From NCBI RefSeq assembly GCF_003697845.1, contig NZ_RDQE01000019.1, positions 1-32,127 on the forward strand: DNA of 32,127 nucleotides, in the 5' to 3' direction. Of the stretch, positions 1-32,127 are shown one piece after another. The notes beneath the pieces were generated by a model. It did not search any database. It was not told the origin of the DNA and saw only the letters and a program-made list of their open reading frames with translations. This stretch comes from Halobellus captivus. Its GTDB lineage: Archaea > Halobacteriota > Halobacteria > Halobacteriales > Haloferacaceae. Made by a program: the position numbers and the translations under genes. Every line of letters starts with the position of its first letter. Within the stretch, counting starts at the first letter, position 1.

Positions 1-70
1 TAGTGCCAAAAGTGTCCTTCGTCTCGTTTCGGCGCTCTCACCATGTCAGACCAGCCTCTTGCTGCCGCCG

Positions 71-415
71 CTATCGAGAGAGTGGACAACTAGCGACTTT
101 GAACGCATTTGCGTTCCGATGTGGGTGGTACTTCGCCTCATCTTTGAGTGGCGAAAGGTCCGTATGACGCGCTTCCTCGATAGAAGTGACACCAAGGTCG
201 TTCACCAGTTTGTCCGCAACACTTGTTTGCCAGCCGCCGGCGAGTGCGGCGAATGACGCGATGAAGGCAGTCTCTGACTGGGCGTGAATCTGGTTTTCGA
301 CCAAGAAGTCACGAACATCTGATATGAATTGCCGCTCAAACAGGCCCTTTTCCTCTTGTCTCCAACTCAGGTATTCCAAGAAATCTTCCAGTGAAGCGTT
401 AGCTTTCTGGGCCAT
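71..415 (-). CDS. Hypothetical protein, 114 aa
   Basis: An acidic, soluble-looking protein with no membrane segment or motif I recognise. It starts at ATG (codon 413-415) and ends at TAG (71-73). The first half is predicted helical and rich in Glu, Arg and Phe; the last 20 residues are basic and look less protein-like, so the 3' end may be decayed. It lies 90 bases downstream of another minus-strand gene (506-1051) in the low-GC accessory region and could share its transcript. No function is proposed. It is probably a real but poorly conserved island gene; a truncated remnant is the alternative. Confidence 0.5.
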   Translation of the reverse strand: MAQKANASLEDFLEYLSWRQEEKGLFERQFISDVRDFLVENQIHAQSETAFIASFAALAGGWQTSVADKLVNDLGVTSIEEARHTDLSPLKDEAKYHPHRNANAFKVASCPLSR

Positions 416-505
416 GCCAACTCTGTCTCACGGTTTTCAATTGAAACTTTGGACTACTAGAAAGAAAGATACCACGTTAGTCATTAGAAAAAAGCGTCCT
501 CTGAA

Positions 506-1051
506 TTAGTTGTCCTCCACTGGAGCATTAATTTCCTCTTGTAGTGTCTCTGTCGCGTCTTCGTACACCTGCATGAATTGGTTCCAGTCCATCTGGCGGT
601 GATTCGGAGGATTCTGGTTCCCATTTTGGATTTTCCACTGAATGTAGTTTAGAGCCTCTCTGAATTGCCCCAAAGAATCCTCCATGTCAGAATACTGTGA
701 GTCATCAAGATAGATTTGATTCTTTCTCATTGTGTCTCGGTAGTCATCAACGGCAGGTTTAATTTCACTTTGAAAATCAGCCTGTGATAGGGAGGAAGGA
801 CTTGTAGACGCCGTATTTGCGTTGTCATTCAAAATACGATGCGTCTCGTCCAGTTGTTCAAAGAGGGAAACTAAAGATTCTACTTTGATTCGGATTCTTT
901 CTTGAGACTGAAGTCTCAAATCCTGAGCATTCTGCTGGATGCGTGTATTTACATATGACCCAACCTGCTGGAGAAGACCCCCGATTAGAACCCCGATGAA
1001 CCCTATGACCGCTGGAGCCGGAAACCCAAGTATTGTAGAACTTGTCGCCAT
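506..1051 (-). CDS. Membrane-anchored coiled-coil protein, 181 aa
   Basis: One hydrophobic segment at about residues 8-30, with the glycine pattern GFIGVLIGG, is followed by a long polar helical region rich in Gln, Glu and Asp. This suggests an N-terminal anchor with a cytoplasmic helical or coiled-coil body. The C-terminal third has several Trp and Gln residues and ends in an acidic tail. Many haloarchaeal defence and phage loci carry small proteins of this shape, but I do not recognise a family. The gene is divergent from the zinc-finger gene at 1348 across a 296-base gap. The ATG at 1049-1051 is the only sensible start because the hydrophobic segment follows it directly. Confidence 0.6.
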   Translation of the reverse strand: MATSSTILGFPAPAVIGFIGVLIGGLLQQVGSYVNTRIQQNAQDLRLQSQERIRIKVESLVSLFEQLDETHRILNDNANTASTSPSSLSQADFQSEIKPAVDDYRDTMRKNQIYLDDSQYSDMEDSLGQFREALNYIQWKIQNGNQNPPNHRQMDWNQFMQVYEDATETLQEEINAPVEDN

Positions 1052-1334
1052 ACACGGAACAACTATGGGGCACCTAATTAGTCCCGGTGCTCACAACGAT
1101 TCGTTATCCACACACCGCCTTAATTCAGTAGAAGTTCGTGCAGTTGTCATCGGAGAACCATCTGGAAAATACTCACCTCGATGATGGGCGAAGTACGACA
1201 CTCAGAAACGCTCACCGTAGCGTTCGTTTTGCTGTGAGGATGAAACCGTAGTTGAACGAACCGCTGTCGGGCTTACACTTATGTCACTCGATGTACCAGT
1301 GAGTACTTACAGTTTCATCATGAAAATAGTTCGA

Positions 1335-1341
1335 AAGGAGG
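1335..1341 (+). promoter_or_regulatory. Strong Shine-Dalgarno site before a TTG start
   Basis: AAGGAGG ends 6 bases before the TTG at 1348. It fixes the start of the zinc-finger gene at this TTG. The nearby ATG at 1320-1322 is in another frame and reaches a stop after 17 codons. Confidence 0.6.
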
Positions 1342-1347
1342 CTAACC

Positions 1348-2151
1348 TTGGATATAGAGCTACCATCCGATGAGAATCGTGATGACGATTCGGTTTTCGG
1401 AGGCAGGATTGACGCCTACGAGGCGTATTGGCTCTACGTAGACGGAGTGAGGTACATCGGTCCAGCATTGGAACAGTCGGAAGCGACGAAAAATGATACC
1501 GACCGGTCCCCACTCTCTCGGCACTACCACCACTTCTACGAAAAGAAAGAGGAATACAAGGAAACCTGTCGGGACCTCCCTGGAAACCTCCCGGAGTATA
1601 AAGACCACTTCGAGGAGCCACGTGGTGATGTCCGTAAGATACCGGAACACCAGTTGACCGAGCTCGGACTCGGCGAAGAGGGTGATGACCCCATCTGGCT
1701 CCCACCAGAGTACGAGTTGCCGAGCGTGTGGGACCATGACTTGGATGAGATGAACAGGTCGGAACTCCAAACCCTCGTTGAGAAGCTTCGGGCCGAAAAG
1801 AAGGAAGTGAAACGAGAACGTGATGACCTCAGAGAGCAGTTGAGGAAGGTCCGACAGTCACTCACGAGCTTCCTCGACGATGACCAGATAGCCGGGGGAG
1901 ATAACGATACTACAGCTTTCACATGTAGCAACTGCGGACAAAGCTTTGAATCGCGAGCAGCCCGCAACGGACACAAGCCTCACTGCGACAGGACGCTATC
2001 CGCCGGTCGTAGCCAGAGTCAGTCGCATCAGGACCTCGCCGAACTTGCTGAAGACCTCCCAGAGGTACTGGAAGAACAGTCCAATACGACTCAGGAGGCA
2101 GCCGAGGTCGAGCTGAAAAACCTAAACCACCTACTCCAGGGTAGTCTGTAG
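1348..2151 (+). CDS. Coiled-coil protein with one C2H2 zinc finger, 267 aa
   Basis: The N-terminal 130 residues are acidic with aromatic clusters and no recognised fold. About residues 135-175 are a heptad-rich Lys/Glu/Arg stretch typical of a coiled coil. Near residues 190-215 a CxxC...HxxxC arrangement (C-S-N-C-G-Q-S-F, then H-K-P-H-C) matches a C2H2-type zinc finger as found in haloarchaeal virus and plasmid proteins. The rest is acidic and helical. The start is TTG, supported by the Shine-Dalgarno site 6 bases upstream. Oligomerisation through the coiled coil with nucleic-acid binding through the finger is inferred. It sits between a divergent membrane-protein gene and a recombinase remnant, so it probably belongs to the mobile part of the island. 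Confidence 0.65.
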   Translation: MDIELPSDENRDDDSVFGGRIDAYEAYWLYVDGVRYIGPALEQSEATKNDTDRSPLSRHYHHFYEKKEEYKETCRDLPGNLPEYKDHFEEPRGDVRKIPEHQLTELGLGEEGDDPIWLPPEYELPSVWDHDLDEMNRSELQTLVEKLRAEKKEVKRERDDLREQLRKVRQSLTSFLDDDQIAGGDNDTTAFTCSNCGQSFESRAARNGHKPHCDRTLSAGRSQSQSHQDLAELAEDLPEVLEEQSNTTQEAAEVELKNLNHLLQGSL

Positions 2152-2162
2152 AAACACTATGA

Positions 2163-2204
2163 GACGGATAGGTGTCTGTGCTTCACGTAGCACATAACAC
2201 CGTC
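2163..2204 (+). other. Imperfect stem-loop after the zinc-finger gene
   Basis: GAC, GGTGT and GTGC on the left arm pair with GCAC, ACACC and GTC on the right arm, with small bulges and an 8-base loop. It begins 11 bases after the stop codon at 2151. It could protect the 3' end or help termination. No oligo-T run follows, so a terminator role is a guess. Confidence 0.3.
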
Positions 2205-2267
2205 TGCTCGGATTGGACGAATATGTCTCTGACGCGTGCCACTACACCGGAGAGTTCCCAATAGGAC

Positions 2268-2501
2268 GTGACCTACAGGAGTGGAGGCGACTTCCTACAC
2301 ACCGCGAGCAAGTGCCCGGCGTCGGTGAGTCCGCACGCGCTCCGCCGCGGCTACGTCACCGAGGCGATGAACGCGGGCCAGCCGAAGGCCGTGACCGCCG
2401 ACCGCGTAGATATGTCCCGCGAAGTGATGGACAGGCACTACGACAAGTCGACGAAGAATGAGCAGATGGAACGGCGGGAGGAGTACCTCGTGGACGTGTA
2501 A
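2268..2501 (+). pseudogene. Truncated tyrosine recombinase (integrase), C-terminal remnant
   Basis: The translation carries the last two active-site blocks of a phage-type integrase: an HALRRG block (the H-x-x-R motif) and, about 40 residues later, DRHYD with the presumed catalytic Tyr. The fragment is about 77 residues against roughly 300-400 for an intact enzyme. In the same frame a TAG stop (2262-2264) lies just before the fragment, and the sequence further upstream is unrelated in every frame, so the N-terminal domain and first catalytic Arg are gone. Local GC is clearly higher than its neighbours. It is good evidence that an integrated element once occupied this region and has since been rearranged. 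Confidence 0.75.
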
Positions 2502-2513
2502 GCACTCCCTGAT

Positions 2514-2720
2514 TCAGAGTTTTCGTGAAACGACAAAATAGGTGGAAATGAGGAGTAAACCGGGCAGAACGCCAAATAGGAATCCGAGTCCCGTGACGCC
2601 GGTCCAAAGCATCTGGCGGTCGTCATCCCGGCGCTGAGTATCGAGATAGACTACAAAAGCACCGAGTATGGCGCTAACCACCGCCACAACGGCGACGATA
2701 CCGAGGAGTGGTAGAGGCAT
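2514..2720 (-). CDS. Small two-helix membrane protein, 68 aa
   Basis: Two hydrophobic segments (about residues 4-26 and 43-64) are separated by a charged loop with four Arg and Asp residues. The ATG (2718-2720) comes one base after the stop codon of the Mrr-like nuclease gene, so the two are almost certainly co-transcribed and translationally coupled. Nuclease-plus-membrane-protein pairs are common in antiphage systems, where the membrane part may act as effector or anchor; applying that here is inference. No family is recognised from sequence alone. Confidence 0.65.
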   Translation of the reverse strand: MPLPLLGIVAVVAVVSAILGAFVVYLDTQRRDDDRQMLWTGVTGLGFLFGVLPGLLLISTYFVVSRKL

Positions 2721-2721
2721 G

Positions 2722-3192
2722 TTATTCTACGTCGGGGACTTCAACCTCGGTTGTGTTAAGTAATTCGAGAATCCTGTCAGCATCATAGAGTTTTACCCCC
2801 TTTTCATCTGCCATCTCCTTCGCAGAAGTAGTGAATCCGGATGGAGAGGCAATTACGCCGGTTCCACCTCTTTCTTCAGCAGTCTCTGCGATGTTCTCCA
2901 CGGGTCTTTTTCCTACGGGCTGGCTCCATTGTTTGGCATCAATGACCAGTTTTCTTTTTCGCGGAACTATTTTCGGCCGGAAAAGTATCGACTTCAACAC
3001 ATCAATCCGGTCAGCGTCTACGTCAACACCACCGTCTTTGACCGCAGGAGTAACCTCTGCATCGTATCCTTTGGAGTCAAGTGCGGCCCCAATAAGCAAC
3101 TCCAATTCTCTCCACCCGACCTCCTGTAATCGAGACTTGTCCCACGGAGGGTCTTCTGGTTCTCCGAATAGCCCCATCAGTCGCATGTACAC
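2722..3192 (-). CDS. Mrr-like (PD-(D/E)xK) restriction endonuclease, 156 aa
   Basis: A compact Mrr_cat-type nuclease. After a short N-terminus, WRELELLIGAAL (about residues 27-38) gives the conserved first helix with its Glu. GGVDVDA (54-60) supplies the catalytic Asp, and VIDAKQW (83-89) supplies the D-x-K that replaces the usual E/Q-x-K. The following helix and the GVIASPSGFT strand complete the family pattern. Mrr enzymes cleave modified or foreign DNA. The protein lacks the N-terminal winged-helix recognition domain of full-length Mrr, so specificity must come from elsewhere, perhaps the coupled membrane protein. The GTG at 3190-3192 is drawn as the start; the ATG at 3184-3186, two codons downstream, is equally possible. 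Confidence 0.75.
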   Translation of the reverse strand: MYMRLMGLFGEPEDPPWDKSRLQEVGWRELELLIGAALDSKGYDAEVTPAVKDGGVDVDADRIDVLKSILFRPKIVPRKRKLVIDAKQWSQPVGKRPVENIAETAEERGGTGVIASPSGFTTSAKEMADEKGVKLYDADRILELLNTTEVEVPDVE

Positions 3193-3249
3193 AGAGGGTT
3201 GATTAATCGTTTTGGCAACAGTACTCAGAGGGGCATAATAGCAATAATC

Positions 3250-3669
3250 CTACTCGGACAAGATACGGTAAAGAAACCAAAGTAGAGCGAGAGTACTGAG
3301 CGGTACTATGGCTAAAAGCACACTTTCCAGCCAGTAATCAACCGTAGCATCGCCAAATCTTCTATGGGCTAAAACTATCCAAGCAAACCAGAAGAGTCCA
3401 AAAAGGCCAAACGAAACCGTCGCAACAAATACTCTCAGTACAAACGTCCATCCATCATCGGCTTTGTTGAATAACCACTGTTGGACACTATCTGGTTTTC
3501 CGTATCTTTTAGACATAAATGCGATTCCAACAAGTCCACCAAGTATTGTCCCGCAAATAATTCCGAGTAAAAAATCAATCTGAATCAGAACCTCTGAGAC
3601 TGCTCCTAAGACCGTCGTACCAAGAAATGTCCCCGCCAAAGAGGCCAACCAGTGTTGCTCATCTTCCAT
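3250..3669 (-). CDS. Four-helix membrane protein, 139 aa
   Basis: Four hydrophobic segments at about residues 8-28, 31-52, 77-101 and 112-135 are separated by short charged loops. The loop after helix two is strongly basic (KRYGKP), suggesting it faces the cytoplasm. No enzymatic motif is visible and I do not recognise the family. It lies 57 bases upstream of the Mrr-like gene on the same strand and could belong to the same transcription unit. Base composition is low-GC like its neighbours. Confidence 0.6.
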   Translation of the reverse strand: MEDEQHWLASLAGTFLGTTVLGAVSEVLIQIDFLLGIICGTILGGLVGIAFMSKRYGKPDSVQQWLFNKADDGWTFVLRVFVATVSFGLFGLFWFAWIVLAHRRFGDATVDYWLESVLLAIVPLSTLALLWFLYRILSE

Positions 3670-3810
3670 CGTTGTAATCTACTACAGAGATGATTTCTAC
3701 AATACCAATTAAATCTATAGATAGTCGTTGTCTGGTTCTCACTTACGCCTTGTTCAAGTACAGGAGTCCAGGCGGGTTCTACACCAATTCACTATGAATT
3801 GACGAGGCTT

Positions 3811-4074
3811 TCAGTCCTCATCCTCTGTATCCGCGCTGAGTACACGGTTGTACGAGACAACGAAGTGTGTTGTCCCGAGGACAAAGAACCCGATAGCGAA
3901 AAGACCCGCATAGGCACCTAATTCATACAAAATTGGCAAGTTAGCATCTGCGAGTCGAAGAGCATTACCTCCAAGAACACCACCTGTAATCAAGGCCAGA
4001 ACTTGTTCAAGGAGGTCAAGTCCGTCCTTCTGCATTTCCTCCTGTACACGGGTCCAAGTAGATTCATCAGACAT
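3811..4074 (-). CDS. Small two-helix membrane protein, 87 aa
   Basis: A polar amphipathic N-terminus of about 20 residues precedes two hydrophobic segments (about residues 25-42 and 49-70) and an acidic tail. I chose the ATG at 4072-4074 because GAGGT lies 7 bases before it. An upstream in-frame ATG at 4101 would overlap the preceding gene by 17 bases. The ribosome binding site itself overlaps the stop codon of that gene (4085), so the two small membrane proteins are probably translated from one message. No family is recognised. Co-translation suggests a two-component membrane complex, which is inference. Confidence 0.55.
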   Translation of the reverse strand: MSDESTWTRVQEEMQKDGLDLLEQVLALITGGVLGGNALRLADANLPILYELGAYAGLFAIGFFVLGTTHFVVSYNRVLSADTEDED

Positions 4075-4084
4075 TTTTGATACC

Positions 4085-4276
4085 TCAAATTTCTTGGACA
4101 AAATTCAGGAGAATCAGCGCAAAAATCCCAAAGATAGCAACGTAGACGATGAGTGTTATTCCACTTGACATTAAATTGGTGACAAGGGATGTATCAGCAC
4201 CAGCCATAATGGCGAGCACTCCAGCCCCTACCACCAAAATTAGTGCGGCTGAAATGGCTTCTCCGATGTCAGTCAT
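4085..4276 (-). CDS. Small hydrophobic membrane protein, 63 aa
   Basis: Two hydrophobic segments cover nearly the whole protein (about residues 6-27 and 37-58), joined by a short loop with Asp, Thr and Ser. The start is ATG at 4274-4276. The end overlaps the ribosome binding site of the next gene. The shape resembles pilin-like, holin-like or TM-effector small proteins, but no signature separates these. It is a real gene by frame continuity and by coupling to its partner. Confidence 0.5.
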   Translation of the reverse strand: MTDIGEAISAALILVVGAGVLAIMAGADTSLVTNLMSSGITLIVYVAIFGIFALILLNFVQEI

Positions 4277-4356
4277 CAGTTGATTCTACTAAACGTTCCA
4301 TCTTAAGCCTACTTGATATCAGATGGTCTATGTAATCCGATGATGCCGTGAACAGC

Positions 4357-4770
4357 CTACTCCGTTCTAAGCCGTATCTCCAACTCGCGCTCGATGTCGC
4401 CGAGGATGTTAGTCATCTCTTCGAGAACTTCATCGTCCGAGACCATCCGGTCAGCGTTGTCGAGCCGACCCCTGCTGTTGCTGGAAGCGGTGAGCCAGTG
4501 AAAGTTGCTTTTGTCCTGCTCTACCTCGGTCGCCGAACTTGTGGTACAGTCTAACGAAAATTTCTCGCGGCGGTCATCGGTTCAACTCACACATACTGTA
4601 ACGACAGTCTCGACTGCTCCCTCGGTAGTGACCTCGACGCGTCCCAATCCGATGAGGCCAGGGGTTGGCGACAACTAGGACTCCGAGGGCTGGCGACGCT
4701 CCAGCTCTAGTTCATACGTATCCAAAAGAGACTGGCTGTCGTAACCGCTCGGGAGAGGAAAGCCGACCGC
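4357..4770 (-). pseudogene. Decayed coding sequence with in-frame stops
   Basis: One continuous minus-strand frame looks protein-like through most of this stretch but is cut by a TAG near 4670 and a TGA at 4582-4584. The last part, about 74 codons ending at TAG 4357-4359, includes a SNFHWLTASSNSRGRLDNAD segment and a helical acidic C-terminus with no suitable upstream start codon. The middle part has a beta-strand-like GRVEVTTEGAVETVVTV segment. I do not recognise the family. The simplest reading is a gene broken by nonsense mutations; two or three small genes using TTG starts is less likely. Confidence 0.4.
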
Positions 4771-4775
4771 GCGTT

Positions 4776-4916
4776 TTACTGTTCCGTGAGCGCGGTCTCC
4801 GCCTTCTCGCGGAGCCGTCTCGCTTCGGTTCGGACGGATGGGTACCTGGTTTCGTCGTTGGCTATCTCGTCCATCTCATCGAGCAGAAAGGCTGTCTCTC
4901 TCGGGGTGAGTTCCAT
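4776..4916 (-). CDS. Small acidic helical protein, 46 aa
   Basis: The frame starts at ATG (4914-4916) and ends at TAA (4776-4778). The peptide begins MELTPRETAFLLDEMDEIAN and continues as a charged amphipathic helix rich in Glu and Arg, with the acidic composition of a haloarchaeal cytoplasmic protein. GAAGG directly precedes the start and a TTTTAACC element lies about 25 bases upstream, which fits a short-leader promoter. It stands immediately before the decayed frame at 4357-4770 and may have been its operon partner. Function unknown; a small regulator or antitoxin-like protein is possible. Confidence 0.5.
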   Translation of the reverse strand: MELTPRETAFLLDEMDEIANDETRYPSVRTEARRLREKAETALTEQ

Positions 4917-5411
4917 ACCTTCTCTACGTGTCGAGGGGTTTTAACCGTGAACTCCAAGTCCTTATACAACTACTAATAGCGTCGTTTTCTGGACTTTCGT
5001 ATTTTAGCGAAGGGGGTAACACTCTCCTCGAACAAACGAGTTCTAAGAGAGTGTATTGTTCCCCGGAGCCTCATCGGGTTTCAACGGATGAAGTTCACGG
5101 CGGTCTCCGGAGCTGTCCCAATGCGCCCGCGCATTGGCCCCGACTTCACGCCGATTTGGGTGAGAAGGCCCAAACGCTTGGGAACGTCGGGTCTCGGCGA
5201 ATGAACGACGCGGTCGGGTGGAAGCGACCTGGTGGAGAGGGGGTAGGGATTGGAACACCAATCGGCAAGGAGTGTGAGCTATTTGGTGGGTCGACCCTCT
5301 ATTCTGGCCAGATTTGACTACGCTTTTCGGGATTTGTCGAATTACCGAGGGAATCTATTAGACCTGATTCACCGCGTTAGACATCATAGATACTGGTTTG
5401 GTGGTAAAATC
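4917..5411. other. Non-coding stretch with strong palindromes
   Basis: I see no convincing gene here. The stretch has at least three perfect inverted repeats. CCAATGCGC/GCGCATTGG (5118-5126 and 5129-5137) has 9-bp arms around two bases. TTTGGG/CCCAAA is at 5155-5160 and 5169-5174. GATTGG/CCAATC (5248-5253 and 5258-5263) has a four-base loop. The block may be a structured RNA or the relic end of a mobile element. Confidence 0.35.
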
Positions 5412-7106
5412 CTACAGAGACCAGATGTTCAGGGCGACTTCAGCGAGTTCGGAAGTCCGTTCTTGGATGGTATCGAGGTTCCAGTTGTCGTAAGTCTCTG
5501 CGACAGAGCGAGTCATAGCGATGTCCGACGTGGTGTACTCACTCTTTTTTGTCTCGAAGGGGTCGTTGCTCGCTCGGATGTTCTTGTTCGATTCGAGGAG
5601 CGTGAGGTTCCCGAGCCGGTCCCGATGCTGTTCGAACGTCGCCTGTGTAGTGTTCAACGCGGTAACCCACGCACTATGGCGGGTTGCGGTGTACGCAGAG
5701 CGAGGTGCGATGTGTTCGATGTCGTAGTCTTCCATCCGGTCCACGTTCCCGCTGTAGTGGACTTCCTCGATTCGTTTGAGCATGTACTTTGTCCGGTTAT
5801 TGAGTTTGACCCGCTTGTTCTCGATACCAGCCGTAAATTCGGCATCACTCGGGTACTTTCCGCGGAGGTATCCTCTCATCTCTTCTATAGGTTCGCTTTC
5901 ATCGAAAACAGTCGAACAGAGTTCAGAATAGATACGGTCCAACTGTCCACCAGTCGCGTAGTTAGCAACCTTCCAACGGACCAAGAACCGCTCAAGGACA
6001 CCGAGTGCTTCCATAACCTTGTTCGGATTGTCAAACTCTCGGAAGATACGCAGGAGGAGCGTTCGGGCCTGAACGGACTTGATGTGGTGGAGATGCGTCA
6101 GTTTCTCGTTGATAGCCTCGTTTCCTCCGTGGTCGTATCGGTCGATGTCCGCGTTGACTATCTGTAGATACAGCTCCGACTGGTTGGCCACGTCAGCCAG
6201 ATAGGATTCGAGCGTGAGGTCATCTGACTCGCGAACGTCGCTGATGATACCTTGGAAGGTGTCGTAGAGTTTGTAGTCGGAAACGTCGTCGGGATAGTCC
6301 GGAGCCGGTGCCGACATGATGTAGTGACGGAAGAACCGGCTCGGCTTGTTGAGGTACGGGACCGTGTTGTCAACGGTCGTTTGCCACGACTGCTTGACCG
6401 CTTCGTAATCGATATCGTCGTCTTGTGCAGCGATACTGAAGATATGGTTCTTCATCAGGTCAACCGAGGAGAGTTCCAATCCCCGCTCATTCAGGGTCTC
6501 GAACAGCCGGAACGCAGACTGTTCCTCGGTACACTCAATTGAAACAAGAGTGACAGAACTCAACAGCCGCTTTCGGAGTGTATCCGTCTCCTCTACGGTT
6601 AGACCGTGAATCCGTGAACCGAAAAATTCGAGTGCCTCGTTCAGGGTTTCGTTGTCCACCTGACCGAAGTTACAGTTGAGTATCGCTGAGAACGAGTCGT
6701 TGTCGTACCGGCTGAGAGTGAGGTTTTGGTACTCCTGCTGGTCAAGGTCCTGCTCGAACAGGTACTCATTTCGAATTGCGTCGGCCTGCCCGCTTTCCCC
6801 CTCATCGAGATACTTCTGGCGCATTACGGCGAGCATTGTGAGGATGGTCGCCATCCGCTGTTGGCCGTCAACGACTTCGAGTCGGTCCAAGTCGTTCAAT
6901 CCTGAGGAGCGTTCGATAACAACGATGGAACCGAGGAAATGTGTTTCTCCGTCGTCGAGCGCTTGGAGGTCTTCCCACAGGGCACGCCATTGCTCCTCTC
7001 CCCACGAATACTGGCGTTGATAGTCCGGAACGGTGTAGCGGTAGTTCCGGGAAAGAACGCTCTCGACGGTATCCTCGTTAGCAGAGATACCGAGACTTCC
7101 GCTCAT
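5412..7106 (-). CDS. GmrSD-like DUF262/DUF1524 restriction protein, 564 aa
   Basis: The N-terminal DUF262 part has VPDYQRQYSWG (about residues 26-36) and VVDGQQR (78-84), the ParB-like nucleotide-binding motifs of GmrS-type proteins. Near residue 460 DIEHIAPRS, followed about 30 residues later by RLGNLTLLESNKN, is the DUF1524 His-Asn nuclease motif of GmrD. This fused GmrSD layout belongs to type IV restriction enzymes, which use NTP to cut modified phage DNA; SspE and BrxU share it. I chose the ATG at 7104-7106; 29 further codons upstream are open but do not look like protein. It is downstream of the zincin and restriction-methylation genes on the same strand, with a 156-base gap that suggests its own promoter. 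Its target cannot be read from sequence. Confidence 0.85.
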   Translation of the reverse strand: MSGSLGISANEDTVESVLSRNYRYTVPDYQRQYSWGEEQWRALWEDLQALDDGETHFLGSIVVIERSSGLNDLDRLEVVDGQQRMATILTMLAVMRQKYLDEGESGQADAIRNEYLFEQDLDQQEYQNLTLSRYDNDSFSAILNCNFGQVDNETLNEALEFFGSRIHGLTVEETDTLRKRLLSSVTLVSIECTEEQSAFRLFETLNERGLELSSVDLMKNHIFSIAAQDDDIDYEAVKQSWQTTVDNTVPYLNKPSRFFRHYIMSAPAPDYPDDVSDYKLYDTFQGIISDVRESDDLTLESYLADVANQSELYLQIVNADIDRYDHGGNEAINEKLTHLHHIKSVQARTLLLRIFREFDNPNKVMEALGVLERFLVRWKVANYATGGQLDRIYSELCSTVFDESEPIEEMRGYLRGKYPSDAEFTAGIENKRVKLNNRTKYMLKRIEEVHYSGNVDRMEDYDIEHIAPRSAYTATRHSAWVTALNTTQATFEQHRDRLGNLTLLESNKNIRASNDPFETKKSEYTTSDIAMTRSVAETYDNWNLDTIQERTSELAEVALNIWSL

Positions 7107-7262
7107 GGCCTTTTGAAGACAGGTTTCGGTAATAGGTATTTCTGTTGAGTATTCTGTTAGATGGGTGCGTCGCGTTCGAAACACTACTCTCAACTTTCTG
7201 TACCGGTCCTTCAGAGAATCAAAAATTCTTCGAGCCGCAGAATTTCAGGACGAGCAACCCGG

Positions 7263-7898
7263 TTACTGTTCCGGAACGACGTACTCCGTCCTGATTTCGC
7301 CGTCTCGCTCGAAGTTAGCGAACTTAGTCTCCGGGTCCATACGAAGGAGGCGGAGGTAGTGATACAGGTCCTGCGCGGACGACGCGGAGTTGACCCACAG
7401 TACGATAGCTGCGACTCCCGCGACAAGGCCATTAGAGACGAGGAGAACTCCCACCGACAGTAGCCCAATTCCGACAAACGGCGCTATGAGCATTGCCATG
7501 TTTTCTCCGACGGAGATGCCCGTTGAGAGCGCGATAACGCGTGGATTCTTATGAAACCACATCTCCTCATACCCGTAATCAGGGTTGAGGTCCAGCTGCC
7601 TAGCCACTTCATAATGAATCCGCTCGTGAATCGGAGTGACAACTCTACGGAATAGCACGAAGAGTCCTCCCGCAAAAATGGCAACACCCCCAAAAACAGC
7701 GGGGAGAGCGGAAAGTCCTATGCTGGCTGCGAAGTCTACCCACAGAAGGACGTACGTTTCAGTCCCAGTAGCGATTGGCTGATAGGTAGTTACTCCAAAT
7801 ATGCCAATTAAAACTAGCATGACAGCGAAAACTCCACGTTCACTTCTCTCGTATTTCTTCGGCTCCGTATGACCTTCTGGTGGCCAGTTTATCGGCAT
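7263..7898 (-). CDS. DUF3267-like membrane zincin metallopeptidase, 211 aa
   Basis: The N-terminus (PPEGHTEPKKYE) is the motif that opens many haloarchaeal DUF3267 proteins. Hydrophobic segments lie at about residues 22-40, 48-84, 120-145 and 148-170. HERIH (91-95) fits the HExxH zinc-peptidase motif, and an Asp at about 177 in SSAQDLYHY could be a further ligand. The family is predicted, not proven, to cleave within or near the membrane. The ATG at 7896-7898 is preferred because the upstream in-frame residues look non-coding; a TATA-like CTTATTG lies about 26 bases upstream, fitting a leaderless message. It sits between the GmrSD-like and restriction-methylation genes, 116 bases after the latter. 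Its presence inside a defence cassette is unusual. Confidence 0.7.
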   Translation of the reverse strand: MPINWPPEGHTEPKKYERSERGVFAVMLVLIGIFGVTTYQPIATGTETYVLLWVDFAASIGLSALPAVFGGVAIFAGGLFVLFRRVVTPIHERIHYEVARQLDLNPDYGYEEMWFHKNPRVIALSTGISVGENMAMLIAPFVGIGLLSVGVLLVSNGLVAGVAAIVLWVNSASSAQDLYHYLRLLRMDPETKFANFERDGEIRTEYVVPEQ

Positions 7899-8014
7899 AT
7901 TTAAATTATTTTTCAGAACAATAAGTGTCTTGTGGTGGCATACCATGATGAAGCAAGAACAGAAACCGCCGTACTCTACCGTCGAAGCAAAAGAAATCAC
8001 AAATTGGACTTTAG

Positions 8015-11000
8015 TCAGAACACTTCAAGGTAGTCCTCAACGACCTCGCGCTCCTCCTCGGTGAGGTCGAATAGGTCGTAGACCGCATCGTCAATCTCGG
8101 CTTCGAGCGCCTCGATGTCCGTCTGCTCGACCTCGGTGCGGTCGGTCTCCAGCCGGTCGAGCAATTCCTCGACACCGCTGTCGCTTCGCGGAATCGGAAT
8201 CGTGGTCTCCTCGCCGCTCTTGACGTTCCGACCGTCCACGGCGGCGCGGACGTACTCGGCGCGCTTCTTCCGGGCCTCGCGGTCGTCGGAGTACATCGCG
8301 GGGTCGCTGATGGTGTCTGAGCGTCCCGCTTGTACGGTGAACTCGTCCTCTACGTCACCCTGTACCTCGGCACTCACCGGATAGCGACGCGTCTGCCACT
8401 CGTAGGAGATGTAGTCGAGTTCGCCGTCGTAGTCGCCGAGGTACGCCTCGGGGAAACGGTCGGTCCTGCTGTTGAGGTCGATGGTGTCCACTATCTCGCC
8501 CGCGGTCTCACGCATCGACCCGAAGACGCCCGCGCTGTCCTCCGTCAGGCAGGGGAGTTTCTCGACGTACTGTGAGCGGTATTCGTAGTATCCGCCCATC
8601 TTGACCGTCGTGATGTGCTTGAAGTAGAAGTCGAGAGCCTTCGAGTTCAACTGGCAAGCCATCTCCTCTGTGAGGTCGCGGTATGGCTCATCTAACTCAA
8701 TTCCGTAGGCTGTTTTGAAATACCACATACCCTCGCTATCCAACATAAACCTCGCTCTCTCGGAAATGTGAGCGCCGATGATTTTCGGCTTCTCGAATCG
8801 TTCGTGGCTCTTTGGATAGATGAACGCATACCAGTCATCCTGTCCGCGCATCCGTCCACTCTCGCGTCCTTCCAAAGTCTCGCGATGGGCCTCAAAGTAG
8901 TCCCATGTCAGAGGGAGATTCTCGCGGAGATACTCCTCATCATACGCTTTCGTCTGCGTTCCGTTTGCCGTCTCCTCAACGTAGTGTGGAAGGATGACGT
9001 GAAGACCCGACCACTCTCCACGCCAGCGCTCAACGTCTTTCCCCTTGAGCCACGGGCAAAGTAGGTCCGTCTCAATCTCGTATTCTCGGTTCTCTCCGGT
9101 CGGTACGACTCGTACAGTATCCCCGCTGTCTTCCGGTTCTATCCGGCCTGCATTGACCGGTGTGACCAGATACACTTTATTCGCGCTCGTCTGTGTTCCG
9201 GCGAAGATAGCATCCGTGATACTACCGAAGTCACCGGTACTGTTTGTCTCCAGTTTCTCGAAGATTTCCAACTCCTCGGGCGGCATTAGCGCCCAATAGT
9301 CCTCGGTGTCGAGTTTTGACTGCGGGTAGTCGAACACGTCGATGAACTCGTCCGAGTAGCCCGGTTCGTCACGATGGTCTCGCACCGATTCAATGACTGC
9401 TCGGTCCAACTCCCGGTCATCTTCCTCGTCATCGTTGGTATCGGCTTTTACCCGGACGCACCGAATCTCGTTGTCGTTGCGGGCGGCCTCATCGGGTTCG
9501 TCCTCCAAAATCACGATGGCCGGGTAGTTCGTCGCATCCTCGAAGACACCGGAATCCCGGAAGTCGTAGACCTCCTCGATGCGGTCGTCAAGGAGTACGT
9601 CGCGTAGCCCCTCACCATAGTCCGTGACCATGAACTGGTTCGGCGTGATAAAGCCGAGTTTCCCCGTGTCCTCGCGAAGCCAGTCGAGACCGCGCTCGTA
9701 GAACGGACAGTAGATGTCGTAGTTCCCGGTCGTCGAGTCGTACAACTGGTCCATCATCTCCTTCTGGCTGTCGGGGAGATTCTGGATGCGGACGTACGGC
9801 GGATTTCCGACGACGTAGTCGTACTCCATGTAGTTCTTGACGACGAGGGCCAGCACGGTGTCCTCGAACATCTTGAACAACCGCCCGTCGTTGTGCTCCT
9901 CTTTGAGGTAGCGGACATTCTCCAGCATGTCGTCCACGTACGGCTCGAAGAACTCCTCGACTCCCGAGTAGTCTTGAGCCGTGTAGTGATTGACGCGTTC
10001 CTCCAGCCCGCTCTGATACGACCAGTCGAAGTCATCCCCGAACTCCTCCGCGAGCGCCATGTGGTCTTTCACCGTGTCCAGCACGCCCTGAAGCGCCGCG
10101 AAGTATTCGCCGAAGTTGTTGACGCCGGTCTCCAACTGGATAGTGTCGAACAGGGGCATCCGAACGCGACGCACGAGGAACCCGTCCTCGGTTTCGGCGA
10201 CCTCGCTCTCGTCCACCTCGACGGGGAGCGGAACCGGGATGCGAACGTCCTGCTCGTCCTCGGTCATCGCGTCCCAAGTCATCTGACGGCTTCCGTCGTC
10301 GCCGATGTCCGCCCCGGTGAGTTCACGCTCGTTGCGGAGCGTGTCCGTGCGGTAGATGGGGAGTCGGCGAAGCGTGAAGTCTGGATTGCTACCCTTTGCC
10401 TTCCGATAGGCAGGGAGAATCGCAACCACGAAGCGAATCTGTGCCATCAGCACGGCGAACGGGTGGATGTCGAGACCGACGATTCGCGGTCGGGTACAGA
10501 GGTCCTGTAGGTGAAACTCCCAATCAGGGTCGTCCTCGTAGCGTTCCACATCGTCGATGTACCGGCGAACGGCTTCGACGAGGAAAGTCCCGGAACCACA
10601 CGCCGGGTCGATGAGACGCTGGTTCGAGACCCCACGCTCGTACCCCACGCCGTCCATGATGTAGTCGATGACCGGCTGTGGCGTGTAGAACTCACCGAGC
10701 GCTTTGCGCGTCTCCGGGTCGAAGTACCGCTGGTAGAGGTTTCCGAGGAGGTCGCCCTCCACGTCCGAGAAGTCGAAACGGAGAACGTTGAAAAAGACCT
10801 CCGCGACGGCGCGCGAGAAGCGGTCTCGTGTGGCCTCACTAATGCGCTCGACTGACCCCGTGCCTTCGGCTACTTCTCTGAACTGACTCGCTCCAGTCTC
10901 ATGGCCCCTCGCCAATTGTTCGGCGTACCCGTCGGTCCACCACACGAAGATGTCGTCTTGGAACAGCCCCTCGACCAACTGGTCCTGCATGTCGTCGATG

Positions 11001-11926
11001 AGGTTGTCGGCGGCGACGGGGAACGCGTCGAGGTTGATGGTGTCACTGAACCCCTGAAGACCACGGAAGTAGTCGTCCATCCCGTTGTAGCCGGTTCCGG
11101 CGAAGAACTCGTGGTCTTCTGTCGCCTTTGCCAGTAGAAGCCGAGCCAGAAGTGCGTGTCCGCTCTCCAGACAGAACATGAAGTCACGAAGCGACTGTGT
11201 CCCATCGGTGAACGGCTCCCACGAGTCGGGGACTTCGTCCGGCTCGTCTGCGTAGGTGGCTTCCCAAAAGTCGTAGGCCCCCTTCACGAACTTGGCCTCC
11301 TGCTCGTCGCGGAGTTCGTGAAGCAGGTCCATCATCCCCGTAACGAGGTTGGCGAAGGGGCTGTCCGCTTCAAGTCGGAAGGTGTCGAAGAAGTGTTCCT
11401 GACCGAGTTCGGCCTGCTGGTCCAATGGGATGGGGTCGAGGTCGGCGAGGAACTGATTCACGTCGTCGGGGTCCGTGAGGTCGAACTCGCGTTTCTGAAG
11501 TGCGCTAAACAGGTCTCGGGCGTCACTTTCCGCGACCGAACCGAGCGAGACCTCCGCAATCGGGCTGTCTTCTCCTCGGCGGTACAGCCGGAGTTCGTTC
11601 CCATTCGTCAACACACCGTATTCCGCTCGGAGGTTGTCGATGTAGTGAAACAGTTGGTCTTCGTGACCGTCGAGGTCTCGTCCGGTAGTCTTGAACTCGT
11701 AGACTGCGGTGACTGCCTCGTTCGTATCGAGAGTGATGTAGTCCGGACGGCGATTGTCCGGGAGCGTGAACTCGCTCCGGATGTCGGTTCCAGTTCCCTC
11801 GTATCCTAACGCGTCGTAGAATCCGGTTTCGAGGAACAGATTCTCCACGTCGCGCTCACTCATGTCGCCATCGGTACGCGAGCCGATAGCGTCGAGGGAA
11901 TCAAAAAACGAAGACACCTCAGGCAT
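8015..11926 (-). CDS. Single-chain restriction-methylation enzyme (type IIG-like), 1303 aa
   Basis: The head carries a PD-ExK nuclease: PD at about residues 61-62 and E-F-K at 77-79. A helical linker follows. The methyltransferase core has GEFYTPQPVIDYIM (about 411-424), motif I DPACGSGTFLVEA (440-452) and motif IV NPPY (about 708-711), the order of N6-adenine methyltransferases. The last 450 residues fit a target-recognition domain plus helical tail. Cutting and methylation are therefore on one chain, and no separate specificity subunit is nearby. PglX of BREX is similar in size but lacks the nuclease head. The ATG at 11924-11926 is chosen because GGAG stands 8 bases before it and TTTATG about 27 bases before it; GTG at 11968 and ATG at 11953 are alternatives. 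Confidence 0.85.
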   Translation of the reverse strand: MPEVSSFFDSLDAIGSRTDGDMSERDVENLFLETGFYDALGYEGTGTDIRSEFTLPDNRRPDYITLDTNEAVTAVYEFKTTGRDLDGHEDQLFHYIDNLRAEYGVLTNGNELRLYRRGEDSPIAEVSLGSVAESDARDLFSALQKREFDLTDPDDVNQFLADLDPIPLDQQAELGQEHFFDTFRLEADSPFANLVTGMMDLLHELRDEQEAKFVKGAYDFWEATYADEPDEVPDSWEPFTDGTQSLRDFMFCLESGHALLARLLLAKATEDHEFFAGTGYNGMDDYFRGLQGFSDTINLDAFPVAADNLIDDMQDQLVEGLFQDDIFVWWTDGYAEQLARGHETGASQFREVAEGTGSVERISEATRDRFSRAVAEVFFNVLRFDFSDVEGDLLGNLYQRYFDPETRKALGEFYTPQPVIDYIMDGVGYERGVSNQRLIDPACGSGTFLVEAVRRYIDDVERYEDDPDWEFHLQDLCTRPRIVGLDIHPFAVLMAQIRFVVAILPAYRKAKGSNPDFTLRRLPIYRTDTLRNERELTGADIGDDGSRQMTWDAMTEDEQDVRIPVPLPVEVDESEVAETEDGFLVRRVRMPLFDTIQLETGVNNFGEYFAALQGVLDTVKDHMALAEEFGDDFDWSYQSGLEERVNHYTAQDYSGVEEFFEPYVDDMLENVRYLKEEHNDGRLFKMFEDTVLALVVKNYMEYDYVVGNPPYVRIQNLPDSQKEMMDQLYDSTTGNYDIYCPFYERGLDWLREDTGKLGFITPNQFMVTDYGEGLRDVLLDDRIEEVYDFRDSGVFEDATNYPAIVILEDEPDEAARNDNEIRCVRVKADTNDDEEDDRELDRAVIESVRDHRDEPGYSDEFIDVFDYPQSKLDTEDYWALMPPEELEIFEKLETNSTGDFGSITDAIFAGTQTSANKVYLVTPVNAGRIEPEDSGDTVRVVPTGENREYEIETDLLCPWLKGKDVERWRGEWSGLHVILPHYVEETANGTQTKAYDEEYLRENLPLTWDYFEAHRETLEGRESGRMRGQDDWYAFIYPKSHERFEKPKIIGAHISERARFMLDSEGMWYFKTAYGIELDEPYRDLTEEMACQLNSKALDFYFKHITTVKMGGYYEYRSQYVEKLPCLTEDSAGVFGSMRETAGEIVDTIDLNSRTDRFPEAYLGDYDGELDYISYEWQTRRYPVSAEVQGDVEDEFTVQAGRSDTISDPAMYSDDREARKKRAEYVRAAVDGRNVKSGEETTIPIPRSDSGVEELLDRLETDRTEVEQTDIEALEAEIDDAVYDLFDLTEEEREVVEDYLEVF

Positions 11927-12155
11927 GTACCTGACTCCTTCCTGCCAACTCATAAACGTTGACGACACTCTGGCGACAGTAGGTCACCGAGAGTTGATTC
12001 ACGGCAACTTGGAGACCTGCTGTACGAGCAAGAATGCGATGAGGTCGCCGTTGGCGTCATGGCTCATAACCAACTACCGGAAGCGGTCATGCGCTGAAAA
12101 CCGCTCGACAACTGCGTTGAGGTGATTTCCTTCGAGTCCCATTCAATGGACCGCT

Positions 12156-12184
12156 ACACCCTCCTCCCGTCTCTCGGAGGGTGT
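12156..12184. other. Perfect 9-bp hairpin
   Basis: ACACCCTCC (12156-12164) and GGAGGGTGT (12176-12184) are exact inverted repeats around an 11-base loop. No gene ends close by, so this is not an obvious terminator. Confidence 0.5.
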
Positions 12185-12805
12185 GTCCTTCGGCTGCACT
12201 TGCTCGGGCCGTGTCCCAAGAGCTGTCTGATTTCTGCGCCGGAAGCACACAGGTCACCGACGGTTGCAGGTGGTATCCCCTGCTAAAACTAACTCGCTCT
12301 GCAATTTCAAGGATGCCCCTCAAACAACCCCGGTGGTGTTGTCTCAGTATAACTGACCGATGTGTAACCCCCCAAAATTCAGGTCAAATTCAAAAACTGT
12401 GCGAGCCAGGTTACCAACACAAATGGGGGGTGAACCCCGCTCGTGTATTAACCCCGAAGGGGTCGGAGAACTACACTGACTCTATAACACCAGAAAAATT
12501 ACCAAACATATTTTAGGTCAGTTTTCATATATAAAAGTCGACTACCATGACTTGTCGCTATCATCAGCTCAACACATATCCCAGTTTCTTGTGTTGACTC
12601 AGAAGCTATCAACGCCGTCTCTCAGCGTTTTTTCTAGCCCTGAATGGGGAAACATCTTCTTACTGCTAAAAAGCGCTCAGTAGGCTGTCTAAGCCGTTAG
12701 AGCGAACGAGAATGGCTTAGGGGAGCTGGCCTGCCAAAGATGTCCCTGTCGGCCCGGTAGAAGGATGCAACCCTAAGGGGTTAAATACTAGGGGTTCAGC
12801 CCTTG

Positions 12806-12973
12806 GGTTCTAATACCGTGGTTCTAACACCGATGAGTCGGGGGATTAGTACTCGTTAGTGTACACCAGTAGGGGTCTACTTGGTTCTAGTACCGTGGTT
12901 CTAACACCGATGAGGGGGAATTTGTACACCAGTAAGAGTCTACTTGGTTCTAGTACCATGGTTCTAACAAACA
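12806..12973 (+). repeat. Paired 14-bp iterons (GGTTCTARYACCG)
   Basis: Six copies of a 14-bp unit lie in one orientation, in three back-to-back pairs starting at 12806/12820, 12883/12897 and 12946/12960. The first unit of a pair reads GGTTCTARTACCGT and the second GGTTCTAACACCGA, with changes in the last pair. Two of the pairs are part of a longer near-repeat of 63 bp. Degenerate GGTTA-type copies continue at 13003 and 13047. Such arrays are typical of initiator or partition protein binding sites. Confidence 0.65.
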
Positions 12974-13050
12974 GGGTTACCCCATCTGTGTCTTCCCTTT
13001 TAGGTTATAACAAACAGGGTTACCCCATCTGTGTCTTCCCCTTTAGGTTA
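12965..13050 (+). repeat. 43-bp tandem direct repeat, two copies
   Basis: Copies at 12965-13007 and 13008-13050 are identical except for one or two bases and share the core AACAAACAGGGTTACCCC. The core contains the small palindrome GGGTTACCC. They follow the iteron pairs without a gap. Confidence 0.75.
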
Positions 13051-13086
13051 TCCCCAGTAGGACATCCACTAGGGGACAGACCAGCA

Positions 13087-13114
13087 TGAAGTCATGAAGT
13101 CGGCCATGACTTCA
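13087..13114. other. Perfect 10-bp inverted repeat
   Basis: TGAAGTCATG (13087-13096) and CATGACTTCA (13105-13114) flank an 8-base spacer whose first five bases, AAGTC, repeat part of the arm. It lies between the tandem repeats and an AT-rich stretch and could be a dimeric protein's binding site. Confidence 0.5.
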
Positions 13115-13289
13115 CCATAGCTATCCACACTCACTTGCCAATATGACAAATCTCATAGTAATATATTAATCTGTTAATTAGGCACTGAGATGGTCTTCCA
13201 AAATGATGCGTCCTATAGAGATTTTAAAGACCACCCTCCATAGGGTCCGTTTGCTTTTCCAATGTGTCTGTGAAATTCGAGTGGCTCGG

Positions 13290-13517
13290 TCACTCCTCGG
13301 TCAGATACCAAATAAGTGAGTTCCCGGCCATCTTCGAATCAACGCGGTCTTCGTCTTGGAGTTGTTTCAGTCGGTAATCTGCGGTTCGGCGAGTACATCC
13401 GACAGCCTCAGCGACTTCACTCGTAGATGCGGGTTCTAGCTTTTTGATGCAAGCGATGAAATCTTCGTCCCCGTATTTGCGACGCGCATCGGCTCCTGGG
13501 TTCTCGGAGTCAGTCAT
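13290..13517 (-). CDS. Winged helix-turn-helix regulator, 75 aa
   Basis: After a short acidic arm, the protein is a single winged-helix domain. A helix (FIACIKKL) leads into STSEVAEAVGCTRRTADYRLKQLQ, the helix-turn-helix with its recognition helix at about residues 42-55. A basic wing follows and it ends in an IWYL strand. This is the small MarR/ArsR-type fold common in haloarchaeal viruses and plasmids. It starts at ATG (13515-13517) and is divergent from the zinc-finger gene at 13789. An inverted repeat 33-48 bases upstream of its start is a plausible operator for autoregulation. No effector-binding domain is present. Confidence 0.75.
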   Translation of the reverse strand: MTDSENPGADARRKYGDEDFIACIKKLEPASTSEVAEAVGCTRRTADYRLKQLQDEDRVDSKMAGNSLIWYLTEE

Positions 13518-13549
13518 TAGAAGACCTTGTGTTTCAACCCACTAATTCA

Positions 13550-13565
13550 TTTCCCATAAAGGAAA
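13550..13565. promoter_or_regulatory. Candidate operator, TTTCC-N6-GGAAA
   Basis: TTTCC (13550-13554) and GGAAA (13561-13565) form an exact inverted repeat with a 6-base spacer in the divergent promoter region. A further GGAAATA half-site lies near 13590. The winged-helix protein is the likely ligand by position only. Confidence 0.35.
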
Positions 13566-13600
13566 ACTACTAAGTGGTTTGCCTACATAGGAAATAAACA

Positions 13601-13671
13601 GAAGGTCGGGTCTCCTTGGGGCGTAACTCATCACGAGAACGCCCGGCGCTGGAACGCCGGACACGGCCTTC
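13601..13671 (+). other. tRNA-sized structured element upstream of the zinc-finger gene
   Basis: GAAGGTC (13601-13607) pairs with GGCCTTC (13665-13671), with one G-U pair as RNA, closing a 71-base unit. Inside are a hairpin GGGCGT/ACGCCC (13619-13624 and 13639-13644) extended by CTC/GAG, and a hairpin CCGGCG/CGCCGG (13643-13648 and 13655-13660). The two hairpins share two bases, so they compete or the second is shorter. It lacks the TTCGA loop and spacing of a tRNA. It may be a leader structure or a small RNA. Confidence 0.35.
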
Positions 13672-13687
13672 TAGCCACCAGAAGACC

Positions 13688-13792
13688 ATGCGAGCATCAG
13701 TAAGCCACCGACTTGAGCGTGTCGAACAGCACTACGTAAGCAATACTAGCCGTCTCACAGGTCCCGTCCGTCATCGGAGTGAGAACCAATGA
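13688..13792 (+). CDS. Possible 34-aa upstream peptide
   Basis: An ATG at 13688 opens a 34-codon basic peptide whose TGA (13790-13792) overlaps the ATG of the zinc-finger gene as ATGA. That overlap is the usual sign of translational coupling in this genome. The peptide has no recognised motif and no clear ribosome binding site, so it may be a chance frame or a coupling leader. Confidence 0.3.
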   Translation: MRASVSHRLERVEQHYVSNTSRLTGPVRHRSENQ

Positions 13793-14439
13793 CGGACCGG
13801 GATGCACACGAAAACGAGGAACGAACAGTAAACTGTCCGGTCAAGGGATGTAACAAGGAAGTACTGGCTCGGGGCATCTACCTGCACGTTCGTCAGAGCG
13901 CAGGCGAGGGGCACGGACCGCAGGGAGAAGTTCCAGATGACATCTCATTTGACGACCTCGAAACAGCTGGTACTAAATCTGTCCGAATGGAGTATCCGAC
14001 CGAACGCGACAGCGAAAAAGTAGCCCGGTTCTGTCCCTATTGTTCGGAAGTATTCGACGGCAAGGAGGGTGTCCGTATCCACCTCGGACAGGTCGAAGGA
14101 CGGAAGAACCACCCCCGCAACGCCAACGACTTCCATGACCCCGAGGACTTCCCCCGAGTCGCTGTAGACGACGACGGAAACGTCCAGGGTGTTGTGCACG
14201 ACTGGACCGAGGATGAGGAACTATCGGGGGATTCGCATATCCCGGCTACCAGTGTCTACCGGTACATCGCCGAACTGCTCGCCAACGACAAGCATGAAGA
14301 AGCGCAGCGAGCGCGCGCTCACCTCCTCGGGACTGGAATGGACCAGGTCGAGAGCCGACACGACATTCCCACCTCGTTGGAGGAGGCCATTGAGGCAGCC
14401 ACCAGCGATGAAGATACCGAGGATACGTCGAGACAGTAG
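13789..14439 (+). CDS. Protein with two C2H2-like zinc-binding modules, 216 aa
   Basis: Two zinc-binding modules are visible. The first is near residues 15-40 (CPVKGCNKEV...LHVRQSAGEGH), a finger with a long C-terminal spacing. The second is near residues 82-105 (CPYCSEVFDGKEGVRIHLGQ...H), a more standard C2H2 finger. The remaining C-terminal half is acidic and helical. Proteins like this are frequent in haloviruses and integrated elements and are presumed DNA- or RNA-binding. It starts at ATG 13789, overlapping the stop of a possible 34-aa peptide. A structured segment lies on each side of the gene (13601-13671 and 14474-14546), and the divergent winged-helix gene may control it. Confidence 0.7.
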   Translation: MTDRDAHENEERTVNCPVKGCNKEVLARGIYLHVRQSAGEGHGPQGEVPDDISFDDLETAGTKSVRMEYPTERDSEKVARFCPYCSEVFDGKEGVRIHLGQVEGRKNHPRNANDFHDPEDFPRVAVDDDGNVQGVVHDWTEDEELSGDSHIPATSVYRYIAELLANDKHEEAQRARAHLLGTGMDQVESRHDIPTSLEEAIEAATSDEDTEDTSRQ

Positions 14440-14473
14440 TCCAGTGGACCCCGTAAAGTCACGGCTGACGTAA

Positions 14474-14546
14474 CCTCCCGGTTGCTGAGTGAACTCAGAA
14501 CAGAGATGTGGCCCCACATCCGCTGACCTGAAGTCAGTACGGGAGG
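14474..14546. other. Cloverleaf-like element of 73 bases with three inner hairpins
   Basis: An outer perfect 7-bp stem, CCTCCCG (14474-14480) with CGGGAGG (14540-14546), encloses three perfect inverted repeats: CTGAGT/ACTCAG (14485-14490 and 14493-14498), ATGTGG/CCACAT (14506-14511 and 14514-14519), and CTGAC/GTCAG (14523-14527 and 14533-14537). Two of the loops are only two bases as written, so one or two inner pairs must open. It has no tRNA anticodon-arm or T-arm geometry on either strand. It starts 35 bases after the zinc-finger gene. Confidence 0.45.
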
Positions 14547-14556
14547 GGAGACCGGT

Positions 14557-14853
14557 TCAGAATCTTTGCTCTTCTATCAGTGTATACCTACTCCACCTAC
14601 TCGGGATAACTGACGGATATTGTGAACACTGCAAATACATCATCTGAACCCTCTGGTCTATATGCCAACCCCGTTCGGTCGGTACCGAAGGCGTCTGGCG
14701 GATACTTGGCGGAAACACCCAGTAGTGCGTGACCGTTGTTAGGATAGATTTGGTGATAGCGGCGTAGTGACCACCGAAGTCGGACAAGTCTCCCGCCTCA
14801 TCGGAGTCGAGACCTAACTCACGCCTTGGGTCAGGAACGAAGAATGTCGTCAC
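14557..14853 (-). CDS. Hypothetical protein, 98 aa, doubtful
   Basis: The frame begins at GTG (14851-14853). Its first half (VPDPRRELGLDSDEAGDLSD, then GGHYAAITKSI) has acidic haloarchaeal composition and looks like protein. The second half is basic and less convincing. No ribosome binding site or domain is recognised. It may be a decayed gene of the island that has kept only its N-terminal part. Confidence 0.35.
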   Translation of the reverse strand: MTTFFVPDPRRELGLDSDEAGDLSDFGGHYAAITKSILTTVTHYWVFPPSIRQTPSVPTERGWHIDQRVQMMYLQCSQYPSVIPSRWSRYTLIEEQRF

Positions 14854-15300
14854 TAAGAGCGTGCGGTCAGCTATGGCTCGCTAGATACCCCAGGTACCTG
14901 AATGGTATCCTGTGACCATCACAGGGCACAGAGTTCCCGAATGCCTCTCCCCTCGTTACATGGTCTTGTACCATCACATTGGAGGTCGCGTTTTCGAGTC
15001 GAATCTGGATGTCGTGGGGAGTGTAGTATCAAACCCGATAGGATTCTGTTCTAACTCCAAACGCTGGTTAGAGTCGTATCTCTACCCTCATCGCAGCTGT
15101 GACCACTATTGCTCTTCCGGGCGGTCAAAGATTCGGAGTGTAAACTTATTGTCTGTCGGACCCTCCTTTTTGCTAACCGTGGGACGGCGACCGGACCAGA
15201 GGGAACCAACCGCTCAACGGTTGAATTGGATTCGAGGTCTCAGACCCAAACCACCGTAATGCGACAGTACAGGCTCCTTCAAAGCAGTTTAGGCAAAAAG
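14854..15300. other. Island margin without recognisable genes
   Basis: Open frames exist on the plus strand, but none has acidic composition, a ribosome binding site or a motif. I see no attachment-site copy of the tRNA-Val 3' end here. The stretch is the junction between the low-GC island and the core chromosome. Confidence 0.4.
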
Positions 15301-15375
15301 TGGGTCGGGGCGGATTCGAACCGCCGACCTGCTCCGTGTGAAGGAGCCGTCATAACCGGACTAGACCACCGACCC
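15301..15375 (-). tRNA. tRNA-Val (anticodon CAC)
   Basis: On the minus strand a 7-bp acceptor stem (GGGTCGG/CCGACCC) is complete. The anticodon arm GCTCC-TTCACAC-GGAGC gives anticodon CAC, and the T arm GGCGG-TTCGAAT-CCGCC is canonical. The discriminator base is A and CCA is not encoded. It marks the border between island (on the 3' side of the tRNA) and core genome. That position fits integration at a tRNA 3' end, although no second copy of the 3' end is visible in the window. Confidence 0.95.
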
Positions 15376-15453
15376 GGACGATTCAGTCTTTCCGATGTCG
15401 GGACTTAAGAGTTGCTTTGTCGCGTAAAGTCGAACTGCTGCGGTGGTTCGCGT

Positions 15454-15732
15454 CTATTCGGCCGACTGCTCGCCGCGTTTGCGGTACGCCTCGACCCGCT
15501 CGCGAGCCGACCCCACGGCCTCCCGCGCCTCGCCCTCGGCGCGCTCCTCGAGCGCCTTCAGGTCCGCCTGGAGCTTCTCCAGCCGCGACGGCTCCGGCTC
15601 CTCCTCGGGCTCGTCGCCGACGAGCTTCGAGACCCGCTCCTGGAGGGGTTCGAGCTCCTCGTTGACTCCCGCCTTCGCGTGCTCTGCGGCTCGACCGAGA
15701 TAGTATCGTGCGTCCTCGAAGTGCTTGCTCAT
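15454..15732 (-). CDS. DUF7553-type haloarchaeal conserved protein, 92 aa
   Basis: The protein starts SKHFEDARYYLGRAAEHAKAG, the opening of a conserved haloarchaeal family of unknown function. Almost all of it is predicted helix, with an acidic Pro/Glu-rich linker at about residues 40-50 and a long charged helix after it that could form a coiled coil. It has no membrane segment. It begins at ATG (15730-15732) and is the first core gene inside the tRNA-Val border. The family name is given from memory; the role is unknown. Confidence 0.75.
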   Translation of the reverse strand: MSKHFEDARYYLGRAAEHAKAGVNEELEPLQERVSKLVGDEPEEEPEPSRLEKLQADLKALEERAEGEAREAVGSARERVEAYRKRGEQSAE

Positions 15733-15797
15733 ATCTGTCCTTTAGTGAAGGACGAATATAGGCTTTGTGGCGATCCCGGCGAATCCGACGTGTCCCG

Positions 15798-16331
15798 TCA
15801 GTACGACGGCGACTCCTCGGGCTCGCCGTCGCGCGCGTTCGCGACCCGGCCGAGCGTGAAGAGCAGGTCCGAGAGCCGGTTGAGATAGGTGACGACGGCC
15901 TCGTTTATCGGCTCGGACCGGGCGAGATCGACGGCTCGTCGCTCCGCGCGGCGGACCACCGTCCGGGCATGGTGGAGGGCCGCGCCGGCCCGCCCGCCGC
16001 CGGGAAGGACGAACGACCGCAGCGGCTCCAGTTCCTCGTCGAACTCGTCGATCCGCGCCTCCAGCGTCTCGACGTGTTCCGGCTCGACGGCCGGATCGTC
16101 GGGGGACGGGTCCGGGTTCGCGAGGTCCGCCTGGACCACGTGGAGGTGGTTCTGGACGGTCTCGAGGAGGTCATCGAGGTCGGCGTGGCCGGTCGGACGG
16201 ACCGTCCCGAGGAGCGCGTTCGCCTCGTCGACGGTGCCGTAGGCCTCGATCCGGCTGCTGGTCTTCGACACCCGACTCATGTCGCGCAGGTCCGTCTCGC
16301 CGTCGTCGCCGCGACCGGTGTATATCGTCAT
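15798..16331 (-). CDS. ATP:cob(I)alamin adenosyltransferase, PduO type, 177 aa
   Basis: It transfers the 5'-deoxyadenosyl group from ATP to cob(I)alamin, making coenzyme B12. The PduO/MMAB signature is complete: IYTGRGDDGETDL at the N-terminus (ATP binding), RVSKTSSRIEAYGTVDEANA (about residues 19-38), RRAERRAVDL and the final VVTYLNRLSDLLFTLGRVAN. The length of 177 aa is normal for the family. The ATG at 16329-16331 overlaps the stop of the glutaredoxin gene as ATGA, so the two are translationally coupled. An in-frame extension upstream overlaps the glutaredoxin and is not used. The symbol pduO or mmaB would apply by family, but I leave it open because naming varies in archaea. Confidence 0.9.
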   Translation of the reverse strand: MTIYTGRGDDGETDLRDMSRVSKTSSRIEAYGTVDEANALLGTVRPTGHADLDDLLETVQNHLHVVQADLANPDPSPDDPAVEPEHVETLEARIDEFDEELEPLRSFVLPGGGRAGAALHHARTVVRRAERRAVDLARSEPINEAVVTYLNRLSDLLFTLGRVANARDGEPEESPSY

Positions 16332-16567
16332 TCGAGCGTCCGGTCGACGTACTCGAGGACGTTCGCGCTCTCGGCCATCGTCACCCCGCGCTCCTCGTCG
16401 ATCAGGACCGGAACCCCGCGCTGGCCGCTCACGCGTTTCACCTCGTTGCGGTCGGAGTGTAACGCGTCGACCCACGTCGTCTCGTACTCGATCCCGGCGT
16501 CGGCGAGCGCGTCGTGAACCTTCTCACACCACGGACATCCCTCGAGGGCGTACAGTCGGATCGACAT
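16328..16567 (-). CDS. Glutaredoxin-like protein, 79 aa
   Basis: The fold is a single thioredoxin domain. It starts MSIRLYALEGCPWCEKVHDAL with a CPWC redox pair at about residues 11-14, then a cis-Pro region RGVPVLID and the final AESANVLEYVD helix. The last segment resembles the glutaredoxin-like N-domain of glutathione transferases. Haloarchaea use gamma-glutamylcysteine rather than glutathione, so the thiol partner is uncertain. The ATG at 16565-16567 is preferred to an upstream start because the residues before it are basic and unlike the family. Its stop overlaps the adenosyltransferase start; a role in reducing the cobalamin or the enzyme is a guess from that coupling. Confidence 0.85.
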   Translation of the reverse strand: MSIRLYALEGCPWCEKVHDALADAGIEYETTWVDALHSDRNEVKRVSGQRGVPVLIDEERGVTMAESANVLEYVDRTLE

Positions 16568-16633
16568 GGGCGGAACGTGGACCCGCGCGGGCAAGAAAGT
16601 GCGTGTTCGGCCAGGGGAGGAGACGATCGGCTC

Positions 16634-17029
16634 TCAGACCCCGTGATACGTCTCGATCGTCTCCCGGTATTCGTCGGGGATCGGGCGGGAGGAACCGCCG
16701 TCGTCGACGGCGACCTGGACGGACTCCGCCTCGGCGACGACCCCCCCTCCCGCTCGGATCTCGTAGGTCATCGGCACGCTCGACCGGCCGAGTTCGGGCA
16801 CGTCGATCTCGACGGTAACCGCACCGTCCATCAGTTCGACCGGTCTCCGGAACTGGATCGACACCGACGCGAGGACGGTCGCGACCGCCGAGAGGTCCGC
16901 CTCGAGGACGTCCCGGAAGTAGTCCGTCCGCGCCTGTTCGAGATACGTCGCGTACACGGCGTTGTTCACGTGCCCCATCGCGTCGATGTCGCGGAAGCGA
17001 ACGGGAACGTCCGTGGTGTACGTGCTCAT
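16634..17029 (-). CDS. Acyl-CoA thioesterase, hotdog (4HBT) family, 131 aa
   Basis: The 4HBT motif VRFRDIDAMGHVNNAVYATYLEQAR lies at about residues 10-34 and contains the catalytic Asp (RFRDID) and the HVNN segment. The rest follows the hotdog pattern with SVSIQFRRPV and a final beta strand. The family hydrolyses acyl-CoA thioesters; the acyl chain handled here cannot be told. Length is typical. The gene lies between glutaredoxin and phoU on the same strand, with gaps of 66 and 75 bases, so it may be transcribed alone. Confidence 0.85.
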   Translation of the reverse strand: MSTYTTDVPVRFRDIDAMGHVNNAVYATYLEQARTDYFRDVLEADLSAVATVLASVSIQFRRPVELMDGAVTVEIDVPELGRSSVPMTYEIRAGGGVVAEAESVQVAVDDGGSSRPIPDEYRETIETYHGV

Positions 17030-17104
17030 GTCCGTTTCTCACCGGACCGTGGTATGTACGCGTCGGAAGCGGCGATCGACCGGGAGACGGGGACGGTACG
17101 CCGG

Positions 17105-17779
17105 CTAGTAGAGCAGTTCGTCGTCGTTCTCGATCATGTAGAGCGCGCGAGCGGCGATGTTGACCGCGTGGTCGCCCACGCGTTCGAGGTCGCGGATCGT
17201 CAACAGCAGACGGGAGACGTTCGACATCATCGCCTCCACGTCGCCGTCCTCGCCGAGGTGGTTCTGTTCTATCAGGTCCCGGACGACGAGGTCGCTCGCC
17301 GCCTCACACGCCGCGTCGAGGTCGTCGTCCATCTCGGCGACCGCGTGACAGCGATCCGGGTCGGACTCCGCGTAGGCCGTCATCGCGGCGTCGAGCATCT
17401 CGAGGGTCTCGTCGCCGATCCGCTGGACGTCGACGTCGGGAAACACCTCGTGTTCGGCCTCGCCAGCGTACTCGCCGAGGTTGGTCGCGAGGTCAGCGAT
17501 CCGCTCGAGGTCCGTGATGATCTTGAACGAGGCGGCGATGAACCGCAGGTCGCCGGCCACCGGCTGTTGAAGCGCGATGAGGTCGGTACACTGCTGTTCC
17601 AACTCCAGATAGAGGTCGTTGATCTCGGCGTCGCCCGTGATCACTCGCTCGCCGAGCTCGGCGTCCTGCCGTTCGAGAGCGTCGAGGCCCATCCTGAGCC
17701 GGTCGGCGACGAGTTCGCTCATGTAGAGGAGGTCGTCGCGGAGGTTCTCCAACTTCGTCTGATACTGTTCCCGTGGCAT
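17105..17779 (-). CDS. phoU: Phosphate uptake regulator PhoU, 224 aa
   Basis: PhoU is a two-repeat helical metal-binding protein that represses phosphate uptake when phosphate is plentiful, acting with the Pst transporter. Both repeats are present: ELEQQCTDLIALQQPVAGDLRF and TDLERIADLATNLGEY in the first, then LLLTIRDLERVGDHAVNIAARALYMIEN in the second. The E/DxxxD metal-binding patterns are seen in both. The length of 224 aa is normal. The ATG at 17777-17779 is supported by a TATA-like element 28-35 bases upstream. Much longer in-frame reading upstream has no homology and is rejected. No pst genes are in the window. Confidence 0.95.
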   Translation of the reverse strand: MPREQYQTKLENLRDDLLYMSELVADRLRMGLDALERQDAELGERVITGDAEINDLYLELEQQCTDLIALQQPVAGDLRFIAASFKIITDLERIADLATNLGEYAGEAEHEVFPDVDVQRIGDETLEMLDAAMTAYAESDPDRCHAVAEMDDDLDAACEAASDLVVRDLIEQNHLGEDGDVEAMMSNVSRLLLTIRDLERVGDHAVNIAARALYMIENDDELLY

Positions 17780-17806
17780 CGTCTCGGTCGAAGACCACGC
17801 CGAACA

Positions 17807-17814
17807 GTTAAAAA
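17807..17814 (-). promoter_or_regulatory. TATA-like element of phoU
   Basis: TTTTTAAC on the minus strand lies 28-35 bases before the phoU ATG, the spacing expected for a leaderless haloarchaeal transcript. Confidence 0.4.
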
Positions 17815-18254
17815 CACGTCGGCGACCGCGCAGCGGCGGACGTGTGGTCACCCCTGGTGCCGTCGTCTCCCATGACGTACACGATCGTCCGCTACGGCGG
17901 GTGTCGATGCCGTGCTTCTTTCGGGCGTACGGGAGCGTCTCGTTCGTCCTCGACGTGGAAAACGGGATCGGCGGTGGAGATAACGGGCTTCCTGAGGAGC
18001 ATCGGACGGATCGGAAGCGTCCGAGGGTGGAATCCGAACACGGCGAAAAGCGGGAGTCGCGGGAACGACGGTTCCACTGACCGGACCGACCGACGCGACC
18101 GAATCGAGGATCGTGGAACGTCCGGTTGGCTACGATGCCCCCTCTGACTTCTCGAGGAAAGCGCCGATCTCCCACGGAGACCGTTTTCCCACGAACGCCG
18201 GCAACCGACTCCGGAAGTCGCCAGAGCGAAGTGCCGTCCGGGACAGTAGCCGAC
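17815..18254. other. Divergent gap between phoU and the MATE gene
   Basis: About 440 bases hold no convincing gene. Open frames on both strands are basic and Arg/Ser-rich, unlike the acidic proteins around them. The frame of the MATE gene runs open back to 18126 but that part is not protein-like. Promoters for both neighbours must lie here. Confidence 0.4.
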
Positions 18255-19685
18255 ATGCCGATCCCTCGTGACGATCCGGTCGATGCCCTCGGGCGTTTTC
18301 TCGATCGCTGGGGGATCATCGACGCCGAGCGGTTTCGCCCCACGCTCGATCTCGCCTGGCCGCGCGTGGTGACGGGCTTTGCGATCATGTCGAAACAGAC
18401 GGCCGATTTGGCGATGGTCGGCATCGCCATCGGCACCGCCGGAACGGCAGGATTGGCGTTCGCGCTCGGCTACTGGAGTATCGTGGTTCTCTTGGGACTC
18501 GGATTGGCCGGCGGCACTGTAAGTCTCGTCTCACAGAACTACGGCGGCGATCGGACCCGCCGAGCCTCGCGAGTGGTCACTCAGAGCGCCCTGCTCGCGG
18601 TGGCGCTGTCGCTGCCGATCATGGGGCTCTTCGTGGGGTTCGCACCCGAGCTGATCGGCGTTCTCGGTGCCGAACCCGAGTCGCTCCGGTACGGCACCGT
18701 CTACTTGTTGTACGTCACGCCGGCCGTACTCTTCGAGACCCTGAACCTCATCGCCAGCCGGACGTACACGGGCGTCGGAGACACGTTCACCGAGATGGTC
18801 GCGCGGACCGGCGGCGCGGTGCTCAACGTCGTCCTCAGCGCGCTGTTCATCTTCGGGCTCGACATGGGCGTCGCCGGGGTCGCGCTGGGGACGACGCTCT
18901 CGACCGGCGCGGTGACGGTCGTCCTCGGCTGGGGGATGATCGGGCGCTCGTACGGGCGCTTGGGGATGGAACCGAGCCCGGTACCGATCGCGGTGTCCGA
19001 TCCGGTCGTCGATGTGGCGATCGTCCGGCAGCTGCTCGAGGTCTCGACGCCCGAGATCGGCCGCCGGCTCGCCCAGGGGCTCGTCGTCTTCCCGCTTCTG
19101 TGGATCGCCGCCTCGTTCGGCCCGGTCGTCGTGACCTCCCTCGAGGTCGCACGGCGGGTCCGTGCGATGATAAACAGCGTCAACTGGGGCATGTCGCTGG
19201 CGTCGAGCTCGCTCGTCGGCCAGCGGCTCGGGGCCGACGAGGAGGACGAGGCCGGCGCGTACGGCGCGGACATCATCCGACTGTCGATGGTGATCTACGT
19301 GCTTCTCGCCGCGGTCGTGGTTCTCCTGGCGTCGCCGCTCGCGGAGCTCTTCGTCTCCGGACCCGAGGAGGTCGCCGCGACCGCGACGTTCGTCGCCGTC
19401 GCCGCCGTGAGCGCGGTCGGCCTCGGGCTCGACGGAACGGCCTCGGGCGCGCTCGTGGGCGCCGGAGACACGCGATGGCCCTTCGTCGCCTCGCTGCTGG
19501 GTCGGTACGCCTTCGCGCTGCCGGCCGCGCTCGTCGGGCTGGTCACGCCGCTCGGCGTCGTCGGGCTCCACCTGGCGCTGATCCTGGAGCCGTTCGTTCC
19601 GGGCCTCATCAACTACGGACTGTTCCGGTCCGGCCGCTGGAAGGTCGTCAGCCGCCGCTACCGGACCAGTGCGGACGACGACTGA
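18255..19685 (+). CDS. MATE family efflux transporter, 476 aa
   Basis: The protein has about twelve hydrophobic segments in two halves of six, the size and layout of the MATE (MatE) family. The first half contains LDLAWPRVVTGFAIMSKQTADLAMVG and SLVSQNYGGDR (the family's Q/N-rich loop); the second half repeats the pattern with SSLVGQRLGA. The family exports drugs or metabolites in exchange for H+ or Na+; the substrate is unknown. The start at ATG 18255 is chosen because the upstream in-frame residues are basic and low in hydrophobicity. A short charged N-terminus follows, then helix one. The gene is transcribed divergently from phoU. Confidence 0.88.
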   Translation: MPIPRDDPVDALGRFLDRWGIIDAERFRPTLDLAWPRVVTGFAIMSKQTADLAMVGIAIGTAGTAGLAFALGYWSIVVLLGLGLAGGTVSLVSQNYGGDRTRRASRVVTQSALLAVALSLPIMGLFVGFAPELIGVLGAEPESLRYGTVYLLYVTPAVLFETLNLIASRTYTGVGDTFTEMVARTGGAVLNVVLSALFIFGLDMGVAGVALGTTLSTGAVTVVLGWGMIGRSYGRLGMEPSPVPIAVSDPVVDVAIVRQLLEVSTPEIGRRLAQGLVVFPLLWIAASFGPVVVTSLEVARRVRAMINSVNWGMSLASSSLVGQRLGADEEDEAGAYGADIIRLSMVIYVLLAAVVVLLASPLAELFVSGPEEVAATATFVAVAAVSAVGLGLDGTASGALVGAGDTRWPFVASLLGRYAFALPAALVGLVTPLGVVGLHLALILEPFVPGLINYGLFRSGRWKVVSRRYRTSADDD

Positions 19686-19722
19686 CTCGAGCGCCGTTCG
19701 AATCCCGGACCGCTCGCACCGC

Positions 19723-20541
19723 TCACGCCGAGAACGACGACGCGACGGTCGAGACGTCGGCGAAGTCGGTATCGGCCATGTCCGTCACGTCGTCGATGAA
19801 CGCCTCGAGCTCGGCGACGAACGGGGCGCGGCCGGCACACTGCGGGTGTAACAGAAGCGTCAGGACGCCCTCCTCGACGTGGTCGCGCATCCACGACAGT
19901 TCCGTCCGCCAGCGGTGGAACACGTCGGGCTCGTGTCCGTAGGAGACGAACTGCGGGTCGGAGGCGACGGGAAAGAGCTGGAGCCAGTCGTCGCGGTGCC
20001 ACGGGACCGGAACGGTCACGATGTCGGTCCGGTCGCCGCGTCGATACGGCTTCCCGTCCTCGACGGTGCCCGGTTCGCGGAGGTAGTACGGCTGGAGGTC
20101 GCGCTCGGTGCCGCTCGAGTCCCACTCGAAGCCGAACTCCCGAAGCAGGTCGACGGTGTGTTCGGAGAAGCCGCCCGCCGGGTTCCGAAAGCCGGTCGGC
20201 GTCCCGCCGGTCAGGTCCTCGATGGCCTCGATCCCGCGGACGAAGTCGCGGCGTTCGGCCTCCCTCGAGCCGAAGGACGGGAGCGGGTCGTGGCTCCACC
20301 CGTGGTGTTGGATCTCGTGGCCGCGGTCGTGGATCTCGCCCGAGATCTCGGGAAAACTCTCGATCGTGTGTCCCGGAACGAACCAGGTGGCGGGCACGCC
20401 GGTCCGGTCATGGAGACCGAGCAGTCTCGGAACGCACGTCTCGGCCCCGTAGACTCCCCACGAGCGGTACTCGGGCATCCCGGCGCTCGTCCAGCCGGCG
20501 ACGGCGTCGAAGTCGTAGGTGAGACAGACGCGGTGTGGCAT
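19723..20541 (-). CDS. Polysaccharide deacetylase (NodB) family protein, 272 aa
   Basis: The NodB fold motifs are visible. Motif 1 is TYDFDA (about residues 8-13), whose second Asp would bind metal. Motif 2 is HEIQHHGWSHD, with the two His metal ligands. Motif 3 is GFRNPAGGFSEHTVDLL, with the Arg. The family removes acetyl groups from polysaccharide amides, or acts on other C-N bonds in the puuE/cyclic imidase branch; the wide DFDAV opening is shared with that branch. No signal peptide is seen, so it is probably cytoplasmic. It starts at ATG 20539-20541 with TTTTATT 23-29 bases upstream, consistent with a leaderless message. It converges on the MATE gene with a 37-base gap. Confidence 0.85.
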   Translation of the reverse strand: MPHRVCLTYDFDAVAGWTSAGMPEYRSWGVYGAETCVPRLLGLHDRTGVPATWFVPGHTIESFPEISGEIHDRGHEIQHHGWSHDPLPSFGSREAERRDFVRGIEAIEDLTGGTPTGFRNPAGGFSEHTVDLLREFGFEWDSSGTERDLQPYYLREPGTVEDGKPYRRGDRTDIVTVPVPWHRDDWLQLFPVASDPQFVSYGHEPDVFHRWRTELSWMRDHVEEGVLTLLLHPQCAGRAPFVAELEAFIDDVTDMADTDFADVSTVASSFSA

Positions 20542-20577
20542 ACCCCGTGGTCTCCGTCGGGGGAATAAAAGGTTAGA

Positions 20578-20731
20578 TGGCCGGGGTGGGCTCCGAACCC
20601 ACGATCTCCGCATGTCCCAGGTCCGAGGCTCGGCGGAGCCACGGGAAGGACGCGGACGCTTCCAAGGCGTCACCGCACCGAATCTCTGAACCCTATGAGT
20701 GCGGCGCTATGTCCAGCTAAGCCACCCGGCC
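20578..20731 (-). tRNA. Elongator tRNA-Met (CAT) with an intron of about 80 bases
   Basis: The acceptor stem GGCCGGG/CCCGGCC, T arm GTGGG-TTCGGAG-CCCAC and D arm are intact. The anticodon stem CCGCA/TGCGG is interrupted after base 37 by an intron of about 80 bases (roughly 20614-20693), with anticodon CAT. A 75-base intron at the same place is known in Haloferax volcanii elongator tRNA-Met. The T loop reads TTCGGAG rather than the common TTCRANN. Exact intron ends depend on the bulge-helix-bulge, which I placed by eye. Confidence 0.9.
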
Positions 20732-20894
20732 TCACTCTCACGTATCGCGATGACACTCTTTAACCTTCCCATCCGTCGGGGGTCTGTGAGGGGTCCACAC
20801 GGGAGGACTGGGGCGTGAGAGATTTGCACGGGCGGATCCAGGACCGAGAAACGGACCCCGCGGATTTATGCCCGACGCCCCGGACGTTCGGCGT

Positions 20895-22247
20895 ATGAGC
20901 CTTCCGGACCTACTCGCGGGCGCCGCCGGCGACGAGGAGGTCGTCGCGCGGGTCCCGCTCGGAGGGGACGACCTCCTCGCGGTCACGCCCACGCGAACGC
21001 TCGTCTACCGCGCCGACGGCCTGCTCTCGGACGAGACGGTCGAGGAATACGCCCACGACGCGGAACGGATCGCCGTCTCGAGCGGCCGCCGGAAGTCGAA
21101 GGTCCTCTTCGGCTACGGCCTCGACGGCGAGAAGACGCTGGCCGTCCCGTCGAAACGCCTCGACGACGTGGTCCATCCCGTGCTCGCCGGCGTGCTCTCG
21201 GCGCGGGGCGTGACCGACTCCGGCGAGTCTGTCGTCCGCACGTTCCGCTTCTCGGAACTGACCCTCGTCGTCACCGACAGCCGGCTCGTGAAACACGTCG
21301 GGTCGGCCGTCTGGGACGAGGAGTTCGAGGAGTTCCCCTACGCGGACCTGACCGACCTCGATTTCGAGGAGGGAACCGTCGCGACCGCGGTCGTGCTCGC
21401 CCACGACGGTCGCTCCGAGCGGTTCAAGGCCCCCAACGAGTCGGCCCGCGCGGTCCGCGAGAGCCTCGTCGACGCGGTCTGTGAGTTCCACGGCGTCGGG
21501 AGCCTCGAGGAGTTCCGCGTCGTCGTCGCCGACGACGAGGACGACGCGGCCGAGGAGTCGACCGGGACGACCGACTTCGGGGAGGGACCCGACCCGCTCT
21601 CGGCGTCGCCCGCGGCCGACGCGGAGGCGGCGTCCGATCGGAGCGCGGGGATGGAAACGGGGGCGGCGGCCGACCCGGAAACGGTCCCCGGAACGACCAC
21701 GGGAAGGGACGCCGACGTCCCGTCGGAAGCCGACTTCGATCGTGGCGGTACCGGCCCCGACGACCGTCACGGCGGCGGTGACGAGACGATCGGAAACACG
21801 GGTACGACCGCCGACGCGGTCGACGCGCCGGTCGACGCTCCGGCCGACGCCGGTCGGGCCGATCCCGCCGACGTCGGTTCCGGTGGAGCCGCCGGCAGCG
21901 ACCCGCTCGCGGACGAGTTCGGTACGTCGACGGCGGACGCGGACGATCCGGCCGCGACCGATCCGGCTCCGAGCGACCCGGCCGCGACCGACTCGGCCGC
22001 GACCGACTCGGCCGCGACCGACTCGGCCGCGAATCACGGCGGGACCGAGCCCCCGACGAACTCGACGGGTTCGGCCGACGCCGACGGGTTCGAGGGGTCA
22101 CCCTTCGAGAGCGCGGGCGTCGAGGACGACGACCTCGCCGCCGAGGTCGCGGCGCTCCGTCAGACCGTCGAGGCACAGTCGGCGAAGATCGAACGACAGT
22201 CCGAACTGCTCGATCGGCTCATCGAGGAGCTCCGACAGGGACGCTGA
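20895..22247 (+). CDS. Acidic haloarchaeal protein with folded N-domain and C-terminal coiled coil, 450 aa
   Basis: The first 200 residues form a compact alternating beta-strand region, reminiscent of a PH-like or YokE-like domain found in duplicate. The next 190 are a disordered linker rich in Asp, Ala, Gly and Thr, with a tandem AATDS repeat near residues 355-380. The last 45 residues form a coiled coil (ALRQTVEAQSAKIERQSELL). I recall this as a haloarchaea-specific family, perhaps DUF7115, of unknown role. The ATG at 20895 is preferred over GTG/ATG codons upstream because TTTAT stands 26-30 bases before it, giving a leaderless message. Linker repeat expansion makes length variable among relatives. 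Confidence 0.75.
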   Translation: MSLPDLLAGAAGDEEVVARVPLGGDDLLAVTPTRTLVYRADGLLSDETVEEYAHDAERIAVSSGRRKSKVLFGYGLDGEKTLAVPSKRLDDVVHPVLAGVLSARGVTDSGESVVRTFRFSELTLVVTDSRLVKHVGSAVWDEEFEEFPYADLTDLDFEEGTVATAVVLAHDGRSERFKAPNESARAVRESLVDAVCEFHGVGSLEEFRVVVADDEDDAAEESTGTTDFGEGPDPLSASPAADAEAASDRSAGMETGAAADPETVPGTTTGRDADVPSEADFDRGGTGPDDRHGGGDETIGNTGTTADAVDAPVDAPADAGRADPADVGSGGAAGSDPLADEFGTSTADADDPAATDPAPSDPAATDSAATDSAATDSAANHGGTEPPTNSTGSADADGFEGSPFESAGVEDDDLAAEVAALRQTVEAQSAKIERQSELLDRLIEELRQGR

Positions 22248-22248
22248 C

Positions 22249-22288
22249 GGCGTCACACGGGACCGTTCGGCGTCACACGGGACCGTTC
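22249..22288 (+). repeat. 20-bp tandem direct repeat, two copies
   Basis: GGCGTCACACGGGACCGTTC occurs twice back to back (22249-22268, 22269-22288), and a third degenerate copy may follow. It fills the gap between two converging genes and could affect termination. Confidence 0.75.
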
Positions 22289-22292
22289 GACA

Positions 22293-22700
22293 TCACTCGG
22301 AGTCCCGGCCGGTGACCTTCCGAACGCACGAGGAGCCGAACGGCCCCAGTTCGCCGGCCTGGAGCCGGACGAAGTGCCCGGTCGTGATCCCCGTGCCGCA
22401 TCGCTTACACTCGAAGTCGCCCTCGCGGGCGACCACCTGGCTGTCGTACTCCACGTAGGTTCCGCCCCGCAACACGCGCAGGCGGGCGTTCTCGCGTTCG
22501 ATCACGCCGCGTTTCTCGGCCGTGTCGAGGATCTCGCGGGTGAGCGCGGGGTTCGTCGTCACGGTCTCGATCCGGTCCATCGCCTCGGGCAGCGAGAGCT
22601 CCTCGCGTTCGAGATGTGCGAGAAGCTCGACGGCGAGGTCCACCTTCTCCGCGCGCGTCGCCGGCTCGCTCACGGACGAGCCGACGGCCGTGACGGACAT
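22293..22700 (-). CDS. DUF5830-type protein with C-terminal zinc-binding segment, 135 aa
   Basis: The N-terminal 90 residues are helical with a winged-helix flavour (LSLPEAMDRIETVTTNPALTREILDTAEKRGV). The C-terminal part has CKRCGTGITTGHFVRL followed by a further Cys in FGSSCVRKV, which fits a small zinc-binding site. I recall this as DUF5830, a haloarchaeal family of unknown role. It starts at ATG 22698-22700 and is divergent from pus10 with only 61 bases between them, so promoters overlap. A nucleic-acid binding function is an inference from the two domains. Confidence 0.7.
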   Translation of the reverse strand: MSVTAVGSSVSEPATRAEKVDLAVELLAHLEREELSLPEAMDRIETVTTNPALTREILDTAEKRGVIERENARLRVLRGGTYVEYDSQVVAREGDFECKRCGTGITTGHFVRLQAGELGPFGSSCVRKVTGRDSE

Positions 22701-22761
22701 AAGTCGGTCGGGAGCGGGGGACAAGGGCAAGACAGTTACCCGGCGGCCGGCTTCGCCCCGT

Positions 22762-24060
22762 ATGGACGTACTGGAAGTCGCCGCGCGTGCGACCGCGACC
22801 GGCCCGGTGTGTGACGCCTGTCTCGGTCGGCTCGTCGCCGACCGGAGCTTCGGGCTGTCGAACGCCGAGCGCGGGTCGGCGCTGCGGGTCTCGCTCGCGT
22901 TACGCGAGGACGACGACCACGAGCCGGTCTCGACCGCGGACTGTTGGGTGTGTGAGGGCCGCTGTGCCGAGTTCGACGGGTGGGCCGAACGCGCCGCCGA
23001 GGCAGTCGAGGGAACGGAGTTCTCCACGTACAACGTCGGCACGCGGCCGCCGCCGCTGATCGAGGAGAACGAGGCGCTGTTACGCGAGGAGGCCGGCCTC
23101 GACGACGACGCCGGCGAGCCGTTCAAGTCGGAGTTCAACCGCGAGGTGGGCAAGCGGTTCGGGCGACTGACGGGCGGGGAGGTCTCCTTCGACCGCCCGG
23201 ACGTCCAGTTCACGATCGACCTCGCCGAGGACGCCATCGACGCGAAGGTGAACTCCGCGTTCGTCTACGGCCGCTACCGGAAGCTGGAGCGCGACATCCC
23301 CCAGACCGAGTGGCCATGTCGGGAGTGCAAGGGCTCGGGACGGCAGGGCGCGGACCCGTGTGACCACTGCGGCGGATCGGGCTACCTCTACGACGACAGC
23401 GTCGAGGAGTACACCGCGCCGATCGTCGAGGACGTGATGGACGGCACCGAGGCGACGTTCCACGGTGCCGGGCGCGAGGACGTCGACGCGCTCATGCTCG
23501 GCACCGGCCGCCCGTTCGTGATCGAGGTCGCGGAGCCGCGTCGCCGTCGCGTCGACACCGACCGGCTCGAGGCCGACGTCAACGCATTCGCCGAGGGGGC
23601 GGTCGAGGTCGAAGGGCTCCGGCTCGCGACCTACGACATGGTCGAGCGCGTCAAGGAGCACGACGCCTCGAAGCGCTACCGCGCCGAGGTGACGTTCGAC
23701 GGCGACGTCGACGGCGACGACCTCTCCGCCGCGATCGACGAGCTGGAGGGCGCGACGATAGAGCAGTACACGCCGAACCGCGTCGACCACCGGCGCGCGA
23801 GCCTGACCCGCGAGCGCGAGGTGTACGAGGCGACCGCGGAGCTCGCGGACCCGCGACACGCCACCGTCGAGATACACGGCGCCGGCGGGCTCTACATCAA
23901 GGAGCTGATCTCCGGCGACGAGGGACGGACCGAGCCGAGCCTCGCCGGACTCCTCGGCGTCGGCGCCGACGTCACCGCCCTCGACGTCCTCGCCGTCGAG
24001 GGTGAAGACAAGCCGTTCGAGGACGGGGCGTTCTTCCGGGAGTCAGTGACCCACGACTGA
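22762..24060 (+). CDS. pus10: tRNA pseudouridine synthase Pus10, 432 aa
   Basis: Pus10 makes pseudouridine 54 and 55 in archaeal tRNAs. The N-terminus has two CxxC zinc motifs (VCDACLGR and CWVCEGRC), as in the THUMP-containing module of the family. A second cysteine cluster, CRECKGSGRQGADPCDHCGGSG, resembles a DnaJ-type zinc segment. The catalytic domain has GAGREDVDALMLGTGRPFVIEV with the catalytic Asp, and later YIKELISGDEGRTEPSLAGLLG, the typical family ending. The length of 432 aa is normal. It starts at ATG 22762, shared promoter space with the divergent DUF5830-type gene. Confidence 0.93.
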   Translation: MDVLEVAARATATGPVCDACLGRLVADRSFGLSNAERGSALRVSLALREDDDHEPVSTADCWVCEGRCAEFDGWAERAAEAVEGTEFSTYNVGTRPPPLIEENEALLREEAGLDDDAGEPFKSEFNREVGKRFGRLTGGEVSFDRPDVQFTIDLAEDAIDAKVNSAFVYGRYRKLERDIPQTEWPCRECKGSGRQGADPCDHCGGSGYLYDDSVEEYTAPIVEDVMDGTEATFHGAGREDVDALMLGTGRPFVIEVAEPRRRRVDTDRLEADVNAFAEGAVEVEGLRLATYDMVERVKEHDASKRYRAEVTFDGDVDGDDLSAAIDELEGATIEQYTPNRVDHRRASLTREREVYEATAELADPRHATVEIHGAGGLYIKELISGDEGRTEPSLAGLLGVGADVTALDVLAVEGEDKPFEDGAFFRESVTHD

Positions 24061-24152
24061 AGCCGCGGGCTTCCTCCCTGTTCCGCTGTGAGCGCATCCG
24101 AACCGTTTATTAATGCACATATTTTACAAGACTCTATGGTGGGATACCCTCG

Positions 24153-24413
24153 ATGACCGGTACAACGGGGACGACCGAACGTGGCGAGTCTCCGCCGATC
24201 GCCGCCGTCGCACCGGTCGTGTTCGGCGTGGTTCTGTCTTTAACTGCCTTCGCGTACTTCGTGACGGTGAACGCCATCGACTGGGTGACCGTAACCGTCC
24301 TCGCGTATCCGGTTCAGGCGGTGGCTCCGTTCGTGGTAATTAGCGGTGCTATATTGACAATACCGATCATTATACCTACCGTACTCGTCACGATGAAGGC
24401 CACGGCGAAGTAG
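24153..24413 (+). CDS. Small two-helix membrane protein, 86 aa
   Basis: Two hydrophobic segments (about residues 16-40 and 52-80) follow a polar Thr/Gly-rich N-terminus. A TATA-like TTTATTAATG is about 45 bases before the ATG. The second half of the gene is AT-richer than the surrounding core genes. Family and role unknown. Confidence 0.6.
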   Translation: MTGTTGTTERGESPPIAAVAPVVFGVVLSLTAFAYFVTVNAIDWVTVTVLAYPVQAVAPFVVISGAILTIPIIIPTVLVTMKATAK

Positions 24414-24553
24414 GGCGTCGGCACGAGGACGGTCCGGGAAGACGGTTCCGGTGGCGCCGGGGGCGACCGGACACGCGGGATGTCGGAACGGCGAGCGATC
24501 GGAAGGGGGAGCGATCGCGAGGATTTATCATGCGCACGTCTGACGCGTAGGGT

Positions 24554-25261
24554 ATGAAGGGGAGCGACGCCGACGTCGACGACGCGGATGCCGGCGGCGG
24601 AACCGATCCGACGGTGGACGCGAACCCGGGAGCCGAGACGCCGGGCGTCGGCGAACCGGTCGTCGAACCCGCCGTCGCGACGGCTTCGGAGGACGTCCCG
24701 ACGGCGGGCGACGTGGCGTTGAACGGGCTCGACCGGGCGAACCGCCCCGATCGCGTCTCCTCGGTCCTCGTCGCGGTGGGGCCCGGCCCGCACTCCGGCG
24801 CGACGGTCGACGTCGCGAGACGGATCGCCGAAGCGACCGACGCGTGGCTGGAGCTGTTCCACGTCGTCCCCTCCGACGAAGCCCTCTCGGGCTGGGACTC
24901 ACCCGAGGTCGACGGGCCCGATACCGCCAGTGACGACGGGAGTGATGCCGCCGCGGACGACGGGGAACCCGCCGGGCGCGTCGAGAGTGAGGACCACGGG
25001 ACGGCCGGCGAGCGCCTGCTCGATTCCGCCCGCGACCGGCTCGGGGGCTTCGAGCGCGTGGACCGTTGGCTCGTCGAGGACCGGACCGCCGCCGGCGCGA
25101 TAGTCGAACAGTCGCCGTACTACGACCTCGTCGTCGTCGGCGCGCCGACGACCGGCACGGTCGGCCGGTTCGTCTTCGGCTCCACGACCGACACCGTCGT
25201 CGACGAGGCCGCAGTCCCCGTGGTCGTCGTCGAGGCGGCCGACGAGCAGCCGCTCGAGTAG
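24554..25261 (+). CDS. UspA-family universal stress protein with acidic extension, 235 aa
   Basis: The Usp domain begins near residue 68 (VSSVLVAVGPGPHSGAT) and ends with DLVVVGAPTTGTVGRFVFGSTTDTVVDEAAVPVVVVEA. The nucleotide-binding pattern G-x2-x-G-x9-GST is present in altered form. Two low-complexity acidic parts are unusual: an N-terminal extension of about 65 residues and an insertion in the middle rich in Asp and Ala. The ATG at 24554 is supported by TTTATCA 24-30 bases upstream, so the message is probably leaderless. The family binds ATP or acts in stress response; specifics are unknown. Confidence 0.8.
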   Translation: MKGSDADVDDADAGGGTDPTVDANPGAETPGVGEPVVEPAVATASEDVPTAGDVALNGLDRANRPDRVSSVLVAVGPGPHSGATVDVARRIAEATDAWLELFHVVPSDEALSGWDSPEVDGPDTASDDGSDAAADDGEPAGRVESEDHGTAGERLLDSARDRLGGFERVDRWLVEDRTAAGAIVEQSPYYDLVVVGAPTTGTVGRFVFGSTTDTVVDEAAVPVVVVEAADEQPLE

Positions 25262-25282
25262 GCGACGCTCCCCTCCCGTCGC

Positions 25283-25342
25283 GTTCGAGTCTTCCCTTCT
25301 TCGTGTTCGAGTCTTCCCTTCTTCGTGTTCGAGTCTTCCCTT
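25283..25342 (+). repeat. 22-bp tandem repeat, nearly three copies
   Basis: GTTCGAGTCTTCCCTTCTTC with two more bases repeats at 25283, 25305 and 25327; the third copy is 16 bases long. It lies just after the UspA stop codon, where it could act as transcript-end signal. Confidence 0.8.
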
Positions 25343-25386
25343 GCTCCCGTTCTGTGCGGTCGCGCGTCCGCGTAGCCGCCGTCCCA

Positions 25387-25417
25387 AGGAGCGGCCGTTC
25401 CCGAGGAGCGGCCGTTC
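25387..25417 (+). repeat. 17-bp tandem repeat, two copies
   Basis: AGGAGCGGCCGTTCCCG (25387-25403) is followed directly by a second copy (25404-25417, partial). It stands upstream of the trp promoter. Confidence 0.65.
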
Positions 25418-25454
25418 TCCCCGACGACGGAGCGCTCGTACCGGGGCGACAGCG

Positions 25455-25479
25455 TTAAATCGGTGTACATACTTGTACA
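25455..25479 (+). promoter_or_regulatory. trp operon promoter with two TGTACA boxes
   Basis: TTAAAT (25455-25460) is the TATA-like element. TGTACA occurs at 25464-25469 and again at 25474-25479, exactly 10 bp apart, between the TATA-like element and the expected start of transcription near 25483. In Methanothermobacter the repressor TrpY binds TRP boxes of consensus TGTACA ahead of the trp genes. Here the placement would block initiation when bound. That a TrpY-like protein acts here is inferred from sequence only. Confidence 0.55.
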
Positions 25480-25511
25480 TTACAACACGAACACATACAT
25501 CGGTGATCATC

Positions 25512-26576
25512 ATGGATATTCAGAACACGGTCGAACGCGTGACGAACGGGGAGGACCTGTCGCTCGAGGAGGCGCGCGAGGCCGCGCGGCTCGTCTTCGA
25601 GGAGATGACCGAGGCGCAGATCGGGGCGCTCCTCGCCGCGTTGCGCGCGAAGGGCGAGACCGAGGCGGAGATCGCGGGCTTCGCACGGGGGATGCGCGAC
25701 GCGGCCCGGACGATCGAGCCGGACCGGGCGCCGCTCGTCGACACGTGCGGAACCGGCGGCGACGACTACGACACGATCAACGTCTCGACGACCTCGGCGA
25801 TCGTCGCCGCGGGCGCGGGCGTCCCGATCGCCAAACACGGCAACTACTCGGTCTCCTCCTCCTCGGGCAGCGCCGACGTGCTCGAGGTCGCCGGCGCGGA
25901 CGTGGAGGCCGAGCCCGCCGCGGTCGAGGCCGCCATCGAGGACGACGGGATCGGGTTCATGCTCGCGCCCGTCTTCCACCCCGCGATGAAGGCCGTCATC
26001 GGTCCCCGAAAGGAGCTCGGGATGCGGACGATCTTCAACGTGCTCGGCCCGCTGACGAACCCCGCCGGGGCGGACGCCCAACTGCTCGGGGTCTACGACC
26101 CCGAACTGGTCGGACCGATAGCCCGCGCGCTCGCACACATGCCCGTCGATCGCGCGCTCGTCGTCCACGGCGCGGGGATGGACGAGATCGGCATTCACGA
26201 CGAGACGGTCGCCGCCGAGGTCGTCGGCGAGGAGGTGACGGAGTTCACGATCACCCCCGAGGACCTGGGCGTGCAGCGAGCGCCGATCGAGGCGGTATCC
26301 GGCGGGACGCCCGAGGAGAACGCGGCGGACCTCCGTGGGATCGTCGACGGCTCGGTGACGGGCGCGAAACGCGACCTGATCCTCGCGAACGCGGGCGCGG
26401 CCGTCTACGTCGCCGGCGAGGCCGACTCCCTGTCGGCGGGCGTCGAGCGCGCCGCGGAGGCGATCGATTCCGGGGCGGCCGCCGACAAGCTCGCCGCGCT
26501 CTGTGACGACTCCGTCGAGGAGGCCGAACCGGCCGACTCGAGCGTGGCCGCGGGCTCCGGCGCGGAGGTCGAGTGA
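25512..26576 (+). CDS. trpD: Anthranilate phosphoribosyltransferase TrpD, 354 aa
   Basis: It joins anthranilate to PRPP, the second step of tryptophan synthesis. The signature glycine loop DTCGTGGD is at about residues 77-84, and KHGNYSVSSSSGSADVLE at about 108-125. The usual Arg of KHGNR is Tyr here. GPRKELGMRTIFNVLGPLTNPA follows in the middle. The C-terminus has a longer acidic Ser/Ala tail than bacterial TrpD. It starts at ATG 25512, about 29 bases after the predicted transcription start, and ends at TGA overlapping the trpF ATG. It is the first gene of the trpDFEG operon. Confidence 0.95.
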   Translation: MDIQNTVERVTNGEDLSLEEAREAARLVFEEMTEAQIGALLAALRAKGETEAEIAGFARGMRDAARTIEPDRAPLVDTCGTGGDDYDTINVSTTSAIVAAGAGVPIAKHGNYSVSSSSGSADVLEVAGADVEAEPAAVEAAIEDDGIGFMLAPVFHPAMKAVIGPRKELGMRTIFNVLGPLTNPAGADAQLLGVYDPELVGPIARALAHMPVDRALVVHGAGMDEIGIHDETVAAEVVGEEVTEFTITPEDLGVQRAPIEAVSGGTPEENAADLRGIVDGSVTGAKRDLILANAGAAVYVAGEADSLSAGVERAAEAIDSGAAADKLAALCDDSVEEAEPADSSVAAGSGAEVE

Positions 26577-27220
26577 TGGCGCGGGTGAAGGTGTGCGGGC
26601 TCACCGACGGCGCGGACCTCCGGGCGGCGGTCGAGGCGGGGGCGGACGCGGTCGGCGTCATAACCGAGGTACCGGTCGACACGCCCCGGGAGGTCGACCC
26701 GGCACGCGCGGCGGACCTGCTCGCCGACGTTCCCCCGTTCGTCACGGCGACGCTCGTCACGATGCCGACGTCGGCCGAGCGCGCGGTCGAACTCGTCCGG
26801 ACCATCGGCCCCGACGCCGTCCAGCTCCACGGCGAGTGGACCCCCGACGAGCTCCGGTTCATCCGCGCGGAGACCGAGCGGAAGGTGCTGCTCGCGGTCG
26901 ACGCGACGGACCCGGTCCGTGCCGAGGAGTTCGACGGCGTCGCCGACGCGCTCGTCGTCGACTCGACGCGCGAGTCCGGGGCGGGCGGCACCGGCGAGAC
27001 CCACGACTGGGCGGCGACCGGCGACCTCGCCGATCGGCTGACGGTTCCCGTCGTGCTCGCCGGCGGGCTCACCGCGGAGAACGTCGCCGAGGCGGTGCGG
27101 GTCGCGGACCCGTTCGCGGTCGACGTGGCCTCCGGCGTCGAACGCGTCGAGGGGAGGAAGGACCACAACGCGGTCGCCCGGTTCGTCACCAACGCGGGCC
27201 GCGAGATGGAGGTCGCATGA
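26576..27220 (+). CDS. trpF: Phosphoribosylanthranilate isomerase TrpF, 214 aa
   Basis: It converts PRA to CdRP, the third step of tryptophan synthesis. It has the (beta/alpha)8 barrel signatures: VKVCGLTDGADLRAA at the N-terminus with the catalytic Cys, VQLHGEW in the middle, VVLAGGLTAENV and DVASGVE with the phosphate-binding loops at the end. Length is normal. The ATG at 26576 overlaps the TGA of trpD, so translation is coupled; a GTG one codon earlier is less likely. Its own stop overlaps trpE as ATGA. Confidence 0.95.
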   Translation: MARVKVCGLTDGADLRAAVEAGADAVGVITEVPVDTPREVDPARAADLLADVPPFVTATLVTMPTSAERAVELVRTIGPDAVQLHGEWTPDELRFIRAETERKVLLAVDATDPVRAEEFDGVADALVVDSTRESGAGGTGETHDWAATGDLADRLTVPVVLAGGLTAENVAEAVRVADPFAVDVASGVERVEGRKDHNAVARFVTNAGREMEVA

Positions 27221-28944
27221 CCGGAAGCGGCGACGGGACGACCCCGCTGGACCGCTCGCGCGCGGAGTTCGTCGACCTGATCGACGACGCCGAGCGGCCG
27301 GTCGTCGTCCGCGCGGCCGCGTCGCTCGATCCCGAGACCACCCCGCTCTCGGCGTACGCGACGCTCGTCGGCGAGGAGCCGTACGGCTTCCTCCTCGAGT
27401 CCGGCGAGAAGGTGGCCTCCAGCGATCCCGACGGCGCGTTCACCGCGGGGGGAAAGGCCGACAGGCACGCCCGCTACTCGTTCGTCGGCTACGACCCGGA
27501 GGCGGTCGTCTCCGTTCGTCCGGACCGCACCGAAGTGACCGAACTCGGCCCCGCCGCGGAGTTCATCGGCGGAATCGAGGGCGACGCTGGCGACGAGGAC
27601 GGAGACGGCGACAACACCGCCAACGGCGACGGCGACAACACCGCCAACGGCGACGGCGACAACACCGCCAACGACGACGCCGACGTCATCGATCGGATCC
27701 GCGCCGCGTTCCCCGACGTGGCCCGTCGCGGCTTCCCGGAGACGGACCGGCAGATCCTCTCCGGCGGCTTCGTCGGCTTCCTCGCGTACGAGGCGGTCTA
27801 CGACCTCTGGCTCGAGGAGGTCGGCGTCGAGCGCCCCGAGACGGACTTTCCCGACGCCGAGTTCCTGCTGACGACCCGGACGGTCGTCTTCGACGAGAAG
27901 GAGGGGACCGTCGAACTGGTGTTCACGCCGATCATCGACGTCGACGACGATCCGGGCGAGGTCTACGACGCGCTCGCCGGGGAGGCCGACCGCGTCGCCG
28001 CCGACCTCGCGGCCGCCGACCCGCCTGACCCCGACGGCATCCGCGTACGCGAGGAGGAGGCCGACCCGCAGGAGGACTACGAGGAGGCGGTCCGGACCGC
28101 GAAACGCCACGTGCTCGACGGCGACATCTATCAGGGCGTGATCTCCCGGAGCCGCCGGCTTCGGGGCGACGTCGACCCGCTCGGGCTGTACGCGGCGCTC
28201 CGGGAGATCAACCCCTCGCCGTACATGTACGTCCTCCGTCACGACGACCGGACGGTGGTCGGCGCGAGCCCGGAGACGCTCGTTTCGGTGAAAGGCGATC
28301 GGGTCGTCTCGAACCCGATCGCGGGTACCTGTCCGCGCGGGACGAGCCCGGTCGAGGACCGCCGGCTGGCCGGCGAGATGCTCGCGGACGGGAAGGAACG
28401 CGCCGAACACACCATGCTCGTCGACCTCGCGCGAAACGACGTTCGCCGGGTGTCCGAGCCGGGGTCCGTCCGCGTCGAGGAGTTCATGAACGTATTGAAG
28501 TACAGTCACGTCCAACACATCGAGTCGACGGTGACGGGGACGCTCGCGGCCGATTCTGACCCGTTCGACGCCACGCGGGCGGCGTTTCCCGCGGGCACGC
28601 TCACGGGCGCGCCGAAGGTGCGCGCGATGGAGATCATCGACGACCTCGAGACCACTCCACGGGAGGCGTACGGCGGCGGCGTCGGCTACTACTCGTGGAC
28701 CGGCGACGCCGACTTCGCGATCGTGATCCGGACCGCGACGATCCGCGAGGGGCTCGGATCGGCGGGGGGCGTCGACGCCGAGAACGGTACCGACGAGGTC
28801 ACGGTCCGCGCCGGCGCGGGACTCGTCGCCGACTCCGACCCGACCGCGGAGTACGAGGAGACCGAGCGGAAGATGGAGGGCGTCCTCGCCGCGATCGATC
28901 GGGTCCGCGAGGGCGAGCCAGCACTCGAGGGGATCGGGAAATGA
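27217..28944 (+). CDS. trpE: Anthranilate synthase component I TrpE, 575 aa
   Basis: It converts chorismate to anthranilate using ammonia from TrpG. FLLES (about residues 58-62) is the tryptophan feedback site, so end-product inhibition is expected. The chorismate-binding core is intact: GDIYQGVISR, NPSPYMYVLR, VGASPETLVSV, PIAGTCPRG, AEHTMLVDLARND, and the final GGGVGYYSWTGDADFAIVIRTA. The odd point is an acidic insertion near residues 121-153 that contains three exact DGDNTAN repeats, absent from most relatives as far as I know. The start overlaps the trpF stop and the stop overlaps the trpG start. Confidence 0.95.
   Translation: MTGSGDGTTPLDRSRAEFVDLIDDAERPVVVRAAASLDPETTPLSAYATLVGEEPYGFLLESGEKVASSDPDGAFTAGGKADRHARYSFVGYDPEAVVSVRPDRTEVTELGPAAEFIGGIEGDAGDEDGDGDNTANGDGDNTANGDGDNTANDDADVIDRIRAAFPDVARRGFPETDRQILSGGFVGFLAYEAVYDLWLEEVGVERPETDFPDAEFLLTTRTVVFDEKEGTVELVFTPIIDVDDDPGEVYDALAGEADRVAADLAAADPPDPDGIRVREEEADPQEDYEEAVRTAKRHVLDGDIYQGVISRSRRLRGDVDPLGLYAALREINPSPYMYVLRHDDRTVVGASPETLVSVKGDRVVSNPIAGTCPRGTSPVEDRRLAGEMLADGKERAEHTMLVDLARNDVRRVSEPGSVRVEEFMNVLKYSHVQHIESTVTGTLAADSDPFDATRAAFPAGTLTGAPKVRAMEIIDDLETTPREAYGGGVGYYSWTGDADFAIVIRTATIREGLGSAGGVDAENGTDEVTVRAGAGLVADSDPTAEYEETERKMEGVLAAIDRVREGEPALEGIGK
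27604..27675 (+). repeat. 24-bp tandem repeat inside trpE, three copies
   Basis: The units at 27604-27627, 27628-27651 and 27652-27675 are the same apart from the last bases of the third. Each encodes DGDNTANG. The multiple of three keeps the frame, so copy number could change without breaking the gene. Confidence 0.85.
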
Positions 28945-29609
28945 AGGTGGTCGTCGTCGACAACTTCGACTCGTTCACCTACAACCTCGTCGAGTACGTC
29001 TCTGAGCTGTCGATCGGGGGGGACGATGTGGATACCGACGGCAACGGTGACAGCGATGGTGGCCCCGAGGACGCCGCCGGCGACGACAACGCCGCCGGCG
29101 TCGACATCACCGTGTTGAAGAACACCGCGTCGCTGTCGGCGGTGGAGGCCGAGGAGCCGGACGCCGTGTTGATCAGCCCCGGACCGGGACACCCGAGGAA
29201 CGAGCGGGACGTGGGCGTCTCCGCGTCGGTGCTCCGGGAGCTGTCCCCCGAGGTTCCCACCCTCGGCGTGTGTCTCGGACTGGAGGCGGCCGTCCACGAG
29301 TACGGCGGCACGGTCGGGCACGCGCCCGAGCCGATCCACGGCAAGGCGTTCCCGGTCGATCACGACGGCGAGGGCGTGTTCGCCGGGCTCGAACAGGGCT
29401 TTCGGGCGGGTCGGTACCACTCGCTCGTCGCCACGGAGGTGCCCGAGTCGTTCGCGGTCACCGCGACGACCGATCACGCCGGCGAGCCGGTCGTGATGGG
29501 TATCCGCCACCGGGACCACCCGATCGAGGCGGTCCAGTTCCATCCCGAGAGCGTCCTCACCGCGGTCGGCCACGACGTGATCCGGAACTTCCTCGAGTCG
29601 GTCGCGTGA
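28941..29609 (+). CDS. trpG: Anthranilate synthase component II TrpG, 222 aa
   Basis: It is a class I glutamine amidotransferase that supplies ammonia to TrpE. The N-terminal VVDNFDSFTYNLVEY motif, ISPGPGHP oxyanion region, nucleophile Cys at about residue 111 in GVCLGLEAA, and AVQFHPES with the catalytic His and Glu are present. The usual GHQA after the Cys is replaced by GLEA, which weakens the match but is seen in some archaea. An acidic Gly/Asp insertion of about 28 residues (26-53) lies right after the first strand and helix. It is the last gene of trpDFEG, starting at the ATGA overlap with trpE. Confidence 0.93.
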   Translation: MKVVVVDNFDSFTYNLVEYVSELSIGGDDVDTDGNGDSDGGPEDAAGDDNAAGVDITVLKNTASLSAVEAEEPDAVLISPGPGHPRNERDVGVSASVLRELSPEVPTLGVCLGLEAAVHEYGGTVGHAPEPIHGKAFPVDHDGEGVFAGLEQGFRAGRYHSLVATEVPESFAVTATTDHAGEPVVMGIRHRDHPIEAVQFHPESVLTAVGHDVIRNFLESVA

Positions 29610-29654
29610 GGCGTGGGCGGCGGTAGAAGGTAATCGAATCCTCGCGAACGCCCC

Positions 29655-31256
29655 TCAGCGTGCGTCGTGAACGACCTCGCCGTCAACGACCGTCATCGCC
29701 ACGTCGACGTCGCGGATCGCGGTCGGATCCTCCCACGGCGACTCCTCGAGGACGACGAAGTCGGCGCGCTTTCCGGGCTCGACGGTTCCCAGCCGGTCCT
29801 CGTCGAAGCCGGCGTATGCCGCTCCACGGGTGTACGCGCGAAGCGCCTCGATCACGGAGAGCCGTTGTCCCTCCGCGGGCGCGTTGACGGCGTGGTGGAC
29901 GCCGAGGAGCGGGTCCATCGGCATCCCGTCGGAGCCGAACGCGAGCCGGACGCCGGCATCGAGCATCTCGCGGTATCGGTTGGTCTCCGCCGTCCGTTCC
30001 TCGCCGAGGCGCGACTCGTAGAGCCCGTCGGACCGCGCCCACTTCAGGAAGTTCGGCTGGACGCTGGCGACGACGCCCGTCTCCGCGATCCGGTCGATCG
30101 CGTCGTCGTCGGCGAGTTCGACGTGTTCGATCCGGTGGCGGTCCTCGCCCGGATCGCCCGCGGCCACCTCCTCGTAGGCGTCGAGGGTCGCCCGGATCGC
30201 CCCGTCGCCGATGGCGTGGGCCGTGAACTGGTAGCCGGCCGCCGTCGCCTCGCGCACCCAGTCGCGTAGCTCGTCGGGCTCGATCACCCACTGTCCGGTC
30301 TCGTCGGGGTCGTCGGCGTACGGCTCGGAGAGCTTGGCCGTCCGGCCGCCGAAGCTCCCGTCGGTGAAGGACTTGATCGCGCCGGTCTCGATGAACGCGG
30401 AGCCGGCGTTCGTCGCCAGCCCGACCTCCCGGACCGCGTCCAGGTGGTCGGTCCAGTAGTTGATCCGGACGCGGGCGGTCAGCTCGCCGGCCGCGTCGAG
30501 GTCGCGGTAGACCCGGGGGGCGTGTGAGTCCCGGACCATGTCGTGAAAGCCGGTGACCCCCCGCTCGGCGCACAGCTCGAGGCCCGCCTCGACGGCCGAA
30601 CGGGTTCCCGCCACGCCGGGCTCGACCGCCTCGTAGATCGGGTCGATCGCGCTCTCGAGGAGGACGCCCGTCGGGTCGCCCGCGTCGTCGGTCGGGACCG
30701 TCTCGTCGGGAACCCTCTCGAGCGCGTCGTCGAACCGGTCGAGCGCAACCCCGTTGACCGCGGCGACGTGCATGTCCTCGCGGAACGCGGCCACCGGGCG
30801 GTCGGTCGAGACCCGGTCAAGGTCGGTCCGGGTCAGGTACCGCTTCTCCTCCCACGTCGACTCGTCGTAGCCGTAGCCGAGCACCCACTCGGTCGCGGGG
30901 TCGGGGTCGCTGGATCCGTCACCACCCTGGCCGACCTCACCCTCGACCTCCGCCGCCCGCTCCGCCAGTAACTCGACCGCGTCCGCCGGCGAGTCGGCCG
31001 CCGAGAGGTCGGCGTGGACGAGCGACCGTCCGACGGTGGTCAGGTGGGTGTGTGCGTCGATGAACCCCGGCAGGAGGGTTCGCCCCGCGAGGTCGACGAC
31101 GTCGGTGTCCGCCCCCGCGAGGAACTCGACGTCGTACGTCCGTCCGAGCCGCACGACCTCGCCGTCTCGAACGGCGACCGCCTCGTGGGTTGCGTCGGGT
31201 TCGGCTAGCGTGTGGACCTCCCCGTTCAGGAAGACCCGGTCCGCGGCTTCGCTCAT
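29655..31256 (-). CDS. Amidohydrolase_3 (YtcJ-like) metal-dependent hydrolase, 533 aa
   Basis: The amidohydrolase signatures are in order: GRTLLPGFIDAHTHL (about residues 57-71) with the first HxH metal pair, KSFTDGSFGGRTAKL, HAIGDGAI with a later metal His, HRIEHVEL, and AFGSDGMPMDPLLGVHHAVN with the catalytic Asp. This order and length match the Amidohydrolase_3/YtcJ group, which hydrolyses amide or imidazole substrates that cannot be guessed here. It starts at ATG 31254-31256. It converges on trpG with 45 bases between the stops. A low-complexity acidic insertion (EGEVGQGGDGSSDPD) lies near residue 105. Confidence 0.87.
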   Translation of the reverse strand: MSEAADRVFLNGEVHTLAEPDATHEAVAVRDGEVVRLGRTYDVEFLAGADTDVVDLAGRTLLPGFIDAHTHLTTVGRSLVHADLSAADSPADAVELLAERAAEVEGEVGQGGDGSSDPDPATEWVLGYGYDESTWEEKRYLTRTDLDRVSTDRPVAAFREDMHVAAVNGVALDRFDDALERVPDETVPTDDAGDPTGVLLESAIDPIYEAVEPGVAGTRSAVEAGLELCAERGVTGFHDMVRDSHAPRVYRDLDAAGELTARVRINYWTDHLDAVREVGLATNAGSAFIETGAIKSFTDGSFGGRTAKLSEPYADDPDETGQWVIEPDELRDWVREATAAGYQFTAHAIGDGAIRATLDAYEEVAAGDPGEDRHRIEHVELADDDAIDRIAETGVVASVQPNFLKWARSDGLYESRLGEERTAETNRYREMLDAGVRLAFGSDGMPMDPLLGVHHAVNAPAEGQRLSVIEALRAYTRGAAYAGFDEDRLGTVEPGKRADFVVLEESPWEDPTAIRDVDVAMTVVDGEVVHDAR

Positions 31257-31372
31257 GAACGTCCTCCCGCGCCGGACGGATTAACCGTTTGGGACGGATC
31301 CGGGAAGCCCGTCCGGGGCGCACCCGATCCAGCACTCGGTGATGGTCTCCGGATCTCGGAATCGGGCACACG

Positions 31373-31379
31373 TTTTATT
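31373..31379 (+). promoter_or_regulatory. TATA-like element of the UspA gene
   Basis: TTTTATT lies 25-31 bases before the ATG at 31404, indicating a leaderless transcript. Confidence 0.45.
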
Positions 31380-31403
31380 CGGCCATCGGACGAACCCTCA
31401 CGT

Positions 31404-31853
31404 ATGTACGACCGGATACTGTTCCCGACGGACGGCACGAAGGGCGTCGATCGCGCGACCGACCACGCCATCGACGCGGCCGACCGGTACGGCGCGACCC
31501 TCCACGTGCTCTACGTCGTCGACAGCGACATCGTCAACGCCTACTCCGGCGACGAGTTCGTGGACGGCTCGGAGGGCGCGGAGGAGACTCTCGAGGAGAA
31601 CGGCCGCGAGGCACTGGAGGCGGTCGCCGAGCGCGCGGAGAGCGCGGGCGTCGAGGTCGTGACCGACCTCGTGTACGGGAAGCCGGACGAGACGATCCTC
31701 CGGTACATCGACGAGGAGGACATCGACCTCACCGTGATGGGATCGAAGACGCGGCCGGGCGAGTACCGTCGCATGCTCGGGTCCGTCACGGAGCGCGTCT
31801 CCCGACAGTCGCCCGCGCCGGTGAGCATCGTGAAGACGACCGTTCAGGGCTGA
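31404..31853 (+). CDS. UspA-family universal stress protein, 149 aa
   Basis: The single Usp domain begins MYDRILFPTDGTKGVDRA, the usual first strand and loop, and continues with LHVLYVVDS. Its nucleotide-binding end is GSKTRPGEYRRMLGSVTERVSRQSPAPVSIVK, in which the GxxGxxxxxxxxxGS/T pattern is changed at the second Gly, so ATP binding is uncertain. Length is standard for a one-domain protein. It starts at ATG 31404 behind a TATA-like box. It is divergent from the amidohydrolase gene. The family acts in stress adaptation; the trigger is unknown. Confidence 0.88.
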   Translation: MYDRILFPTDGTKGVDRATDHAIDAADRYGATLHVLYVVDSDIVNAYSGDEFVDGSEGAEETLEENGREALEAVAERAESAGVEVVTDLVYGKPDETILRYIDEEDIDLTVMGSKTRPGEYRRMLGSVTERVSRQSPAPVSIVKTTVQG

Positions 31854-32078
31854 GCGGGGGCTGGTCGCTCGGCGGAGCGGTCGGATAGACTCGTTTTTCG
31901 ACCGCAAAGGCTTCGTTGAGACCCTATTTTCGGACACGAATTTGCGTGAAACAGCCGGTCGATGGAGGGTCCACATCCACCTTTTTCTCGTCCTCAGAAG
32001 TCGAAGATTTCTGATGGGCTGCACGAGAGCTGTAGTGATAGCCGAAAAATTTGTAATGTTAGAGTGTGAGTACGAACT

Positions 32079-32127
32079 ATGCCTGGACCGTCGAAAGATC
32101 ACCTCGAACATCTGAGTGAAGAGGAAC
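32079..32127 (+). CDS. Start of a possible transposase, truncated by the window edge
   Basis: An ATG at 32079 opens a frame of 16 codons (MPGPSKDHLEHLSEEE) that runs off the window. A helix with LEHLSEEE near the N-terminus resembles the start of IS630-type helix-turn-helix transposases in haloarchaea. GC falls sharply from about 31900, and a near-palindrome (CAGAAGTCGAAGATTTCTG) lies near 31996-32014, as expected at the end of a mobile element. With so little sequence, the call is tentative. Confidence 0.3.
   Translation, partial: MPGPSKDHLEHLSEEE

What the first reader, a model, noticed from the sequence alone, without database searches (positions are those of the whole stretch)
5412..11926. 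Restriction-methylation enzyme, membrane zincin and GmrSD protein in a row
Three same-strand genes are stacked: a PD-ExK plus N6-adenine methyltransferase single chain, a DUF3267-like membrane protein with HExxH, and a fused DUF262/DUF1524 protein. The first and last are known defence types that cut unmodified and modified DNA respectively. A membrane metallopeptidase between them is not part of any standard system I know. It could be an effector that cleaves a membrane or secreted target when the nucleases sense infection, or an unrelated passenger. Gaps of 116 and 156 bases allow separate promoters.
Basis: partly seen in the sequence, partly recalled or inferred. Interest (0 to 1): 0.65.

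Follow-up and report, generated by a model that had tools for sequence, protein, structure and literature searches.

The report
Restriction cassette with optional membrane protease
A salt-loving archaeon carries a mobile cassette of two complementary DNA-cutting defence enzymes with a membrane-embedded protease gene between them; the protease is real and travels with the pair in at least two genera, but close relatives carry the pair without it, so it looks like an optional extra rather than a part of the DNA-cutting machine.

Summary
The three genes are real: a type IIG-like restriction-methylase (8015-11926), a DUF3267 protease (7263-7898) and a fused GmrSD (5412-7106), all on the minus strand, with gaps of 116 and 156 bases. 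The protease is modelled confidently (pLDDT 94) with a site-2-protease-like core. HExxH and a distal Asp are invariant in 16 aligned relatives.

The same trio occurs in a second genus (G396; 78/71/95% identity), at an unrelated chromosomal site. DNA homology there covers almost exactly the trio. The protease shows purifying selection (dN/dS 0.14) and the same synonymous divergence as the methylase (dS 1.28 vs 1.23), so the linkage is old and the gene works.

It is nevertheless facultative. Haloparvum sedimenti has the methylase and GmrSD (92-96% identical) with no protease; Halobiforma haloterrestris has a different gene in the same slot. About 40 other methylase loci lack the protease. Its more distant subfamily members lie beside McrBC, CBASS, Hachiman, or no defence system at all.

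The recurrent unit is methylase plus GmrSD, a known kind (compare BREX with BrxU). Best reading: two independent restriction layers plus an autonomous S2P-clan protease in an exchangeable cargo slot. A nuclease-triggered effector is not supported, but not excluded.

The parts
8015..11926 (-). Type IIG-like restriction-modification enzyme (1303 aa): N-terminal PD-(D/E)xK (RPD-x14-EFK), N6-adenine methylase (DPACGSGTF, NPPY), TaqI-like specificity domain
   Evidence: motifs invariant in 42/42 relatives; ~48 genomes hold relatives of at least 45% identity
7263..7898 (-). DUF3267 membrane metalloprotease of the site-2-protease clan (211 aa), HERIH at residues 91-95, distal Asp177
   Evidence: AlphaFold model pLDDT 94.1; five best VIA-align matches are all S2P proteases, Z 5.6-6.7; dN/dS 0.14 against G396
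5412..7106 (-). Fused GmrSD (DUF262+DUF1524), BrxU-like type IV restriction enzyme (564 aa)
   Evidence: DGQQR and EH...P invariant in 25 relatives; 95-96% identical in G396 and Haloparvum sedimenti
7107..8014 (-). Variable slot between methylase stop and GmrSD start: zincin here and in G396, no convincing gene in H. sedimenti (466 bp), a 329-aa coiled-coil protein in Halobiforma haloterrestris
   Evidence: blastn homology of the pair stops at the methylase stop codon and resumes at window 7146-7150, 40-44 bp before the GmrSD ATG
7107..7150 (-). Conserved block before GmrSD (AACAGAAATACCTATTA, TATA-like element centred about -27), present in 5 genomes with unrelated upstream DNA: probable own promoter
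   Evidence: inference
7919..7931 (-). AAGACACTTRTTG at about -27 before the zincin ATG, shared with G396: probable own promoter
   Evidence: two sequences only, inference
13789..14439 (+). C2H2 zinc-finger-like protein, divergent from the methylase; related sequence upstream of the methylase in H. sedimenti, Halobiforma and G396 (there degraded)
13290..13517 (-). Small winged-helix protein (75 aa), recurrent neighbour of this methylase family
15300..15375 (-). tRNA-Val (CAC) at the boundary between the low-GC island (46-62%) and the high-GC chromosome (62-74%)
   Evidence: no second copy of the tRNA end found in the contig

Best explanation
The locus is a mobile haloarchaeal restriction cassette. 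Its core is two independent enzymes: a single-chain type IIG-like enzyme that methylates its own adenine motif and cuts DNA lacking the mark, and a BrxU-like fused GmrSD that uses nucleotide hydrolysis to cut DNA with modified bases. A virus that evades one by modifying its DNA is exposed to the other. Between them lies an exchangeable cargo slot. Here, and in one other genus, it holds an intact, selected S2P-clan intramembrane protease with its own promoter-like element, which most likely acts alone on a membrane-protein or small membrane-peptide substrate encoded elsewhere (host or invader) and is not needed for DNA restriction. Shown: gene identities, intact motifs, conserved linkage, facultative slot, purifying selection, S2P-like model. 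Inferred: enzyme activities, promoters, substrate, independence of function.
For: Motifs and domains. Pair recurs: window, H. sedimenti, Halobiforma, G396, and distantly G219; other PglX-like methylases are also followed by GmrSD in G063, G146 and G011. Slot boundaries and three unlike contents. Trio as unit in G396 at another locus, homology confined to the trio. dN/dS: methylase 0.12, zincin 0.14, GmrSD 0.04; zincin dS 1.28 equals methylase dS 1.23. The zincin subfamily occurs without these enzymes beside McrBC (L125), CBASS (L122), Hachiman (L192), or none. S2P fold and a DUF3267 member proven to be an S2P-clan protease (PMC13252029). BrxU and PglX act as two separable layers (PMC8565348).
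Against: Two trios at dS of about 1.2 means the zincin was kept beside these enzymes for a long time, which mild functional coupling would also explain. The methylase comparison pairs the window with H. sedimenti (92%), so the zincin was probably lost there, not merely never gained. Promoter elements are read from few sequences. No activity has been tested.
Confidence: 0.66

Rival explanations
1. The zincin is itself an antiviral gene that happens to sit in defence islands: it cleaves a viral or host membrane protein on infection, or processes a small membrane peptide that kills the infected cell, independently of both nucleases.
For: Besides the two trios, three independent subfamily members lie within about 3 kb of other defence systems: McrBC 51 bp away (L125), CBASS cyclase + 2TM effector (L122), HamA/HamB (L192). 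The known DUF3267 enzyme processes a pore-forming membrane peptide (PMC13252029).
Against: Enrichment is not significant on these counts: 4 of 9 independent subfamily loci against about 3 of 12 DUF3267 control loci, Fisher P = 0.40. Several relatives sit in plasmid transfer regions, a provirus-like region or ordinary chromosome. No substrate gene is shared between the two trio islands. No known defence family matched.
Confidence: 0.2
2. Integrated three-part system: DNA damage or target sensing by the nucleases activates the membrane protease as an abortive-infection effector.
For: Same strand, fixed order and similar spacing in two genera, equal divergence of methylase and zincin.
Against: H. 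sedimenti and Halobiforma keep the intact pair without it; about 40 methylase loci and all other GmrSD loci mapped lack it; the zincin has no soluble sensor domain in its 211 residues; the genes appear to have separate promoters.
Confidence: 0.09
3. Neutral hitch-hiker: the zincin has no role in the island and is on its way out.
For: Absent from the slot in two of four close pairs.
Against: Intact frame, catalytic residues kept, dN/dS 0.14 over dS 1.28, moved with the cassette between genera.
Confidence: 0.05

Closest known systems
BREX + BrxU defence island of pEFER (PMC8565348)
   Same: PglX adenine methylase beside a fused DUF262/DUF1524 type IV enzyme; two complementary, separable layers; type IV gene inserted as an extra
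   Different: Here no BREX genes (PglZ, BrxC, BrxL); the methylase carries its own PD-(D/E)xK nuclease; a protease gene occupies the space between the two
RloF and other R-linked ORFs inserted in type I RM loci (discussed in PMC4619093)
   Same: GmrSD-family and other genes carried as cargo between RM genes
   Different: Type IIG-like single-chain enzyme rather than hsdRMS; the cargo in question is a membrane protease
Type IIG restriction-methylases of Halobacteria (e.g. HVO_A0079, HVO_A0237; PMC5867850)
   Same: N6-adenine methylases annotated as type IIG in haloarchaea; haloarchaeal RM genes are patchy and mobile (PMC6471742)
   Different: This family is longer (about 1300 aa); target motif unknown; no match to the H. 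volcanii megaplasmid among the rows shown
TmcP, DUF3267 protease of the TMcin pathway in Staphylococcus (PMC13252029)
   Same: PF11667, HExxH plus distal Asp, S2P-clan fold, small membrane protein
   Different: TmcP has a dedicated substrate (TmcA) and escort (TmcE) in its operon; no such gene is shared here; activity shown only for TmcP

Membership tests
Type IIG restriction-modification enzyme | one chain with nuclease, methylase and specificity parts | tested here: met
   PD-(D/E)xK, N6 methylase and TaqI_C in one 1303-aa chain; motifs invariant in 42/42. The Pfam HSDR_N_2 hit itself is below cut-off, so the nuclease rests on the motif
Type IIG restriction-modification enzyme | cuts DNA lacking its own methylation | not testable with these tools
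   needs purified enzyme or a restriction assay
BREX PglX | curated model score | tested here: not met
   BREX-2 PglX 137 bits against cut-off 400; BREX-1 52.8 against 500
BREX PglX | accompanied by PglZ and BrxC/BrxL | tested here: not met
   none recognised among the island genes scanned
GmrSD / BrxU type IV enzyme | DUF262 and DUF1524 fused, with DGQQR and HNH-type motif | tested here: met
   both Pfam domains far over cut-off; DGQQR and EH...P invariant
GmrSD / BrxU type IV enzyme | cleaves modified DNA | not testable with these tools
   specificity varies in the family; not predictable from sequence
DUF3267 (PF11667) | score over curated cut-off, HExxH | tested here: met
   45.3 bits against 27.1; H91 E92 H95 invariant in 16
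Site-2 protease clan | membrane helices carrying HExxH, with a distal Asp as third ligand | tested here: met
   D177 invariant; helical model with HExxH inside a long helix; residue roles by analogy with TmcP H68/D158
Site-2 protease clan | S2P core fold | tested here: inconclusive
   top five VIA-align rows are all S2P (Z 5.6-6.7) but under Z 8; Foldseek lists 3b4r at E 1.5
Site-2 protease clan | intramembrane proteolysis | not testable with these tools
   substrate unknown
Three-gene defence system | three genes inherited together in most occurrences | tested here: not met
   zincin in 2 of about 43 methylase loci and 2 of 5 methylase-GmrSD pairs

The most novel reading that the evidence does not exclude
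The DUF3267 subfamily is a membrane-level antiviral module that plugs into different DNA-targeting defence systems (type IIG+GmrSD, McrBC, CBASS, Hachiman), cleaving a membrane protein or activating a membrane peptide when infection is sensed.
Probability: 0.12. Interest if true: 0.75.

Novelty: new variant of a known kind. Interest (0 to 1): 0.4.

Why it matters
It shows a restriction cassette with a defined cargo slot: the same methylase-GmrSD pair in related haloarchaea holds a membrane protease, another gene or nothing there. Natural with/without pairs make the role of the protease directly testable. It also puts an S2P-clan protease, from a family with a first proven substrate reported in a 2026 preprint, into defence islands, which could link DNA restriction to events at the membrane if a phenotype is found.

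Tried and rejected
Trio as fixed system: rejected, since relatives keep the pair without the zincin. Chance adjacency: rejected, because of the second trio in another genus with equal divergence. My own early conclusion after 391 genomes, that the trio was unique to the window, was overturned when the whole family was searched with a profile. BREX, MADS and DISARM as home of the methylase: scores far below cut-offs or marker genes absent. Defence enrichment of the zincin subfamily: suggestive but not significant (Fisher P = 0.40); the Dna2-like helicase near L123/L194 scores on MkoA, but the other neighbours form a transglutaminase operon, so I did not count it as firm defence. A companion substrate gene near the zincin: none shared between the two islands. 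Viral or phage copies of the zincin: none found. Profile scans of the public collections failed because the alignment was too divergent. An att repeat of the tRNA end inside the contig: none. Solved-structure sequence search with the zincin profile: nothing meaningful. Gene calls on relatives are from a simple codon-usage caller of my own; small genes may be missed.

Full report
What was checked. The window is the whole contig G000:C11 of a 3.6-Mb haloarchaeal genome. It is probably Halorubrum: G205, whose contig matches Halorubrum halodurans NZ_NHPJ01000099 in length and position, is classed in the same genus. The first 15.3 kb have 46-62% GC and end at a tRNA-Val; the rest has 62-74% GC. The three genes lie in this low-GC island, all on the minus strand.

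The outer two enzymes. The first is a 1303-aa chain with Eco57I/N6 methylase and TaqI_C domains and type IIG matches in PADLOC. An N-terminal RPD...EFK nuclease motif, DP.CGSGTF and NPPY are identical in all 42 aligned relatives, so both activities look alive. It fails the BREX PglX models (137 bits against 400). The last is a fused DUF262/DUF1524 protein with DGQQR and EH...P invariant in 25 relatives. From its family, established for GmrSD and BrxU, it should cut modified DNA using nucleotide hydrolysis. BrxU and PglX in the pEFER island protect against different phages and work apart (PMC8565348).

The middle gene. It is PF11667/DUF3267. In 16 relatives H91, E92, H95, P140, N170 and D177 are invariant. 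The AlphaFold model has pLDDT 94. In the VIA-align second look the top five chains are all site-2 proteases (RseP from three species and the M. jannaschii enzyme; Z 5.6-6.7), standing a little above unrelated rows. By the tool's own caution this Z alone would be weak, but it agrees with the conserved residues and with a 2026 preprint in which a DUF3267 enzyme, TmcP, is shown to be an S2P-clan protease needing its HExxH histidine and distal aspartate (PMC13252029). So 'zincin' is right, and more precisely it is a small S2P-like intramembrane protease. Its substrate is unknown.

How often are they together? In 391 Halobacteria genomes I searched each protein and mapped genes around 80 loci. The methylase family is patchy: about 48 genomes hold relatives of at least 45% identity. 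GmrSD follows it on the same strand in the window, G196 (Haloparvum sedimenti), G321 (Halobiforma haloterrestris, split over two contigs) and, more distantly and with a gene between, G219. Random placement would give about 0.002 such cases. Other PglX-like methylases are followed by GmrSD in G063, G146 and G011. In that sample the zincin stood beside a methylase only in the window. A profile search of the window's whole family (170 genomes) then found a second trio, in G396, a different genus: methylase 78%, zincin 71%, GmrSD 95% identical, gaps 62 and 159 bases. Its flanks are different: coaD-like and disA/mscS-like genes and an integrase. DNA homology to the window runs almost exactly from methylase start to GmrSD stop; outside it only a degraded copy of the zinc-finger gene is shared. 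The same kind of profile in 125 and 126 genomes of two other families found no further trio.

A slot. Aligning the pair across genomes, homology stops at the methylase stop codon and resumes 40-44 bases before the GmrSD start. Between lie the zincin (window, G396), 466 bases without a convincing gene (H. sedimenti) or a 329-aa coiled-coil protein (Halobiforma). The 40-odd bases before GmrSD are conserved in five genomes with unrelated upstream DNA, and carry CCTATTA at about -27; the zincin has AAGACACTTRTTG at the same distance in both genomes. I read these as own promoters (inference).

Selection and history. Between window and G396, dS is 1.23 (methylase), 1.28 (zincin) and 0.53 (GmrSD), with dN/dS 0.12, 0.14 and 0.04. 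Methylase and zincin have thus most simply been together since the two copies parted, and the zincin is under purifying selection. GmrSD has either been exchanged more recently or is more constrained at silent sites. The window methylase is closer to that of H. sedimenti (92%) than to G396 (79%), so the zincin was probably lost in H. sedimenti, whose pair has remained intact and constrained (dN/dS 0.03-0.06). That is a natural deletion of the zincin with the two enzymes kept.

Where do other zincins of this kind live? Eleven subfamily members were found in about 459 genomes. Besides the two trios: 51 bp before McrB-McrC in a same-genus strain (L125); 1.3 kb from a CBASS cyclase and 2TM effector (L122); about 2 kb from HamA-HamB on a Haloplanus plasmid (L192); and beside transfer genes, sensor kinases, provirus-like genes or chromosomal genes in the rest. 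Against neighbours of other DUF3267 genes (CRISPR I-D and a few others) this is not a significant excess (P = 0.40). DUF3267 in general is common: 176 of 391 genomes.

Interpretation. The evidence supports a mobile two-enzyme restriction cassette with an exchangeable slot, in which the protease is a functional but optional passenger. I put 0.66 on this, 0.20 on the protease being an antiviral gene in its own right, 0.09 on a nuclease-triggered effector and 0.05 on a neutral hitch-hiker. The methylase-GmrSD pairing is a known kind; the S2P-type protease as its cargo has not, to my knowledge, been described (six papers in the library hold the term DUF3267; from their titles and abstracts none concerns restriction systems, and only the TMcin paper was read).

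Noticed in passing
window 2514-3192 (-): Mrr-like nuclease (156 aa, PF04471 7.5e-19) directly followed by a 68-aa hydrophobic ORF: a possible further nuclease plus small membrane protein pair in the same island.
   Followed up: no
window 2235-2501 (+): Broken remnant of a tyrosine recombinase (one stop inside); a 335-aa homologue with 90% DNA identity over this stretch lies in H. sedimenti, so the two islands share an integration module.
   Followed up: partly
window 12806-13045: Imperfect direct repeats in a 1.3-kb gap upstream of the methylase (GGTTCTARTACCGTGGTTCTAACACCGATGAG, spacing 63-77, then a 43-bp doublet); a 36-base stretch is 97% identical in the Halobiforma locus. Long unannotated gaps of 0.7-1.7 kb before the methylase recur in several genomes.
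   Followed up: partly
window 13290-14439: A small winged-helix gene and a divergent zinc-finger gene are recurrent upstream neighbours of this methylase family (about 10 and 4 loci).
   Followed up: partly
window 4776-4916 (-): 46-aa acidic ORF downstream of GmrSD, 89% identical in H. sedimenti while surrounding DNA is about 77%: a likely real small gene missed by length cut-offs.
   Followed up: no
L084:11805-13013, L095:11865-13004, L114:11915-12931: A 340-400 aa protein resembling only the N-terminal nuclease part of type IIG enzymes sits convergently just after the methylase in several genomes: another recurrent slot gene.
   Followed up: partly
L083, L088, L097, L104, L159, L193: The methylase and/or GmrSD repeatedly occupy one chromosomal hotspot between a coaD-like gene and a disA-like/mscS-like gene pair in different genera.
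   Followed up: partly
window 1-96: Contig end is 97% identical to part of a Natrinema pellirubrum plasmid (NC_019967), so the contig probably breaks in a repeated mobile element.
   Followed up: no
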